NCBI GenBank assembly: GCA_947454235.1 | Contig: CANGIY010000008.1 | Location: forward strand, 1-64,000 | DNA from: Chitinophagaceae bacterium | GTDB lineage: Bacteria; Bacteroidota; Bacteroidia; Chitinophagales; Chitinophagaceae | Direction: 5' to 3' | DNA: 64,000 nt | In this document: piece after piece, positions 1 to 64,000 of the stretch | How positions within the stretch are numbered: position 1 is the first letter of the stretch | Layout: the number at the start of each line of letters is the position of its first letter | Notes under the pieces: model-generated | Told to the model about the DNA's origin: nothing | What the model saw: only the letters and a program-made list of their open reading frames with translations | Databases searched by the model: none | Made by a program: the position numbers and the translations under genes

Positions 1-132
1 CATATAAAACGTCGAAGATGGCTTAACGAAGACACCGGCAATGTTGTATACCGGGACTGGAATTTAGTTGCTAAAGGGACGCGGATCACGAATGATTTCG
101 CGACTTTTTTAAAAGAAATCAATCGATACTAA
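1..132 (+). pseudogene. ISAon1-type transposase, N-terminal ORF (3' end only)
   Basis: The first 43 codons read as the end of a protein that continues off the left edge and stops with TAA at 130-132. The residues KRRRW, a VVYRDW segment, AKGTRIT and a final FLKEINRY match what I recall of the N-terminal-region ORF of ISAon1-family elements, which are common in Bacteroidota. The next ORF overlaps it by a few bases in another frame, as in those two-ORF elements. Only a remnant is visible here, and I infer that the element is not functional because the second ORF stops early. Confidence 0.7.
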
Positions 133-262
133 GTCTTTGAGTGTCGAGTCCATTGGTTCATTTTATGGAATCAGCGGGAAGAAATTGGGCAGAACTTACC
201 GAAATACACTAAGTGAGTACAGGCAAGCCTCCTATAAAGGAGACAACACAGATAATGCCTAA
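128..262 (+). pseudogene. ISAon1-type transposase, second ORF, truncated
   Basis: In the frame starting at 128 (TTG at 137) the reading is SLSVESIGSFYGISGKKLGR, then a short tail and TAA at 260-262. The VESI..FYG..GK.L..Y...LS pattern is that of the start of the catalytic transposase ORF of ISAon1-family elements. The normal protein runs on for roughly 300 residues, so nearly all of it, including the DDE catalytic region, is missing. The homology fades around 230. The truncated membrane-protein gene on the other strand ends within about 10 bases of this ORF's stop, so a deletion or recombination junction lies at about 230-290. Confidence 0.6.
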
Positions 263-268
263 AATGGC

Positions 269-352
269 CTAGCCGTCTCTTTCCTTTAAATAGTAGAGGA
301 ATGGTATCAGGTTAAGCATCTGCGCAAGCAGCCAGATCTTAAGAATTCTCAT
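269..352 (-). pseudogene. truncated paralogue of the upstream small membrane protein
   Basis: Reading leftwards from ATG at 350-352 gives a 27-residue peptide that begins MRILKIWLLAQMLNLIPF and stops at 269-271. It closely matches the start MRVIKIWFLAQLLNMVPY of the complete gene at 339-767. The ATG lies inside the end of that gene, a 14-base overlap typical of translationally coupled neighbours. It was therefore probably the second of two tandem paralogues and lost everything after the first membrane segment at the IS-remnant junction. It is too short for routine gene calling. Confidence 0.6.
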
Positions 353-767
353 GATTCAAAATTTGAGTTTGAGCAGATTCAATGGTTTCTGAAGATTTGG
401 GTACATAGGCCCGGTAGTAACAAATGGTTGCAACAAATGTTGCTGAAGCTGGAATGGCCATTATTGGCCATTCACGTAACGGAGCACCATCCAATACTGT
501 TAATGTGTAAGCCGCTACCAGCGCTGTAATAGCAGGGAGCAAAAGAACAGAAGTGTAAAAAATGGTTGTCGTCTTTAGTTGCAGATTAACCAGCACCCAA
601 TTGGCAATTACAAACGCCAACAACGCCAATAAGCCACCCAAAAAAGAAATCATGCCAATTGCCCCCAGCACTATCCAACTTTCACCAGCCTCCATATTGA
701 TGATCAGAAACTGATAGGGAACCATATTCAGTAGCTGAGCCAGAAACCAGATTTTAATAACCCTCAT
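339..767 (-). CDS. small multi-pass membrane protein, unknown function
   Basis: The protein has 142 residues. An in-frame ATG lies further upstream at 806, but the start at 767 (MRVIKIWFL) is preferred because the truncated paralogue at 352 begins at exactly the equivalent residue. Hydrophobic segments lie at about residues 3-22, 32-58, 65-85 and 97-117, suggesting four membrane helices and a short polar tail rich in E, S and Q. I recognise no family. The next gene downstream overlaps its end and is a broken copy of the same family. Confidence 0.6.
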   Translation of the reverse strand: MRVIKIWFLAQLLNMVPYQFLIINMEAGESWIVLGAIGMISFLGGLLALLAFVIANWVLVNLQLKTTTIFYTSVLLLPAITALVAAYTLTVLDGAPLREWPIMAIPASATFVATICYYRAYVPKSSETIESAQTQILNHENS

Positions 768-922
768 AAAAGTACTTTGTATTACAAAGTTACAAACAAT
801 TTGCAAAAATTTTGATCATTTTTTCTAAGTGGCTTTTGATAGTAATAATCTTTCATATAGTAAATACATTGACGGTATAAAAAAAAGGAAAAATTTGTAC
901 CTTCGACAGTCTAATAAATGAA

Positions 923-2350
923 ATGCAAATTTCGCCTTCGAAATCCCTGAGATTTAGTATAATAGTGTCCATTATTGCTTGGTGTATAACCACCTTACTA
1001 TCCTGGAGCTCCCAAAATATATATCCACTACATAAGGCCATTGTTGATTGCGATACTGCTCGCTTAAACCAACTAATAAATAAAGGGGCCGATGTAAATG
1101 AATTAAATAACCATGGCCTAACACCTCTTCAATCGTCATTTGCGCTCCATTTTTCTTTGAGGCGAGAAATTTTAACCAAGTTAATTGCTTCGGGAGCCGA
1201 GGTGAACAAATATTCGAAAAATGGCTGGACATCATTACATTTTGCCGCTCAATTGAGGGATACCATGGCGCTGAGAATATTGCTGCTTAATGGTGCAGAT
1301 ACTAGTCTTAAAAATCCAAATGGAAAAAATGCACACCAGATAGCTTTAGAGGTTATTAATGTTTGGAGAAATATTGACCAAAAGCACGACACAAGGAATA
1401 TTGCCACTCTGGACGCCTTTTCAAAATTCAAATCTTCGCCCTACCCACAAAAACATATCAATAGGAATGGCGGCGCATTATATAACAATAAATATCACTA
1501 TATATTTTCCAAATTAAAAATTCAGCAAAAGGAATTGGATGCAACTTCAAATGCCCTTTGGATATTGGTTGTACTACTACTTTGGTTTATGCTCAAAGCT
1601 GTTTTAAAGAACGAGAATAGCCGAGGCATTAAAATACTGTTCAACAATTTGAGCTTAGTGGTTTGGGGATACGCATTATGGTTTGGAATATTGCAGCCCT
1701 TTTTTGTTGCTTCAGCATATATCCCATCACTTTCCATGTACCCGACACTTACCATAAACGACAATATTCTGGCTAATAAGCGGTATAGAAAAATAAAAAG
1801 AGGCTGTATTGTTATTTTTAATCCGGAACCAGAGCAAGAACTAAATAGGAATGTGTATGTTATTAAGCGAGTTTTGGGTATGCCAGGAGACACTGTGGAG
1901 GTACACAGAGCCAAATTACTGATTGACGGCATAGAACAAACAAATAGTAGCAGAAATGGAATTGCACTCCATTGCTGGCTGCGAAGACAACTTGGGTTTC
2001 CAGAAGGTGAACCAATGCGAATAAATAACGATGGAAAATTATTTATTTCAGAGAAAGAGATACCATTGAGCCAATTGGCTGAAGCGATTCAAATTCCGGA
2101 ATACAAAATTAAACTAATCTCCGGCTCTTTACTAATCAACAGGAAAATACAAAATGAATACTATATTTTCGAAGACATGGACTATGATTTGCCTACTCAC
2201 GTGGTTCCGGAAAATAAAGTATTTTTAATGGGTGATAATCGTAATCGTTCAATTGACAGCCATATTTGGGGGGATATTAATATTGAGCAATTAGAAGGAA
2301 CGGTATTTTGCAGATATCTACCATTAAGTAGAATGATATGGTTTGACTGA
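923..2350 (+). CDS. ankyrin-repeat / signal peptidase I fusion protein
   Basis: The protein has 475 residues. A membrane segment at ~10-28 is followed by about three ankyrin repeats at ~33-135, recognisable by PLHKAI, L..KGADVN, GLTPLQ, ASGAEVN and GWTSLHFAA. A linker and two membrane segments (~212-229 and ~241-262) lead into a signal peptidase I (family S26) domain. Box B is PSLSMYPTL with the predicted nucleophile Ser271. Box D is IKRVLGMPGD with the general base Lys315. Box E is MGDNRNRSIDSHIWGD at ~436-451. All catalytic motifs look intact, so an active leader peptidase is expected, with its active site outside the inner membrane. A normal signal peptidase I has no ankyrin part. The gene stands alone and converges on a cluster of three small membrane-targeted peptides. 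Function and substrate are not known. Confidence 0.88.
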   Translation: MQISPSKSLRFSIIVSIIAWCITTLLSWSSQNIYPLHKAIVDCDTARLNQLINKGADVNELNNHGLTPLQSSFALHFSLRREILTKLIASGAEVNKYSKNGWTSLHFAAQLRDTMALRILLLNGADTSLKNPNGKNAHQIALEVINVWRNIDQKHDTRNIATLDAFSKFKSSPYPQKHINRNGGALYNNKYHYIFSKLKIQQKELDATSNALWILVVLLLWFMLKAVLKNENSRGIKILFNNLSLVVWGYALWFGILQPFFVASAYIPSLSMYPTLTINDNILANKRYRKIKRGCIVIFNPEPEQELNRNVYVIKRVLGMPGDTVEVHRAKLLIDGIEQTNSSRNGIALHCWLRRQLGFPEGEPMRINNDGKLFISEKEIPLSQLAEAIQIPEYKIKLISGSLLINRKIQNEYYIFEDMDYDLPTHVVPENKVFLMGDNRNRSIDSHIWGDINIEQLEGTVFCRYLPLSRMIWFD

Positions 2351-2356
2351 AGAACA

Positions 2357-2388
2357 TTAAAGGAAGCGTTTAGCAACCCGCTCCTTAA
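2357..2388. terminator. imperfect hairpin between convergent genes
   Basis: TTAAAGGAAGCG and CGCTCCTTAA form an imperfect stem around a short loop, between the end of the signal-peptidase fusion and the end of the last small peptide gene. The position suits a bidirectional terminator, but the stem is imperfect and no long T-run follows. Confidence 0.35.
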
Positions 2389-2522
2389 CAGGTTACTGTA
2401 TTTTCATCACCACCACTCGGCTCAGCCATGGCTGCTTTTTGTTGCTGTATTTTGTAATATACTCCTCCGCTCACTACCGGAGTTGCGACTACCAGCAATA
2501 GTATGATCGTTAATTTTTTCAT
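2385..2522 (-). CDS. small membrane-targeted peptide, copy 3 of the array (diverged tail)
   Basis: This 45-aa ORF has an MKKL start, a hydrophobic stretch at residues ~4-22, then VYYKIQQQKAAMAEPSGG and a short tail ending in a single Cys. It is the last of three tandem paralogues in the direction of transcription, 27 bases after the stop of the middle copy. The first 38 residues match the other two closely, but the CGGGRDC tail has been replaced by DENTVTC. The conserved reading frame amid base changes suggests real coding. The family is not recognised; it resembles in size and layout the short secreted peptides of Bacteroidota. Confidence 0.6.
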   Translation of the reverse strand: MKKLTIILLLVVATPVVSGGVYYKIQQQKAAMAEPSGGDENTVTC

Positions 2523-2549
2523 CGTTATATGTATTTTGTTGAAACTAAA

Positions 2550-2696
2550 CTAACAGTCACGGCCGCCGCCGCATTTTATGTTGTCACTACCCGGCTCAGC
2601 CATGGCTGCTTTTTGTTGGTGTACTTTGTAATATACACCTCCGCTCACTACCAGAGTTGCAGCTACCAGCAATAATATGATCGTTGATTTTTTCAT
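2550..2696 (-). CDS. small membrane-targeted peptide, copy 2 of the array (CGGGRDC tail)
   Basis: This 48-aa ORF begins MKKSTIILLL, has one hydrophobic segment to about residue 22, the shared KVHQQKAAMAEPG segment, and a C-terminal motif CGGGRDC with two cysteines. The upstream copy ends 27 bases before its start and the downstream copy begins 27 bases after its stop, with nearly identical spacers, so the three are probably one transcript. Function unknown. The hydrophobic start could be a signal peptide (possible cleavage before MAEP) or a membrane anchor. Confidence 0.65.
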   Translation of the reverse strand: MKKSTIILLLVAATLVVSGGVYYKVHQQKAAMAEPGSDNIKCGGGRDC

Positions 2697-2723
2697 CGTT
2701 ATATGTATTTTGTTGAAACTAAA

Positions 2724-2873
2724 CTAACAGTCACGGCCGCCGCCGCATTTTATGTCGTTACCACCACTCGGCTCAGCCATGGCTGCTTTTTGTTGGTGTA
2801 CTTTGTAATATACACCTCCGCTCACTACCAGAGTTGCGGCTACTAGCAATAATATGATCGTTGATTTTTTCAT
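2724..2873 (-). CDS. small membrane-targeted peptide, copy 1 of the array (CGGGRDC tail)
   Basis: This 49-aa ORF is the first of three tandem paralogues in transcription order. It differs from the middle copy only near the end (PSGGNDIK against PGSDNIK) and shares the CGGGRDC tail. The roughly 174-base unit (gene plus 27-base spacer) has been duplicated twice. The region upstream (2874-2983) is AT-rich and should hold the promoter; an imperfect -7 box, TAATTTCG on this strand, lies at about 2913-2920. I do not know the family. Confidence 0.65.
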   Translation of the reverse strand: MKKSTIILLLVAATLVVSGGVYYKVHQQKAAMAEPSGGNDIKCGGGRDC

Positions 2874-2983
2874 CGTTATGAGTATTTTACAGCTAAGTTA
2901 AAATAGATATCCGAAATTACCAAACTTCTGTATAATAGATTTTCATCCCATAAAGTCTCTCATTTAAAGTCTTGTTTTACTGC

Positions 2984-3826
2984 CTACCTGTTCAAAAACC
3001 TCCCACTGGTAATAACAACACCAACATTAAAATAACATTGGGTTGCATTGCCCTTTAAAACATTTTGTACAATGGGTTGGTTGTACACCTTTGTAGCTAT
3101 TGTATCGGTATATGAATAAGGGATGTATCCAGCCACTACACGGAATGCAAATTCCCCTTTAACATGTTTTATAAAAAAGTCACCATCATTTTTGGCGCGA
3201 TAAATAAGCCACAACTGAGCCGCATACGCACCTCTATTAGGTGTAAGCACAGTAGAGATATAAGACTCCATTGAATTGTTACTGCCCTGTTGCTTGTAAG
3301 TCGATTTGGTATAATACCCGGAATTATCAAGATACCAATTATCAAAACTCACATTGATGTGTGGTTGCAGGATAAACTTTCCAACAGGCCAGTTGTAGTA
3401 CACACCCCAATTAAAACCCGAAAAGAATGGCATGTCCTCGGTGTTACCATCCATGCCATAGGCTTTTTCCCATGGCTGAACGCCATTTACAAAGTAATCA
3501 GGATGCGCCGTGGCAAACTTTTGAAAGTATCTGTTGAAGTCCAGCTGTTTCCAAAAGAAACAAATCCCCACTTCCAGACCTATTTTATCTTTCCATGCGA
3601 GTCCTAACAGTCTACCCTGAGTTTGAATTCCCAAACCAAAACCTGTAAAGCTTCCGTCAGAATAGCCCTTGTTCAACAAAGAGTCTGTGTCAATTTTATC
3701 TATTACTTCATTAACTGTACGAACAGGATGATTTTGTGCTATAAGTTCGTCTAATGAGGGCGGCAAAAGGAAAGCCTGCGACTGACTGTATGTCTTAAAA
3801 ACTGCTTTAAATTTCCCTTTTGGCAT
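2984..3826 (-). CDS. chimeric ORF: IS1182-type transposase start joined to an outer-membrane-like protein
   Basis: The 280-aa ORF has two unrelated parts. Residues 1 to ~53 carry the pattern FKTYSQSQAFLLPPSLDELI..NHPVRTVNEVIDKID, the start of IS1182-family transposases as I know them. From about residue 56 (SFTGFGLGIQTQGRL) the sequence changes to alternating polar/aromatic strands such as GLEVGICFFWKQLDF, GVYYNWPVGKFILQPHINVSF and AFRVVAGYIPYS, typical of an outer-membrane beta-barrel. It lacks a signal peptide, which a barrel needs for export. I infer that a deletion after IS insertion joined the transposase start in frame to the remainder of a barrel gene. It is probably not functional. 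Confidence 0.65.
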   Translation of the reverse strand: MPKGKFKAVFKTYSQSQAFLLPPSLDELIAQNHPVRTVNEVIDKIDTDSLLNKGYSDGSFTGFGLGIQTQGRLLGLAWKDKIGLEVGICFFWKQLDFNRYFQKFATAHPDYFVNGVQPWEKAYGMDGNTEDMPFFSGFNWGVYYNWPVGKFILQPHINVSFDNWYLDNSGYYTKSTYKQQGSNNSMESYISTVLTPNRGAYAAQLWLIYRAKNDGDFFIKHVKGEFAFRVVAGYIPYSYTDTIATKVYNQPIVQNVLKGNATQCYFNVGVVITSGRFLNR

Positions 3827-3959
3827 ACTATAAATATACGCAAAAATCCTTATTTAGCAAAGTGTTCTGACAACTTTATTTCTTAGAATTTTATCTCATA
3901 TCCTGATAGAATCAACAAAAAACAAAAAGAGGCTGCCCTTTTGAGACAGCCTCTTTTTT
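3667..3959 (-). mobile_element. IS1182-family remnant (left end plus first ~53 transposase codons)
   Basis: The transposase-like N-terminus at 3667-3826 is preceded on the minus strand by about 100 bases of AT-rich sequence and then a strong inverted repeat at 3924-3959. An outer terminal repeat beginning GAGGCTGTC would be plausible for this family, but I could not verify it. The right end and the catalytic domain are missing. The extent is approximate. Confidence 0.5.
3924..3959. terminator. strong hairpin with A/T flanks, terminator-like
   Basis: AAAAAGAGGCTG and CAGCCTCTTTTTT pair as a perfect 12-bp stem around an 11-base loop. It has a T-run on both strands, so it could end transcription either way. 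It may equally be the outer end of the IS1182 remnant. Confidence 0.55.
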
Positions 3960-4546
3960 GTGTCCACCTCATCCCCTACCCTTCTCCGCCAGCGATAGAA
4001 GGGTGCATTGATGCCGTGACATCAATGAGGTTGTGTTAGAATAAATAGATTGAGTTTTGGTGTAGCCAAACCTAATGCAGGTTTGGCTCGGGGAATATCC
4101 ATAACTACCACTGGCGCAAGTTTGGGGCGTGAGCTACGCGGGCAAGCCAACTTGTGCCTTGCCAAATAGATGCGGTCTCATGACCCGCATTCGACCATAT
4201 TTTGTTAGATTCAGGATATTCAGAAAACACTGGCGCAAGTTTGGGGCGCGAGCTGCATGGGCAAGCCAACTTGTGCCTTGCCAAATAGATGCGGTCTCAT
4301 GACCCGCATTCGACCATATTTTGTTAGAATCAGAATTACAGAATTTTCAGGATAAGGGGTGCGTGAAATATTGCGTGCGAGATATAGGGCGAATGCCATT
4401 CGCCCCTACATGATGATGGCATTTTTGTTGACCTAGCAATATATTTACCGGTAAGCTGTAGGGGCGAAAGGCTTTCGCCCGGCAACAACATCATTAGGAA
4501 ATAGAATTACGTTGCCGTTATAGAATGCCTGCGCTCTCCCCCCCCA
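3960..4546. other. gene-free, repeat-rich stretch
   Basis: No credible ORF. It begins with a copy (3966-4035) of a dispersed palindromic element that starts CACCTCATCCCC and recurs at 17989, 18340 and 20321. Two direct repeats follow (4110 and 4229), then two small palindromes: GGGCGAATGCCATTCGCCC at about 4388 and GGGGCGAAAGGCTTTCGCCC at about 4462. The second occurs again in nearly the same form at about 15298. Confidence 0.6.
4110..4336. repeat. two direct repeats of ~105 bp, period 119 bp
   Basis: Copies start at 4110 and 4229 (ACTGGCGCAAGTTTGGGGCG) and run to about 4217 and 4336, with only a few differences. Each contains two potential hairpins: GGCAAG...CTTGCC and ATGCGG(TCTCATGA)CCCGCAT. 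No ORF crosses them. They look like a REP/BIME-type non-coding element, not a CRISPR, since there are only two long copies and no short spacers. Confidence 0.7.
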
Positions 4547-4578
4547 CAAAAAAAAGCCGCCCGAAGTTCGAGCGGCTT
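4547..4578 (-). terminator. Rho-independent terminator of atpD-atpC
   Basis: AAGCCGC and GCGGCTT pair around an 11-base loop, and the A-run at 4547-4555 becomes a U-tract on the minus strand. It lies 23 bases after the atpC stop. Confidence 0.8.
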
Positions 4579-4600
4579 AGTATTGTTAGATGCAAAAATA

Positions 4601-4855
4601 CTAGGATTGGGCAGTGGCGTCTTCGATCATCACACTGGCTTTGTTGTTGAGTATTTCAACAAAACCTGAAGAGATTTCGTACACTTCGCTGCGCGTCTTA
4701 TCAACCAGTATTTTCATTTTACCCTTTCCGAGTGCTGATATCATGGCAGCGTGGTTGTCCAGAATTTCAAACGAACCGTCAACGCCGGGAAGCTGAATTC
4801 CGTACACATCGCCACTATAGACCTTATGCTCGGGGGTGAGTATTTCCAAATGCAT
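4601..4855 (-). CDS. atpC: F-type ATP synthase epsilon subunit
   Basis: The 84-aa protein is the beta-sandwich domain of the F1 epsilon subunit, which links gamma to the c-ring in the central stalk. Recognisable segments are LEILTPEHKVYSGDV near the start, LPGVDGSFEILDNHAAMISAL, and a final EVYEISSGFVEILNNKASVMIEDA. The C-terminal helical hairpin found in the ~135-aa proteobacterial subunit is absent, as is usual in Bacteroidota. It begins 8 bases after the atpD stop in the same operon and is followed by a terminator. Confidence 0.93.
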   Translation of the reverse strand: MHLEILTPEHKVYSGDVYGIQLPGVDGSFEILDNHAAMISALGKGKMKILVDKTRSEVYEISSGFVEILNNKASVMIEDATAQS

Positions 4856-4863
4856 ACTGCTGA

Positions 4864-6387
<1,524 letters not shown>

Positions 6388-6410
6388 TTAGCTTAACTGG
6401 AAATTTTGCG

Positions 6411-6441
6411 CAAAGGTAAGGGTGTATTGTCAAAAATCAAA
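6411..6441 (-). promoter_or_regulatory. Bacteroidota-type promoter of atpD
   Basis: On the minus strand a TTTG (6438-6441) is followed after 19 bases by TACCTTTG (6411-6418), matching the Bacteroidota sigma consensus TTTG-N19-TAnnTTTG. It leaves a leader of about 35 bases before atpD. Confidence 0.75.
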
Positions 6442-6542
6442 AGTATAATTTCAACAAAAAAGATTTATTGCAATTCGTAGGTAGTTTTTTCACATTATTT
6501 GAACATTCAATAAAAGCAATCAGCTGCCATCCAACAACCCTT

Positions 6543-7973
6543 TTACCTCATATTCCTTTTAATTATTGTCCCCAGCATCTTTAATGCCCGCTCAACTTCG
6601 GGCGTCCATTGCATGCCATAGCTCAGGCGGAAACAGTTTTCGTACCGTTCCTGCAAAGTAAACATGGAACCGGGCGCAATACTTATTTTATGTTGCATGG
6701 CTTCGTGGTAAAGGTCGTATGTATCTATTTTGCCCGGCAGTTCAACCCACAATATAAAGCCACCCTTTGGTGCAGTTAGTTTTATCTCTGCCGGAAAATA
6801 CTCTCCGATTGCCCTCGTGAATTGCAGGCAGTTTGAGTTGAGCGTTGTGCGCAACTTCCTTAAATGGTGTTCGTACCTACCTGTCGCCAGAAAATGTCCT
6901 ATTGCTGCTTGTTGCGCCGTTGCTGTGGTGATGCTGTGGTACAACTTCAGGCTTTTTACTCTTTCGGCATACTTACCAGCTGCTACCCACCCCACTCTAT
7001 AACCCGGTGCCAATGTTTTAGAAATGGAACTGCACCAAAGCACATTGCCCTCTTCGTCGTATGATTTACATGACTTAGGGCGTTTATCGCCAAAATAAAC
7101 ATCGCCATACAAATCGTCTTCAATCAACGGAACTCCCTCTCTTGCCAACAATTTCACCAGGGCTTTCTTGTTTTCTTCAGGCATACAATAACCGGTCGGG
7201 TTACTGAAATTGGTTACAAAAAAACAAGCTTTAATGTTGTGCTTTTTAATGGCTTTCGCAACATCATCAGGGTCTACGCCAGTATCAGGGTGGGTAGGTA
7301 ATTCCAGTATTTTTAAACCAATGCTTTGGGCAAAACGCAATACACCAAAATAAACAGGGCTTTCGCACGCAATGGTATCTCCCGGCTTGGTGATGGCCAT
7401 CAAGCTGTATGCAATGGCATTCATACATCCCGATGTGGTTATAATATCATCTTGCTTCAAAGCACCATCCCAGTTATAAGAAGTGCGGGCTATTTGCCTA
7501 CGCAACACCTCATTGCCTTGCAAGTCTTCGTAAGAAGTACCGTTGGATGGTAATTCGCGCAATGCCTGAATCATGGATTTATTGAGACGGGCAAGTGGCA
7601 AAATTTCAGGGGCAGGTACACTTAACGAAAACTTTGTAATGCCCGGCATATTGAAATCGCGGTATACCTCCCCAATCATGGCTTCAACATTCTTGGTTTT
7701 CACTTCCAATGCAGGGTCGCTCTTCTCAATTTTCTTTGGAAAACGAGCGGGATTGAAAATGACATAGTATCCCGACTGTGGTCTTGACTCTATCAGTCCC
7801 TTTGATTCCAGCAAGTAGTATGCCTGGAGTATCGTACTCACACTCGCTGTGTGCAGTTTACTCAATGCCCGCACCGAAGGTAGCTTATCACCAATCTTAA
7901 GTACATTATTAATAATCTGGTGCTGCAATCCGTCAGCGATGTTTTCGTATAAAAACTGTTCTTCTGTTGCCAT
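6543..7973 (-). CDS. MocR-type GntR/aminotransferase transcriptional regulator
   Basis: A 476-aa protein (start MATEEQFLYENIADGL at 7973; an in-frame ATG at 8027 would cover the divergent promoter region). The winged-helix GntR domain occupies ~1-75 (LPSVRALSKLHTASVSTILQ, then LIESRPQSGYYV). A fold-type I aminotransferase domain follows with SGCMNAIAYSL, NFSNPTGYCM, EDDLYGD and the PLP-lysine motif SSISKTLAPGYRVGW. Such regulators bind PLP or an amino-compound and usually control a divergent gene. Here the divergent gene is an EamA exporter in front of ilvE, so control of amino-acid export or metabolism is a reasonable inference. The effector is unknown. Confidence 0.88.
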   Translation of the reverse strand: MATEEQFLYENIADGLQHQIINNVLKIGDKLPSVRALSKLHTASVSTILQAYYLLESKGLIESRPQSGYYVIFNPARFPKKIEKSDPALEVKTKNVEAMIGEVYRDFNMPGITKFSLSVPAPEILPLARLNKSMIQALRELPSNGTSYEDLQGNEVLRRQIARTSYNWDGALKQDDIITTSGCMNAIAYSLMAITKPGDTIACESPVYFGVLRFAQSIGLKILELPTHPDTGVDPDDVAKAIKKHNIKACFFVTNFSNPTGYCMPEENKKALVKLLAREGVPLIEDDLYGDVYFGDKRPKSCKSYDEEGNVLWCSSISKTLAPGYRVGWVAAGKYAERVKSLKLYHSITTATAQQAAIGHFLATGRYEHHLRKLRTTLNSNCLQFTRAIGEYFPAEIKLTAPKGGFILWVELPGKIDTYDLYHEAMQHKISIAPGSMFTLQERYENCFRLSYGMQWTPEVERALKMLGTIIKRNMR

Positions 7974-8064
7974 AGCTTTTAAAACTGTACTGGTCAAAAA
8001 TACGTTTTTTGTATCTGTTTTGTTCAAAAAAAACTTTTGAAATTTGCCCTAATTCTTGAACATT
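7974..8064. promoter_or_regulatory. divergent control region between MocR regulator and EamA exporter
   Basis: This 91-base region separates the two start codons. It contains two similar tracts, CTGGTCAAAAAT (~7991) and TTGTTCAAAAAA (~8022), in the same orientation. MocR proteins typically bind paired direct repeats between divergent genes, so these are candidate operators. The match rests on eye alignment only. Confidence 0.4.
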
Positions 8065-8967
8065 ATGTCAACCAATAAAAAAGCCTATCTGGCGCTGGCG
8101 TATGTTTGCTTCATTTGGGGCACCACATACATGGCTATCAGAATAGGGGTCATGCACTACCCTCCCTTCCTGTTTGCCGGCACCCGTCAGGCAATATCAG
8201 GACTCATTTTGGGAGGCTTTGCCCTGTACATGAACAAGAACGTTGATTTCTCATTGAAGAACCTCAGTGTTCAGGCACTCATAGGCTTTTTGATGCTTAC
8301 CATGAGCAATGGCATGGTCACTTACGGTGAAATAACTGTACCGAGTGGTGCGGCAGCTTTGATTTGTTCCTTGATGCCCATTTTTGCAGTGCTGTTTAAT
8401 TTGGCAGGTCCTAAAAAAGAGAAAGTCAACACCAATATTTTACTTGGATTGGCTTTGGGCACCGTTGGCGTCATTTTAATTTTCAGGCAAAACCTCGCCG
8501 ACCTTTCTAACCCAGGCTACATAACAGGTATGCTTGCCATTCTTTCGGCGAATGCTACATGGGCATTGGGTAGCATCATCAACAGAAAAAACACCAAGGC
8601 GCAAAACCCTATGCTGAATTCAGGTTTGCAGTTGTTCTTCGGTGGAGTGTTTATGCTCATTATTAGTCCTGCCGTAGATGACTATTCGCACCTCGAAGTG
8701 AACAGAGATGGTTTAATAGCCCTTGTGTACCTTATTATATTTGGTTCGGTGCTGGCTTACGGATTATATATGTATTCACTGCAACACCTGCCTGTGTCGG
8801 TTGCAACAATATATGCTTATATCAATCCATTGGTGGCTGTAATACTTGGTTACTTCCTGATGTCAGAGCCGCTGAACTGGTACACTTTCTTCGCATTTAT
8901 TGCCATACTTACAAGCGTTCTGTTAGTGAAGAAAGGCAACAATAAAAAACAAAAATCGAGCACTTAA
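8065..8967 (+). CDS. EamA/DMT-family exporter
   Basis: A 300-aa inner-membrane protein with about ten hydrophobic helices in two EamA halves. The first half begins YVCFIWGTTYMAIRIGV, the hallmark start of this family. The second begins near AILSANATWALGSIINRK and includes VATIYAYINPLVAVILGYF. Members export amino acids or other metabolites. The start is the ATG at 8065; an upstream TTG at 8056 is less likely. It lies divergently from a MocR regulator and 39 bases before ilvE, suggesting an amino-acid-related substrate. The basic C-terminus (KKGNNKKQKSS) is normal. Confidence 0.85.
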   Translation: MSTNKKAYLALAYVCFIWGTTYMAIRIGVMHYPPFLFAGTRQAISGLILGGFALYMNKNVDFSLKNLSVQALIGFLMLTMSNGMVTYGEITVPSGAAALICSLMPIFAVLFNLAGPKKEKVNTNILLGLALGTVGVILIFRQNLADLSNPGYITGMLAILSANATWALGSIINRKNTKAQNPMLNSGLQLFFGGVFMLIISPAVDDYSHLEVNRDGLIALVYLIIFGSVLAYGLYMYSLQHLPVSVATIYAYINPLVAVILGYFLMSEPLNWYTFFAFIAILTSVLLVKKGNNKKQKSST

Positions 8968-9006
8968 AACGCACATATTTCTCAAAACCTTTTAAACAGA
9001 AAAGAT

Positions 9007-10056
9007 ATGAGTTACAACTTCAGCATTACCCGTAAACAAGACATGTCGGTGGCTAACACAACCAATGAGCCATTCGGAAAAGTACCGACCAACCACATGT
9101 TTATCGCCGAGTACCGCAACGGCGAATGGCACAATCCGCGTATTGAGCCAATGCACGATTTAACCTTGAGCCCTTTGGCACTGTGCCTGCATTATGGGCA
9201 GACGGTGTTTGAGGGCATGAAGGCTTTCAAATTCGCCGACGGCAGGGTCAATATTTTCAGGGTGGAAAAACACCATGACCGTTTTTGCAAATCGCTGGAT
9301 AGAATGTGTATGCCACCGGTATCCTATGAATTATTCAGAGATTCGATACGCGAGCTGGTGAATCTTGACCGCGATTGGGTTCCTGCCGATGGCGACGGCT
9401 CGCTGTACCTGCGACCTTTTATGATAGCGACCGAAGCTCGTATTGGTGCTTCAAAAGCTGAAGAGTATTTATACATGGTATTGGCTTCGCCTGCCTACCA
9501 ATACTATTCTGCACCGTTAAAAATTAAAGTTGAGCGCAATTTTACAAGGGCTGCCGATGGCGGAACAGGTGCTGCAAAATGTGGTGGTAACTATGGTGGT
9601 GCATTCTACCCTACTCAAAAAGCACGTGAAGAAGGCTTTGACCAAGTGTTGTGGACCGACAACAAACACCACGAAACCATTGAGGAATCGGGCACAATGA
9701 ATGCCATGTTCTATTTCAATAACACTCTCGTAACTCCAGCACTTTCAGGGTCAATATTAGATGGCGTAACGCGCGACTCAATGCTCACAATAGCACGTGA
9801 AACAGGCATCCATGTCGAAGAAAGAAGTATTTCGATTACCGAATTAAAAGCACTTTTTGATAGCGGCACTCAGGTTGAGGCGTTTGGAGCTGGCACTGCT
9901 GCAGTTGTAGCGCCCATCAAATCTATTACCATCGACGGTAAAGAATACGCTTGCTATCTGGGTGAAGATGCTGTGATGTTCAAACTCAAAAGTGCATTGT
10001 TCAACATTAGAAAAGGATTGGCACCAGACACACACGGCTGGAACCTCGTTATTTAA
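9007..10056 (+). CDS. ilvE: branched-chain amino acid aminotransferase
   Basis: A 349-aa fold-type IV PLP enzyme that interconverts Leu, Ile and Val with their 2-keto acids using glutamate/2-oxoglutarate. Key segments are LHYGQTVFEGMKAF, LYLRPFMIA, the PLP-lysine region AAKCGGNYGGAF, and IEESGTMNAMFYF followed by SILDGVTRDSML. The length and the GTMNAMF form fit the eukaryote-like BCAT group common in Bacteroidota. It runs with the EamA exporter upstream and a GNAT gene 4 bases downstream. Confidence 0.93.
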   Translation: MSYNFSITRKQDMSVANTTNEPFGKVPTNHMFIAEYRNGEWHNPRIEPMHDLTLSPLALCLHYGQTVFEGMKAFKFADGRVNIFRVEKHHDRFCKSLDRMCMPPVSYELFRDSIRELVNLDRDWVPADGDGSLYLRPFMIATEARIGASKAEEYLYMVLASPAYQYYSAPLKIKVERNFTRAADGGTGAAKCGGNYGGAFYPTQKAREEGFDQVLWTDNKHHETIEESGTMNAMFYFNNTLVTPALSGSILDGVTRDSMLTIARETGIHVEERSISITELKALFDSGTQVEAFGAGTAAVVAPIKSITIDGKEYACYLGEDAVMFKLKSALFNIRKGLAPDTHGWNLVI

Positions 10057-10060
10057 TTTT

Positions 10061-10522
10061 ATGGAACCTATCAACACGCAATTCGGGGATTACTTAATTA
10101 CCACCGACAAATCGAAGATGAACACCGATGATGTTTTTTATTGGCTGTCAACTATTTCTTATTGGTCTAAATTCATGCCTCGGGTAACATTCGACATAGC
10201 CTTTGAAAACTCATTTTGTATTGGTGCAATGCTGGGTGAACGGCAAGTGGGCTTTGCGCGACTAATTACAGATTATGCAACTTACGCTTACCTCGCAGAT
10301 GTTTTTGTGTATGAAGAATACAGGGGGCAAGGCATTAGTAAAATAATGATGGAAGTTTTGTTTGAAATAGACTGGGTGAAACAGTTGCGCAGAATGATGC
10401 TGGCTACTAAAGATGCACATGATTTGTACCGAAAAGTAGGGTTCAAAAACTCTAACTTCCCCGAACGAATCATGGAAATTGCACGCCCAAACATTTACGG
10501 TGACATGGAGACAAGATGCTAG
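10061..10522 (+). CDS. GNAT-family N-acetyltransferase
   Basis: The 153-aa protein shows the acetyl-CoA binding signature VYEEYRGQGISKIMMEVL (motif A) after YLADVFV, and a late DAHDLYRKVGFK segment (motif B). The start at 10061 is chosen because it lies 4 bases after the ilvE stop; the reading frame is open further upstream but would overlap ilvE. It is likely co-transcribed with ilvE. The substrate cannot be told from the sequence. Confidence 0.85.
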   Translation: MEPINTQFGDYLITTDKSKMNTDDVFYWLSTISYWSKFMPRVTFDIAFENSFCIGAMLGERQVGFARLITDYATYAYLADVFVYEEYRGQGISKIMMEVLFEIDWVKQLRRMMLATKDAHDLYRKVGFKNSNFPERIMEIARPNIYGDMETRC

Positions 10523-10606
10523 GCAAATTTTTCACTTAATGTTTATTTTCATTTAAAAATAAATAAAAACGAGATTAATTTTATCGGCAAACAAATCAAT
10601 CATTAA

Positions 10607-11353
10607 ATGAAATTAAAGTCAATTTGCGCAAGTATGCTTTGCGCAGCGACCATGTTCGCCGGAGCAGCACAAGCTCAATCAAAGAAAGATTCAGAAAACT
10701 GGCACCTTTACAAGAAGGCGGTCATCAATTCTGCCTACACCGATTCCAGCAAAATTTGTAACGAGCTGATACCGATTACATGTTGTAATAAATCGCTCAT
10801 TGATACTATGATTAATGGCGAAAGATACATTTTGACCGTATCATGGAAACATTCAAATTACTATTGCCCGAAAAACCTCGATACTGCACAGGTATTGAAC
10901 ACAGGTCCTTACGACTTATGGATAACAGTTGCGCCGGAACTAAAAAACAAAGTAAAAGGAACAGCAAAAAAAGACATCGATTTACGTCTTGAACAAATGT
11001 TGGGTTTACCACCCGATTCAGGTTATTATGTAAGTTTCTTCGAATTCTGGGTGCGCCCGGAAGATATGTACCGCCCTTGTCCTGACAACGAAATTTCTGA
11101 TAAATCGTGCAAATTGGCGTTTCCTGCAAACGTGAGCCCTGAATATGTTACATGGATGAATGCACAACGCATCAGCCGCTTCTTTGGAGGGGACCCTAAA
11201 GCGCGTTATCCGTGGACAGAACTTGGTTACACATACGACTGGAACCCGAGCAACGAAAAACACTTTGGTTGCAGTGAGTTCGTAATTAAACAAAACTCAA
11301 CCATTTACCAACGCCATTTCTACTCAACATTAGAGTACATATACGGCAAATAA
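10607..11353 (+). CDS. secreted protein of unknown function
   Basis: 248 residues starting with a clear signal peptide (MKLKSICASMLCAATMFAGA then AQAQ, cleavage near residue 24). The mature part is rich in aromatic residues and has about eight cysteines (such as ITCCNKS, YYCPKN, RPCPDN, DKSCK, FGCSEF), suggesting disulfides and a periplasmic or surface location. I recognise no family. It stands alone between the ilvE unit and the DinB pair; the 84-base upstream gap contains TAATTTTA, a weak -7 box. Confidence 0.65.
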   Translation: MKLKSICASMLCAATMFAGAAQAQSKKDSENWHLYKKAVINSAYTDSSKICNELIPITCCNKSLIDTMINGERYILTVSWKHSNYYCPKNLDTAQVLNTGPYDLWITVAPELKNKVKGTAKKDIDLRLEQMLGLPPDSGYYVSFFEFWVRPEDMYRPCPDNEISDKSCKLAFPANVSPEYVTWMNAQRISRFFGGDPKARYPWTELGYTYDWNPSNEKHFGCSEFVIKQNSTIYQRHFYSTLEYIYGK

Positions 11354-11399
11354 AATTGCTGTAAACCCTATCAAAATTACCTTTAAAAAATCATTAGCT

Positions 11400-11969
11400 A
11401 TGTTAGAAGCAAACTACCTGGAGAGCGTCATAAAGCAATTTGAATATTATAAATTGCTGGCAGAAAAAACCTTTGACCAACTACCCGAGGAAAAACTGTT
11501 CTTTCAGTTCAATGATGATTCAAACAGTATTGCGACCATTGTAAAACATGTAGCGGGCAATATGATTAGCCGATGGACAGACTTCCTGACGACTGACGGA
11601 GAAAAGGAATGGCGCAACAGGGAAAGTGAATTTAAAAATGACATACAAGATAAAGCCGCAATGCTGCAATTGTGGCACCAGGGTTGGGAAGTGTTTTTGA
11701 ACACCTTAAAATCGTTACAACCCGAAGACCTCGAAAAAACAATCTATATCCGCAATCAGGGGCATACAGTGATGGAGGCTATTAACAGGCAACTCGCGCA
11801 CTACCCTTACCACATTGGGCAGATTGTGTATGTAGGTAAAATGCTGGCAGGAGCATGGAAGTCGCTGTCGATACCTCGTGGCGGTTCTCAACAGTTCAAT
11901 GCTGAAAAATTCTCGCAGCCGAAACACAACGCACACTTCACTGATGAGTTTTTAAAAGACAAAAAATAA
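11400..11969 (+). CDS. DinB-fold protein, DUF1572 type
   Basis: A 189-aa four-helix-bundle protein of the DinB/DUF1572 group. The putative metal ligands are His in TIVKHVAGNM (~residue 49) and the HYPYHIGQIVYV pair, the H...HxxxH pattern of this superfamily. Related enzymes include metal-dependent thiol transferases, but most members are uncharacterised. A TACCTTTA -7 box at 11378-11385 precedes it. It is one base from the next gene, which encodes a second DinB-fold protein, so the two are an operon. Confidence 0.82.
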   Translation: MLEANYLESVIKQFEYYKLLAEKTFDQLPEEKLFFQFNDDSNSIATIVKHVAGNMISRWTDFLTTDGEKEWRNRESEFKNDIQDKAAMLQLWHQGWEVFLNTLKSLQPEDLEKTIYIRNQGHTVMEAINRQLAHYPYHIGQIVYVGKMLAGAWKSLSIPRGGSQQFNAEKFSQPKHNAHFTDEFLKDKK

Positions 11970-11970
11970 T

Positions 11971-12501
11971 ATGGACACCCAACAATTGCTCGAACGCTTT
12001 AGCGGCAATCACGCACAATTTTCAGCGCACATTCAGTCTTTGACGGAAGCGCAATTCAACTACTCCCTCAAAGGCAAATGGACTGCCGGACAACAATTGA
12101 AGCATGTGTACCTGACGCTGACCCCAATAACAGCTGCATTGCAATCAAAAGAGTATATCGCATCAAAATTTGGATTGATAGACCGCCCGGTAATGACCTA
12201 TGAAGAGGTAGTGCAACATTACACGTCAGGACTGGCAAATGGCGGCAAATCGCCGGAACGTTTTTTGCCTGAACCAGTACATTATTCAGAAGCTCCGGCA
12301 CTTCACGCCGAACTGCAAAAAACAGTCAACACCATAAGTACCCAGCTACAGGGCTACACCAACGAAGAATTAGACACACTGGTGCTACCCCATCCGTTCC
12401 TAGGCAAGCTCACCATCCGCGAACTCATGTACGTCATGACCGACCATGCATTACTGCACTTGGGGCAAGTTAAAAGGCATGTTGAGGAGATGGGTGTGTA
12501 A
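11971..12501 (+). CDS. DinB-family protein
   Basis: A 176-aa protein beginning MDTQQLLERFSG with a DinB-like bundle. The likely metal-binding histidines are in QQLKHVYLTL (~residue 46) and DHALLHLGQVKRH near the end. It follows the DUF1572 protein by one base, and both carry the three-histidine pattern. Possible roles are thiol transfer or hydrolysis; none is proven. Confidence 0.78.
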   Translation: MDTQQLLERFSGNHAQFSAHIQSLTEAQFNYSLKGKWTAGQQLKHVYLTLTPITAALQSKEYIASKFGLIDRPVMTYEEVVQHYTSGLANGGKSPERFLPEPVHYSEAPALHAELQKTVNTISTQLQGYTNEELDTLVLPHPFLGKLTIRELMYVMTDHALLHLGQVKRHVEEMGV

Positions 12502-12560
12502 GATAAAAATTAGAAGTGCTATCGCCTTTTTGCAGTAACTTTATCTTGAATTCAAATTCA

Positions 12561-12683
12561 ATGGAAGACCAAGTAAAATTGTTACGCGAATTGGCGATAA
12601 AACTTTCTAAAGAAAAGAAATCGAAAAAGGAATCTATCCAATCGCTTCAAGAAGCTGGAATTTTGTATAAGAAAGGTCAGTAG
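12561..12683 (+). CDS. 40-aa ORF, charged small protein
   Basis: The ORF begins MEDQVKLLRELAIKLSKEKK and ends ESIQSLQEAGILYKKGQ. It is strongly charged (about a quarter Lys) and predicted helical. The LQEAGIL..KG ending resembles the tail of short Bacteroidota proteins that I have seen near phage or toxin genes, but no function can be given. A TAACTTTA box about 20 bases before the ATG supports transcription. It is below usual gene-calling length. Confidence 0.45.
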   Translation: MEDQVKLLRELAIKLSKEKKSKKESIQSLQEAGILYKKGQ

Positions 12684-12749
12684 GCTAAACCTTATAAGAG
12701 TTTGGGCAAAAAGAAATGAACATCACTACAACAATAATCTACTAGATTA

Positions 12750-13550
12750 ATGCACCTACGAAAATTTGCCATTATTTCAATTTATTTCGTCGTTGTAATA
12801 TTGTGTTTGGTCACTGAAAATGCGACTGGGCAAATAAATGCTGTGTCTCCTAAAAATAGTCGGTCATTTTCTGTTTATAACAAGGTTGACAAACGTTATG
12901 AAGCCGCGATAAGCCTAAAAATTCAGACTAAAGATTCAATTTTTGTTGTACCCAAATTTGCTGACCTCGGATTTGTTCACCCGGATAATTATCTCAGTGA
13001 AACAGACTCTAACAGAATAATCATAGTTGAATTTGAAAATAGAATATTCAAGATTCACCAACTGTTTAAATATATAAACAAAAGTGAATTGATTTTAAGT
13101 TTTGAGAGAAAAAGAAAATACAAAATTGGAAAGTTCTACTTTTGTACAACAATTTTTCGGGAAGAATTATCAGGAATAGAGTGTTTTGATTTCTTTGAAT
13201 GCAAAGGAAAGAATGAATTTGGAAAGGACTTATTCGAAAATGACGAAGTCTTTGCATTGGACTCTATAAGGAAATTAATTGATGAAAGCCGAAAAGTCCG
13301 CGAATTCGAAGAAAATTTAAGCAGAAAGGAAGGAGTAAAAATCCCGTTAACATTTTCAATTCCTACTTTCTATAACAAAAATTACTTTACACTTCGAAAA
13401 GGGTATCATAAAGGCTTAAAAGCCGAAGAGATATTTTTCTCTTTTGAATCCAAGCTGGTGTTTAGATTCTATCATAAAACAGGCTTACTGTACTTTTACG
13501 ATGAAAAAAGTAAGAAGGAAATCAGTTTTGATGAATGGAGCAGACTTTGA
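12750..13550 (+). CDS. secreted protein of unknown function
   Basis: A 266-aa protein with an N-terminal hydrophobic segment (IISIYFVVVILCLV) and likely cleavage near ATGQ, so periplasmic or anchored. The rest is charged, rich in Lys, Glu and Phe, with no recognisable motif. It is more AT-rich than its neighbours. It lies after the 40-aa ORF and before a membrane glycosyltransferase-like gene. Confidence 0.6.
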   Translation: MHLRKFAIISIYFVVVILCLVTENATGQINAVSPKNSRSFSVYNKVDKRYEAAISLKIQTKDSIFVVPKFADLGFVHPDNYLSETDSNRIIIVEFENRIFKIHQLFKYINKSELILSFERKRKYKIGKFYFCTTIFREELSGIECFDFFECKGKNEFGKDLFENDEVFALDSIRKLIDESRKVREFEENLSRKEGVKIPLTFSIPTFYNKNYFTLRKGYHKGLKAEEIFFSFESKLVFRFYHKTGLLYFYDEKSKKEISFDEWSRL

Positions 13551-13602
13551 TGGAAAGCATTGGGCTTAAAAACTCAACTTCTTCGAGTACCTTTATTTCC
13601 TT

Positions 13603-15117
13603 ATGCCGAATCGGTTTTTAAGAAATATACAGTTTGCTGTGGCTGCTTTGGCGTTTTTGTTGCTGGTAGTAGTGTTATACCCACTTTACCAAAACTATAT
13701 TGACCCTGACGCTACTGCCTACCTTACCATTGCCAAAAGGTATGCCGAGGGCGACTATTCGGCGGCAATCAATGGATATTGGAGTCCGCTAGGGTGCTGG
13801 CTTACGGCTGCGTTCATGAAATTGGGCTTACAGGCTATACCTGCAGCGGTTGCTGCTAACACAGCAGGTGGTATGTTGTTTCTTTATGGTTCCAATTTGC
13901 TGTTCACAAAGTTCAATATCTCGAGTGTTTTAAAATGGTGGTACAATTGTGCGCTGGCTGTTTTTCTGGTGTTTGCGGTATATTACCAACTTTTCGATGA
14001 TTTGTGGATGGCGGGCTTTTTGTTGGTAATCGTCAGGGTATTACAATACGAAGACTTTGCTACCAATATAAAACAATGGTTTTTAGTGGGGGCGCTAGGG
14101 GCATTTGCGTATTTTTCAAAAGCCTACGCGCTGCCCTTTCTGGTAATTTACTTATTTATTGCGCTAGCTATCAAATCCCGATTTTGTTGGGTGCAGGTGT
14201 TCAAAGCGTGGTCTTTTATATTACTCGTATTGCTCACTATTGCTGCGGTATGGATCAATGCACTATCAGCCAAGTACGGAGCTTTCACCACATCTACCGC
14301 CGGGGGGCTGAACCTGTATTGGTACAATATAGGGCACCCTTTGTATAAATCTGGCATTCAATCGTTGCTGCCCCCACCCTACCATAATAGCCCCTATTTT
14401 TGGGAAGACCCTTTTACTGTCAATCAGCAGGTCTCATTTTGGTCGGTACCTGGGGCATGGTTGATTGTATTAAAACGACTGCCTATAAACCTCTTGAAAT
14501 TTGTTGTGGCGGTTTCATTGCTGCATATTCCAATGGCGGTAGTGTACCTACAAACCCTGGCACTCGCAGTTAAGAAACAATTCCAACACCCACTGTTCAC
14601 CAAATACAGCGACCTTGTACTGCTGTTGTTTTTATTCCCTTCATTTTATTTTCTTATCAACTTCGAATCGCGGTATATATGGGTGTTGTTGCCAGTGTCT
14701 TTGGTGCTATCTTCCCTCATCGTTCCGACTATGAAACATTGGATGATTGCTTTTTCTGTTGCCTGCTTGGTGTTATACCCCATCAAAAAACTCATGAGCA
14801 TGGCGCATGTGGGTAGGAACGAATTCAACTGCGCAGGTGCTATCAAATCAAAAGGGCTTAAAGGAAAATTCATCACCACCGCTGCCGAGGGTGCCGAAAT
14901 ACAGGGCATGGAGCGACTGGCTTATTTTTCAGGATTGCAATTGTATTCCAACGGCGGTGCCAGCTTTGATACTGCCAAAACTTCTACTGAAATCACACAA
15001 TATAACATTGATTTTCTGGCAACATGCCACCCCGCAGATACAACAAAAACGTTTTGCGGCAAGCAATTAGTCATGCTGCTCAACGATGGAAATTACTTCT
15101 TGTATCGGTTGAAATAA
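13603..15117 (+). CDS. GT39-like polytopic membrane protein (possible glycosyltransferase)
   Basis: 504 residues with about ten to eleven hydrophobic helices. The first loop contains DPDATAYLTIAKRYAEGDY, with acidic residues where polyprenol-dependent GT-C transferases carry catalytic Asp. A W-rich YWSPLGCWL segment follows. The C-terminal ~120 residues are soluble and probably periplasmic. This layout suits transfer of a sugar from a lipid carrier, but no acceptor can be named. A TACCTTTA -7 box lies at 13588-13595, only 8 bases before the ATG. Confidence 0.6.
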   Translation: MPNRFLRNIQFAVAALAFLLLVVVLYPLYQNYIDPDATAYLTIAKRYAEGDYSAAINGYWSPLGCWLTAAFMKLGLQAIPAAVAANTAGGMLFLYGSNLLFTKFNISSVLKWWYNCALAVFLVFAVYYQLFDDLWMAGFLLVIVRVLQYEDFATNIKQWFLVGALGAFAYFSKAYALPFLVIYLFIALAIKSRFCWVQVFKAWSFILLVLLTIAAVWINALSAKYGAFTTSTAGGLNLYWYNIGHPLYKSGIQSLLPPPYHNSPYFWEDPFTVNQQVSFWSVPGAWLIVLKRLPINLLKFVVAVSLLHIPMAVVYLQTLALAVKKQFQHPLFTKYSDLVLLLFLFPSFYFLINFESRYIWVLLPVSLVLSSLIVPTMKHWMIAFSVACLVLYPIKKLMSMAHVGRNEFNCAGAIKSKGLKGKFITTAAEGAEIQGMERLAYFSGLQLYSNGGASFDTAKTSTEITQYNIDFLATCHPADTTKTFCGKQLVMLLNDGNYFLYRLK

Positions 15118-15204
15118 GGTGTACTAATAATTAGACGGTGGTACTGTGATTCGGTTGCAACACAAAATGCCCTCGCTGCAAACTTGCATCATATTTAATC
15201 ATGT

Positions 15205-15318
15205 GTTCAAGACAAACCGATGTGGTTTGCAAGCGGATGCTTGCCCAGTATTAGGACGAAGCGGGACGCCTCGACCAGGTAAGAGGTGGAGAAACAGGCC
15301 GAAAGCCTTTCGCCCCAA
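15205..15318. repeat. dispersed repeat, copy 1
   Basis: GTTCAAGACAAACCGATGTG and the following ~80 bases match 18161-18246 at about 90%: both run through GTTTGCAAGCGGATGCTT and CCCAGTATTAGGACGA. This copy ends in the palindrome GGCCGAAAGCCTTTCGCCCC. It lies between a gene end and the tail of a T9SS gene, and carries no credible ORF. Confidence 0.65.
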
Positions 15319-15346
15319 CGTTTTGTGATATATTTCCTGATTATAT

Positions 15347-17806
15347 CTACTTCTGAATGACAAGTCGTTTAGTAAGGATTCTGCCTTTTTGTTCAATTTG
15401 AACAAAGTACACCCCGGTACATAATTCTTTACCCAGTTGTATATTCAATGTTTTATCCTGATTTTGAAACTCCCTGTCAATTTTGACTACAGAGTTTACA
15501 TCAACAATTTTCAAGCGAGTGCTTTCTCTCGAACTAAATGTTTCAGGTAAAACAATCGAAACTTCATCTTTTGACGGGTTGGGCATCAATTGAAATTCAG
15601 GCATGTGAAGGGAGCCTACTTGTATCACCGTCGTAGAAGTGTCGATCATATTGATCCTGATTAGAAAAGATTGAGTGTAGTTTGGATTGCCGCCACCGTG
15701 ATCTAAACAAGCTCCCGGAGTTGCAATTTTATTTGTACTTGAAGTCGCACCTGCAATAAAAATTGCTTTTGGCGCGGTTAAAAGGCTAAAACCTTGATCA
15801 AGTTGGTCGCCGCCGATATAAGTTGCAAATTGCAATGCACCTGTATCGTTAAATTGAGCTATAAAGGCATCACCGTTTCCACCACCATAAGTAGTTTGAA
15901 ATGAGTCTGAACTTATTGCGATACCCGCGGTACTATTGGTAATTCCAAGAATTAAAATCCTATTAGAATCATCTACCCAAGGACAACTATAAGTGACATC
16001 TTCATCATCAACACCGCCAAAATAACTCCCCCACTTTCTATTACCTAAAGTATCCAGAACGGCAACAAATGCATCCATACCACCTGCGCGGGTCGGTTGC
16101 AATGCATGTGGTGAAGCAATAGAGTCATCACTTTGAGTTTTACCCAACAAGCATACATTATTTCCTTTCGCATCTATACCTCCAGTCATTTCTTGCTCTG
16201 ATCCACCATAATAGGTCCCCCATACGAGGTAGCCTGTGTCAACGTCAAATTTTGCAACAAATGCATCTGAAAGCCCGCCTGAAAAAGTATGCTGATAACA
16301 CCCAGGAGTTGCTATGCCTGTATCACTGAAGCTGTAACCCGCCAAATAAATGTAGTTGTTACTCAAAACAGCTGTACCACCCAGTTCATTGCTCAATCCA
16401 CCAAAATATGTCCCCCAGGCGCGCTCTCCAAAAATGTTATATTTTACTATAAACCAATCTATATTACCGCGGCTAGCACCTGTATTGGTACCTCGAATAC
16501 AATTTTGATAACCCCTTGTCGATGCGATTTGTCTCTGGTCATTGGTGCAACCTGATATGATACAATTACCGAACGAGTCAGCAAAAACAGACTGTGGCAA
16601 AACCGTAGAGCCGCTACCAAGATAAGTTCCCCAATTTCTAAAGCCTCCGGAATCCATTTGAGCAGCAAATCCACACCAACCACCATTGTACATTTCTTGT
16701 TGAGACCCTGGGGTTGAGATACCAGTACTACTGGTTGTTGTACCCGTGATATATAAATTTCCGGCGTAGTCGCAGTAAATACTTGTTACATAATCATCTG
16801 AATCTCCACCATAATAAGAGCACCATTTCAGCAAACCTGCGGAGTCAAATTTACCGAAATACCCATCATTTGAGTATTGAAGTACAGTGTCGAATCGACC
16901 CGAAGTTGCAATTGATCCGGCTAAAGACGAATACGTCTGACCACAGAAATAAATATTATATGAACTGTCTCGCGCTATGTGTTTAAAATCGCTGTAACTT
17001 GAATCGGCACCATAATATGTGCCCCAACCTATTAACGGATCGATAGTTAGGCTATTTTTAAAACTACTTGAATACGAAAGCTGATTCCCATTCACCTTAT
17101 ATCTCACTTCGACAGGGCGGCCGCTTTCATCAAAGCATATTGGTGCCGATTCTGTAATTAATCCAAGCGAAGAATTTATATTAAGTACACCACTTTGCGA
17201 CACAACAATTGAGTCGCAGCCCTTATACAATAGCTTTATATTCTCTATATTTCCATTGTGATGAATAATGAATTGATGCTTCAATTCGCCGTTGGAATTA
17301 AACAACCATTGCCAATCAATTCCGGGGTACAAATTCTTAAAAGTAATTTGTTGATATGCATTGGCTTTGATACCCCGATTTTTAGAATCGGCGTTATGAA
17401 ACACTTCGTAATACGGTAACGCATCCTCAGTTACAATTTCACAACCCAAATTTGAATTTAAAAGTTCCAAATCAACCCTTTTAAAGTTGATTCTCGAGTG
17501 TGTCAGACTCCCCTTTCCTGCATTCTCAAAGCCCTGCTCCGGCTCACTTTTTTTTGTTTCTAAAATCTTAGTATGTTGATAGTGAACACCATTCTTCCCA
17601 ATATAAACCGTATTAGAACCAGAATGGAAATAGAAATCAATATCAGTTCTAAGATTACCAAACTCGTCTTTTACTTGGCCTTTATTCTCCAAAAAGAAAT
17701 TGCCTTGCTTCTTAGCTGCGTGCGCAAAAGGATTAATTAATGCAACTAAGAATAGCAAAAAGAATAGCATCTTCTTAAATACACTAACTATATATTTTGA
17801 GTTCAT
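15347..17806 (-). CDS. SBBP-repeat surface protein with T9SS type A sorting domain
   Basis: 819 residues. A signal peptide (MLFFLLFLVALINPFAHA) precedes an N-terminal domain with FFLENKGQV, the usual opening of SBBP-repeat proteins. From about residue 260 there are seven to eight repeats of the form WGTYYGG....DE....GN.Y..G.T.S..IAT, which fold as a beta-propeller-like unit. The last ~75 residues (FQLMPNPSKDEVSIVLPE to a basic TKRLVIQK end) are a T9SS type A C-terminal domain, so the protein should be carried across the outer membrane and attached to the surface or released. Ligand unknown. Confidence 0.85.
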   Translation of the reverse strand: MNSKYIVSVFKKMLFFLLFLVALINPFAHAAKKQGNFFLENKGQVKDEFGNLRTDIDFYFHSGSNTVYIGKNGVHYQHTKILETKKSEPEQGFENAGKGSLTHSRINFKRVDLELLNSNLGCEIVTEDALPYYEVFHNADSKNRGIKANAYQQITFKNLYPGIDWQWLFNSNGELKHQFIIHHNGNIENIKLLYKGCDSIVVSQSGVLNINSSLGLITESAPICFDESGRPVEVRYKVNGNQLSYSSSFKNSLTIDPLIGWGTYYGADSSYSDFKHIARDSSYNIYFCGQTYSSLAGSIATSGRFDTVLQYSNDGYFGKFDSAGLLKWCSYYGGDSDDYVTSIYCDYAGNLYITGTTTSSTGISTPGSQQEMYNGGWCGFAAQMDSGGFRNWGTYLGSGSTVLPQSVFADSFGNCIISGCTNDQRQIASTRGYQNCIRGTNTGASRGNIDWFIVKYNIFGERAWGTYFGGLSNELGGTAVLSNNYIYLAGYSFSDTGIATPGCYQHTFSGGLSDAFVAKFDVDTGYLVWGTYYGGSEQEMTGGIDAKGNNVCLLGKTQSDDSIASPHALQPTRAGGMDAFVAVLDTLGNRKWGSYFGGVDDEDVTYSCPWVDDSNRILILGITNSTAGIAISSDSFQTTYGGGNGDAFIAQFNDTGALQFATYIGGDQLDQGFSLLTAPKAIFIAGATSSTNKIATPGACLDHGGGNPNYTQSFLIRINMIDTSTTVIQVGSLHMPEFQLMPNPSKDEVSIVLPETFSSRESTRLKIVDVNSVVKIDREFQNQDKTLNIQLGKELCTGVYFVQIEQKGRILTKRLVIQK

Positions 17807-17988
17807 TTGAATTTACGTTTCGGCCATTACAATGAAAACTAACAACAAAAAAGTTAGGCATTGAACAGATGTGGTTGATTTCTCAAAACTAACAGAAAAA
17901 TCTCCAAAAATCGAATAATTATAATTCTATATTTACAGTATTCACCTTCAAAATACATATAGATATTAATGCATGAGATTCAATATTC

Positions 17989-18110
17989 ACCTCTACCCCA
18001 GCCCTTCTCCATGAATGGAGAAGGGTGCAAAGATGCCTGCTGCATCTTTGATTTTTGGTGCTTTTTGTCTGAATCAACATTTACAAGATTATAGGATTCT
18101 CAGGAATCAA
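17989..18110. repeat. dispersed palindromic repeat, family A
   Basis: CACCTCTACCCCAGCCCTTC, then a stem CTTCTCCATGAATGGAGAAG, GCAAAGATGCC..GCATCTTTG, and TTTTTGTCTGAATCAA. The copy at 20321-20443 has the same order of elements, and 3966-4035 and (inverted) 18340-18384 hold shorter versions. Confidence 0.6.
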
Positions 18111-18160
18111 TTTGATACCGAGAAACTGTCATAGTTTTCATTTGATCATGATTAATCAAA

Positions 18161-18280
18161 GTTCAAGACAAGTCGATGTGGTTTGCAAGCGGATGCTTAC
18201 CCAGTATTAGGACGAGGCGAGACGCCTAGACCAGGGGGCAAGATAAACAGGCAGGTCGGATACCTGCCGCCACCCAAGCT
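18161..18280. repeat. dispersed repeat, copy 2
   Basis: About 90% identical to 15205-15290 over its first 85 bases. The tail instead ends in GGCAGGTCGGATACCTGCC, a different small palindrome, so the tail region has been exchanged between copies. Confidence 0.6.
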
Positions 18281-18384
18281 TAGAAGACTCTAAGCTTAAC
18301 CTTAGTGCGTATTTGCGCAATGTTATTGGTGCCAACGGCACCAATACACCCTTCTCCATTCATGGAGAAGGGCCGGGGATGAGG

Positions 18385-20256
18385 TTATTCTTTCACCACC
18401 CGAATAACCCTATACCTATCAATTTTTACAAAATAAACACCCGGTGCCCAGTTGCTGGAGGTGAGTGAGTGCGATTTTGCAGGGGTTTCAAGGTGTGTGC
18501 TGTAAACAATTTTACCCAGCGCATCGCTTATTTCCAACTGATTCCAATATTGCTCTGATTCAATGGTTAGGTTTTTACTAACCGGATTAGGGTAACAGTT
18601 GATGGTACCCACATTGTAGTTGGTTACTTCAGGTATTGATACAGGACTATCAATATACTTATTGTTACTGGTTACAGAGTCGTAACAAGTACGGGCTGTA
18701 CTTACCAACGTGGCTGTAATTGTATCGTTGCCTGTTCCCTTGATGTAACTCACCGTTGGAATTGTCGTTGTAGCAAACAAATTTCCGCGATTTCGCCAGT
18801 GTATTTCATAGCTGCCCGCTGTACCAGTAATGGTGGCTGTAAGCCGCACTGTATCGCCTAAGTGCGCGGTTACGCTGCCTGTGGTCAGAGATATAACAGG
18901 CGCAGGAAGGCTGCTTACGGTCATAATGATTATGTTACTACTCACAGGGCTGGTAGTGTCGCAAACGAACCGGGGTGTCACAAAACACCGGACTGTATCG
19001 CCATTGGTGGGACTATAACGAAAATTGGGGGCATCGCCGCTCATGGTGGTGCCATTGACCGTCCAGCGGTAGTGACCACGGTAGCGGGGGTTACCCAATG
19101 TGCAGTAAAACGTAATAGGCATGCCATAACACAACCAATCTACTGAACTCCCCGCAACAATAGTTGCACTCAAGGCGCCTGTTTGTGGAACTGCGATTTT
19201 ACGGATAACGGAATAGGTATTGTCCAGGTAATATATATTATCGCAGCTATCTATATTTAAACCATCAACGTAACGCAGTTTAACGCTGTCAACCCTTGTT
19301 CCGTCTGCTGAATATCCTGTATCGCCCATACCAGCAAAAGTGTAAACCCGTTCGTCATCGGCATGAACTGACATAATTCTAAAGTTATTGCCAATTCGAC
19401 GCCCTATAATTAAATCCTTTCGGGAATTTTGGACAATTCCATATGGGAGTATCTGACTAGACAATCTTGGAAGACCTTCTCCAGCGTAGCCAGAGGAGTC
19501 GTTCCCTGCGTAGCGATCAATAATGTGAGTTACAGGATCGATTCGTCGAATATTATATTGTTCCGCCAAATAAATTGCACCGCTGGAATCTATGATAAAG
19601 CCATGTCCATAAATTTTGGCGGCAGTCGCAGGACCTCCATCACCATCAAGCCCCCCGACATGAAATGTCCCGGCTACTTTATATATGTTCCCAGTCCGTC
19701 GATCAATCTTCGTAATTATAGTCTCGGTTTCTGAGCATATAAATAAATTATCATCTTTGTCAAAATGTAAAAACTCTGGATATGGCACGCCCGCTGCTGT
19801 CGCAGGACCGCCATACCCTGAATCAAAATGGGCTCCAGTGCCGGCATAGGTACTTATTATGCCTGTGCGCATATCTATTTTGCGCACCTTAAATTTTTCT
19901 CCTACATACATATCTCCATGGCTGTCAAATGCAAGCCCCCAAGGCCATTGTAAACTGGCGGCTGTCGCAGGACCGCCATCTCCCGACGAGCTATCGCCAC
20001 CATTGAAAGCAAAAGGCAAAAAGGTGCCATCGGGTGTTATCTTTCTTAAATAACCACAATATCTTTCCATTATGTACGCAGTTCCATCAGGTCCAAGGTA
20101 AGGACCTGCATTACAAATTGTTGCGGCGGTTGCAGGACCACCAATGCCTGTTTCATATCCAATTCCAGGACGCCCAATTAACGTGGTGATACGTCCATAT
20201 TGGGCAAAGGATAGGTGGGAATGAAAAAGCAGAATAATGAGTATGAATCTTCTCAT
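18385..20256 (-). CDS. NHL-repeat surface protein with T9SS type A sorting domain
   Basis: 623 residues from the ATG at 20256 (MRRFILIILLFHSHLSFA is a signal peptide; a longer frame to 20331 lacks one). Residues ~20-360 hold about six NHL-type blades marked by GDGGPATAA and YGGPATAA followed by a D..GD.Y..E pattern. An Ig/PKD-like region follows with C..TSPVSSN and ITGTAGSYEIHW. The final ~70 residues (CYPNPVSKNLTIESE to VYFVKIDRYRVIRVVKE) are a T9SS type A sorting domain. Probably a surface beta-propeller; ligand unknown. Confidence 0.85.
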   Translation of the reverse strand: MRRFILIILLFHSHLSFAQYGRITTLIGRPGIGYETGIGGPATAATICNAGPYLGPDGTAYIMERYCGYLRKITPDGTFLPFAFNGGDSSSGDGGPATAASLQWPWGLAFDSHGDMYVGEKFKVRKIDMRTGIISTYAGTGAHFDSGYGGPATAAGVPYPEFLHFDKDDNLFICSETETIITKIDRRTGNIYKVAGTFHVGGLDGDGGPATAAKIYGHGFIIDSSGAIYLAEQYNIRRIDPVTHIIDRYAGNDSSGYAGEGLPRLSSQILPYGIVQNSRKDLIIGRRIGNNFRIMSVHADDERVYTFAGMGDTGYSADGTRVDSVKLRYVDGLNIDSCDNIYYLDNTYSVIRKIAVPQTGALSATIVAGSSVDWLCYGMPITFYCTLGNPRYRGHYRWTVNGTTMSGDAPNFRYSPTNGDTVRCFVTPRFVCDTTSPVSSNIIIMTVSSLPAPVISLTTGSVTAHLGDTVRLTATITGTAGSYEIHWRNRGNLFATTTIPTVSYIKGTGNDTITATLVSTARTCYDSVTSNNKYIDSPVSIPEVTNYNVGTINCYPNPVSKNLTIESEQYWNQLEISDALGKIVYSTHLETPAKSHSLTSSNWAPGVYFVKIDRYRVIRVVKE

Positions 20257-20320
20257 GGGGCGGTATTTAATACAAAGAGTAAAGTTAAGATTTTTTGTTG
20301 AGTATGAAATGATTTTCCAC

Positions 20321-20443
20321 CTCTTCCCCAACCCATCTCCGCCAGCGGAGATGGGAGCAAAGATGCCGGTGCCGTCTTTGTTGTTGGTTGGCTTCTTTTT
20401 GTCTGAATCAAGGTTTTCAGAATTATTGGATTTCCAGGAATGA
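20321..20443. repeat. dispersed palindromic repeat, family A
   Basis: CACCTCTTCCCCAACCCATC followed by the palindrome CATCTCCGCCAGCGGAGATG, then GCAAAGATGCCGGTGCCGTC and TTTTTGTCTGAATCAAGG. It shares element order with the copy at 17989. The stems differ in both arms but stay complementary, so the hairpin rather than the sequence seems conserved. Confidence 0.6.
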
Positions 20444-20483
20444 CGAGTGTTATCTGAACATCTTTTCGCGCTTTTTTCTTAAC

Positions 20484-20518
20484 AAAAAAGGTGCCCTACC
20501 TCTAAGTAAAGCACCTTT
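20484..20518 (-). terminator. terminator of the Fe-S oxidoreductase gene
   Basis: AAAGGTGC and GCACCTTT pair around a 16-base loop, with an A-run at 20484-20489 giving a U-tract on the minus strand. It lies 21 bases past the stop codon. Confidence 0.7.
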
Positions 20519-20539
20519 CAATAATGTTTTGATTTGCGG

Positions 20540-21880
20540 TTAACTATTCACCCATGCATCTCTGTCATCAGGACTGAACTTCCATGGAGCCATGTTGTTT
20601 TCGATGTTACCAAACATCATGTTCCATTCCTGTGGTGCATTACTTTCTTCCATAACCAGGTTTCTGCGCAATTGCAGAATGATAGATAGCGGATCAATCA
20701 TCACTGGACAAGCTTCAACGCATGCCTGACAAGTGGTACACGCCCTTAACTCTTCGGTTGAAATGTATCCGTGTAACAATGACTTACCATCGTCAACAAA
20801 CGTACCATTGTTGGCATTCATGTTCTTACCTACTTCCTCTAAACGGTCGCGGGTATCCATCATAATTTTACGCGGAGAGAGCAATTTGCCTGTGTTATTA
20901 GCCGGGCAAGAATCAGTACACCTACCACACTCTGTACATGAATAGGCATCTAACAAATTCTTCCAGCTTAAATCCATTACATCTTTAGCACCAAAACGAG
21001 GAACAGCCTGGTCGCCGGTAGTAGCAGGCGCTTTGTCCGGTTCCATCATATAAAGCACTTCATTTTGTATGTCCTTCATGTTTTTCACTTCACCATTTGG
21101 TGTCAGGCGAGCGTAATAAGCATTAGGGAAAGCCAGCAAAATGTGCATGTGCTTAGAGTAAGGCAAGTAGTTTAAGAACGCAAAAACACCGGCAATGTGC
21201 AACCACCAGCATGTGCGCTCAATACCAATCAATGTACCCGAAGACATACCCGAAAAAGCACCTTTCAACATACCGCTTATCAGGAAGTTAGTCTGATGCC
21301 CTTCCATTGCCATAAAAGGTTTTATATAATGCTCTGCACCCTGCGCTTGCAACACCAAGTCGCACGCATTCATAATCAGGAACATAGACATCAATACAAT
21401 CTCGGTAATCAAAATAAGATTTGCATCGTTTTTAGGCCAGCCATTTAACTCAGGGAGGTTAAGGCGTTTTACTTTAACCACATTACGGCGCATCAGGAAG
21501 ATGAAGCAACCAATCAACACCGAAGCTGCGAGTACTTCGAAAAAGCCAATCAAAAAGGTATAAAGACCGCCCAGCATAGGAGCAAAAACCCTGTGCGTAC
21601 CTAGAACACCATCGAGTACAATCTCCAGAATTTCGACATTGATGATGATAAAACCACCATACACAAACAAGTGCAGGATGGCAGGCAATGGGCGCTTGAA
21701 CATTTTCTTCTGCCCGAGTGCCAACAAAATCATATTGCGCCAGCGTTGGTCGCTGTTATCAGAAAGGTCTTCATCTTTACCCAACTTAATGTTGCGCGCA
21801 ATTTCTTTCACTTTCTTTGCGAAAAGGAAAACAGATACACCTGCAAGTACTACGAAAAGTATTTGTTGGACTATTGCCAT
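20540..21880 (-). CDS. membrane-bound 4Fe-4S oxidoreductase (HdrC/NarI-like)
   Basis: 446 residues. Five or six membrane helices in the first ~250 residues resemble the gamma subunit fold of nitrate-reductase-type haem b proteins. A soluble ferredoxin-like domain follows with CTECGRCTDSCPANNTGK and CTTCQACVEACPV, each giving a CxxCxxCxxxCP ligand set for a [4Fe-4S] cluster. It probably passes electrons between quinones and a soluble partner. In many Bacteroidota this gene is followed by a cysteine-rich CCG-domain protein; here the next gene is an unrelated surface protein after a terminator, so the partner is missing from this site. Confidence 0.82.
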   Translation of the reverse strand: MAIVQQILFVVLAGVSVFLFAKKVKEIARNIKLGKDEDLSDNSDQRWRNMILLALGQKKMFKRPLPAILHLFVYGGFIIINVEILEIVLDGVLGTHRVFAPMLGGLYTFLIGFFEVLAASVLIGCFIFLMRRNVVKVKRLNLPELNGWPKNDANLILITEIVLMSMFLIMNACDLVLQAQGAEHYIKPFMAMEGHQTNFLISGMLKGAFSGMSSGTLIGIERTCWWLHIAGVFAFLNYLPYSKHMHILLAFPNAYYARLTPNGEVKNMKDIQNEVLYMMEPDKAPATTGDQAVPRFGAKDVMDLSWKNLLDAYSCTECGRCTDSCPANNTGKLLSPRKIMMDTRDRLEEVGKNMNANNGTFVDDGKSLLHGYISTEELRACTTCQACVEACPVMIDPLSIILQLRRNLVMEESNAPQEWNMMFGNIENNMAPWKFSPDDRDAWVNS

Positions 21881-21994
21881 CAGTAAACAGAATTAAAATA
21901 CGAAATTAGTTGGTTTTACGCTAAAAAAGAAACCTAACCCACTCCGCAACTGCTTCTGTTGAACAACTAGGCATTAATTGGGGGAAACAACCGC

Positions 21995-24208
21995 TTATAG
22001 TTTCATCCACTTCAATCTTAAACTGCTTAAAACCACCGATACAGAAGAAAGCGCCATTGCACCACCCGCAATCATGGGGTTAAGCGTAAAACCATTGAAC
22101 GGAAACAATACTCCGGCTGCAACCGGTATCATGATTACATTATAGAAAAACGCCCAAAAAAGATTCTGATGAATGGTTGAAACTGTCTTCCTGGATAAAT
22201 AGATCGCGTTTGGCAGCACCTGCAAATCTGACGACATCAAAGTGAGCTGCGCAACTTCCATAGCCACATCGGTTCCCGAACCCATTGCTACACTCACATC
22301 GGCTTGTGCCAGCGCAAGGCTGTCATTAATTCCATCACCCACCATAGCTACTACTTTACCTTTTTGCTGCAGTTCTTGAATGAATAGGGATTTATCACTG
22401 GGTGAAGCCTCGGCTTTGTAGTTAGATATACCAGCTTCCTGAGCAATGGAGTAGGCAGTTATTTCATTATCGCCTGTAAGCATGTAGGTTTCAATACCCA
22501 TGTCTTTTAGACGTGCAACAGCAAATTTTGAATTGACCTTGATTTTATCAGAGACAGCAAGTGCTGCAAGTGTTGTAAACTGGTTCGCAAGTATAACGAT
22601 GGTATATGCCTTTTCGCTCCATTCACTCATTTTCTCCTTCATTCTGTCTTCAATCTTAATACCCATCGATTGAATCAGTTTCACGTTTCCTGCGAAATAA
22701 ATATTACGTTCATGTACCGCTGTTACACCACTACCCGTAATGGAAGTGAATGAAGAAACAGCAGTTGGTGCTATGTGCAAATCTTTAAAAAACTTCGAAA
22801 TCGCCTCACCAATCGGGTGCTCTGAAAGCATTTCCAGCCCCAGAAAAATAGAAGCGTTTTGGTTGGTATCAGCAGGATTTTTCCAATATATATCTACCAC
22901 CATTGGCATACCCTCGGTAATCGTACCTGTCTTGTCAAACACCACAGCATCTACTTTCTTTAAGGCTTCAAGGCAAACAGCATCTTTGATAAGAATGCCA
23001 TTTTCAGCTCCCTTTCCCATACCGGCGATAATTGCGGTAGGAGTCGCTAGTCCAAGAGCGCAAGGGCACGCCACCACCAAAACTGTAATCATAGATAGTA
23101 GTCCCTGATTGAAATAAGCTGTTCCACCAATCACAAGCCAAGCGATAAACGTTACTACCGCAATTGCCAGCACAACCGGCACAAAAATGGAAGCGATTTT
23201 ATCGGTGAGTTGCTGAACGGGGGCCTTACTACCCTGCGCTTGCTGTACCTTTTTTATGATTTGTGCGAGCAACGTGGCGTTACCTACCTTCTCTGCATGG
23301 TATTTAAAATGACCCTTTTGGTTCAATGTTCCAGCAAATACTTTACTGCCTTCGTTTTTTTCCGCAGCCAGAGGTTCTCCTGTTATCATGGCTTCATTCA
23401 CGAACGAATGCCCTGCCACTACAACACCATCTACTGCAATTTTTTCTCCCGGTCTGGCAATCAGCACATCACCCACCACCACATCTTTAAGCGCTATCTC
23501 TTCTTCCTCTTCTCCGTTCATCCTAAACACCGTTTCAGGCTGTAACCCCATCAGCTTTTTAATGGCTGATGATGTTGTGAAACGCGCTTTCTCCTCCAAA
23601 AGTTTACCTAACAAAATGAAGGCAATAACAACCGCAGCCGCCTCAAAATAAACCGGAGCTTCAAGCCCTTTATCTGTCCATATTTTCGGGAACAGCGTAT
23701 TGAATACACTGAAAACATAAGCGATGCCGGTGCTCAATGCCACCAGCGTATCCATGTTTGCCGACATGTGTTTTGCCCTGTTCCAGGCGCGTACAAAAAA
23801 GCCTAAACCGAAGTAAAATACCACAGGGGTAGAAAGCCCCCAAAGTATATAATGGCAATATGGAATGCCCATGAAGAACATGGAAATAATGACCAGGGGA
23901 GTTGCAAAAATGAGCGCCAGCGTTGTTTTCGTTTGCAGCTTTCTGTATTCTCCCAACTGTTTTTTCTCGATATCTTCGGCAGTCACTTCTTCATCATACA
24001 CCAGACCATAGCCTAACGCTTGCACCGTTTGAGCTATTTTATCAATGGAAGTTTCTACTTCTTCATATTCTACCAACGCAGTTGCATTGGCGTAATTCAC
24101 ATCAATGGTCTTGATGCCTTTTTGACCTTTAAGTGCGTTCTGTATACTCGCTGCACATGAAGCGCACGACATTCCGGTTACAGGCACTGATTTTTTAATG
24201 GTAGCCAT
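21995..24208 (-). CDS. copA: copper-translocating P1B-type ATPase
   Basis: 737 residues. An N-terminal heavy-metal-associated domain has GMSCASCAASIQ (CxxC metal site). The membrane metal site is CPCALGLATPTA. Catalytic motifs are DKTGT (phosphorylated Asp), ITGEP, HPIGEA and GDGINDSLALAQADV. Eight membrane helices are expected. The CPC plus HMA CxxC pattern fits Cu(I) export from the cytoplasm. One HMA domain only. It is transcribed alone: 114 bases separate it from the Fe-S protein and the nrdJ terminator lies upstream. Confidence 0.92.
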   Translation of the reverse strand: MATIKKSVPVTGMSCASCAASIQNALKGQKGIKTIDVNYANATALVEYEEVETSIDKIAQTVQALGYGLVYDEEVTAEDIEKKQLGEYRKLQTKTTLALIFATPLVIISMFFMGIPYCHYILWGLSTPVVFYFGLGFFVRAWNRAKHMSANMDTLVALSTGIAYVFSVFNTLFPKIWTDKGLEAPVYFEAAAVVIAFILLGKLLEEKARFTTSSAIKKLMGLQPETVFRMNGEEEEEIALKDVVVGDVLIARPGEKIAVDGVVVAGHSFVNEAMITGEPLAAEKNEGSKVFAGTLNQKGHFKYHAEKVGNATLLAQIIKKVQQAQGSKAPVQQLTDKIASIFVPVVLAIAVVTFIAWLVIGGTAYFNQGLLSMITVLVVACPCALGLATPTAIIAGMGKGAENGILIKDAVCLEALKKVDAVVFDKTGTITEGMPMVVDIYWKNPADTNQNASIFLGLEMLSEHPIGEAISKFFKDLHIAPTAVSSFTSITGSGVTAVHERNIYFAGNVKLIQSMGIKIEDRMKEKMSEWSEKAYTIVILANQFTTLAALAVSDKIKVNSKFAVARLKDMGIETYMLTGDNEITAYSIAQEAGISNYKAEASPSDKSLFIQELQQKGKVVAMVGDGINDSLALAQADVSVAMGSGTDVAMEVAQLTLMSSDLQVLPNAIYLSRKTVSTIHQNLFWAFFYNVIMIPVAAGVLFPFNGFTLNPMIAGGAMALSSVSVVLSSLRLKWMKL

Positions 24209-24276
24209 ATCGACTATTTCTACTGCAAATTTCGTGAGTGCTATTTATATTTTCGGGAACAATTAATACACAAGTA

Positions 24277-24304
24277 AAATAAAACCCGCCATTGATATGG
24301 CGGG
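24277..24304 (-). terminator. terminator of the ribonucleotide reductase gene
   Basis: CCCGCCA and TGGCGGG pair around a 6-base loop, with AAAATAAAA beyond it that reads as a U-rich tract on the minus strand. It lies about 65 bases after the stop. Confidence 0.75.
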
Positions 24305-24368
24305 CTGAAAAACACACTCTGAGTAAAAAAGGATTTATATGTATTCTATGTTCAAATAGCGTTAGTTA

Positions 24369-27300
24369 CTAGCTGCAACCTGTAGTTGTACCGCAGTTAG
24401 GGCACATGTAGCATGTTCCGTTGCGTAACGTAATATTTCCACAATTTCTGCAGGCAGGCGCATCGGCACTGGTTCCCATCAATTTCTTGATATCAGCAGT
24501 ATTCTGAGCCATTGACGCTACCGGAGTAGGTGCAATTACAGCCTTTGGCTTGATAGCTTGAGGTGCAGTTATGCGCACTTGCGACAATTCCTGTTGCATG
24601 CGTGCTTCATCCGACTTTGATACTTTATCCAATTCAGGAACGTGTATCAAATCTTCCCTGTCAAGGTATTCGTAAGCAAGCACCCTGAAGATATAGTCAA
24701 GTACCGATGTAGCTGATTTCAGGTTAGGGTGCTCAACCATACCTGATGGTTCGAAACGTGAGAAGATGAACTTATCAACGAATTCTTCCAAAGGCACACC
24801 ATATTGTAAACCCACAGAAACCGCAATTGCGAAGCTGTTAAGAAGGCTACGCATGGTTGCACCCTCTTTCGCCATATCAATGAAGATTTCACCCAAAGTT
24901 CCGTCGCCGTATTCACCTGTTCTCAAGAACAATGCCTGACCACCTACTTTGCCTTTAATCGTATATCCACGGCGCTTGCTAGGCAATTGTTTGCGCTCAA
25001 CAATACGGCTCAACTGGCGTTTCAACTGCGTATCAGGGCTGGCCTGTACGCGGCGATTCACCTCTTCGAGCAATTCTTCAACAGTCAATAAACTCATGTC
25101 CACTATTTGCGGTCCTTCATTGATTGATGTTGTTTCTTCTTCTGTTTTTGTTTCTTCTTTTTTCTTAGAATCGCTTTTGTTGCTCAACGGCTGGCTCAGT
25201 TTTGAACCATCACGGTACAATGCGCAAGCTTTAAGTCCAAGCTGCCAGCTCAGGTGGTAGCAATCTTTAATTTCGTCAACATTTGCCTCATTCGGCAAGT
25301 TGATTGTTTTCGAAATCGCACCGCTGATGAATGGTTGCACTGCAGCCATCATTCTGATGTGACCGTGAGCGTGAATGAATCTTTCACCTTTTTTACCGCA
25401 CTTGTTAGCGCAATCGAAAACAGGTAAATGTTCTGCTTTCAGGAATGGAGCACCTTCGATTGTCATGGTACCACAAGCATAGTCGTTTGCAGCATCAATT
25501 TCTTCGTCGGTGAAGCCCAACTCGTTCAACAGGTTGAAGTCCATTGCATAGTATTGCTCAGGAGTAAAGCCAAGTCTTTGCAGGCAGCTTTCACCCAAGG
25601 TATATACGTTGAATACGAAACCAATTTCGAACGCACCACCCATTGACGAATCTAGTTTTTTCAACTCATCGGCAATGAAGCCTTTTTCACTCAACGACTG
25701 GTGGTTGATGTAAGGTGCACCCGCCAAGGTACCATGACCTTTAGCGTATTTAACGATAGAATCGATTTCTTCAGGTTTGTAACCCAATTTCTTCAACGCA
25801 GCCGGAATAGACTGATTGATGATTTTGAAGTAACCACCACCCGAAAGTTTCTTGAATTTCACCAAAGCGAAATCAGGCTCAACACCAGTAGTATCGCAAT
25901 CCATAACAAGACCAATAGTTCCTGTTGGTGCAATTACAGTTGCTTGCGCATTTCTGTAACCATATTGTTCACCCAATTGAACTGCTTCATCCCATGCCTT
26001 AGTTGCTGATTTCAACAAATAATCAGGGCAGTATTTCGCGTTAATACCAATTGGTTTAATCTCAAGACCTTCGTAAGCATCGCTGGCATCGTAGGCTGCA
26101 GCACGGTGGTTGCGCATTACACGCATCATGTGCTCTTTGTTTTCAGCAAAGCGCGGGAACGCTCCCAACACCTTAGCCATTTCAGCCGATGTTTTGTAAG
26201 CAACACCATTCATGATAGCAGTGATAGCACCTGCGATAGCACGCGCTTCTTCACTGTCGTAAGGAATACCGCTCACCATCATCATTGAACCAAGGTTGGC
26301 AAAGCCCAAACCAAGAGTACGATAGTCATAACTCAACTGAGCTACTTCAGGTGAAGGGAATTGCGCCATCAACACTGAAATTTCAAGCACAACAGTCCAG
26401 ATACGAGTCATGTATTCGAATCCTTCAACATCAAATTTGCCCGACTCTTCGTTGTAAAAACGACGCAAGTTCAATGACGCAAGGTTACAAGCTGTGTTAT
26501 CAAGGAACATATACTCAGAACAAGGGTTTGAAGCCCTGATCTTACCACCTTCAGGGCAAGTGTGCCACTCGTTGATGGTTGTATCGTACTGTGTTCCCGG
26601 ATCGGCACAACGCCATGCAGCATAAGAAATTTTGCCCCAAAGTTCTTTAGCAGGAATGGTTTTCATCACCTTGCCATTGCCGCGAGCAGTCATTTCCCAA
26701 TCAGCATTGTTGTCTAATGCCTTAAAGAATGAGTTAGGAATCCTAACTGAGTTATTAGAGTTTTGCCCTGATACCGTCTTGTAAGCTTCGCCTTCATAAT
26801 CAGAAGGATAGCCTGCTGAAATTAAAGCAGCTACTTTTTTCTCCTCTTCTACTTTCCAGTCAATGAAGTTTACTACTTCAGGGTGGTCAAGGTCTAGGCA
26901 CACCATTTTAGCAGCACGACGTGTTGTACCACCACTTTTTATTGCACCTGCTGCCCTGTCGCCAATTTTCAGGAAGCTCATCAGACCGCTAGAAGTACCA
27001 CCGCCACTCAGTTTTTCACCTTCAGCGCGAATGTTTGAATAGTTGGTACCTACACCTGAGCCATATTTAAAGATACGAGCTTCACGAACCCAAAGATCCA
27101 TGATACCGCCTTCGTTCACTAAGTCGTCATCAACGCTCAAAATGAAGCAAGCGTGTGGCTGAGGGCGCTCGTAGGCGTTTTTAGATTTTTCTAATTTACC
27201 TGTTTTAGGGTCAACGAAGTAGTGACCTTGTGGTTTACCGGCAATACCGTAACTACTGAACAAACCAGTGTTAAACCACTGCGGTGAGTTAGGCGCACAG

Positions 27301-27686
27301 CTTTGATTCAGAATTGAATACACCAATTCGTCATAAAAAACCTGTGCATCGTTATCAGAAGCGAAATAACCGTATTGTTTACCCCACCCCATCCAGCAAT
27401 CAGCTAAACGATGAGCCACTTGTTTAATGGAAGTTTCGTGAGAAGTGCTGCCGTCAGGTTGTGGTACACCAGCTTTTCTGAAATACTTTTGAGCAAGAAT
27501 GTCAGTAGCAATTTGTGACCAGTGCTTAGGCACTTCCACGTTATTCAATTCAAATACCTTTTCACCGGTTGGGTTACGAATTACTGATGTTCGGTAGTCA
27601 TACTCGAACAAGTCATAAACGTTTACACCTTCCCTAGTGTAGTGTCTTTGAAAAACAAGACCTTTCTGTGTTTTTTTTGAACTCAT
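24369..27686 (-). CDS. nrdJ: class II (adenosylcobalamin-dependent) ribonucleotide reductase
   Basis: 1,105 residues from the ATG at 27686 (MSSKKTQKGLVFQRHYT; an ATG at 27740 would add 18 residues). It reduces ribonucleotides to deoxyribonucleotides using a B12-derived radical. Recognisable parts are the finger-loop region with the ASNPCSEYMFLDNTACN motif (radical cysteine in NPCSE), QATVIAPTGTIGLVMDCDTTG, and a TSCPD domain at ~900-1000 (GQALFLRTGEYGDGTLGEIF). The tail has a CRNCG...CYMCPNCGTTTGCS zinc-ribbon or redox motif. The length fits the long NrdJ subtype. No class I genes are near. Transcribed alone. Confidence 0.93.
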   Translation of the reverse strand: MSSKKTQKGLVFQRHYTREGVNVYDLFEYDYRTSVIRNPTGEKVFELNNVEVPKHWSQIATDILAQKYFRKAGVPQPDGSTSHETSIKQVAHRLADCWMGWGKQYGYFASDNDAQVFYDELVYSILNQSCAPNSPQWFNTGLFSSYGIAGKPQGHYFVDPKTGKLEKSKNAYERPQPHACFILSVDDDLVNEGGIMDLWVREARIFKYGSGVGTNYSNIRAEGEKLSGGGTSSGLMSFLKIGDRAAGAIKSGGTTRRAAKMVCLDLDHPEVVNFIDWKVEEEKKVAALISAGYPSDYEGEAYKTVSGQNSNNSVRIPNSFFKALDNNADWEMTARGNGKVMKTIPAKELWGKISYAAWRCADPGTQYDTTINEWHTCPEGGKIRASNPCSEYMFLDNTACNLASLNLRRFYNEESGKFDVEGFEYMTRIWTVVLEISVLMAQFPSPEVAQLSYDYRTLGLGFANLGSMMMVSGIPYDSEEARAIAGAITAIMNGVAYKTSAEMAKVLGAFPRFAENKEHMMRVMRNHRAAAYDASDAYEGLEIKPIGINAKYCPDYLLKSATKAWDEAVQLGEQYGYRNAQATVIAPTGTIGLVMDCDTTGVEPDFALVKFKKLSGGGYFKIINQSIPAALKKLGYKPEEIDSIVKYAKGHGTLAGAPYINHQSLSEKGFIADELKKLDSSMGGAFEIGFVFNVYTLGESCLQRLGFTPEQYYAMDFNLLNELGFTDEEIDAANDYACGTMTIEGAPFLKAEHLPVFDCANKCGKKGERFIHAHGHIRMMAAVQPFISGAISKTINLPNEANVDEIKDCYHLSWQLGLKACALYRDGSKLSQPLSNKSDSKKKEETKTEEETTSINEGPQIVDMSLLTVEELLEEVNRRVQASPDTQLKRQLSRIVERKQLPSKRRGYTIKGKVGGQALFLRTGEYGDGTLGEIFIDMAKEGATMRSLLNSFAIAVSVGLQYGVPLEEFVDKFIFSRFEPSGMVEHPNLKSATSVLDYIFRVLAYEYLDREDLIHVPELDKVSKSDEARMQQELSQVRITAPQAIKPKAVIAPTPVASMAQNTADIKKLMGTSADAPACRNCGNITLRNGTCYMCPNCGTTTGCS

Positions 27687-28161
27687 ATCTTGATGTTTGG
27701 CTGAATAATTTCCTTTAAAATGTCGGGGTGTATTTCTCAAAACGGACAGCTAAATTATTACTTGCTGCCGCCCTGAACAAAGAAAGTTCTTAACACAGAA
27801 AAATCGCTGTGTGGATATCCGACAGGATTCACTAAAATCAACGTTAATCAAGTTTTAACATATATAACCCTATTTCGCTAGCTTGTTTTTCATCTTTAAC
27901 AAGCCATTAATTTCTCATTTGGCACATTAATTCGGCATGGTTTTTGGAACGTTAGTTAGAAATTAAACCCTGTTTGGGGGAGTTTTAGGAACGTTGAATC
28001 AATAAAGTGTGTCAAATTACGCAGTTATTTATCTTTTTTACAAGGCGATCTGCCTTCCGAAAGTATTCGGAATAAAGACTTTTTCAACGAAGCAAAAATG
28101 GGAAAGAACAAGTAAGTTGGTATACTTTATTTATTCATTGTTCCTTAATAACTTTACAGCA
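27687..28161. other. gene-free divergent intergenic region
   Basis: About 475 bases between nrdJ and a small secreted protein. It contains two GGAACGTT boxes about 41 bases apart (~27946 and ~27987) and a TAACTTTA -7-like box at 28149-28156 before the downstream gene. I looked for a cobalamin riboswitch core and for paired NrdR boxes upstream of nrdJ and could not make out either. Confidence 0.5.
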
Positions 28162-28671
28162 ATGAAAAAAGCAAGTTTTATAATCGCATTGAGCATTTTA
28201 GGTAGTAGTATATCATTTGGTAAAACAGCATCGAATAAAAAACGTGTTGCTGATTTAACCGTAATAGAAGCGTACAATCAACAGACAAATGCCGGTATTC
28301 CCGGAAGACCTTCAAAAACCGATGTTCACATTGTTTTGAAATGGAACGTTAAAACATATCCTGAAACATTCTTCTGGCGCGGCGATGTAGGCTTCCTGCC
28401 TTGTCAAACAGAAAAAGCACATAAGCTCAATAAAAAGAAAAACACCACCATTGTAAAAGGCGTTGATTATGAAACAGTTGCCGCTGCCGGTGATGAAATT
28501 CATAAAGGTGATACGCTGATGCTTGTTCCAATTATTGGAGGTAAGTATCCGGTACCAAAGGAGATTCCTGCTGATGCTAAAAATACCTTGTATTACAAGA
28601 CAAACGGAAGCGGTTGGAAATCGGTGAAAATAAAAACACTGACTACCAAGGAAGCAATAGCAATGCCATAA
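28162..28671 (+). CDS. small secreted protein of unknown function
   Basis: 169 residues with a signal peptide (MKKASFIIALSILGSSISFG). The ATG at 28162 is preferred over a GTG at 28009 because the signal peptide begins there and a TAACTTTA -7-like box at 28149-28156 lies just before it. The mature part is Lys-rich, has VLKWNVKTYPETFFWRGDVGFLPC and GDTLMLVPIIGGKYPVP, and looks like an all-beta domain. I recognise no family. It converges on the glycosyltransferase-galE unit. Confidence 0.65.
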   Translation: MKKASFIIALSILGSSISFGKTASNKKRVADLTVIEAYNQQTNAGIPGRPSKTDVHIVLKWNVKTYPETFFWRGDVGFLPCQTEKAHKLNKKKNTTIVKGVDYETVAAAGDEIHKGDTLMLVPIIGGKYPVPKEIPADAKNTLYYKTNGSGWKSVKIKTLTTKEAIAMP

Positions 28672-28686
28672 AAAGTAGAGCAACTA

Positions 28687-29490
28687 CTATTTACCTGTAA
28701 TTGCGTTTTTAATGCGCATTACGAATGCTTTTAGCAGCCCGCCATCATTCTGAAGATGGCGGTCAACCGTCCAGACTGTAGCTTTGTTGCCTCCCACGTA
28801 CTTGAGTTTACCGAAACCACCGTTACGCAACTTAACCGCCAGCCAACCGTCTTCGTTGGTTCCCGGCGGGTGTTCAAAGGCATTGACTGCCAAACAGTGC
28901 TCTTTTCTAAACGCTGAATTGCACCCATAAACATTCATGCCCTCTTCCTTAAAGTGTTTCTTGAACCAACGCAGTATATCTGCCACATTTTCATAGAGAA
29001 AATAGACAAACCTTGAATTACTGCCGCTTGGCAAAAATGCAAAACGACCATAAGCGAGGGCTATTTCGTCGCTTTTCTCCAGCGGTGAAATCATGGCATT
29101 GACCCAAAACGGAGGATATAAAGAATCTGCATCAGCATTAATGATGTACTTACCTTTTGCAGCCTTCAAGCCTGAGGTTCTTGCTGCAGTAACTCCTTTT
29201 TCAAATTCGTCGATACAACGAACACCCGTTGCGTCGACAAGCTCCTTGGTTCTGTCGGTGCTATTGTTATTCACCACCAATATCTCAACTGAACGCGAAG
29301 TGACGTTGGCTGTCATGGTGATGAGTGTATTCAATATTTCTTTTTCCTCGTTGTAGGCAGGTACAACGACGGTAACTTCAGGTGCGCCCTTCAATAGCTT
29401 CTTATTTTGCTCCTGTATCAATGCAATTTTCTCCTCATTGGTGTAATGAGCGAGTGCTTTAATGAACTTAGGAACACGGGTGGGACGCAT
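28687..29490 (-). CDS. family 2 glycosyltransferase
   Basis: 267 residues with a GT-A fold. VTVVVPAYNEEKEILNTL starts the nucleotide-binding half. VNNNSTDRT and INADADSLYPPFW hold the acidic residues that bind the metal and UDP/GDP-sugar. An NEDGWLA segment at ~215 supplies the ED motif of the acceptor site. A hydrophobic stretch is absent, so it is peripheral or soluble. It follows galE by 38 bases in the same direction, so it may use a galactose-related donor; this is inference. Confidence 0.85.
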   Translation of the reverse strand: MRPTRVPKFIKALAHYTNEEKIALIQEQNKKLLKGAPEVTVVVPAYNEEKEILNTLITMTANVTSRSVEILVVNNNSTDRTKELVDATGVRCIDEFEKGVTAARTSGLKAAKGKYIINADADSLYPPFWVNAMISPLEKSDEIALAYGRFAFLPSGSNSRFVYFLYENVADILRWFKKHFKEEGMNVYGCNSAFRKEHCLAVNAFEHPPGTNEDGWLAVKLRNGGFGKLKYVGGNKATVWTVDRHLQNDGGLLKAFVMRIKNAITGK

Positions 29491-29528
29491 CAGCAGTTTT
29501 TAGAGTTGAATGTGTATCGGCCAGCTTA

Positions 29529-30569
29529 TTAACCGCCAATTGACTCTTGCTTGGTTTGGGCAAGTACTTGTTCCCATTTCCAGGCTGTAGACATCATATC
29601 TTCAAGACCGTACTTGGTTTCCCAACCCAACAATGTTTTTGCTTTGTTGTTGTTAGCATACACTTCAATAACATCACCAGCCCTGCGTGGACCAATTTTA
29701 TAATTGAGTTTTACGCCAGATACTTTCTCAAAAGCTGCAATCAATTCAAGAACAGATACGCCATCTCCTGTACCCAAATTAAAGATTTCGCAGTTCGATT
29801 TGTTGCGGTCTTCTATGATATATTGCAATGCTTTTGTATGTGCATTAGCAATATCGCAAACATGAATATAGTCACGAATACATGAGCCATCACGAGTATC
29901 GTAATCGGCACCAAAAACAGTCATTTCGTTGCGCTTACCAATTGCTGTCTGCGTAATAACAGGCACTACATTTTCAGGCTTCTCCATGAATTCTCCAATT
30001 ATACCAGATGGGTGACCGCCGGCAGGATTGAAGTAACGTAGCAGTATAGTATTGAAATGCTTATTGATGAATGTAAAGTCGCGGCACATAGCCTCGCCAA
30101 CCTGCTTGGTTCTTGCATACGGCGATTCCGGCTCCTGAAAAGGGAAGTCTTCCGTTACAGGTAAGCTTTGCGGATTGCCATATACTGAACATGATGATGA
30201 AAACACGAAATTATTGACATCGAACTCAGCAGCACAATGTAAAATATTCATGAGTGAATTGAAGTTATTGCGGAAGTACATCAATGGATCTTCAACAGAC
30301 TCAGGTACTGATTTGAAAGCGGCAAAGTGAATGATACCGGTAATATCCGGGTGATCCTGAAAAATAGCTTCGGTATCGTCGAGGTTACAAAGGTCAACTT
30401 TGTAATTCTTCACTTTTTTACCCACCAGCTTCTCGATGCCATGCATCATTTTCATAGAACCGCGAGAAAGGTCGTCAACTGAAATCACCTCAAAGCCATT
30501 TTCAATTAAATCAACTATTGTATGACCGCCTATATAACCGCAACCACCAGTAACCAATATCTTGTTCAT
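29529..30569 (-). CDS. galE: UDP-glucose 4-epimerase
   Basis: 346 residues from the ATG at 30569. The NAD-binding TGGCGYIGGHT motif is at the start, FAAFKSVPESV and SSSCSVYG follow, and the catalytic pair is in SPYARTK (YxxxK). It interconverts UDP-glucose and UDP-galactose. A longer frame to 30590 is rejected because the -7 box TATATTTG sits at 30588-30595. It is upstream of a family 2 glycosyltransferase, suggesting a role in polysaccharide assembly. Confidence 0.93.
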   Translation of the reverse strand: MNKILVTGGCGYIGGHTIVDLIENGFEVISVDDLSRGSMKMMHGIEKLVGKKVKNYKVDLCNLDDTEAIFQDHPDITGIIHFAAFKSVPESVEDPLMYFRNNFNSLMNILHCAAEFDVNNFVFSSSCSVYGNPQSLPVTEDFPFQEPESPYARTKQVGEAMCRDFTFINKHFNTILLRYFNPAGGHPSGIIGEFMEKPENVVPVITQTAIGKRNEMTVFGADYDTRDGSCIRDYIHVCDIANAHTKALQYIIEDRNKSNCEIFNLGTGDGVSVLELIAAFEKVSGVKLNYKIGPRRAGDVIEVYANNNKAKTLLGWETKYGLEDMMSTAWKWEQVLAQTKQESIGG

Positions 30570-30587
30570 TCTGTCTGTTTTACATTG

Positions 30588-30595
30588 CAAATATA
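30588..30595 (-). promoter_or_regulatory. -7 promoter box for galE
   Basis: TATATTTG on the minus strand fits TAnnTTTG and sits 18 bases before the galE ATG. It also helps decide the galE start. No clear TTTG was found at the -33 position. Confidence 0.5.
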
Positions 30596-30712
30596 AGGGA
30601 ATTGGTTACTTATAATAGTGCTACTGACATTTCCTTGTTTTACGATGTATCCAATGAGATAAAAGCGTTGAAGTAAGAAATGTTCTGTTATTTTGTTCTA
30701 AACGTTGTCGCA

Positions 30713-31177
30713 ATGGAGATTAACAAACCCAAGACACTCGAAGAAATCAAAAAACTTCGAAAGCCTTACTTTAATTCGTTACTGAAACACAAAGACAAGC
30801 TTTCCGGGCTTGATAAACTAGCTCTTTGGATTACGGTACACGTGGGAAGTATGGGCTTTTTCATAGTTATTTTTTTATGGACGCTGGTTTGGCTTGGCTG
30901 GAATATGCTGGCACCGGGCAATCTACGATTTGACCCCTACCCTGCATTCGTGTTATGGTTGTTCATTTCAAACATGATTCAATTATTCCTGTTACCGCTT
31001 ATCATGATTGGGCAAAATGTTCAATCACGTTTTTCAGATCTCAGAGCCGAAGCAGATTTCGAGATCAATAAACAATCGGAAATGGAAATTGAAACAATCC
31101 TCTCCCACCTTGAATACCAAACCAAGTTAATAGAATTGCTGACTGAAGAAGTAGCAATGTTGAAAAAAGGAAAATGA
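30713..31177 (+). CDS. DUF1003 membrane protein
   Basis: 154 residues. A charged N-terminal part is followed by two membrane helices (~46-68 and ~80-103) with the DUF1003 pattern LDKLALWITVHVGSMGFF and then LRFDPYPAFVLWLFIS, and a C-terminal helix with FSDLRAEADFEINKQSE. The ATG at 30713 is preferred over one at 30680. Function is not known for the family. Its stop overlaps the start of the next gene (ATGA at 31174-31177), so the two are translationally coupled. Confidence 0.85.
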   Translation: MEINKPKTLEEIKKLRKPYFNSLLKHKDKLSGLDKLALWITVHVGSMGFFIVIFLWTLVWLGWNMLAPGNLRFDPYPAFVLWLFISNMIQLFLLPLIMIGQNVQSRFSDLRAEADFEINKQSEMEIETILSHLEYQTKLIELLTEEVAMLKKGK

Positions 31178-31767
31178 AGCCAAAATTATACATAGTTGCA
31201 GGCTGTAATGGGGCTGGAAAAACAACAGCATCTCTTTCGATCTTGCCCACCACTTTCAATTGTAAGGAGTTTGTAAATGCAGATAATATTGCCAAAGGAT
31301 TATCTCCTTTAAATTCAGAAGCAGTTGCTTTTGAGGCGGGTAGAATTATGTTAACACGAATTGATGAACTATTGAATCAAAGAGTGGATTTTGCTATCGA
31401 AACAACTTTGGCAACAAGAAGCTATTTTAACCTTGTCAAAAATGCTCAGAATATCGGATACATTGTGACATTAATTTTTCTTTGGCTACCAAGTGAGGAA
31501 TACGCAATATGGCGGGTAAAAGACCGTGTTTTGCGTGGTGGGCACAATATTCCAGAGGATGTAATCAAAAGACGCTACTAAAAAGGAATAAAAAACTTCT
31601 TCGAAATTTTTGAAAATATCGTCGACAATTGGTTTTTTCTTGAAAGCGTTAATTCGAATTTAAAACATATTGCTTTCAAAGAAAACAACAAAATATTCGT
31701 AGAAAATGAGGAACTTTGGAAATCTATTTTAGAAAAAAACTGTAATAATGGATCAGGAAAACCTTAG
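31174..31767 (+). pseudogene. zeta-toxin-like P-loop kinase/ATPase interrupted by a stop codon
   Basis: The frame begins MKPKLYIVAGCNGAGKTTAS (Walker A GCNGAGKT), passes through EFVNADNIAKGLSP and DFAIETTLATR, and hits TAA after IKRRY (135 aa, end 31581). The same frame then continues without interruption as KGIKNFFEIFENIVDNWFFL to TAG at 31765-31767. Intact relatives continue through this point (an RRY-Y-KGIKN type join), so a single substitution TAC/TAT to TAA explains it. The 135-aa product would still have the P-loop, but lacks the C-terminal part. Such proteins phosphorylate UDP-sugars in zeta toxins; this branch is often uncharacterised. Confidence 0.7.
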
Positions 31768-31984
31768 CCTGTCGCAGCAAATTGTTTCAGGCATTAGATT
31801 GGCTATTAAAAAATTGTACGAGGAAAGAGCGAAGTACAATGAAGATGTTGTTGTTTTTAAAGATGGTAAAATGCAATTTGTCAATGCACGTCAGTATTTG
31901 AGGGAGATTAAAAACGAAAAAAGGAAAATGGCGCGCCTGAATAATCACAAAAGAAAAACTAGACATCGCTTTTCAAATTTATAA
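31748..31984 (+). CDS. small partner of the zeta-like gene, putative antitoxin
   Basis: 78 residues, very basic at the C-terminus (ending RHRFSNL after many Lys/Arg). It overlaps the end of the zeta-like frame by 20 bases, as expected for a coupled two-gene module. The segment EDVVVFKDGKMQFVNA resembles the V.V..DGK... pattern of short proteins I recall next to zeta-like ATPases. Calling it an antitoxin is an inference from position. Confidence 0.5.
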   Translation: MDQENLSLSQQIVSGIRLAIKKLYEERAKYNEDVVVFKDGKMQFVNARQYLREIKNEKRKMARLNNHKRKTRHRFSNL

Positions 31985-31985
31985 A

Positions 31986-32483
31986 ATGATTAGGTCAATA
32001 ATATTCTTTGTATCGTTTTTGTTTTTAGTTACTTTTTCTCACGCTCAAAAAGCTGTGGAAGGCTTTCAGTGGTATCACCCTGAGGCTGATGCTAAAGCTG
32101 AAATTGCGAAAGCTGTAAAACAGGCAAAGAAGGAACACAAACATGTTATTTTACAAGTTGGTGGCAACTGGTGCATCTGGTGTAAAAGACTACATAACTT
32201 AATGGATTCCAATGCTACTGTGCACAACTACCTCGATAGTAACTTTATATTGGTTCCTGTAAACTACAGCAAGGAAAATAAAAACCTCGAGGTTTTGAAA
32301 ACCCTTGGCTATCCGCAGCGTTTTGGCTACCCTGTGTTAGTAGTGCTCGATGAAAAAGGCAACAGACTACACACCCAGAACTCGGGCTACCTCGAAGAAG
32401 GCAAGAGGCATAGTCCGGCAAAAGTGCTGGAATTCCTGAAACATTGGTCACCTGCAGCGCTCGACCCAAAAAACTACAAGTAG
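31986..32483 (+). CDS. secreted thioredoxin-family protein
   Basis: 165 residues with signal peptide MIRSIIFFVSFLFLVTFSHA. The redox centre is GGNWCIWCKRLH (CxxC), with the cis-proline segment RFGYPVLVVLDEKGNRL. It should act in the periplasm as a thiol-disulfide reductase or in protection of cysteines. It starts one base after the putative antitoxin stop, so it may be part of the same transcript, but the function is unrelated. Confidence 0.85.
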   Translation: MIRSIIFFVSFLFLVTFSHAQKAVEGFQWYHPEADAKAEIAKAVKQAKKEHKHVILQVGGNWCIWCKRLHNLMDSNATVHNYLDSNFILVPVNYSKENKNLEVLKTLGYPQRFGYPVLVVLDEKGNRLHTQNSGYLEEGKRHSPAKVLEFLKHWSPAALDPKNYK

Positions 32484-32495
32484 TTCTCTATCGAC

Positions 32496-32879
32496 TTACT
32501 TAATGGCATTCATTAATTCCATTTCTAACTCTTTCAAACGCTCCTCACTTACGGCGGGTACTTGAAATTGATTGCTTGCAATGTGCTCGAAAAAAGATTT
32601 CTGAATACCGAATCGCGGGTACTTTTCCAGGTAGAATGTGTAATAATGCGGCCAAACAAAAGTACCATCAGTTAAATACGCACTCGGACCTATCGAAGCT
32701 CCATCCAAAACATCATGGTCAACATTCATCCAGCCCATTACGAAATGACCTTGTTTTAAATAGGCTATTGTCTTTGCTTTGTCCTCTTCGCTTCCGTTAT
32801 ACTCATATATCATAAACCCAATAGGCAATGCATTGGGAACTTTTGGGTCGTGGTCTGAGATGAAGCCGGTGAAGCGCAT
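32496..32879 (-). CDS. conserved small cytosolic protein, unknown function
   Basis: 127 residues, no signal peptide or membrane segment. Two aromatic patches (MGWMNVDHDVLDGASIGPS and FVWPHYYTFYLEKYPRFG) look like a compact alpha/beta domain. I recognise no family. A TAATTTTG -7 box sits only 4 bases before the ATG (32884-32891), so the transcript may be nearly leaderless. It converges on the thioredoxin gene and is divergent from GH97. Confidence 0.6.
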   Translation of the reverse strand: MRFTGFISDHDPKVPNALPIGFMIYEYNGSEEDKAKTIAYLKQGHFVMGWMNVDHDVLDGASIGPSAYLTDGTFVWPHYYTFYLEKYPRFGIQKSFFEHIASNQFQVPAVSEERLKELEMELMNAIK

Positions 32880-32942
32880 GAACCAAAATTAAGCATTCAT
32901 CAATTAGTAGATTGAATTGTTAACTTCACTCGAAAATTTCGA

Positions 32943-35519
32943 TTGTTGGTGAGACTCTTTTTTACATTTTACAGTGTTCTATTGTTATGCATTCAAACTA
33001 TGAATGCCAAAGAATATACCATTCACTCCCCCAACCAAATCATTGCTTTTCATTTTGCAGTTGAAGATGCGAAACCGTGTTATTGGATAACTTACAATTC
33101 AAGGCCAGTTATTGAAAACTCTACGCTAGGGCTGGCATTCAAGGACAAAAGTTACTTTGGTAGTCCTGTTCAATTACTGAGCTTTAAAGCTGATTACTTC
33201 AACAATTACTGGCACGCGCCAGTAGGCACTGATAGCCTGATTAAAGATGAATACAATCAGGGGACTTTTACATTGAATGAGCCAGGATTAAAGGGCAAGG
33301 AAATAGCTATTGAGGTAAGAGTTTATGACGATGGAGTTGGCTTTAGGTATCGCTTTCCGGGCAATGAAAGTAACAGTGGGTATGAAATAGTCGCTGAACA
33401 AACCGAGTTCAATGTGAGCCCGAACGATTCGGTATGGTGGATAGATGCTGACGCTTTTGCTTACGAAGGTCTATATCACCACACTAAAACAGATGCTGCC
33501 ATTTTTGCCACTACACCCATCACCTTCGAAAAAGCTGACGGATTGGTGTATTGCATTCATGAAGCTGAATTGCGTGACTACCCGGAGATGAACCTGATTA
33601 ACTCAGTAACAGCACCAGGGCATTTTATCAGTCAATTACGCATGGACCCTGACTCAATTTGCGCTCATGTTTCAGTGCCATCAAAAAGTCCGTGGAGGGT
33701 GGTGATAATTGGGAAAGACGCAGGTGTAATTGCCACATCTCACTTAGTTCAAAACCTATGCGCACCGAGTGTAATCAAAGATGTATCGTGGATTAAGCCA
33801 CTCAAATTCAACGGTATATGGTGGGGCATGCATACGGGCTACTACACCTGGGAAGCTAGCACTAGGCACGGTGCCACCACTGAAAGAACAAAAAATTATC
33901 TGGACTTTGCACATGAACACCATCTTGGCGGCACTTTGGTTGAAGGTTGGAACGAAGGCTGGGAAACTTGGAAACCTAACAAAGCCCCCAAACAAAATTA
34001 CCTGAAAGCATATCCAGATTTCAACCTCCCCGAACTCGCTGAATATGCTAACATACACAATGTCGAATTAGTAGGGCATCATGAAACAGGCGGTAATATT
34101 CCCGATTATGAACACCAAGTCGATACTGCTTTTGCGTTGTATGAGCAGCTAGGTATTCATTATGTAAAAACGGGATACGCGGGCACCATTCTGCCTTTAG
34201 GCTACCCACACCACGGGCAGTATTTGGTGCGCCATTTTGAAAACATTGTAAAAAAGGCTGCAGAACACCACATTATGCTCGATGTACATGAGAGCATAAA
34301 ACCCACAGGGCTTGACAGAACTTTTCCAAACTTACTGACCCAAGAGGCAGGACGAGGCAATGAGTGGAATGCAACTTTCAACTACATACCACCCTACCAA
34401 CACACGGTTTTGCCGTTTGCCCGAATGGTGGCAGGACCTTTTGACTACACGCCGGGTATCTTTAAACTCAACCATTCCCCCGAAAAAGATAAACGAGTAC
34501 CCGGCACATTAGCGCGCGAACTGGCATACTATGTTGTGCTCTACAGCCCCATGACCATGGTTGCCGATATGATTGAAAATTATAAAGGCAACCCTGCTTT
34601 TTCATTTTTAGAACGCGCTCCGGCTAGCTGGGATGAAACCAAGGTACTCAAGGCAAAAATTGGTTCTATAGCCATATTTGCACGCAGAAAAGGCAGTGAA
34701 TGGTACCTGGGCGGTGTTACCAATCAACATGCACGATTAGAGAGTTTACCACTTTCATTCTTGAAGCCTAATAAAAAATACACGCTTACACAATACAGCG
34801 ATAGCAAAACAACCAATTACTACGAAAATCCTGAAGCAATCGCTATTCAAAAATTTAGGGTTTCAAATAAAGACACTATTTCAATTGCGATGGCTGGTGC
34901 TGGTGGTTTTGCAGCAATTATTGAAGAAGAAAAAACAAACAGCAAATACCCTAACGTCGTTGCGTTTAACAAGCAATCTCGCCAATTATATGCGACTTTC
35001 AAACAGCAAAAGGAGTTTGGCGACTATAGTGTTGCCTCATCTGCAAAAGGAAGTAAAATCACGCTTGAAAACACTTATCACAAAAGCTACCCTGCATCCG
35101 GCGATGGTGCACTTGTTGATGGAAAGGTCGGTGACATTCATTCAGGATTTGAAAACTGGCAAGGTTTCTATGGCTGTGATATTGATGCAATTATAGACTA
35201 TGGACAACCAACGGACATTCAAGAAATATCCTGTAAATTCCTCTTCGACCCGTCAAACTGGATATATGCTCCAGACATTGTAACTTACTGGGGTTCAGAA
35301 GATGGCGTAACTTTTGAAAAACTCTACATGCAATTCATTGACAACAAAAAGCTGCTTGGTGATGTTGAAAAGAAATGTGAAGATGTACATGTAAAGCTTG
35401 CTTCCGCTAGACTCAGGTATCTAAAAATGACTGCCCACAATTGGGGTAATTGCCCGAATGGGTTTCCGGGTGCGGGGCAAGAATCATGGATATTTACCGA
35501 CGAAATTATAACTCACTAA
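32943..35519 (+). CDS. glycoside hydrolase family 97 (SusB-like) with C-terminal beta domain
   Basis: 858 residues. There is no upstream ATG giving a signal peptide: the first ATG in frame (MNAKEYT) lies after the hydrophobic stretch VRLFFTFYSVLLLCIQT, so initiation is probably at TTG 32943/32946 or GTG 32949. An N-terminal beta-sandwich is followed by the (beta/alpha)8 catalytic barrel with LVEGWNEGW, HHETGG, DVHESIKPTG and EAGRGNEW. The glutamates in the last three match, as I recall, the catalytic Glu set of the inverting, Ca-dependent subgroup, not the Asp-nucleophile subgroup. A C-terminal F5/8-type-C-like domain (GFENWQGFYG, VTYWGSEDG) follows. It should hydrolyse alpha-glucosides or related alpha-linkages outside the cytoplasm. 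Confidence 0.87.
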   Translation: MLVRLFFTFYSVLLLCIQTMNAKEYTIHSPNQIIAFHFAVEDAKPCYWITYNSRPVIENSTLGLAFKDKSYFGSPVQLLSFKADYFNNYWHAPVGTDSLIKDEYNQGTFTLNEPGLKGKEIAIEVRVYDDGVGFRYRFPGNESNSGYEIVAEQTEFNVSPNDSVWWIDADAFAYEGLYHHTKTDAAIFATTPITFEKADGLVYCIHEAELRDYPEMNLINSVTAPGHFISQLRMDPDSICAHVSVPSKSPWRVVIIGKDAGVIATSHLVQNLCAPSVIKDVSWIKPLKFNGIWWGMHTGYYTWEASTRHGATTERTKNYLDFAHEHHLGGTLVEGWNEGWETWKPNKAPKQNYLKAYPDFNLPELAEYANIHNVELVGHHETGGNIPDYEHQVDTAFALYEQLGIHYVKTGYAGTILPLGYPHHGQYLVRHFENIVKKAAEHHIMLDVHESIKPTGLDRTFPNLLTQEAGRGNEWNATFNYIPPYQHTVLPFARMVAGPFDYTPGIFKLNHSPEKDKRVPGTLARELAYYVVLYSPMTMVADMIENYKGNPAFSFLERAPASWDETKVLKAKIGSIAIFARRKGSEWYLGGVTNQHARLESLPLSFLKPNKKYTLTQYSDSKTTNYYENPEAIAIQKFRVSNKDTISIAMAGAGGFAAIIEEEKTNSKYPNVVAFNKQSRQLYATFKQQKEFGDYSVASSAKGSKITLENTYHKSYPASGDGALVDGKVGDIHSGFENWQGFYGCDIDAIIDYGQPTDIQEISCKFLFDPSNWIYAPDIVTYWGSEDGVTFEKLYMQFIDNKKLLGDVEKKCEDVHVKLASARLRYLKMTAHNWGNCPNGFPGAGQESWIFTDEIITH

Positions 35520-35556
35520 AATTGTGAGGTAAGCTATACAAACAAAAGTAAACCAA

Positions 35557-36450
35557 TTAAATAGTCTTTATTTTTCCACCGTCTATTGCGACAACCATTT
35601 CGTGCTCGGCACCCATTACAATTGGGTAATTGATATCAATATGGCCTGCAGGAAAATCAAAACAAACCGGGTAACTGTAGTCTTTGACGTGGTCTAAAAT
35701 GAGCTCATAAATGTTTTTGCCAAATGGCCTTTCAGTGTCTTTCATATCAGAAAAACCACCTACTATCAAACCCGCCAACCCAGAAAGTTTATCAGCGCGC
35801 CTGAGGTGCAACAACATTCTATCTATATGATAAAGATATTCATCGAGATCTTCAATGAACAGTATTTTACCGTTTGTATTCACCTCTGAAGCTGAACCAG
35901 TCAAATGCACCAGCAATGACAAGTTTCCTCCGACGATTTTACCCTTTGCTGTCCCGGGGCGATTGTATTGTGAAGCAGGCGTTATGTAGCTCATTTGTTC
36001 ACCAAACATAATTTTCCTGATCCCCTGTATGTACTCGGTATTTTCAGTCTCAGGCTTAAAATGTCCGCACATTGGGCCATGTATTGTAGGTATGCCCCAG
36101 TTAGCCTGTATGTGTTCGTGCAATGCAGTGATATCACTGAAGCCACAAATCCATTTGGGGTTTTCACGGAAGGCTGTAAAATCAAGGTCGTCGATGATGC
36201 GGCTCATGCCGTAACCGCCCCTCCCCATCATAATCGCATTGATTTCAGTCGAATCGAGCATCAACTGCAAGTCAACTCTGCGCTGGTCGTCGGTTCCTGC
36301 AAAGTAATTGAATTCATTCCCCACTGTATCACCCAATACCACCTTCAAGCCCCAACGCTCAAAAACTTTCTTGGCAAATGCCACTCGTTCCATTGATACA
36401 TACCCCGATGGGCAAGTAATGCCGATAGTATCTCCCGGTTTCAGCTTCAT
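35557..36450 (-). CDS. LD-carboxypeptidase (peptidase S66 family)
   Basis: 297 residues. The family pattern is clear: ITCPSGYVS, MMGRGGYGMSRIIDDLDF, and GFSDITALH, whose Ser is the nucleophile. IEDLDEYLYHIDRMLL supplies the Glu and PAGHIDINYPIVMG the His of the triad. These cytosolic enzymes cleave the L,D bond of murein tetrapeptides in peptidoglycan recycling; some relatives (MccF) act on microcin C. It begins 2 bases after the thiL stop, so the two form an operon. Confidence 0.9.
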   Translation of the reverse strand: MKLKPGDTIGITCPSGYVSMERVAFAKKVFERWGLKVVLGDTVGNEFNYFAGTDDQRRVDLQLMLDSTEINAIMMGRGGYGMSRIIDDLDFTAFRENPKWICGFSDITALHEHIQANWGIPTIHGPMCGHFKPETENTEYIQGIRKIMFGEQMSYITPASQYNRPGTAKGKIVGGNLSLLVHLTGSASEVNTNGKILFIEDLDEYLYHIDRMLLHLRRADKLSGLAGLIVGGFSDMKDTERPFGKNIYELILDHVKDYSYPVCFDFPAGHIDINYPIVMGAEHEMVVAIDGGKIKTI

Positions 36451-36452
36451 AA

Positions 36453-37490
36453 TTACTTCTTGTTGAATGTATTCCAGCCCTGAGCAATGATGGCGTGCTT
36501 ATTCCCCGAAGGCGTTATCAGGTGCACCCCTTCGCTCGCTTCAGCGATATAACCAATCACCGATATATTTTCAGAATTAACTACTTTATCGTAGTCGTTT
36601 TGGTCAATAGTGAACAACAATTCATAGTCTTCGCCACCACTTAAAGCACAAGTGATTGTTGGGATATTGAACTGCATTCCCAATGATTTTGCCTCTTCGC
36701 TTACAGGTATTTTGTTTTCGTGAATTACTGCCCCTACACCACTCTGCTTGCAAATATGCAGTATCTCGCTACTCAATCCATCGCTTATATCAATCATTGA
36801 AGTAGGCATGATATTTTGCTCTGATAACCAATTAACTATATCAACCCTTGGTTCAGGTTTTAGAATCCTGCCAATGAGGTAGTTTTGGTTTTGGAGGTCG
36901 GGTTGAACACCTTTATTTTCCATGTAAATGCGCTTCTCACGTTCCAGCAATTGAAGACCCAAATATGCCCCACCAAGGTCGCCGGAAACACAAATAAGGT
37001 CATTCACTTTTGCACCACTTCTGGTAACAAATTTATTAGGCGTCACTTCACCTATTGCAGTAATACTAATAATAAAACCCTTTGTTGATGATGTTGTATC
37101 GCCACCCACTAAATCGACGTTGTAGCGCTCACAGGCAGCGTACACACCTTCATAGAAGTCTTCAAGCGCCTCCACCGAAAATCTGTTAGAAATGGCTAAG
37201 CCAATCGTTATTTGAGTTGGTGTTGCCATCATGGCGCAGATATCAGAAAGGTTTACAGCAACTGCTTTGTAACCAAGATGTTTCAAGGGCGTGTACATCA
37301 AATCGAAATGCACACCTTCTACCAGCAAATCAGTACTAACAACTGTTTGTTTGCCAAAATTATCAAGAATGGCAGCATCGTCACCAACACTCAATATTGT
37401 GCTTGCCTGTTGTGTTTCGTTGTTTTTTGTCAGGTAATCGATTAACCCAAATTCGCCTAATTCTGAAATTTCAGTCCTTTGTTCGCTCAT
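36453..37490 (-). CDS. thiL: thiamine-monophosphate kinase
   Basis: 345 residues from ATG at 37490 (MSEQRTEISELGEFGLIDYL). Motifs are GDDAAIL, STDLLVEGVHFD (Mg/ATP binding), GGDTTSS, VSGDLGGAYLGL, SMIDISDGLSSEI and LSGGEDYELLFT. It makes thiamine diphosphate from thiamine monophosphate and ATP. A -7 box TATTTTTG at 37495-37502 lies 4 bases before the ATG, arguing against the longer frame to 37541 and for a nearly leaderless transcript. Confidence 0.93.
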   Translation of the reverse strand: MSEQRTEISELGEFGLIDYLTKNNETQQASTILSVGDDAAILDNFGKQTVVSTDLLVEGVHFDLMYTPLKHLGYKAVAVNLSDICAMMATPTQITIGLAISNRFSVEALEDFYEGVYAACERYNVDLVGGDTTSSTKGFIISITAIGEVTPNKFVTRSGAKVNDLICVSGDLGGAYLGLQLLEREKRIYMENKGVQPDLQNQNYLIGRILKPEPRVDIVNWLSEQNIMPTSMIDISDGLSSEILHICKQSGVGAVIHENKIPVSEEAKSLGMQFNIPTITCALSGGEDYELLFTIDQNDYDKVVNSENISVIGYIAEASEGVHLITPSGNKHAIIAQGWNTFNKK

Positions 37491-37613
37491 GGCGCAAAAA
37501 TAAGTAAATAAAAACTTCAACTCAGCGTTAAAAGTTCCCACATCTGCATCTAAAAAATATAAAATCTTTCTTATTTTTTACTCACACAATTACAAAATGC
37601 GGGAGCTATGTCT

Positions 37614-37621
37614 TATATTTG
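37614..37621 (+). promoter_or_regulatory. -7 promoter box of the type B T9SS protein
   Basis: TATATTTG fits TAnnTTTG and lies 20 bases before the ATG at 37642. It falls inside the longer open frame, which supports the shorter start. Confidence 0.5.
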
Positions 37622-37641
37622 AAGCTACAAACAAGCTATTT

Positions 37642-40600
37642 ATGAGGAAAATTATAGGCATTTTAATTTGTCTTGTTTTACCTTTTGGAATAAAGGCGCA
37701 GTGTTTAACCGATTCTATTGTCATCAACACCGCATATAACCCGGTGACTAACACTGCGTTGACTGCCGGCACCACAAGTTCTCCTGTTCAAGATCCACAC
37801 TGGATTATTGGTTCCGCCACCTCAAGTATTTCAGGAGCAGGGGGTGTTGGCACTCCGGCATTCGTAATTGCCGGTGTTGGTGCCTGGGCTACAAATCCTG
37901 CTTCTAATCCGGGTCGTTATATTTCTTGTGTCAATTCAACTTCAGTACCTTCTGACGGACGTGGCACAGCATATAACACCACATTGACCCGCCCTTTCAG
38001 AATGTGTATTGATGACACAGTTAAGTTCGATTTACACATTTCGGCAGACAACTACGTTTCCAGAATTGATGTAGATGGTATCATCGTCTTTGGATTTTCT
38101 GAAACCGGAGCGATGACTTCTTATTTCACTTCATTTACCGCTTACGATACCACTATTTACCTCTCAGCGGGAACGCACTACATGAACATTCTCTTGAATA
38201 ATTATAATGATGTTACTGCACTCGCCACCAACCCCATGGGGCTTGATGTATGGGGTAGCATTGTTTCAATGACAGGTATTAGTTCAATTGTAAAGGAAAG
38301 TGACACTGCATGTGCGCGTTACGCATGTCGGTTAACTGCCGACACAACGTGTAATACTGTTGTACTTGCCGATTCAGTGCATTTATGCGATTCAGCTACA
38401 GTTGCTTTGTCGGCATCAATTGTGGGTACCGATTCAGTTATATCTGTGCGTTGGTATCCTCCGGCAAATTTCACTGACACTACTATCCTAAATCCTTTAT
38501 TGCATACTGGTTACACTTCTCAATACTATTATATCAATGTAAAATCGTTGAAAAGCTTTAATGCAGTAGTGAATGGCGATTTCGAAATGGGTAATTATGG
38601 TTTTTCCAGTACTTACACCTACTCTCGCCCACCATCGTCAATATTATATGAGGGCTATTATTCAGTTTATTCCAATCCTTACGGAGTCCATACGGGTTTC
38701 ACATCTATGGGTGACCACACAACGGGTTCCGGGAAAATGCTGATTGTTAATGCGGGTTCTACTGCTTCTGATGTGTGGTGCCAGACGATTTCAGTGGTTC
38801 CTAACACCGACTATGATTTTTCGGCATGGATAGCCAATTGTTCTTCTGTAACTACCGGAACACTGGTTCCTATCATCAATTTCAAAATTAATAGTGTGTT
38901 GATTGGCACGCCAGATACTGTGCGTGCAACGCCGGGCACATGGGTGAACTTCCATACTATGTGGAATAGCGGCATTAGCACTTCCGCCAATATTTGTTTG
39001 TACGATGCTTTAACTGCATCAGGCGGCAACGATTTCGCGATTGATGATATTTCTTTCAGGCAAGTATGTACTTCGTTAGATAGTATTTATGTTTTGATTG
39101 GCGGAGGAGATACAACCTACTCTGTAAAAGACACCGCTCTTTGTGTTACTTCAGCACCTTTGCGTCTTACGCATGCTACTGCAACCAGGTATTTGTGGAG
39201 TACAGGTGCTACATCGGCTTCTATCAATGTATCCACTTCGGGCACATATTATTGCTATGGTTTTACAGGTTGTGCTGTTTCAATTGACACTTTCAATGTA
39301 ACTTTCATCCCTCAACCGGTAGTGAATCTTGGCGCAGATACTGCTTTTTGTGTTGGCAATACACTTACTCTTTCTACAACCCAACCGGCAGGTTACAATA
39401 TCACGTGGAGTGATGGTACTACAGGAAGCTCAATTGTGGCAAGCACAACGGGCGTTTATTGGTGCAATGTCAATAATGGCTGTAGCGTTACTGACTCAAT
39501 TCATGTGACACTTTCGCCATACCCCGTTGTTGACCTTGGACCTGATACTTCGAATTGTTCGGGCACACCAATTACATTAAGTTCCAGCGGCACTTATACA
39601 TCTCCTACTTATCAATGGAGTGATGGAATAACTGCTGCAACAGATATCGTTCTGTCTTCAGGTATCTATTGGCTTAAGGTTACCGATGTAGGCTGCTCTT
39701 CTTCTGATACTGTAAGAGTTAATATTATTTATGACACAAGTTCGTTATACAATAGAGATACTGCGATTTGCCTTGGGCAGATAGTTCAGGTTGCATCGGG
39801 TAATAACCCTAATGCGCGTTATCAATGGATTCCTACTGCCGGCATTGCCATTTCTAACATACATAACCCAACCATTGCGCCTGACACATCAGCAATGTAC
39901 TATATGTACAGTTACGTTTCAGGGTGTCCTCCGCGGGTCGATTCTTTCTATATTGATGTACAACCAAACCCTACTGTCTCAGTAGGTAATTTCCGATTTG
40001 TATGTCAGTACGATACCATCCATTTACGTGCTGATGTGTATCCATTGGGATACACGCACTATTCATATCACTGGACTCCATCCACATTTCTGAGTGATAC
40101 AACGCTGCAAAACATCTTTTTCACAGCAGGTACCGATTCCAAATACATAGTTGAGGTTAAAACTCCTGCTGGTTGTACAGGGAAAGATTCTGTACTGGTG
40201 CATGTATATCCGGGTGACTTCCTGACACAGCCAACCGATGTATATTTGTGTCCACATGACTCTGCACAAATTGTAATTCCTTCATCTAATGGCGGATATG
40301 CAAAATGGCAGCCTAGCTACTACTTAAGTGACTCTACTTCTTTGAGCCCTTGGGTGCACCCAATTAACTCACAATTCTACACAATTTATGGTACAAGCAG
40401 CGACGGTTGTAAAGATACTACCCATGTAAACGTACACGTTTATGCGGCTGCCTTAGTCAATTTACCTGATACTGTTGTGCTACACTCGGGTGAGTCATAT
40501 CATATTATTCCACAAAGCAACTGTTCATCGTTTACATGGTTCCCTGAGTCTGCTATAGATAACATCCATATTATGGACCCGACGGTACACCCTACTGCCG

Positions 40601-40953
40601 ATACTAGATATTGGGTAACTGGCGTCACTGCCAACGGTTGTGCTGTGACCGATTCAGTGAATGTTATATATGACGGCAGCACAACCATCGGTGTACCTAA
40701 TGCATTTACGCCTGATGGCTCGGGTAACAGGACTTTCAAAATAAACATTCTGGGAGAAGGTAGCCTTAACTACTTCCGTGTTTTCGACCGGTGGGGCAAT
40801 AAGCTTTTCGAAACCCGCGATATCAACGAAGGCTGGGACGGTACTTTCAACGGAAAATCCCAACCGCAGGATGTTTATATCTACGCAATTCAGCTAGTGG
40901 GTTCTGATGGCAAAATTGTCAACAAAACAGGCAACCTCACTCTACTTCACTAG
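37642..40953 (+). CDS. large secreted protein with T9SS type B (gliding-motility-associated) C-terminal domain
   Basis: 1,103 residues. The signal peptide is MRKIIGILICLVLPFGIKAQ. A lectin-like or Ig-like N-terminal half (with ISADNYVSRIDVDG and a jelly-roll-like region at ~310-480) is followed by about five Ig/PKD-like repeats of ~80 residues with L..G..YTLT-type strands, for example LGADTAFCVGNTLTLSTTQP and LGPDTSNCSGTPITLSSSG. The C-terminus (PNAFTPDGSGNRTFKINI, then FRVFDRWGNKLFETRDINEG) is a type B sorting domain. It should be exported across the outer membrane and surface-bound. Ligand unknown. Confidence 0.87.
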   Translation: MRKIIGILICLVLPFGIKAQCLTDSIVINTAYNPVTNTALTAGTTSSPVQDPHWIIGSATSSISGAGGVGTPAFVIAGVGAWATNPASNPGRYISCVNSTSVPSDGRGTAYNTTLTRPFRMCIDDTVKFDLHISADNYVSRIDVDGIIVFGFSETGAMTSYFTSFTAYDTTIYLSAGTHYMNILLNNYNDVTALATNPMGLDVWGSIVSMTGISSIVKESDTACARYACRLTADTTCNTVVLADSVHLCDSATVALSASIVGTDSVISVRWYPPANFTDTTILNPLLHTGYTSQYYYINVKSLKSFNAVVNGDFEMGNYGFSSTYTYSRPPSSILYEGYYSVYSNPYGVHTGFTSMGDHTTGSGKMLIVNAGSTASDVWCQTISVVPNTDYDFSAWIANCSSVTTGTLVPIINFKINSVLIGTPDTVRATPGTWVNFHTMWNSGISTSANICLYDALTASGGNDFAIDDISFRQVCTSLDSIYVLIGGGDTTYSVKDTALCVTSAPLRLTHATATRYLWSTGATSASINVSTSGTYYCYGFTGCAVSIDTFNVTFIPQPVVNLGADTAFCVGNTLTLSTTQPAGYNITWSDGTTGSSIVASTTGVYWCNVNNGCSVTDSIHVTLSPYPVVDLGPDTSNCSGTPITLSSSGTYTSPTYQWSDGITAATDIVLSSGIYWLKVTDVGCSSSDTVRVNIIYDTSSLYNRDTAICLGQIVQVASGNNPNARYQWIPTAGIAISNIHNPTIAPDTSAMYYMYSYVSGCPPRVDSFYIDVQPNPTVSVGNFRFVCQYDTIHLRADVYPLGYTHYSYHWTPSTFLSDTTLQNIFFTAGTDSKYIVEVKTPAGCTGKDSVLVHVYPGDFLTQPTDVYLCPHDSAQIVIPSSNGGYAKWQPSYYLSDSTSLSPWVHPINSQFYTIYGTSSDGCKDTTHVNVHVYAAALVNLPDTVVLHSGESYHIIPQSNCSSFTWFPESAIDNIHIMDPTVHPTADTRYWVTGVTANGCAVTDSVNVIYDGSTTIGVPNAFTPDGSGNRTFKINILGEGSLNYFRVFDRWGNKLFETRDINEGWDGTFNGKSQPQDVYIYAIQLVGSDGKIVNKTGNLTLLH

Positions 40954-40984
40954 TCTTTCGACACTCTTATTCAATTGAAACACT

Positions 40985-40992
40985 TACATTTG
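40985..40992 (+). promoter_or_regulatory. -7 promoter box of the LolA-like protein
   Basis: TACATTTG fits TAnnTTTG and lies 18 bases before the ATG at 41011, inside the longer open frame. TTTCG about 24 bases upstream is a weak -33 candidate. Confidence 0.5.
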
Positions 40993-41010
40993 TTTCATAA
41001 TAGAAAATTC

Positions 41011-41715
41011 ATGAAAAAATTTCAGTTAACGCTCCTCACGCTTGCATTCGGTGGTATTGTTTCTTTTGCGCAGTCTGCTGACGACATTCTCAACAAACAC
41101 ATTGAAGCTATGGGAGGCGCAAAATGGAAAACAATTAAGACTGTAAAACTCACAGGCGTTATGAGCCAGGGAGGCGTTGATATTACCATGTCGGAAACCA
41201 TCAAAAACAATGAATGGTCTCGTACCGATATTTCGGCGGCTGGCCAAAGCGGGTATGTATTGGTGACTCAAAAAGAAGGATGGATGTATATGCCATTCCT
41301 AGGTCAAACTAAACCGGAAGCAATGTCAGCAGAAGACGTTTCATTGTCAAAAGACAAACTGAACTACAGTTACCAATTGTTGGTTGATAAAGGCGGTATC
41401 AAATCTTCAACAATGGCAGGTAAAGATTCCGTTGATTCAAAGCCATGTTTCAAACTGAAAATAAAAACTACTGACGGAAATGAAATAAGCGCATTCTTTG
41501 ATTGCAAAACTTATTTCCTTTCAAAAGTATCAACAATGGTTAAAGTAGAAGGAACTGAACAAGAAGTGGCGGTTACTTACGGCGACTATAAAAAACAACC
41601 TGAAGGTGTATTTATACCTATGACAATGGGTACTACTCAAGGTGACCTTCATTTCACGGCTGTAGAACTTAACAAACCATACGGCGACGAATATTTGAAG
41701 CACGAAACAAACTAA
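41011..41715 (+). CDS. LolA-like outer-membrane lipoprotein-sorting-type protein
   Basis: 234 residues with signal peptide MKKFQLTLLTLAFGGIVSFA. The mature part has the opening ADDILNKHIEAMGGAKWKTI and a half-barrel of beta strands (WMYMPFLGQTKPEAM and KTYFLSKVSTMVKVEGTEQ), as in LolA/LolB-like carriers. The family carries lipids or lipoproteins in the periplasm, but this member has no proven cargo. The ATG at 40975 upstream is rejected because the promoter box lies between. Confidence 0.75.
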   Translation: MKKFQLTLLTLAFGGIVSFAQSADDILNKHIEAMGGAKWKTIKTVKLTGVMSQGGVDITMSETIKNNEWSRTDISAAGQSGYVLVTQKEGWMYMPFLGQTKPEAMSAEDVSLSKDKLNYSYQLLVDKGGIKSSTMAGKDSVDSKPCFKLKIKTTDGNEISAFFDCKTYFLSKVSTMVKVEGTEQEVAVTYGDYKKQPEGVFIPMTMGTTQGDLHFTAVELNKPYGDEYLKHETN

Positions 41716-41737
41716 TTGCAATTAAATTTCTTTTAAG

Positions 41738-41763
41738 GAGCCGTGATATTCGGCTCTTTTTTT
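41738..41763 (+). terminator. terminator of the LolA-like gene
   Basis: GAGCCG and CGGCTC pair around a 7-base loop, followed by an 8-T run. It lies 23 bases after the stop. Confidence 0.8.
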
Positions 41764-41807
41764 GTGCTACACACCGAATAAATACCGTTCGTTCTAATTC
41801 AATTTTG

Positions 41808-41815
41808 TAGATTTG
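41808..41815 (+). promoter_or_regulatory. -7 promoter box of the DUF2461 gene
   Basis: TAGATTTG fits TAnnTTTG and ends 18 bases before the ATG at 41834. It overlaps a TTG at 41813, which excludes that codon as a start. Confidence 0.5.
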
Positions 41816-41833
41816 AACTTAATAATTAAGACT

Positions 41834-42502
41834 ATGCTACAGGCTTCAACAATACAGTTTTTAATAGACCTTAAAGAAAATAACAACAAAATCTGGTTCG
41901 AAGCGAATAAAACTGCTTACGAAACTGCCAAGAAAGACTTTGAACAGTTCGTAGGGCAGGTACTCGATAAAATGACTGCAATTATACCTGAACTCGCCAA
42001 CCAAAAACCAAAGGACTGCGTCTTCAGGATTTTCAGAGACGTTCGTTTTTCAAAAGACAAATCGCCGTATAAGCCGAATTTTGGAGCAGTTTTTGCCAAA
42101 GGTGGTAGGAAATCGATGGGTGCCGGCTACTACATACACTTAGAACCAAATGGTAGTTGTTTTGCAGGTGGCGGAATATGGATGCCGGAAAACAACATTT
42201 TGAAGGCCATCAGGCAAGAAATTGATTACAATCTGGATGAATTTGAAAGCATTGTAAACAACAAAAAATTCAAAACAATGTACCCTGCTGTGGAAGGGGA
42301 AAAACTCAAAAATCCGCCACAGGGTTACGATGCTAACCACAAAGCCATTGAATACCTGAAACTAAAAAGCTTTACAGTACATCATCAGGTATCTGATAAT
42401 TTATTGCTGAAAAAAGACTTTGCCGAGAATGTATTTGAAATGTTCGAAACAATGACTCCATTTATTCATTTCCTTGACAGAGCCGTCGAACTGGAAAAAT
42501 AA
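41834..42502 (+). CDS. DUF2461 (TIGR02453) family protein
   Basis: 222 residues from ATG at 41834. The family pattern is FLIDLKENNNKIWFEANKT near the start, CVFRIFRDVRFSKDKSPYKP, and GAGYYIHLEPNGSCFAGGGIW. It is a cytosolic alpha/beta protein with no established function. It stands alone after a terminator and converges on pdhB. Confidence 0.87.
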   Translation: MLQASTIQFLIDLKENNNKIWFEANKTAYETAKKDFEQFVGQVLDKMTAIIPELANQKPKDCVFRIFRDVRFSKDKSPYKPNFGAVFAKGGRKSMGAGYYIHLEPNGSCFAGGGIWMPENNILKAIRQEIDYNLDEFESIVNNKKFKTMYPAVEGEKLKNPPQGYDANHKAIEYLKLKSFTVHHQVSDNLLLKKDFAENVFEMFETMTPFIHFLDRAVELEK

Positions 42503-42517
42503 CTGATTGATTTCCAT

Positions 42518-42555
42518 AATAGTAAAGGGTCGGCTTCCACCGACCCTTTACTATT
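42518..42555. terminator. bidirectional terminator between DUF2461 and pdhB
   Basis: A 16-bp perfect stem, AATAGTAAAGGGTCGG paired with CCGACCCTTTACTATT, around a CTTCCA loop. It is AT-rich at the base and sits between convergent stops, so it can serve both strands. Confidence 0.8.
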
Positions 42556-42571
42556 ATTTCATCTTCACTTA

Positions 42572-43555
42572 TTACTTCTTAACGTAAAGTACTTCCTTAA
42601 CTGCAGCTATAGTCTTCGCTACATCAGGCAAGTAGGCTGCCACCAAATTAGGTGCGTAGTGCATATTTGTATCAGCACTTGCTACCCTTCTTACAGGTGC
42701 ATCAAGGTAATCAAATGCTTCTTTCTGAACTCTGTAAGCAATTTCAGAACCAATGCTCGCATACGGCCATTGTTCTTCAACGACTACAAGTCTATTAGTT
42801 TTTTTAACCGAGCTAACGATTGCTTCCCAATCGAGCGGACGAATGGTGCGTAAGTCAATTACTTCTGCTGATATTCCTTCTTTTGCAAGCTCTTCGGCAG
42901 CGTTCATAACCACCTTCATCATCTTGTTGTAAGAAACAATGGTTACATCGGTTCCTGCTCTTTTCACATCAGCCTTACCAATAGGAATGAAGTATTCTTC
43001 TTCAGGCACTTCACCCATATCTCCGTAGCACGTTTCACTTTCCATGAAAACAACCGGGTCGTTGTCACGAATAGCTGATTTCATCAAACCTTTTGCATCA
43101 TAAGGATTTACGGTTGAAATTACTTTCAATCCGGGAACGTTAGCATACCAGTTTTCAAATGCCTGGCTGTGTTGGGCTGCAAGCTGACCAGCAGAGCCAT
43201 TTGGCCCCCTGAATACGATTGGACAATTGAATTGACCACCCGACATTGAAAGCATTTTGGCAGCGTGGTTTACTATTTGGTCCAACGCAAGTTCAGCAAA
43301 GTTCCAGGTCATGAATTCAACGATAGGACGAGTGTTGTTCATAGCTGCACCAACAGCAATCGCTGTAAAACCAAGTTCAGCAATTGGTGTGTCAATCACC
43401 CTTTCCGGGCCAAATTCATCCAACATGCCCTGGCTTACTTTGTAAGCGCCATTGTATTGTGCAACTTCTTCACCCATAAGGAACACGGAAGGATCTCTAC
43501 GCATTTCCTCTTCCATCGCTTCCCTAAGTGCCTGACGTAATGCTATTTGTCTCAT
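42572..43555 (-). CDS. pdhB: pyruvate dehydrogenase E1 component, beta subunit
   Basis: 327 residues with the transketolase-like beta subunit pattern: GEEVAQYNGAYKVSQGM, IAELGFTAIAVGAAM, GPNGSAGQLAAQHSQ, AEVIDLRTIRPLD and VVVEEQWPYASIGSEIA. With the alpha subunit and thiamine diphosphate it decarboxylates pyruvate to acetyl-CoA. The alpha and E2/E3 genes are not adjacent. It follows the HU-SPOR protein by 65 bases in the same direction. The related 2-oxoacid E1 beta subunit for branched-chain acids cannot be excluded. Confidence 0.87.
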   Translation of the reverse strand: MRQIALRQALREAMEEEMRRDPSVFLMGEEVAQYNGAYKVSQGMLDEFGPERVIDTPIAELGFTAIAVGAAMNNTRPIVEFMTWNFAELALDQIVNHAAKMLSMSGGQFNCPIVFRGPNGSAGQLAAQHSQAFENWYANVPGLKVISTVNPYDAKGLMKSAIRDNDPVVFMESETCYGDMGEVPEEEYFIPIGKADVKRAGTDVTIVSYNKMMKVVMNAAEELAKEGISAEVIDLRTIRPLDWEAIVSSVKKTNRLVVVEEQWPYASIGSEIAYRVQKEAFDYLDAPVRRVASADTNMHYAPNLVAAYLPDVAKTIAAVKEVLYVKK

Positions 43556-43620
43556 TTGGTTGATAATGATGTTGTTCTAAGTTTTGTTTTAAGTTGATAT
43601 ACTGCTAAGGTTGTGATTTT

Positions 43621-44526
43621 TTAGTGGTATAATCTGCCACCTTTAATTCCGTAATACCTGCGCAACGAATCGAGCATTTTAGTAGTATCTACAATACGAC
43701 ATTTAACAGGTAACAATACAGTAAAGGTCACTGAATCTTTAGTTAACAATTCAGGCTTCCAGCCGTTAATCTTAAATTTCCTGATCCTTGACTCCGCATC
43801 TCTTCTTTTTGCCGTGTCAGTAACAATTACTTTATATTCGTTAATAGCGTTTGTATCAACCGGAGGAGGTGCTACAACTGTATCTTTTTTGTGGGTTGTA
43901 TCAATTGGAGGTGGCGGAGGTGGCGGTGCCTGCACTACAGGAGTGTCTTTTTTCACCACAACTGCGTTTTCGCCGCTGTTTTGCTTTTTGTAGTACATAA
44001 AGCCGAAAATACCTGCACCAACAAGCACTAGTAAAATAATAACTGTGAAAATGGCTGTCCAGTTAATGTTACTTGGTGTTTCAACAGGTGTAGAAGGTAC
44101 ATGCTTCGCAACAACTTTTTGTTCTTCGAGTTGCTTGCTGTTTTTCAAGACAGGAAGTCCTTGCGGAGTAAACGAGAAATTAGAAGCAGTAATGAACTTT
44201 ACACGTCCATTTTCTTCGATAAACTTACCAATGCCCGGCACCTCTACGTCCTTGCCCAAGGCCATATCTTTTCGTGACTGAATACTGAAATCACGAAGTG
44301 CATTTGCAGCTTTTGAGATGCTAATTTGCTCGTTCGTAGCAATAAAATTAGCCAGACTATCATCTATCGACCCCCCGGACGTAACTATAACATCATAGGT
44401 TGGACCTTGCAAAGAACCGTTGTCGTATGACGCAGATTTCTTCACGAGCTCCATATTGCCAATTCCATGAATGTAGCAATAATTGTTTTTCAGGAGGTAT
44501 TGCCCTATGTATTTAACTATATCCAT
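43621..44526 (-). CDS. HU (CCDC81-type)-SPOR membrane protein
   Basis: 301 residues. The first ~125 resemble the bacterial CCDC81/HU-like domain pair (VKYIGQYLLKNNYCYIHGIG, then GGSIDDSLANFIA and DVEVPGIGKFIEENGRVKF). One membrane helix sits at ~155-177 (WTAIFTVIILLVLVGAGIFG). A Pro-rich periplasmic linker (APPPPPPPIDTT) leads to a SPOR-like C-terminus (NEYKVIVTDTAKRRDAESRI). This joins a cytosolic DNA- or filament-binding type domain to a peptidoglycan-binding domain, suggesting a division or cell-envelope role. Confidence 0.8.
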   Translation of the reverse strand: MDIVKYIGQYLLKNNYCYIHGIGNMELVKKSASYDNGSLQGPTYDVIVTSGGSIDDSLANFIATNEQISISKAANALRDFSIQSRKDMALGKDVEVPGIGKFIEENGRVKFITASNFSFTPQGLPVLKNSKQLEEQKVVAKHVPSTPVETPSNINWTAIFTVIILLVLVGAGIFGFMYYKKQNSGENAVVVKKDTPVVQAPPPPPPPIDTTHKKDTVVAPPPVDTNAINEYKVIVTDTAKRRDAESRIRKFKINGWKPELLTKDSVTFTVLLPVKCRIVDTTKMLDSLRRYYGIKGGRLYH

Positions 44527-44565
44527 TTTCGGTTGTAAATGTACGTAGCAAAACGAAAACTATAA

Positions 44566-46197
44566 TTAAAATTTTAACCGTACTCCACCATAAATGTTAA
44601 TACCGTAGCTAGTATACCCGTACCACCTTTGATACTTTGAATTCAATAAATTATTACATTGCAAAAATGCACCGAAGCGTTTTGCAAAGCTATATTCGGC
44701 ATAAACGCCCGGTTCAAAAATCACTGGCAATGAAATATCGGTGCCATTTTCATTCAACGAATGAAGCCCTCCCAGCATATTAATATACCCTGAAACAACA
44801 AGCTCCGGTAACACTTTCACAGTGACATCGCCTTTCAAATCAACCATTGGTAAACCAAAGGGGTTGGAATAAGTGCCCTTATAAAATTGATTGAACTGCA
44901 TATTAAAGCCACCCGACCACTTATCAGAATTGTTGTACCTGCCCTGAATATTAAGTCCGAAATAACTCACCTTGTCAGCAACCATCAAGTAATGCGGCTG
45001 AAACATCATTGAGTAGGCATAAACCGGCAGGGCGCTGTTGCTGCTGTACTTCAGGTTTACACCATAGGTTATGTGCGACTGGTAATGCCCGGCAACACCT
45101 GCGTATAACTCATCCTTTCTGTTTTGAATCACGCTATAAGCATCGCCAACATAAGGATTGAATTCATGAATTGAGCAATATTTATTCTGATCGATCGATG
45201 AAGACCAACCGGCAATTAAGCGCAACTCAGGGTCTTTCAAATTATAATTGATACCTACCTGTGGCAAAATGTAAGAGTTACCATTATAAGCTGTTGCCAA
45301 CGACAGTTTACCAGTAGCAGTAATATCTCCCTGAACATACTTCATGCCCGGAGTGAGGGATAAAAGTGAATTTGCTTTAGAAGAAAAGCCACCTGCAAGG
45401 CTACTTGAATACATCTCGGTAGAAACAAGCGCATCGACACCAAATTCAATATTATCAGAAAAATTATGAGTGAATGGTGCAAAAATAGTAAAGTCGGTGC
45501 CCCTTAAGTTTGAATTGCCGCTTGAGCTCAATTCAATTAAAGGATGAGTGTTTATTTCCTTTCCAGACAATGTAAACTTGGTCGCCATATCGGCACTTGC
45601 TCCTATGGTTGAGTAGGTAAATGATGGTTTATTGGGTATTGAGTTTTCAAAATTATCGTTCATTGAAAACTGATTGCGCTCAAAAACTGCCGTAGCATGC
45701 AGCTTTTTTCCTCCCGAAAGATCAAATTTACCTTCCCCTTCAATGCCCGACATGATGACTTGCCTGAAATTGGAGCTACTGTTTTGAGAAAGGTGGTGTA
45801 TGTGGAAATCAGTCTCATATTTTGCCCCTCTCAATGCGCCAATACCAGCGTCAAAGTATAATGTGCTAATATTTCCCAAACCAGCCTTTATATAGTTTCT
45901 GTATGGTTCAACAACTGAATCCATTCCAAGTGCCAACGGCTGCAATTGACCTGAAGTAAATGAATAGTACAATGTTTGCTGCGGCACCTCGTAGTTCAAA
46001 GAAGGTATCACAGTATCCTTAGGTGGAAGCTGCGGCATCCACTCAGGCTTTTGTGTTTTCCTTACCCTTGGCTTGTATTTCTGCATCACTTCAATGGTCG
46101 AACCCTTCATGATTGAATCTTTGCCCGATTGTTGGGCAAAGGCACCCGTGGTACTAAGTGCTGTAGCGGCAATTAAAATCCTGATAACAGGTTTCAT
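44566..46197 (-). CDS. outer-membrane beta-barrel protein
   Basis: 543 residues with signal peptide MKPVIRILIAATALSTTGAFA. After a short periplasmic segment the sequence is alternating strands with aromatic girdles, ending YTSYGINIYGGVRLKF with the terminal Phe typical of barrels. No TonB plug domain is seen, so it is a porin- or transporter-like barrel rather than a full TonB-dependent receptor. The start is at 46197; a frame to 46221 is less likely. The -7 box TAAATTTG at 46232-46239 is its promoter. The 39-base gap to the HU-SPOR gene suggests one transcript. Confidence 0.75.
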   Translation of the reverse strand: MKPVIRILIAATALSTTGAFAQQSGKDSIMKGSTIEVMQKYKPRVRKTQKPEWMPQLPPKDTVIPSLNYEVPQQTLYYSFTSGQLQPLALGMDSVVEPYRNYIKAGLGNISTLYFDAGIGALRGAKYETDFHIHHLSQNSSSNFRQVIMSGIEGEGKFDLSGGKKLHATAVFERNQFSMNDNFENSIPNKPSFTYSTIGASADMATKFTLSGKEINTHPLIELSSSGNSNLRGTDFTIFAPFTHNFSDNIEFGVDALVSTEMYSSSLAGGFSSKANSLLSLTPGMKYVQGDITATGKLSLATAYNGNSYILPQVGINYNLKDPELRLIAGWSSSIDQNKYCSIHEFNPYVGDAYSVIQNRKDELYAGVAGHYQSHITYGVNLKYSSNSALPVYAYSMMFQPHYLMVADKVSYFGLNIQGRYNNSDKWSGGFNMQFNQFYKGTYSNPFGLPMVDLKGDVTVKVLPELVVSGYINMLGGLHSLNENGTDISLPVIFEPGVYAEYSFAKRFGAFLQCNNLLNSKYQRWYGYTSYGINIYGGVRLKF

Positions 46198-46231
46198 TAG
46201 AGTTGTTTTGGAGGTTAGCAATTGGTAATCG

Positions 46232-46239
46232 CAAATTTA
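46232..46239 (-). promoter_or_regulatory. -7 promoter box of the barrel-HU-SPOR-pdhB unit
   Basis: TAAATTTG on the minus strand, ending 34 bases before the ATG at 46197. It may drive the barrel, HU-SPOR and possibly pdhB genes. Confidence 0.5.
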
Positions 46240-46362
46240 TGGTTTATCTGAATAACCTTACAACGCACGAACACCCGGTTTTATTGAATTTAGAATAATA
46301 TTAGTATTCCCAACCGTTCAGGCATGGTAAAGATTTCCTTAATTTGCTCAAAAGACAACAAT

Positions 46363-47160
46363 ATGCTACCCGATTATATTACTATGAATAAAGACGCCTG
46401 GAACAAAAGGACACAGGCGCATATTAATACAGCATTTTATGATACTGCCGGATTCCTTGCGGGAAAGAACATGCTCAACGACATTGAACTTCAACTTCTG
46501 GGCGACCTGAAGGGCAAAAAAGTATTGCACCTCCAATGCCATTTCGGACTTGACACATTGTCACTTGCACGACTAGGTGCCTCTGTAACCGGAATTGACC
46601 TATCGAATGAAGCGATCGATAAAGCTAAAGAACTTGCTGAAGAGACAAAGCTGGACGCGCGTTTTATTTGCTGCAATATTTACGATTTAAAGAATGTGCT
46701 CGATGATCAATTTGATATTGTGTTTACATCGTATGGCACCATCGGTTGGTTGCCTGATTTAAATCGCTGGGCTGACATAGTTGCACACTATATAAAACCG
46801 GGAGGCAAATTTGTATTTGCTGAATTCCATCCCTTCGTTTGGATGTGGAATGATGAGTTGACTGAAATCACCTATAGTTACTTTAATGTAGCACCAATTG
46901 TAGAGACACAGTCGGGCACCTATGCCGATAAAGAAGCACCAATTACTGCGAGTTACTGCACATGGAACCATCCGTTGCAAGATGTCTTTTCTGCTTTACT
47001 GAACAACGGTTTGGTGATAAGTGCATTTAAGGAATACGATTATTCGCCTTACGACTGCCTGGGGGGACTTGTGAAAGAAAGTGAGGGCATTTACAGACAC
47101 CACACAATGCGCGACAAAATGCCAATGGTTTATTCGTTGGTGGCTAATAAACCCGAATAA
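46363..47160 (+). CDS. SAM-dependent methyltransferase
   Basis: 265 residues from ATG at 46363; ATGs at 46324 and 46384 are alternatives. A class I methyltransferase fold: VLHLQCHFGLDTLSLARLGA is motif I, VTGIDLSNEAID is the acidic post-I loop, and DIVFTSYGTIGWLPDLNRWA is motif IV. A C-terminal extension of ~100 residues is typical of this Bacteroidota subfamily. The substrate is unknown. Its stop is directly followed by the ATG of a GNAT gene, so the two are coupled. Confidence 0.87.
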   Translation: MLPDYITMNKDAWNKRTQAHINTAFYDTAGFLAGKNMLNDIELQLLGDLKGKKVLHLQCHFGLDTLSLARLGASVTGIDLSNEAIDKAKELAEETKLDARFICCNIYDLKNVLDDQFDIVFTSYGTIGWLPDLNRWADIVAHYIKPGGKFVFAEFHPFVWMWNDELTEITYSYFNVAPIVETQSGTYADKEAPITASYCTWNHPLQDVFSALLNNGLVISAFKEYDYSPYDCLGGLVKESEGIYRHHTMRDKMPMVYSLVANKPE

Positions 47161-47721
47161 ATGAGCTATTTATTCACTTCTCAAAGATTGGGATTCAGGA
47201 CATGGAAACAATCGGACGTTGCATTAATGGCTGAAATCAATGCCGACGCTAACGTGATGCGCTATTTCCCTTCAACACAAAATGTTGCAGAAACAGAGGC
47301 ATTTGTTCAGCGTATGATTTCAATGTATGAAAAGAGTGGCTATTGTTATTTCGCTGTTGACGAATTAGACACAGGAGCGTTTATCGGGTTCATAGGAATA
47401 GCGTATCAGGAATATGATGCACCTTTTACTCCTTGCACTGACGTAGGCTGGCGGCTGAAACAAACCAGTTGGGGGAAGGGCTACGCTACAGAGGGAGCTG
47501 CCGCTTGTCTGGAATTTGCTTTTAAAAATAATTTCACTGATGAACTATATTCAGTTGCTCCCGGCGTGAACCATCCAAGCATCAATGTAATGCAGAAGAT
47601 AGGCATGAAATTCGATCTGCACTTCAACCACCCAAAACTTACAGAATTCCCGGCGCTACAACTTTGCCATGTATACAAACTCAATAAAAATGACTATTCA
47701 CAGTTAGGGAGTAAAAAATAG
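47161..47721 (+). CDS. GNAT-family N-acetyltransferase (RimJ/RimL-type)
   Basis: 186 residues. Pattern TSQRLGFRTWKQSDVALMAEIN at the start, GWRLKQTSWGKGYATEGAAA (acetyl-CoA motif A) and SINVMQKIGMKFD (motif B) fit the RimJ/RimL group that acetylates N-termini of ribosomal proteins or other amines. The gene abuts the methyltransferase without spacing. Substrate unknown. Confidence 0.87.
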   Translation: MSYLFTSQRLGFRTWKQSDVALMAEINADANVMRYFPSTQNVAETEAFVQRMISMYEKSGYCYFAVDELDTGAFIGFIGIAYQEYDAPFTPCTDVGWRLKQTSWGKGYATEGAAACLEFAFKNNFTDELYSVAPGVNHPSINVMQKIGMKFDLHFNHPKLTEFPALQLCHVYKLNKNDYSQLGSKK

Positions 47722-47864
47722 TGGGCTAGCTATTAATCTCTGAGTCAAAAATTGGTTCAAAGCCTTAATTTCAATCAAAATTTACTTTTATAGACATTCA
47801 ACGGCTGAAAAAAGGTGACCAGATTGCCTTTAGAGAACTAGTTGACACCTTTCAACAAAAGGTA

Positions 47865-48344
47865 ATGAATACTGTATTGGGTATGGTACAGGACCACCAT
47901 GTTGCGGAAGACCTGACACAAGAAGTTTTTGTTACTGTCTATAAATCCCTTATTTCTTTCAACGAAAAATCATCTTTATCTACCTGGATATATCGCATTA
48001 CTGTAAACAAATGCATCGACCACCTGCGTTCAAAAAATGTAAAAAAACGCAGCGGTTTTTTAAGTGCGATTTTCATGAAAGATTCCGGGGAAACAGCAGT
48101 TGAAGCGACCGATTTCAATCACCCTGGAGTTCAAATTGAAAACAGAGAAAAATCGAAGTACCTCTTCAAAGCACTCAATACCCTACCCGAAAATCAAAAA
48201 ACCGTATTCATACTAACTTACATGGAAGACCTACCCCAAAAAGAAGTTGCAGAAATTATGGATATGACGGTAAAAGGAGTTGAGTCATTGTTGCAACGCG
48301 CAAAGGGAAATTTAAGGAAATACCTATCTGACCTTGATATTTGA
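47865..48344 (+). CDS. ECF-type RNA polymerase sigma factor
   Basis: The conventional call starts at ATG 47865 (159 aa). Region 2 (VAEDLTQEVFVTVYKSL, STWIYRITVNKCIDHLR) and region 4 (TLPENQKTVFILTYMEDLPQKEVAEIM, VESLLQRAKGNLRKYL) are clear. Homologous N-terminal residues DIQRLKKGDQIAFRELVDTF are encoded in frame upstream (47793-47852), before the ATG, but no ATG, GTG or TTG opens them; the frame runs from a TAA at 47766. The true start may be a rare codon (ATA 47790, ATT 47796 or CTG 47805). No anti-sigma gene is adjacent. Confidence 0.85.
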   Translation: MNTVLGMVQDHHVAEDLTQEVFVTVYKSLISFNEKSSLSTWIYRITVNKCIDHLRSKNVKKRSGFLSAIFMKDSGETAVEATDFNHPGVQIENREKSKYLFKALNTLPENQKTVFILTYMEDLPQKEVAEIMDMTVKGVESLLQRAKGNLRKYLSDLDI

Positions 48345-48396
48345 CACCCGCCTGAATTTCGTGGGGAATATTATTTTTAACAAAGCAGTAGAGTAC

Positions 48397-48427
48397 TTTG
48401 CAATTGTAAATTGTTTTTTTACCTTTG
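48397..48427 (+). promoter_or_regulatory. Bacteroidota-type promoter of the 2TM protein
   Basis: TTTG (48397-48400), 19 bases, then TACCTTTG (48420-48427), matching the consensus as exactly as the atpD promoter. It falls inside an upstream open frame and supports the ATG at 48451. Confidence 0.75.
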
Positions 48428-48450
48428 GGGCGCTTAAAATTCACAATTCT

Positions 48451-48699
48451 ATGCCAAAAAAAATAAAACCAACCGGTAAACAAAAGTCAATGTTAATGTT
48501 GCACATTGTCATTTTTGCGATTGGTACAATTGCTTCATTGATGCTTTATGACAAAGGCGCAAATGGCAAATGGGTATACCCTTGGCCAGCTTGGACTGTT
48601 GCTGCATGGGGTCTTTGCCTCATTGGTCACTATTGTATCGTTTACACTAGCTACGAAGATGAAGGATACGACATCTATCGTAAACAACAAGGAAAATAG
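48451..48699 (+). CDS. 2TM-domain membrane protein
   Basis: 82 residues. Basic N-terminus (MPKKIKPTGKQKS), two helices (MLHIVIFAIGTIASLML and WPAWTVAAWGLCLIGHYCIV) separated by a short loop, and an acidic/basic tail. This is the 2TM domain of small Bacteroidota membrane proteins, function unknown. The preferred start is given by the promoter at 48397-48427, not the ATG at 48334. Confidence 0.8.
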   Translation: MPKKIKPTGKQKSMLMLHIVIFAIGTIASLMLYDKGANGKWVYPWPAWTVAAWGLCLIGHYCIVYTSYEDEGYDIYRKQQGK

Positions 48700-48721
48700 T
48701 TTTCAAGTTATTTCTACATAC

Positions 48722-48748
48722 AAAGCGACTCCAACGAGTCGCTTTTTT
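48722..48748 (+). terminator. terminator of the 2TM gene
   Basis: AAAGCGACT and AGTCGCTTT pair around a 6-base loop, followed by a T-run. It is 22 bases past the stop. Confidence 0.75.
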
Positions 48749-49123
48749 GTTGTCTTAGGACTTTTCTATTTACGTCCTGATTTTCAGAATCAATAACAAA
48801 ATGGACATTTGGCGTTGCGCTCCTTACGTACTATTAAACTGCAATTCACACTATTTCAATTTGTTATATAACCACTGATTAATTAAAGCGCTATTTTAAT
48901 AAAAATCATCCCTAGAAATAGTAAAATGCTTGGTTTTTCCAGTTTTTTTTGGTTAATTTTGTTGAGTTATTGATATTTATTTTATTAGTTCAAATCATTA
49001 ACCAATAATTAAATTTCGATCAACAACCTTGATTTTAAACCTATCGAACAATTAAAACGGACCTACCTCCTGAAAAGTTGAATAGTTCCAATTTCTTCAC
49101 GCTCAACAAACAAAGCATTGATT
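48749..49123. other. gene-free upstream region of the giant surface protein
   Basis: About 375 bases, AT-rich, no ORF and no repeat seen. A TAAATTTCG motif at about 49011 resembles an imperfect -7 box. The distance to the ATG at 49124 would give a long leader of about 100 bases, so a regulatory leader is possible but unproven. Confidence 0.45.
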
Positions 49124-52100
49124 ATGAAAAGACTTGTATGCCTGTTTCTTTTAGGAATTTTGTTTTTAAACCAGTCGAATGCCGCAACGGTTACACTTAC
49201 ACTAAACCCCAGCAGCACCGGTTGGGCCAATTCTTCATCTGCAACCAGTGGAGATTTATCAGTAAGTAACTCTGCCAACCGTGGTTATGCGGTATTTAAC
49301 CTGAGTAGTCTGACCATCCCTACCGGTTGCGTGATAACCAGTGTTACACTTGGCTTTACAATTACCGCTATTACGGGTACTACAACGCCCACCCAAACCA
49401 TTTACGGATATGCGGGTAATATCTCGTCGTTATCGGGTTCATCTATTTACAGTGCATGTACTTCCGGCACGACCGCGCTTTATACAGCCACATGGGGCAC
49501 AGCCGTAACCACCAAGACAATGGCGAGCACAGCTGCCGCTATCTCATTCGTAACATCCAACATTTCGGGTACCGTGAGTATGTGCTGGGTAGAATCAGGC
49601 ACCGGAACCAGGGCGTATTCAATTGATGGAAGCACAACACCTGTGCCTGTATTGACGGTGCAATATTGTACTGCACCGGCTCCCGTTATCACAGCAACTC
49701 CAAACCCTGTTTGTGCAGGCGCAAATGTTACTTTTTCAAGCACACCTGCAGGTGCTACCTATGCCTGGACGGGTCCAAACAGCTTTACATCAACTGCGCA
49801 AAACCCGGGAGCAATTACTGCTAGTTCTTTATCAGCAGGCACCTATTCTGTTACTACAACTTTGGCATGCGGTAGCTGGGCTATAGCAACAAAAGTTGTT
49901 ACAGTAACCCCTACACCAACCGTAACAGTAACTCCTTCATCAACTACATATTGCTTCAGAACAGCAGTTCCATTAACGGCTTCAGGTGCAACTACTTATG
50001 CCTGGACCCCAACTACGGGATTGAGTGGAGCCACTGGCGCTACTGTCAACGCATCACCTGCTTCAACAACAACATATACTGTAACAGGAACTGCTTCGGG
50101 TTGTACGGGTACTGCAGTTACAACAGTGAACTATAGCGCTGCCGCTGATGCCGTTTTTTCGGTAACAGCAAGGGCTGCACCTACTACAACATGTTCTGGC
50201 GGTGCTTCAACACTATATAATACAATTACAAATACCAATTTCAATACAGTCACTTCTCAAACGTATTCAGCAGTTGCAACAGGTGGTACAGCGGTTTTAG
50301 CCGGTGCCGACGATGACTATGCAACAGTAACTATTCCGTTTAACTTCAATTTTTACGGCGTCAACTACACCTCTGTAAATATCTGCTCAAATGGGTTCAT
50401 CAATTTCGGTACTCCTGCAACAGACTATTCAAGTGTTTCATTGCCAAGTTCAAGTGCACCCGAAGGCATCATCGCATTGTTTTGGCACGACTTGAACCTC
50501 ACTTCGGGCAATATCAAGTACACATCTAATGGCACTGCCCCTAATCGTAAATTTATTGTGAGTTTCAACAACGTACCCGACTATTCAGGTTACGGAACCA
50601 ACACAGGACAAATTGTGTTGTATGAAACATCTAATAACATCGACATACTCATAGCTAGCTGTTCAGAAGCAGGGGGCGACCCCGTAACCGTTGGCGTTCA
50701 GAATCTTGACGGTTCTATTGGCATTGCACCAACAGGGAGAAATTACACCGACTTTTCAACGACTTCAGAAGCATGGCGCTTTACAGGTGTAGCGACTTCA
50801 GGGTACAACTACACCTGGACACCAGCTAGTTCTCTATCCAGCTCAACTGCTTCAAGCCCATACGCTAGCCCAATTTCCTCTTCGACAACTTTTACGCTTG
50901 TTGCTACCGACCCTACTTCAGGTTGTACAAAATCTGCAACAGCGGCAGTTACTGTGGGTACAATTTCAGGCACTATATCGCCTAACACTACAGCATGTAA
51001 TGGCGGGCACACAAATGTGGTTTTCACCGGACCTGGCAACGGTACCGCAACTTATAAAATAAATGGCGGCTCGCCCATAACCGTTTCTCTCGACTCGGCA
51101 GGTAGAGATACCGTTGTAACGGGCACATTGACTTCCACCACCATTTACTCACTCATTTCTGTAGGCTCAGGGGGCTGTAGTCAGTCAATTACTGGACAAA
51201 ATGATACCATTACAGTTATTTCTCCACCAACTGTCTCTGTCAGCCGGTCGGCAGCCACTTATTGCGCAGGTGGAAGTGGAGTAACATTGAGTGCATCGGG
51301 AACAGCAACCGCCTACACCTGGTCACCAGCAACAGGCTTAAGTGCCACCACCGGAGCTTCAATTTCGGCATCACCATCATCAAATACTACCTATACGGTT
51401 ACAGGCTCAATAGGTGCTTGTGCTGTAACTGCCTCGACTTCTGTCAATTCTTCAGCAGCTTATTTTAGAATATCTGCAACTGGGATTCCTACATTGACTT
51501 GTGTTGGAGGTTCATCAACATTGAGTTCAACAATCAACAACTCTTATTTTAATACAGCAACTCCAATTACGTATGCTGCAGTAGCTACTACCGGAACAAG
51601 TGTATTGGCAGGGGCTGATGACGAAGAGGTTTCAGTGACTTTGCCGTTTACATTCTATTTCTATGGTGCTGCCTATAATTCACTTTATATCGGTTCGAAC
51701 GGGTATGCTAAGTTTGGTGCATACGGTCCTGATCTGACAGCATACGCGCTTCCAAACTCAAGTGCACCATCGGGCGTTGTATCACTTTTTGAACATGACC
51801 TCATTCTGTCATCGGGCAACATCAAATACTCCACGTTAGGGTCTGCACCCAACCGGCAGTTTGTTATTAGCTTCAACAACGTTCCTGATTATGACGGTTC
51901 ATCGAATAACACAGGACAAATCATTTTTTACGAAACTTTGAACTACATCGATCTTTTAATTTCACATAGTGCATCTGATATTGAAGCGACATGCGGCGTT
52001 CAAAACCTTGATGGCTCAAGGGGCATTGGGGTATCAGGGCGTAACGGCGTCAATTTCACTGCGAATTCTGAAGCATATCGGATAACGGGTGTACCATCGA

Positions 52101-55100
52101 CTGGCTATACCTACTCCTGGGCTCCGGCAGGAATGATGAGTAGCTCAACTGCAGCGTCACCGATTGCAAGCCCTATTTCTACCTCAACTACATTCACCGT
52201 AGTAGCAACAGATTCAACTACCGGCTGTGCGGCGTCAGCAACTACAACCGTTAATACAGGCACACTTTCAGGTACTATCAGCGGAACTGCGACAATTTGT
52301 AGCGGTTCTACTACCAATATCATCTTTACAGGCCCTGCAGGAGCTACAGCTACTTACACAATTAATGGTGGTAGTCCACGCACTGTTACACTTGATGCAT
52401 CAGGTCGCGATACGTTGGTTACTGATACTTTACGTTCAACTTCCGGAACATCAACTACCTATACTTATGCTTTTACGCGCATTGACGTGGGAACATGTTC
52501 AGTTACACTTAGTGGAGTATCTACAGTAGTTACTGTACTCACACCGCCTTCGGTAATTACCGGGGCATCAGCTATATGTATATCTTCAACAACAACATTA
52601 TCTGATTCAATTTCAGGAGGTACTTGGAGCAATACTCCTACAACAATGGGTACTGTAAGTTCTACTACAGGTGTATTTACGAGTACAACTACAACGGGTG
52701 CAACAACTGTTTCGTACACCATTGCTGGTTGTACTGCAGTTACATACCGCCTGGTTGTAGGTTCTGGTTCGCCTGCTGCAATTACCCCATCCACCGCTGT
52801 TAGTGTGTGTGTTGGGGCGACAACAACATTGGCTGATGCTACCGCAAGCGGTGCCTGGTCGAGCAGCGATATTACAATTGCTTCAGTTGGAACCACTGGT
52901 ATAGTAACCGGAGTTTCAAATGGTTCAGCTACAATTACATATTCAACCGGTTGCGGTTCTCCGGCAACTAAATCGGTTACAGTCAACGGAGCTACAATAA
53001 CTTTATCAAGCAACAGTCCGCTTTGTACAAGCAACACATTGAACCTAAGCGCTTCGCTTTCTTCATCAGGCAGTAGCTATTCGTGGACCGGACCGAACGG
53101 ATTTTCAGCAACGGGACTTTCAGCAAGTCTTTCAAGTTTAACAACAAGTGCTTCGGGAGTTTATACATTCTCTGCAACTATTAGTGGATGTGCAAATACT
53201 GCCACTACAAATGTATATGTAGAGAATACCCCTACTGTAACAGTTACCGCTTCACCTGCTTCTATTTGTAGCGGTGGCACGAGTACTTTGACTGATGTGG
53301 TAACCGCACCAACGACTTACACAGGGCGTTCGTTACCTTACAGCCTTGTCGCAATCACGGGAACAGCAGGGCCTAGCGGTGACGATGATTATTTAAATGT
53401 TTCAATTCCGTTCTCTTTCAGTTTCTATGGGCATAGCTACTCATCTGTAAATATATGCACCAATGGATTCATCAATTTCGGTACCGGCGATCTTAGTTAC
53501 AGTGCATTGCCTCTACCATCTAGCTCAGCACCGGAAGGCATTGTTGCACTTTTCTGGCACGATATGAATCCGGGAGCCAGCCAAATTAAGTATGCAACCG
53601 TAGGAACCACTCCTAACCGGAAATTTGTGGTGTACTATAATAATGTACCTGATCTTTCTGATGCTACGGTAAAAAGCACGGGTGAAATCATTTTATACGA
53701 AACTTCGAATAAAATAGAAATGCACGTTCTTAAAACCAACCTTGGTAATGTAAACGACCAAACGTGCGGTATTCAAAACATTGATGGATCTCAAGGCATT
53801 ACAGTTCCGGGTGAAAATGATACAGCTTATGCAATAACAGCAGGAACAGCATATCAATTCACAATGCCTAGCTATACGTATTCATGGACCCCTTCAACCG
53901 GGCTTTCGTCAAGCACCAGCGCTACCACAACGGCATCAGGACTTGCATCTACAACAATATATACAGTCACTACAAGAGATATTTACAGTTATTGTTCGGG
54001 TAACGTAACTACTAAAACTGTCAATGTAGTACCAAACCCTGTGGCATACAATGTAACGGGCGGCGGTGGATATTGTAGTGTTCCGGGTACTGGTGTTCAT
54101 GTTGGATTGAGCGGTTCAGATACCGGAGTTACTTATCAACTTTACAAAGGCGGTAGCCCTATTGGTAGTACGGTCGCCGGTACAGGTTCGGCACTAGACT
54201 TTGGTTTATTTACCGATACTACAGGCGCATACACTGTTACTGCAACCAATAACAGCCTTCCATGTTCTACAAATATGACCGGAAGTGTGCACGTGAGTAT
54301 TAATCCAACCCCAACTGTGTATGCTGTAAATGGCGGCGTCGGTTGCTCTTCTCCGGGTGTTGTAATCGGCTTGTCAGGGTCAGAAAGTGGCACTAACTAC
54401 CAATTATTTAAAAATGGAAGCGCGGTTACCACAATTTCAGGTACCGGTACACTTTTGAGTTATGGAACTTTAACCGATACAGCCACATATACGGTGGTTG
54501 CAACAAGCGGTGCGGGCTGCGTCGCTAACATGTCGGGGACGGCAACTGTAGGTTGGTCGCCTGCGGCATATACATTGACAGGTGGTTCGGGTGGTTGTAG
54601 CGGGTCTGGTATCACCGTGGGGCTTTCTGGTTCTCAAACTGGCGCAACTTACCAGTTGTATAATTATTCGAGTACAGTAGGCAGTGCGGTTTCTGGCACT
54701 TCTTCATCGCTTTCATTCGGACTTATGTCTGCAACAGGTGTTTACTCAGTCATTGCGACGGGCACGTACGGTTGTACTACTAATATGAATGGTAACGACA
54801 CAGTGTATGCAGCAACTGCGATATCATTAGGAGGAAACCCTAGTGTTTGCGCTCCTGCGACATCGGCGTCAATCTCATATTCAGTAGTTACAGGCACACC
54901 AAACGTGTATAATATTTCATGGAGTAGTGCTGCTCTAACTGCAGGCTTTACTGATGTTTCATCTGCAACCTTGAGTGGCGGCTTTATAGGAATTAGCCTG
55001 CCGACAGGTGTAACAGGTACATATACCGGAAGCATTACAGTTTCAAATGGTTCTTGTATCAGTGCGAGCTACCCTTTCAGCGTTCGTGTTGAGTCATATC

Positions 55101-57289
55101 CAACAGCGCAAATTGCTTCCGCTGATGTTCCTTGTTCAGGACACTCAACAACTATTTTAATAACCGGCACAACAGGTGCAAGCATTAGCTATAACATTGA
55201 TAGTGGTACTGTTGCTACGGCAACATTGACGGGAGGGTCATATTCATTCTCAACCGGTTCAATAACAACGCCACATGTTTATGCATTGCTGACGGCATTT
55301 AATGCTGTTTGTACTACTTATGTTGATACAGCAGTTGTTATTACTCCAAATCCAATGACTTGGATGGGCGGCGCTTCAGGCCATGAAACAGAATGGAATA
55401 TTGCCGCAAACTGGTCTTGTGGCTTTGTGCCATCTGATACTGATGCAATAATAATTCCTTCCGGCAGAACGTATTACCCTGTTGTACCTGCATCAAGCTA
55501 TATCATTGCTTCCTCAATAACTATTGCAACGGGCGCGCAACTTACACTTGATTCTTCCGGTGTACTAAGTTTGAAAGGAACGCTATCGAACAATGGCGTA
55601 ATTAATGGCGGCGGCACACTGACATTGAACGGAACAACCGCCCAATCGCTCGATGGAATTGGAAAAATATCAAATTTAGACCTTAACAATTCGGCGGGTG
55701 CTACAATAGCATCGTCGTCAAGGGTTTCAGTTACAAACACTCTCTCCATTACGGCGGGCGATTTATTAACCAATGATAGCCTTGTTTTGGAATCTGACTC
55801 AATTTATTCAATGCCAATTACCATTGTTCAAAATGCGAGAGTTGCCGCTCTGCCTGCAAGTGGCGCCTCAATAACCGGCAACGTAAGAACAATGCAATAT
55901 ATATTGGGTGGAAGAAGAGCCTACAGATTCTGGGCTCATCCATTCTCCGGTTCAATTCCATTAAGTCAAATAGAAAACTACATTGATATCACGGGTCCTG
56001 GAGGCTCTGCAAATGGATTTACAACTACCGGATCAAACGCAGCTTCAAGCTTCCGTTACGACCCTTATACGGGCAACTCGGCATCAGGTTATGACCCGGG
56101 CTGGAAGCAATTTAGTAGCACTTACGGCACGCCTGACTCCAATGAATTCAAAAGATACATGGGTATAAGGTTGATGTATCGAGGCAGCAAGGGCACCGGG
56201 TTAGATGGTGCTTCATACACTATATATTCTTCAAAAATTGGCATGTGGGGGCCATTGAATCAAGGAAATCAAAATATCAGGTTGGCTAAAGGTTCGCGCG
56301 CTAACCAGGACTATAACATGGTTGGCAATCCATATCCTTCTCCAGTTGATATTGGTACTGTAGTTTACAATGCGAAAGCTGCCGGTAGAATAACAGGTGC
56401 TGCATTCTTTGTTTGGAACCCTTACTTAGGATCAGCAGGTCAATTTCAGGCAGTACCTATAGGTACATCAAGTGCTTCTCCTTACTATATTCAAGCTTAT
56501 AATTCATTTCAGGTAAGGGCAGCACACGACGGTGATATGTTGAATTTTACAGAAAGCAACAAATCAACTACCTCTAACTCTGTTTTGTTGAGACCAACCA
56601 ACGAAACACTTGAACTCACTATTTATGATGGAAACTACCACCCTTGGGACATGACTTATGTGCGGTTCGACGATAAATCAACAACGAGTGAAGATGATGC
56701 ATATGACGCACTGAAACTTTCGGGGTTAGCCGACTTGAACTTCTACTCTACCCTGAAAGACGGTAAACAAATGTCGATTGACACGCGTCCGTTTGAAAAA
56801 GGTGCTATTATTCCTTTGGGCATTCAAAGTAAGTACCAACAAGAATTTATCATTAAGGCTTCAGCCTTTGAACTTCCGGATGGTGGTATTATCTACTTGC
56901 ACGACAAGTTGCTCAATAAATATGTTCAACTGGAGGCTGGAACAGAATATAGATTTACAATTGACGAAAACACCAAAACACAAGGCAACAACCGTTTTGA
57001 ATTGAGCCTTGATAAAACATCAGTTGTAAACAATGATGGAGAATTGATAAGTTCTATTGCACCAAACCCAACAACTGACAATGTAACAATAACCCTGAAT
57101 GGCAAATTGCCAAACGACTTAAAAATCAGGGTGATTGACATTTCGGGTGTTGCTGTTTTCGAAAATGACATGACCGGTAAGGCAACCAGGAAAATCAATA
57201 TTCCGGTTTCCAACTTCGCAGCCGGAACGTACATGGTTGAAGTAACAGGTGATCGTAAAAAACAAGTTCAGAAACTTATAAAAGAATAA
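49124..57289 (+). CDS. giant repetitive surface protein with T9SS type A sorting domain
   Basis: 2,721 residues from ATG at 49124. Signal peptide MKRLVCLFLLGILFLNQSNAA. Three copies of a ~180-residue module start near residues 376, 805 and 1397; each has a PFNFNFYG-like strand, a CSNGFINFG-like strand, SSAPEGI.ALFWHD and GVQNLDGS, and resembles a NIDO-type or lectin-like beta-sandwich. They alternate with Ig/PKD-like repeats with the TYTVTGT pattern. At ~2080-2200 there is a WMGGASGHETEWNIAANWSCG segment with a beta-solenoid-like stretch. The last ~75 residues (SSIAPNPTTDNVTITLNGK to KKQVQKLIKE) are a T9SS type A domain. An adhesin or matrix role is likely; Ser/Thr-rich throughout. Confidence 0.88.
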   Translation: MKRLVCLFLLGILFLNQSNAATVTLTLNPSSTGWANSSSATSGDLSVSNSANRGYAVFNLSSLTIPTGCVITSVTLGFTITAITGTTTPTQTIYGYAGNISSLSGSSIYSACTSGTTALYTATWGTAVTTKTMASTAAAISFVTSNISGTVSMCWVESGTGTRAYSIDGSTTPVPVLTVQYCTAPAPVITATPNPVCAGANVTFSSTPAGATYAWTGPNSFTSTAQNPGAITASSLSAGTYSVTTTLACGSWAIATKVVTVTPTPTVTVTPSSTTYCFRTAVPLTASGATTYAWTPTTGLSGATGATVNASPASTTTYTVTGTASGCTGTAVTTVNYSAAADAVFSVTARAAPTTTCSGGASTLYNTITNTNFNTVTSQTYSAVATGGTAVLAGADDDYATVTIPFNFNFYGVNYTSVNICSNGFINFGTPATDYSSVSLPSSSAPEGIIALFWHDLNLTSGNIKYTSNGTAPNRKFIVSFNNVPDYSGYGTNTGQIVLYETSNNIDILIASCSEAGGDPVTVGVQNLDGSIGIAPTGRNYTDFSTTSEAWRFTGVATSGYNYTWTPASSLSSSTASSPYASPISSSTTFTLVATDPTSGCTKSATAAVTVGTISGTISPNTTACNGGHTNVVFTGPGNGTATYKINGGSPITVSLDSAGRDTVVTGTLTSTTIYSLISVGSGGCSQSITGQNDTITVISPPTVSVSRSAATYCAGGSGVTLSASGTATAYTWSPATGLSATTGASISASPSSNTTYTVTGSIGACAVTASTSVNSSAAYFRISATGIPTLTCVGGSSTLSSTINNSYFNTATPITYAAVATTGTSVLAGADDEEVSVTLPFTFYFYGAAYNSLYIGSNGYAKFGAYGPDLTAYALPNSSAPSGVVSLFEHDLILSSGNIKYSTLGSAPNRQFVISFNNVPDYDGSSNNTGQIIFYETLNYIDLLISHSASDIEATCGVQNLDGSRGIGVSGRNGVNFTANSEAYRITGVPSTGYTYSWAPAGMMSSSTAASPIASPISTSTTFTVVATDSTTGCAASATTTVNTGTLSGTISGTATICSGSTTNIIFTGPAGATATYTINGGSPRTVTLDASGRDTLVTDTLRSTSGTSTTYTYAFTRIDVGTCSVTLSGVSTVVTVLTPPSVITGASAICISSTTTLSDSISGGTWSNTPTTMGTVSSTTGVFTSTTTTGATTVSYTIAGCTAVTYRLVVGSGSPAAITPSTAVSVCVGATTTLADATASGAWSSSDITIASVGTTGIVTGVSNGSATITYSTGCGSPATKSVTVNGATITLSSNSPLCTSNTLNLSASLSSSGSSYSWTGPNGFSATGLSASLSSLTTSASGVYTFSATISGCANTATTNVYVENTPTVTVTASPASICSGGTSTLTDVVTAPTTYTGRSLPYSLVAITGTAGPSGDDDYLNVSIPFSFSFYGHSYSSVNICTNGFINFGTGDLSYSALPLPSSSAPEGIVALFWHDMNPGASQIKYATVGTTPNRKFVVYYNNVPDLSDATVKSTGEIILYETSNKIEMHVLKTNLGNVNDQTCGIQNIDGSQGITVPGENDTAYAITAGTAYQFTMPSYTYSWTPSTGLSSSTSATTTASGLASTTIYTVTTRDIYSYCSGNVTTKTVNVVPNPVAYNVTGGGGYCSVPGTGVHVGLSGSDTGVTYQLYKGGSPIGSTVAGTGSALDFGLFTDTTGAYTVTATNNSLPCSTNMTGSVHVSINPTPTVYAVNGGVGCSSPGVVIGLSGSESGTNYQLFKNGSAVTTISGTGTLLSYGTLTDTATYTVVATSGAGCVANMSGTATVGWSPAAYTLTGGSGGCSGSGITVGLSGSQTGATYQLYNYSSTVGSAVSGTSSSLSFGLMSATGVYSVIATGTYGCTTNMNGNDTVYAATAISLGGNPSVCAPATSASISYSVVTGTPNVYNISWSSAALTAGFTDVSSATLSGGFIGISLPTGVTGTYTGSITVSNGSCISASYPFSVRVESYPTAQIASADVPCSGHSTTILITGTTGASISYNIDSGTVATATLTGGSYSFSTGSITTPHVYALLTAFNAVCTTYVDTAVVITPNPMTWMGGASGHETEWNIAANWSCGFVPSDTDAIIIPSGRTYYPVVPASSYIIASSITIATGAQLTLDSSGVLSLKGTLSNNGVINGGGTLTLNGTTAQSLDGIGKISNLDLNNSAGATIASSSRVSVTNTLSITAGDLLTNDSLVLESDSIYSMPITIVQNARVAALPASGASITGNVRTMQYILGGRRAYRFWAHPFSGSIPLSQIENYIDITGPGGSANGFTTTGSNAASSFRYDPYTGNSASGYDPGWKQFSSTYGTPDSNEFKRYMGIRLMYRGSKGTGLDGASYTIYSSKIGMWGPLNQGNQNIRLAKGSRANQDYNMVGNPYPSPVDIGTVVYNAKAAGRITGAAFFVWNPYLGSAGQFQAVPIGTSSASPYYIQAYNSFQVRAAHDGDMLNFTESNKSTTSNSVLLRPTNETLELTIYDGNYHPWDMTYVRFDDKSTTSEDDAYDALKLSGLADLNFYSTLKDGKQMSIDTRPFEKGAIIPLGIQSKYQQEFIIKASAFELPDGGIIYLHDKLLNKYVQLEAGTEYRFTIDENTKTQGNNRFELSLDKTSVVNNDGELISSIAPNPTTDNVTITLNGKLPNDLKIRVIDISGVAVFENDMTGKATRKINIPVSNFAAGTYMVEVTGDRKKQVQKLIKE

Positions 57290-57307
57290 CGGTTTAGCTA
57301 TAGTAAT

Positions 57308-57333
57308 GCGCCCTGAATTTTCATTCGGGGCGC
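57308..57333 (+). terminator. hairpin after the giant gene
   Basis: GCGCCCTGAA and TTCGGGGCGC pair (one G-T type mismatch) around a short loop; TTATTCATTTTT follows. It is 18 bases past the stop, so a terminator is likely. Confidence 0.6.
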
Positions 57334-57609
57334 TTATTCATTTTTAAAGTGCCCTAGGTTTACAAAGCAAACGCAAGTTTGATAGGTAGCCTTGCGTCGG
57401 GCAATTTCAGCGGCTTGCAACCGTATATTATACTTCGTTATTTTCGGACGCAGTCATATGAAACTACACCTGTTAAGTCGTAGCACACTGCCCGAGACCA
57501 GAGACCAGACAGTGGCTGCACTAAACGTACTGTGGAAACTCACCACTTAAAAACAATTTAAATAAACATGCGACTTTATCCTTACCTTTGCGCCCAATTT
57601 CAAAATTGT
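57334..57609. other. intergenic region with possible small ORF and promoter
   Basis: No recognisable RNA structure. A 30-codon ORF occupies 57458-57550 (MKLHLLSRSTLPETRDQTVA...) with TATTTTCG about 18 bases upstream, but this is weak evidence. A perfect -7 box, TACCTTTG, lies at 57583-57590 before the next gene. Confidence 0.4.
57583..57590 (+). promoter_or_regulatory. -7 promoter box of the T9SS protein at 57610
   Basis: TACCTTTG fits the consensus exactly and lies 19 bases before ATG 57610. It falls inside the longer open frame from 57568, arguing for the shorter start. A -33 TTTG was not found. Confidence 0.55.
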
Positions 57610-59064
57610 ATGAAAAAAATTAGCTCTACATTATTAGCTGCATTTATCGGTTTATTTTCGTTTTCCGGTGCAAATGCCCAATTGACACTTGGCACATCGC
57701 CGTATACTCAAAACTTTGACAACATTGCATCTGGCTTACCTACTGGATGGGGAGTTTATGTTTCAGCAACTGCAACGTCGTTGGGTACTCTTGCAATATT
57801 AGATACAAACCGTACTCGCGGATTGTATTATGATACAAGTTGTAGTTCTTCATTAGTTATTAACGGTGGCTTCAAAAACTACCCTTCAGCTACTGCGGTA
57901 ACTGCCCGTACTTCTTGTACAACACAACCAACAATTTCGAACAGGGCTTTGGGTGTTAGACAAGTAACCAATACAAGTTCTCTTTTCCCTGGTTCTGATT
58001 CTGGTGCTTCCTTCGTATTGCACCTCGCAAATACAGCAGGAAAATCAAACTTCACTGCAACTTTCAAATTACAAAGTCTTGATTCCAGCTCTCCTAGAAC
58101 TACTACTTGGTTGGTTCAATACAGAAGAGGTACAACTGGTGCATTTGCTACGGCTTCTGCTACAGGTACACTTACTACTGGTGGTAACAGCTTTACAAAC
58201 CGCACTATTTCGGTAAACTTTGGTAGCAACCTTGATACATGTTCATCTGATGTTTACATCAGACTTGTAACATTGACAGGTAGCACTGGTGCCGGCAACA
58301 GAACTTCAACTACAATTGACGACTATAGCCTTTCATGGACTGGTTGTGTAGCGCCAACTCCGGGTGCAATCACTGGCCCTACGGCAGTTTGTATTGGTGC
58401 ATCGATCAGGCTTGATGATACTACAACTGGCGGTACATGGACATCTTCTAACTCAAGTATAGCTAGCGTAAATGCTTCAACTGGTGTTGTTACTGGTGTT
58501 TCTGCCGGTACAGCGACTATCACTTATACTATTACAAATGCTTGCGGAAGTGGTTATGTAACTCAACTTGTAACAGTAGAAGCTTCGGCTGTAGCAGGTA
58601 CTGTTACGGGTGCTGACTCAGTTTGTATGACCTTGACTACGACGCTTACTGCTAGCGCAACAGGTGGCGTATGGAGCTCAACAAACACAAGCCTTGCAAC
58701 TGTTAGCACAACAGGCGTAGTTACAGGTGTTGCTTCAGGTATGGATACTATCAAATACACTGTTACCAACTCTTGCGGTTCAGTAGAAGCAAGCCACAAT
58801 GTGTACGTTAAAAATTGCCACTTGGGTGTTACTACAGTTGCAGAAGGTGCTTTCACTATAAGCCCTAACCCAACAACAGGTGCAATCACAATTTCATCAA
58901 ATGACATGATTAACTCTGTTGAAATTTTCAATCAAACAGGTGTCCGCGTTTACAACGTAACTGATTGTGGCAAAAACACAACTGTATCAATTGATTGGCT
59001 TCCGAACGGAATCTATTTCACAAAAATCAATGGTACTTCAGTTTATAAAGTAATCAAACAATAA
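57610..59064 (+). CDS. secreted protein with Ig-like repeats and T9SS type A sorting domain
   Basis: 484 residues. Signal peptide MKKISSTLLAAFIGLFSFSGANA. An N-terminal jelly-roll-like domain (QNFDNIASGLPTGWGVYVS, DVYIRLVTLTGSTGAGNRT) occupies ~25-250. Two BIG2-like Ig repeats follow, with GGTWTSSNSSIASVNASTGV and GGVWSSTNTSLATVSTTGV. The C-terminus (FTISPNPTTGAITISSND to GTSVYKVIKQ) is a T9SS type A domain. Likely surface-exposed or released; function unknown. Its promoter box and following terminator mark it as a single-gene unit. Confidence 0.87.
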   Translation: MKKISSTLLAAFIGLFSFSGANAQLTLGTSPYTQNFDNIASGLPTGWGVYVSATATSLGTLAILDTNRTRGLYYDTSCSSSLVINGGFKNYPSATAVTARTSCTTQPTISNRALGVRQVTNTSSLFPGSDSGASFVLHLANTAGKSNFTATFKLQSLDSSSPRTTTWLVQYRRGTTGAFATASATGTLTTGGNSFTNRTISVNFGSNLDTCSSDVYIRLVTLTGSTGAGNRTSTTIDDYSLSWTGCVAPTPGAITGPTAVCIGASIRLDDTTTGGTWTSSNSSIASVNASTGVVTGVSAGTATITYTITNACGSGYVTQLVTVEASAVAGTVTGADSVCMTLTTTLTASATGGVWSSTNTSLATVSTTGVVTGVASGMDTIKYTVTNSCGSVEASHNVYVKNCHLGVTTVAEGAFTISPNPTTGAITISSNDMINSVEIFNQTGVRVYNVTDCGKNTTVSIDWLPNGIYFTKINGTSVYKVIKQ

Positions 59065-59090
59065 TTGGCAGTCATTCAGTAACTTTTTAG

Positions 59091-59124
59091 AAAGTGCCTG
59101 CCGGATTCGGCAGGCACTTTTTTT
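59091..59124 (+). terminator. strong terminator
   Basis: AAAGTGCCTGCCG and CGGCAGGCACTTT form a perfect 13-bp stem with a GATT loop, followed by a T-run. It lies 26 bases past the stop of the T9SS protein. Confidence 0.85.
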
Positions 59125-59182
59125 ATGGCTTAAACAAATCTCAAAAACCTTTTTCTTTACCTTTAACCAACAACCATTTTTT

Positions 59183-60523
59183 ATGTTACAACTCCCTTCT
59201 CCATTGCTGGGTGAAATATCGGCACTCACCATCAACACACAAGACCTCGACAAGTCGCTTCAGTTTTATAAAAAACTTGGCTTCCGGGAAACATTCAGGG
59301 CCGACTGGCCTTTTCCGTGGATTCAGGTGACCGACGATACCCTTTTGATTATGTTGCGCAAGGCCGATGAAAATTACCTTGCACTCACCTACTATGTAGC
59401 CGACATCCAACCATTGGTGAAGGAACTTGAAGGCAAGGGCATCAAATTTGCATCAAAACCTACGAAGACCGATAAAATCAAAAGATACCTGATTGAATCA
59501 CCTGATGGCATGAAGATCAGCCTGGTTGAAATGATTCAAGGTTTTAAAAAGCCTGAAGGAAAGGACATGCTGCACATGAATGCAGAAGACTACTTTAAAC
59601 CCGAAACCTACACCAATAAAACGGCGGGCATGTTTGGGGAGCTGGCGCACAATGTAAAAGACTTACAGCTTTCTATCATTTTCTGGCAAAAACTAGGGTT
59701 CAGGCTTTTGAGCCAGTACAATACACCTAGCAAGTGGGCAATTATGTCAGATGGAATCTCTATTATCGGTTTACACGAGAACGCAACTTTCGATAAACCT
59801 GCCATTACCTTTTTTGCGGCAGACATGGTGAGAAAACTGGCTGCACTGAAGAACAATGAGCTACCGGGCATTGAACAACAATCGAAAGGGAATGCACAAG
59901 TTGAAACACCGGAAGGTCAATTGATTTTCTTGTACCAATTAGGCGGCATACAGGAAACTGAAAAACCGTTCCCTGAAACCCAGGTGATAGAAACCGAACG
60001 ACTGTTGTTAAAGATGTACACCCCTGAAATTATGAACGAACTCTTCGAACACTATACCGATGAAGAAATCATCAAATTTCACGGCTATACCACCGAAGAG
60101 GAACTTGAAACAGAGCGTATGAAATGGAAAGGTGGTATGACAACCTACAGAATTTCGTTCAGGGGATTTATTATGTTTGAAAAAGCTACCGGAAAACGAA
60201 TAGGCCTTAGTGGCTTCCATAATTGGTATGACATGCACAAACGGGCTGAGATTGGATATGCATTAAAGTCAAGCGAGTTTTATGGCAAGGGATATATGAA
60301 AGAAGCGCTAAAACCCATTATTGCTCATGGATTCAATGAAATGAACCTGAATAGGATGGAAGCTTTTGTAGGTCCGAATAATATTGCGTCACAAAGGTTA
60401 GTACTTGGTGCTGGGTTTACGAAAGAAGGACAATTGAGGCAGCACTTCTTTGTGAATGGCATTTACGATGATTCTATATGTTACGGTCTGTTGCGTTCAG
60501 AATATTTCACCCCAGAACAATAA
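59183..60523 (+). CDS. two glyoxalase/VOC domains fused to a GNAT acetyltransferase
   Basis: 446 residues in three parts. VOC domain 1 occupies ~10-120 (ISALTINTQDLDKSLQFYKKLGF, LIESPDGMKISLVEM), and VOC domain 2 ~145-260 (ELAHNVKDLQLSIIFWQKLGF, VETPEGQLIFLYQL). A GNAT domain occupies ~270-446 (IETERLLLKMYTPEIMNELFEHY, AEIGYALKSSEFYGKGYMKEAL with the acetyl-CoA motif, and NIASQRLVLGAGF). The reading frame is continuous with no sign of a frameshift. The combination suggests resistance to or modification of a small molecule, but the substrate cannot be told. Preceded by a TACCTTTA box at 59157-59164. Confidence 0.88.
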   Translation: MLQLPSPLLGEISALTINTQDLDKSLQFYKKLGFRETFRADWPFPWIQVTDDTLLIMLRKADENYLALTYYVADIQPLVKELEGKGIKFASKPTKTDKIKRYLIESPDGMKISLVEMIQGFKKPEGKDMLHMNAEDYFKPETYTNKTAGMFGELAHNVKDLQLSIIFWQKLGFRLLSQYNTPSKWAIMSDGISIIGLHENATFDKPAITFFAADMVRKLAALKNNELPGIEQQSKGNAQVETPEGQLIFLYQLGGIQETEKPFPETQVIETERLLLKMYTPEIMNELFEHYTDEEIIKFHGYTTEEELETERMKWKGGMTTYRISFRGFIMFEKATGKRIGLSGFHNWYDMHKRAEIGYALKSSEFYGKGYMKEALKPIIAHGFNEMNLNRMEAFVGPNNIASQRLVLGAGFTKEGQLRQHFFVNGIYDDSICYGLLRSEYFTPEQ

Positions 60524-60548
60524 TTCAAACACACATAACGACTAACTT

Positions 60549-60983
60549 ATGGCGAAGCTTGCACCTAAAAAACAAATGCAAAATGTCTCCTTCAATTCAT
60601 TAGAGGAGTTTTATGACTATTTGCCAGATGATGAAAAAAAAGTACTGGAATTCCTTCGCAAAATCATCTACGATTGCATTCCCGAAATAACGGAAAAGCT
60701 CTCCTACAATGTGCCATTCTTTAAGCGCAATAGTAATATCTGTTTTCTTTGGCCCGCCTCAGTAACCTGGGGCGGTGTCAAACAGATTGGCGTTCGTATG
60801 GGATTTACTAAGGGTTATTTGTTGACCGATGAAGAAAACTATCTGGATAAAGGAGGTCGCAAAAATGTTTACTGGAAAGACTTTGAAAGCATCAAAGAAG
60901 TTGATGTTGATATGATTAGGGCACTACTTTTCGAGTCGCTTGAACTAGACCAGCTTAAAAAGAAACCAACAAAAAGTAAGTAA
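60549..60983 (+). CDS. DUF1801 family protein
   Basis: 144 residues, cytosolic. Pattern FYDYLPDDEKKVLEFLRKII, DCIPEITEKLSYNVPFFKRN and MGFTKGYLLTDEENYLDKGG fit DUF1801 (YdhG-like). No catalytic residues are known. It follows the VOC-GNAT fusion by 25 bases in the same direction and converges on smpB. Confidence 0.83.
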   Translation: MAKLAPKKQMQNVSFNSLEEFYDYLPDDEKKVLEFLRKIIYDCIPEITEKLSYNVPFFKRNSNICFLWPASVTWGGVKQIGVRMGFTKGYLLTDEENYLDKGGRKNVYWKDFESIKEVDVDMIRALLFESLELDQLKKKPTKSK

Positions 60984-60992
60984 TTGAATTGA

Positions 60993-61442
60993 CTACTTAA
61001 GGTATCTATTTATTTCGCGATCAATTTCACGATTCTTGGTAGTTTCACGCTTGTCGTGCAATTTCTTACCTTTTCCTAGCCCGATTTCCATTTTTGCCAA
61101 TCCGTTTTCGTCAATAAAAACGTTGAGCGGTACTATTGTAAGTCCCTTTTCTTTCACTTTGGTTTCCCATTTACGAAGCTCGCGTCGGGTGAGCAACAAC
61201 TTGCGGTCACGAACAGGGTCTTGTGCTGCATATCCGGCATTGACATACTCAGCAATGTGCAAACTCTTTACCCACAACTCGCCGTTATTAAAGAAACAGT
61301 AGCTATCGTTAAAGCTAACCCTTGAATTACGAATGGATTTGATTTCGGGACCAGTCAAAACCATGCCTGCCTTGAGTCGGTCTTCAATGGCGAACTCAAA
61401 GGTAGCGGGCTTATTTTTTATAAAAACAGACTGGTTACTCAC
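60993..61442 (-). CDS. smpB: SsrA-binding protein
   Basis: 149 residues: FIKNKPATFEFAIEDRLKAGMVLTGPEIKSIRN, YAAQDPVRDRKLLLTRRELRKWE and the tail LGKGKKLHDKRETTKNREID are characteristic. It binds tmRNA and delivers it to stalled ribosomes (trans-translation). It follows accD by 18 bases and is probably co-transcribed. Confidence 0.95.
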   Translation of the reverse strand: MSNQSVFIKNKPATFEFAIEDRLKAGMVLTGPEIKSIRNSRVSFNDSYCFFNNGELWVKSLHIAEYVNAGYAAQDPVRDRKLLLTRRELRKWETKVKEKGLTIVPLNVFIDENGLAKMEIGLGKGKKLHDKRETTKNREIDREINRYLK

Positions 61443-61460
61443 GTTTAGTTTGAAGTGAAT

Positions 61461-62324
61461 CTATGATGCGTTTGCCTTTGTAAACCATTCAAGCGAAGTT
61501 GCAACTTTATGCTTCAACACCTTGCGGTTCACAATAAAATCAAGGAAACCATGATCGAGCAAAAACTCTGACTTCTGGAATCCTGCAGGTAAGTCTTTTT
61601 TAATTGTCTCTTTTACAACCCTTGGACCGGCAAATGCGATTAATGCATTGGGTTCAGCGATATTAATATCTCCCAACATTGCATAAGATGCAGTTACACC
61701 TCCGGTTGTAGGGTCGGTCAACAACGAAATGAACGGCAATTGTGCTTTCGCAAGTTGCGTCAGTTTAGCGGCTGTTTTTGCCATTTGCATCAACGAAAAC
61801 GCACTTTCCATCATCCTTGCTCCACCCGATTTCGAAATAATCATCAGCGGTAACTTGTTCGCAATACAGTAGTCAATTGAACGACTGATTTTTTCACCAA
61901 CAACCGAGCCCATTGAACCACCAATAAAGTTGAAGTTCATACAAGCAACCACACATGGGTTACCGGCAATCTCTCCGCAACCAACAGTCATTGCATCGCG
62001 CAATTTGGTACTCCCCTGCGCTTCGATAATACGTGCCGAATAAGCCTTGATATCAACGAATTTCAGATGGTCTTTTGGAACAATGTTCTCAAAAAGCAAT
62101 TCTATTTCGTCGCCATCGAATAATATATCGAAATACTCTTTTGCATTGATCCTGTTGTGGTAACCACAATGAGGGCATACAAAAAGGTTATCTTCTATTT
62201 CTTTTGTGGTATTGGTTGCTTTACACTCAGGGCATCTGTGCCAAAGGCCATCAGGAGTTTCCTTTTTTTCCTTGGTGGTTGTCAGGATTCCCTGTTTACT
62301 GCGTCGAAACCAGTTTGAAGACAT
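61461..62324 (-). CDS. accD: acetyl-CoA carboxylase carboxyltransferase beta subunit
   Basis: 287 residues. The N-terminal zinc ribbon has CPEC and CPHC (C-x2-C...C-x2-C), then the crotonase-fold carboxyltransferase with GGSMGSVVGEKISR, MIISKSGGARMMESAFSLMQM and DPTTGGVTASYAMLGDI. With alpha it transfers carboxyl from biotin to acetyl-CoA to make malonyl-CoA for fatty acid synthesis. A TATCTTTG -7 box at 62347-62354 precedes it. Confidence 0.95.
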   Translation of the reverse strand: MSSNWFRRSKQGILTTTKEKKETPDGLWHRCPECKATNTTKEIEDNLFVCPHCGYHNRINAKEYFDILFDGDEIELLFENIVPKDHLKFVDIKAYSARIIEAQGSTKLRDAMTVGCGEIAGNPCVVACMNFNFIGGSMGSVVGEKISRSIDYCIANKLPLMIISKSGGARMMESAFSLMQMAKTAAKLTQLAKAQLPFISLLTDPTTGGVTASYAMLGDINIAEPNALIAFAGPRVVKETIKKDLPAGFQKSEFLLDHGFLDFIVNRKVLKHKVATSLEWFTKANAS

Positions 62325-62346
62325 ACAGATGATTAATTAGGAGCGA

Positions 62347-62354
62347 CAAAGATA
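62347..62354 (-). promoter_or_regulatory. -7 promoter box of accD-smpB
   Basis: TATCTTTG on the minus strand, ending 22 bases before the accD ATG, with a TTTG (62376-62379) 21 bases upstream as the -33 element. Confidence 0.6.
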
Positions 62355-62439
62355 AAGGAATATTCAGGACAACGGCAAAATCCAGCCATTTCTTGTACAC
62401 AGAACACCCACACCTTCAATCGTTTTCGTTTGGTTCTGC

Positions 62440-62447
62440 TATTTTTG
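62440..62447 (+). promoter_or_regulatory. -7 promoter box of uvrC
   Basis: TATTTTTG fits TAnnTTTG and ends 4 bases before the ATG at 62452. If used, the transcript would start at or very near the start codon. Confidence 0.45.
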
Positions 62448-62451
62448 TAGC

Positions 62452-64000
62452 ATGACCAGGGCCGAATTCAATAATTGGGTGGATTCAATACCCCATCAAC
62501 CGGGGTGCTACAAATATTATGATGCCAACAAAGAACTGCTTTATGTTGGTAAGGCTAAGGATTTGCGCAAAAGGGTAACGTCCTACTTTGCCAAAACACT
62601 GGATAATTACAAAACCAGAAAACTGGTTTCACTCATTCATTCCATCGATTTTACTGTCACTGATTCTGAACATGACGCGTTTCTTTTAGAAAATTCGCTC
62701 ATCAAACACTTTCAGCCTAAGTTTAATATAAGCCTAAAGGATGATAAAACATACCCATACATAGTTATTAAGAAAGAACCATTCCCCAGGGTGTTTTTTA
62801 CCCGCAGGGTCATTCGCGATGGGTCGGAATATCTAGGACCTTTTACCGGGCTTTTGAGGGTAAAAGAACTGCTTGAGTTGGTGCGACACAATATACCACT
62901 GCGCACCTGCAGCCTGAATCTTTCAAGAGAAAACATCTTAAAGGACAAATTTAAAGTGTGCCTTGAATACCATATTGGTAACTGTAAAGGACCCTGTGCC
63001 GGATTTCAAAGTGCTGAAGAATACAACGAACAAATACAACAAGTTCGCCATATCCTAAAAGGAAATATTGGAGAGGTTATCGGGCGGCTCAAGGACGAAA
63101 TGATGGAGTATGCAACAAAAATGGAGTTCGAAAAGGCCCAGCTACTTAAACTCAAGATTGACGACTTACAGAAATATCAGGTAAAATCAACTATCGTAAA
63201 TCCGCGCATGGATAATGCTGATATAGCCTGCATTTTAAGCGATGAAAACTACTTCTATGTCAACTACATGATGGTAAGCAAGGGCTCGGTTGTGCATACA
63301 AAGACTTTGCAAATAGAAAAGAAAACAGAAGAAGAAGAAAGCGATGTACTTGCATTGGCACTCGATGAACTGCGAAATGCTTTTGGCAGCAATGCCGAAG
63401 AAGTAGTTGTGCCGATACCTGTTTTAGTGACCGACCCTAAAATAAAAGTGACTATACCAAAGCTGGGTGATAAAAAACAATTACTTGACCTTGCATTTAA
63501 AAACGCCACCATCTTCCTGAACGAAGTAAAAAGGAAGGAATCATTATTGCTCACTAAAGCTACTCAGGAAGACTTACTGAATACGTTGGCTGAAATGCAG
63601 GATGCGTTGCAACTTACCGAATTGCCAACCCATATAGAATGCTTCGACAACTCCAACTTTCAAGGCTCGTACCCCGTTGCCGCGATGGTGTGTTTTAAGA
63701 ACGGACAACCATCTAAGAAAGACTACAGGCATTTTCATATTAAAACTGTAGAAGGTCCGAATGACTTTGCTTCAATGAGTGAAATCGTTTACCGCAGGTA
63801 TAAACGCCTTTCTGAAGAAAACCAGCCACTACCCCAACTCGTTATTATTGATGGAGGTAAAGGGCAATTGGGGGCTGCCTTAAAAAGTCTTGAGAAGTTG
63901 GGGCTCTTAGGTAAAATGACAGTTGTAGGTCTCGCCAAACAAGAAGAATCAATCTTCTTTCCGGGTGATAGTGAGCCACTTCAATTGCCTTACGATAATC
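62452..64000 (+). CDS. uvrC: excinuclease ABC subunit C (partial, runs off the right edge)
   Basis: 516 codons are visible. The GIY-YIG nuclease domain is at the start (GCYKYYDANKELLYVGKAKDLRKRV). The UVR interaction motif follows at ~220 (MEFEKAQLLKLKIDDLQKY), and the RNase H-like nuclease begins near IECFDNSNFQGSYPVAAMV. It makes the two incisions flanking a lesion bound by UvrB in nucleotide-excision repair. About 80 C-terminal residues, including the helix-hairpin-helix pair, are expected outside the window. The frame is open to the last base. Confidence 0.95.
   Translation, partial: MTRAEFNNWVDSIPHQPGCYKYYDANKELLYVGKAKDLRKRVTSYFAKTLDNYKTRKLVSLIHSIDFTVTDSEHDAFLLENSLIKHFQPKFNISLKDDKTYPYIVIKKEPFPRVFFTRRVIRDGSEYLGPFTGLLRVKELLELVRHNIPLRTCSLNLSRENILKDKFKVCLEYHIGNCKGPCAGFQSAEEYNEQIQQVRHILKGNIGEVIGRLKDEMMEYATKMEFEKAQLLKLKIDDLQKYQVKSTIVNPRMDNADIACILSDENYFYVNYMMVSKGSVVHTKTLQIEKKTEEEESDVLALALDELRNAFGSNAEEVVVPIPVLVTDPKIKVTIPKLGDKKQLLDLAFKNATIFLNEVKRKESLLLTKATQEDLLNTLAEMQDALQLTELPTHIECFDNSNFQGSYPVAAMVCFKNGQPSKKDYRHFHIKTVEGPNDFASMSEIVYRRYKRLSEENQPLPQLVIIDGGKGQLGAALKSLEKLGLLGKMTVVGLAKQEESIFFPGDSEPLQLPYDN

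Follow-up and report, generated by a model that had tools for sequence, protein, structure and literature searches.

Signal peptidase I usually acts as a general enzyme; those dedicated signal peptidases known to us besides SipW serve pili or biofilm fibres. Among short exported peptides, the Phr pro-peptides of Bacillus are made as short precursors whose C-terminal tail is the signal, and the NVEALA peptides are laid out as an N-terminal membrane segment, a short Ala-containing motif and a Gly- or Cys-containing tail. To our knowledge, peptide signalling in Bacteroidota is poorly known. SipW of Bacillus subtilis is a dedicated signal peptidase serving biofilm fibres and is encoded with its substrates, TapA and TasA (excerpts of PMC4551309). 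In Bdellovibrio, the ankyrin protein Bd3460 binds and restrains cell-wall enzymes (excerpts of PMC4686830).

By analogy, TapA-SipW-TasA is the closest functional parallel to the locus described here, in which a tandem array of small ORFs adjoins a gene for a signal peptidase I fused to ankyrin repeats. As with SipW, an extra signal peptidase I lies beside genes for proteins that are putatively exported. However, the SipW substrates are fibre proteins of the same operon and the available excerpts mention no ankyrin domain (PMC4551309), whereas the candidate substrates here are tandem peptides of 44-49 aa that belong to a separate unit and are predicted to be cleaved. Bd3460 differs in being a separate inhibitor of endopeptidases, which the excerpts of PMC4686830 do not describe as a signal peptidase fusion. 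The array peptides resemble the NVEALA peptides of Bacteroidales in size class and layout, but have no PF14055 match; they resemble Phr in being putative short precursors with a C-terminal tail, but no Rap-type partner gene was recognised and the host is a member of the Bacteroidota. No description of an ankyrin-signal peptidase fusion beside peptide arrays was found in the open-licence literature. The array and the fusion may extend, in a new form, the known theme of the dedicated signal peptidase.

Organization of the peptide array

The window (the whole stretch of DNA analysed, 64,000 nucleotides) contains the following features:

923..2350, + strand: ankyrin-signal peptidase I fusion, 475 aa (ORF; domain profiles; alignment with solved signal peptidases; hydropathy)
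1022..1357, + strand: ankyrin-repeat region of the fusion, residues about 34-145, between membrane-like segments 1 and 2 (Ank_2, E 4.8e-10; hydropathy)
1670..1942, + strand: first part of the Peptidase_S26 domain, with Ser271 (PSLSMYPT) and Lys315 (YVIKRVLGMPGD) (PF10502, E 7.9e-32; alignment with solved signal peptidases)
2385..2522, - strand: peptide gene copy 3, 45 aa, the more diverged copy (ORF)
2523..2549, - strand: 27-nt spacer between copies 2 and 3
2550..2696, - strand: peptide gene copy 2, 48 aa (ORF)
2697..2723, - strand: 27-nt spacer between copies 1 and 2
2724..2873, - strand: peptide gene copy 1, 49 aa (ORF; alignment with congener copies; hydropathy)
2775..2783, - strand: codons A31-M32-A33 of copy 1, candidate signal-peptidase site ahead of E34-P35 (alignment; coordinates by hand)
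2893..2924, - strand: promoter-like TTTG-N20-TAACTTAG, lying 19 nt ahead of the copy 1 start and deviating from the Bacteroidota consensus by one mismatch

The original prediction described three ORFs of 45-49 aa, running in one direction and spaced by two nearly identical 27-base gaps. This was confirmed, and the two gaps are in fact identical in sequence. The ORFs lie head to tail and form a single direct repeat family (n=3) with a unit spacing of 174 and 177 nt. Each peptide starts with Met-Lys-Lys, continues with one hydrophobic stretch (residues 4-22 by hydropathy, measured in copies 1 and 3) and then carries KAAMAEP. As had also been predicted, KAAMAEP occurs in all three copies and the CGGGRDC end in two of them, the copy that lacks it (copy 3) being the final one along the reading direction. 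The tails that follow AEP are SGGNDIKCGGGRDC in copy 1, GSDNIKCGGGRDC in copy 2 and SGGDENTVTC, with a single Cys, in copy 3. The 35-codon leaders of copies 1 and 2 encode the same protein, with two synonymous codon changes between them; copy 3 differs from both by five amino-acid-changing codons (dN 0.065, dS 0.13). A search of the organism's own assembly (4.17 Mb) for further arrays or copies found none beyond these three; the sole other match (E 0.417) lies within a 1063-codon frame and looks like chance.

A related array in a congener and the evidence for coding

The original prediction had proposed a search for conserved arrays in related genomes, and one was indeed found in a congener (G007), with five intact copies and one truncated copy located at two contig ends. 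Contig C29 starts with the end of one copy, followed by four that are intact and 44 to 48 aa long. At the very start of contig C52, the minus strand carries an intact 48-aa copy with the truncated copy ahead of it. Since both contigs break within the array, they presumably represent the two sides of a single array, whose real copy number may be larger. The truncated copy (L003:181-228, on C52) lies at the array's outer edge in G007 and retains only a AVAEPNGGNDINGK end.

Compared with copy 1 of the window, the G007 copies show 25 to 36% identity. When the eight intact copies of the two species are aligned, Met1, Leu10, Ala13, Lys29, Ala30, Ala31, Ala33, Glu34 and Pro35 are invariant; K-A-A-x-A-E-P is thus constant except at x in 8/8 copies, while the tails vary in frame. 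After AEP, the G007 tails read DGGNDINGK, GDSGN, GDGGN, DDGNN and SGSGDINGK. GGNDI is common to tails of both species; the cysteine end is not. Consequently, the cysteine tail CGGGRDC, originally put forward as the hallmark of the peptides, does not hold as such: one window copy has a single Cys and the five intact G007 copies have none. The conserved core of the family is, as far as the alignment indicates, the membrane segment plus KAAxAEP, followed by a short variable tail.

Across the 39-codon leaders of the five G007 copies, 0, 2 and 10 sites vary at codon positions 1, 2 and 3, respectively (one-sided binomial p=0.0005). This mostly third-position variation argues that the peptide genes are real. 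For the 35-codon leaders of the three window copies, the corresponding counts are 2, 3 and 4 (p=0.35), so that the window copies alone are insufficient to prove coding. A comparison of dN and dS among copies had been suggested as a test; in G007, pairwise dN ranges from 0 to 0.035 and dS from 0.036 to 0.30. Length differences among copies preserve the reading frame. On the G007 counts, the open frame noted at the outset exceeds chance expectation. The congener array, these in-frame length changes and the third-position bias together support a true tandem family of small, putatively membrane-targeted peptides.

The family was described at the outset as unrecognised, and none of the eight intact peptides has a Pfam or NCBIfam match over cut-off. 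NVEALA (PF14055) was rejected: it was listed neither for the three window copies at E<=10 (most matches above 0.1 being removed there by the HMMER filters) nor for the eight copies at E<=1. The organism's own genome has no PF14055 match at E<=1, and the family was detected in 0/99 related genomes, Bacteroides ihuae, one of the controls, being positive. Other candidates were also discarded. Phr (TIGR04429), whose cut-off is 25 bits, scores 13.2-13.6 bits in 3/8 copies (best E 0.073), and lactococcin 972 (TIGR01653) reaches 14.1 bits against 32.1 in 1/8. A PHROGs Rz-like spanin profile matches 3/8 copies (best E 0.0061, PHROGs having no cut-off), which we take as chance due to the hydrophobic start, and an NCBIfam YoaJ match (E 2e-4, 21.2 bits against 54) covers residues 1-17 only.

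The ankyrin-signal peptidase I fusion

The original prediction was silent on the adjacent ankyrin-signal peptidase I fusion, which is linked to the array in both species. In the window, the fusion gene is convergent with the array, 34 nt separating the ORF ends. Its S26 domain scores 111 bits with PF10502 (E 7.9e-32; cut-off 22.9) and 104.2 with TIGR02227 (cut-off 47). Residues 268-275 (PSLSMYPT) and 312-323 (YVIKRVLGMPGD) line up with the Ser and Lys motifs in signal peptidases of solved structure, and Ser271 and Lys315 are kept in the G007 fusion; judged by alignment, the catalytic Ser/Lys motifs are intact. The G007 fusion (479 aa, C29:716-2155) is located downstream of the array on the same strand.

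Because both genomes encode, besides the fusion, a long signal peptidase of 396 or 402 aa, the fusion looks accessory. The two fusions are 39.8% identical (E 1e-110, tblastn), as against 69.9% for the long signal peptidases and 84% for AtpC, suggesting that the fusion is fast-evolving or was acquired. Hydropathy places three membrane-like segments at similar positions in both fusion proteins (8-26, 210-228 and 245-263 in the window), the ankyrin repeats lying between segments 1 and 2 and the catalytic part after segment 3. The structure model of the fusion is poor (mean pLDDT 56.6, two sequences); its predicted long helices (5-32, 207-229 and 234-265) lend weak support to three membrane segments.

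In the G007 genome, a terminator-like hairpin lies between array and fusion (z -3.72, with 0/200 shuffles as good). The hairpins near the array end in the window are unremarkable (z -1.42 and -1.83, equalled by 20 and 9 of 200 shuffles). On these signals, array and fusion are separate transcription units and not a shared operon, being convergent in the window and separated by the hairpin in G007. The promoter-like sequence ahead of copy 1 was found with the Bacteroidota promoter consensus; as there are 54 matches with at most one mismatch in 128 kb of strand, this one is no more than suggestive.

Possible processing of the array peptides

The A-x-A motif is the rule for signal-peptidase cleavage. 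An invariant A-x-A-E-P behind a membrane-like segment, together with an adjoining signal peptidase, suggests a precursor and its enzyme. The reading that we tentatively prefer, giving it a little less than an even chance, is that the array encodes pro-peptides cut by the adjacent, dedicated ankyrin-signal peptidase, with release of variable tails that act outside. The small pro-peptides would sit in the inner membrane, their C-terminus facing out, and the fusion would be an accessory enzyme dedicated to them. With the N-terminus inside, the ankyrin part and the catalytic part of the fusion and the peptide tails would all be periplasmic. The ankyrin domain, outside between membrane segments 1 and 2, would hold the peptides, and the Ser271/Lys315 site would cut after the invariant A-x-A, before Glu-Pro. 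The tails freed in this way would be 16, 15 and 12 residues long in the window and 7 to 11 in G007, and might act extracellularly as signals or small interference peptides. If this were true, it would represent a simple route to many short extracellular peptides in Bacteroidota. A small-ORF array without family match can, in this manner, be paired with a likely processing enzyme through gene neighbourhood.

An export or signalling role of the peptides, as originally suggested, is possible. The more specific idea of a Gram-negative communication or interference system, in which hypervariable pro-peptides with a shared leader would be released by a signal peptidase bearing its own periplasmic ankyrin receptor, seems unlikely to us.

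Two points call for caution. Before and after the hydrophobic segment, the three peptides examined have Lys/Arg counts of 2/2; in the window fusion, segments 1 and 2 have counts of 1/1 and 3/3. Since the counts are equal on both sides, charge leaves the topology undecided and does not favour the proposed one. Moreover, the hydrophobic segment of the array peptides stops at residue 22, whereas the cut is proposed after residue 33, a longer distance than is usual for signal peptidase I, so that the peptide could be an uncut anchor.

The main rival explanation is accordingly that the peptides are uncut, single-span membrane regulators that bind and control the ankyrin-signal peptidase, the AEP tail being a docking motif for the ankyrin repeats. 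The hydrophobic segment of about 19 residues flanked by two Lys/Arg on each side (three copies measured), its long distance from the AxA site and the linkage to the enzyme in two species all fit such a role. It does not by itself explain why there should be multiple copies whose tails vary while the A-x-A-E-P ahead of them is invariant, and we regard it as rather improbable, about one chance in four.

Linkage and distribution

Array and fusion are adjacent in both genomes, in different orientations, and the link is seen in two genomes only. The fusion was found in 2/294 family genomes at E<=1e-15 (the organism's own and G007), and strong peptide matches (E<1e-20) occur in the same two genomes among 394 of the family, own genome included. 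When 59 genomes (own included) were searched with the peptides, eight had a match at E<=1; beyond the own genome, multiple matches occur only in G007 (four, best E 0.003), the other six having one each, at E 0.125 or worse. Among 11 genomes of the genus, none besides these two has a peptide match at E<=1 and no other has a fusion-sized peptidase frame, although in two of them (G002 and G010, 70% and 74% complete) no peptidase of any size was found.

A profile of the eight peptides gave some match at E<=0.1 in 106 of 394 family genomes. The truncated G007 copy has E 5.4e-4 and the best match other than array copies 3.1e-4; the highest-ranked non-array matches sit within frames of more than 200 codons, some weaker ones in short frames. 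Beyond the own genome, a search of 395 genomes of the phylum gave a single weak hit, with E 6.1e-4 and inside a frame of 306 codons. The peptide pattern gave 229 matches in viral contigs, none of which was confirmed, and the profile gave no match in plasmids at E<=1. With a fusion profile, the own genome alone was found among 396 genomes of the order at E<=1e-18, G007 not being among the matched genomes. In a scan of GTDB contigs for the fusion, residues 20-470 were matched in the G007 contig alone among the 80 stretches listed of 155 confirmed, and the match of the other 79 is confined within residues 1-211; the scan requires an exact 7- or 8-residue pattern, so that distant fusions could be missed. 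At nine of the 26 signal-peptidase loci of the genus, hydrophobic ATG ORFs of 28-90 aa formed no tandem set and showed no AEP behind the segment. Short hydrophobic ORFs are present at five of the nine, several of them antisense to longer genes.

The window begins at the contig start, and less than 1 kb is therefore visible upstream of the fusion. The neighbours are a 155-aa membrane protein and an IS-remnant-like ORF, and farther away an EamA transporter and a class IV aminotransferase, along with genes near the array that we take, on reading, to encode ATP synthase. In G007, the array is flanked by what is presumably a UvrD-like helicase gene, and porin, Rieske, imelysin and di-haem peroxidase genes lie beyond the fusion; AtpC is on a different contig from the array. 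When 62 ORFs of at least 100 aa, from 84 kb of the window contig, were compared by tblastn with the two G007 contigs (78.8 kb), three matched: the fusion; the ORF spanning 37597-40953, through two partial hits of E 1e-21 and 2e-7; and the ORF spanning 65484-66812 (E 5.5e-80, 40% over 369 aa), whose match is about 25 kb from the array on C52. Of the three, only the fusion adjoins the array. As the neighbours differ and the fusion alone is shared beside the array, the adjacency has been kept despite changed orientation and context.

These data bear on a second rival, namely that the two loci are adjacent through block inheritance or joint transfer, without functional link, the peptides doing something separate. 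The restriction to two genomes, the separate transcription units and the low identity of the fusion (39.8%, against 69.9% for the long signal peptidase and 84% for AtpC), which may reflect fast evolution or acquisition, would be compatible with it. However, the neighbourhood is nearly unshared, with 3/62 ORFs matched and the fusion alone beside the array, and the adjacency survived a flip in orientation; we hold this explanation to be quite improbable.

Twelve neighbouring ORFs were scanned (window 339-806, 923-2350, 2984-3826 and five ORFs in 8056-12501, and four downstream in G007), three of which have no Pfam match; none of the twelve was recognisable as a bacteriocin immunity gene, ABC exporter or RiPP enzyme, nor could any receptor, regulator or outer-membrane exporter be recognised next to the array. 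Type I toxins and bacteriocin precursors are generally small, with a hydrophobic segment and tandem copies. That the peptides are small hydrophobic toxins of a type I toxin-antitoxin-like system or bacteriocin precursors, kept in tandem, is very improbable: their size, hydrophobic segment and tandem copies fit this general pattern and one copy has the weak, sub-threshold lactococcin 972 match (14.1 bits against 32.1), but no family of Pfam or NCBIfam is matched above its cut-off, the scanned neighbours include no recognised immunity or exporter gene, and the opposite strand within the array has no promoter-like match at <=2 mismatches to the one consensus used.

Other features of the locus and its relatives

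The 155-aa hydrophobic protein (window 339-806, - strand) is encoded upstream of the fusion on the opposite strand. It has no Pfam or NCBIfam match, nor any match on the array-bearing G007 contigs. Adjoining the array, a 280-aa ORF (window 2984-3826, - strand) matches the N-terminus of IS1182 transposases over residues 13-55 (E 7.3e-6; 25.1 bits, where the cut-off is 270) and has no Pfam match; it resembles an IS remnant joined to a second coding stretch, and was not found downstream of atpC in the congener loci compared. Downstream of atpC, two 109-nt direct repeats (window 4109-4336) are 94% identical, with a start-to-start distance of 119 nt.

Short signal-peptidase-like proteins of 223-228 aa are encoded in the organism's own genome and in three congeners (L139:1495-2166, L140:222-905, L148:1459-2145 and L138:1471-2151). 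By eye, SNLPT, ACMPA, SSEPN or ANEPN seems to stand in place of the usual SMxPT motif, and the catalytic Ser may be absent from some of these proteins. At another signal-peptidase locus of the genus (L131), a 76-aa ORF may encode a real membrane protein.
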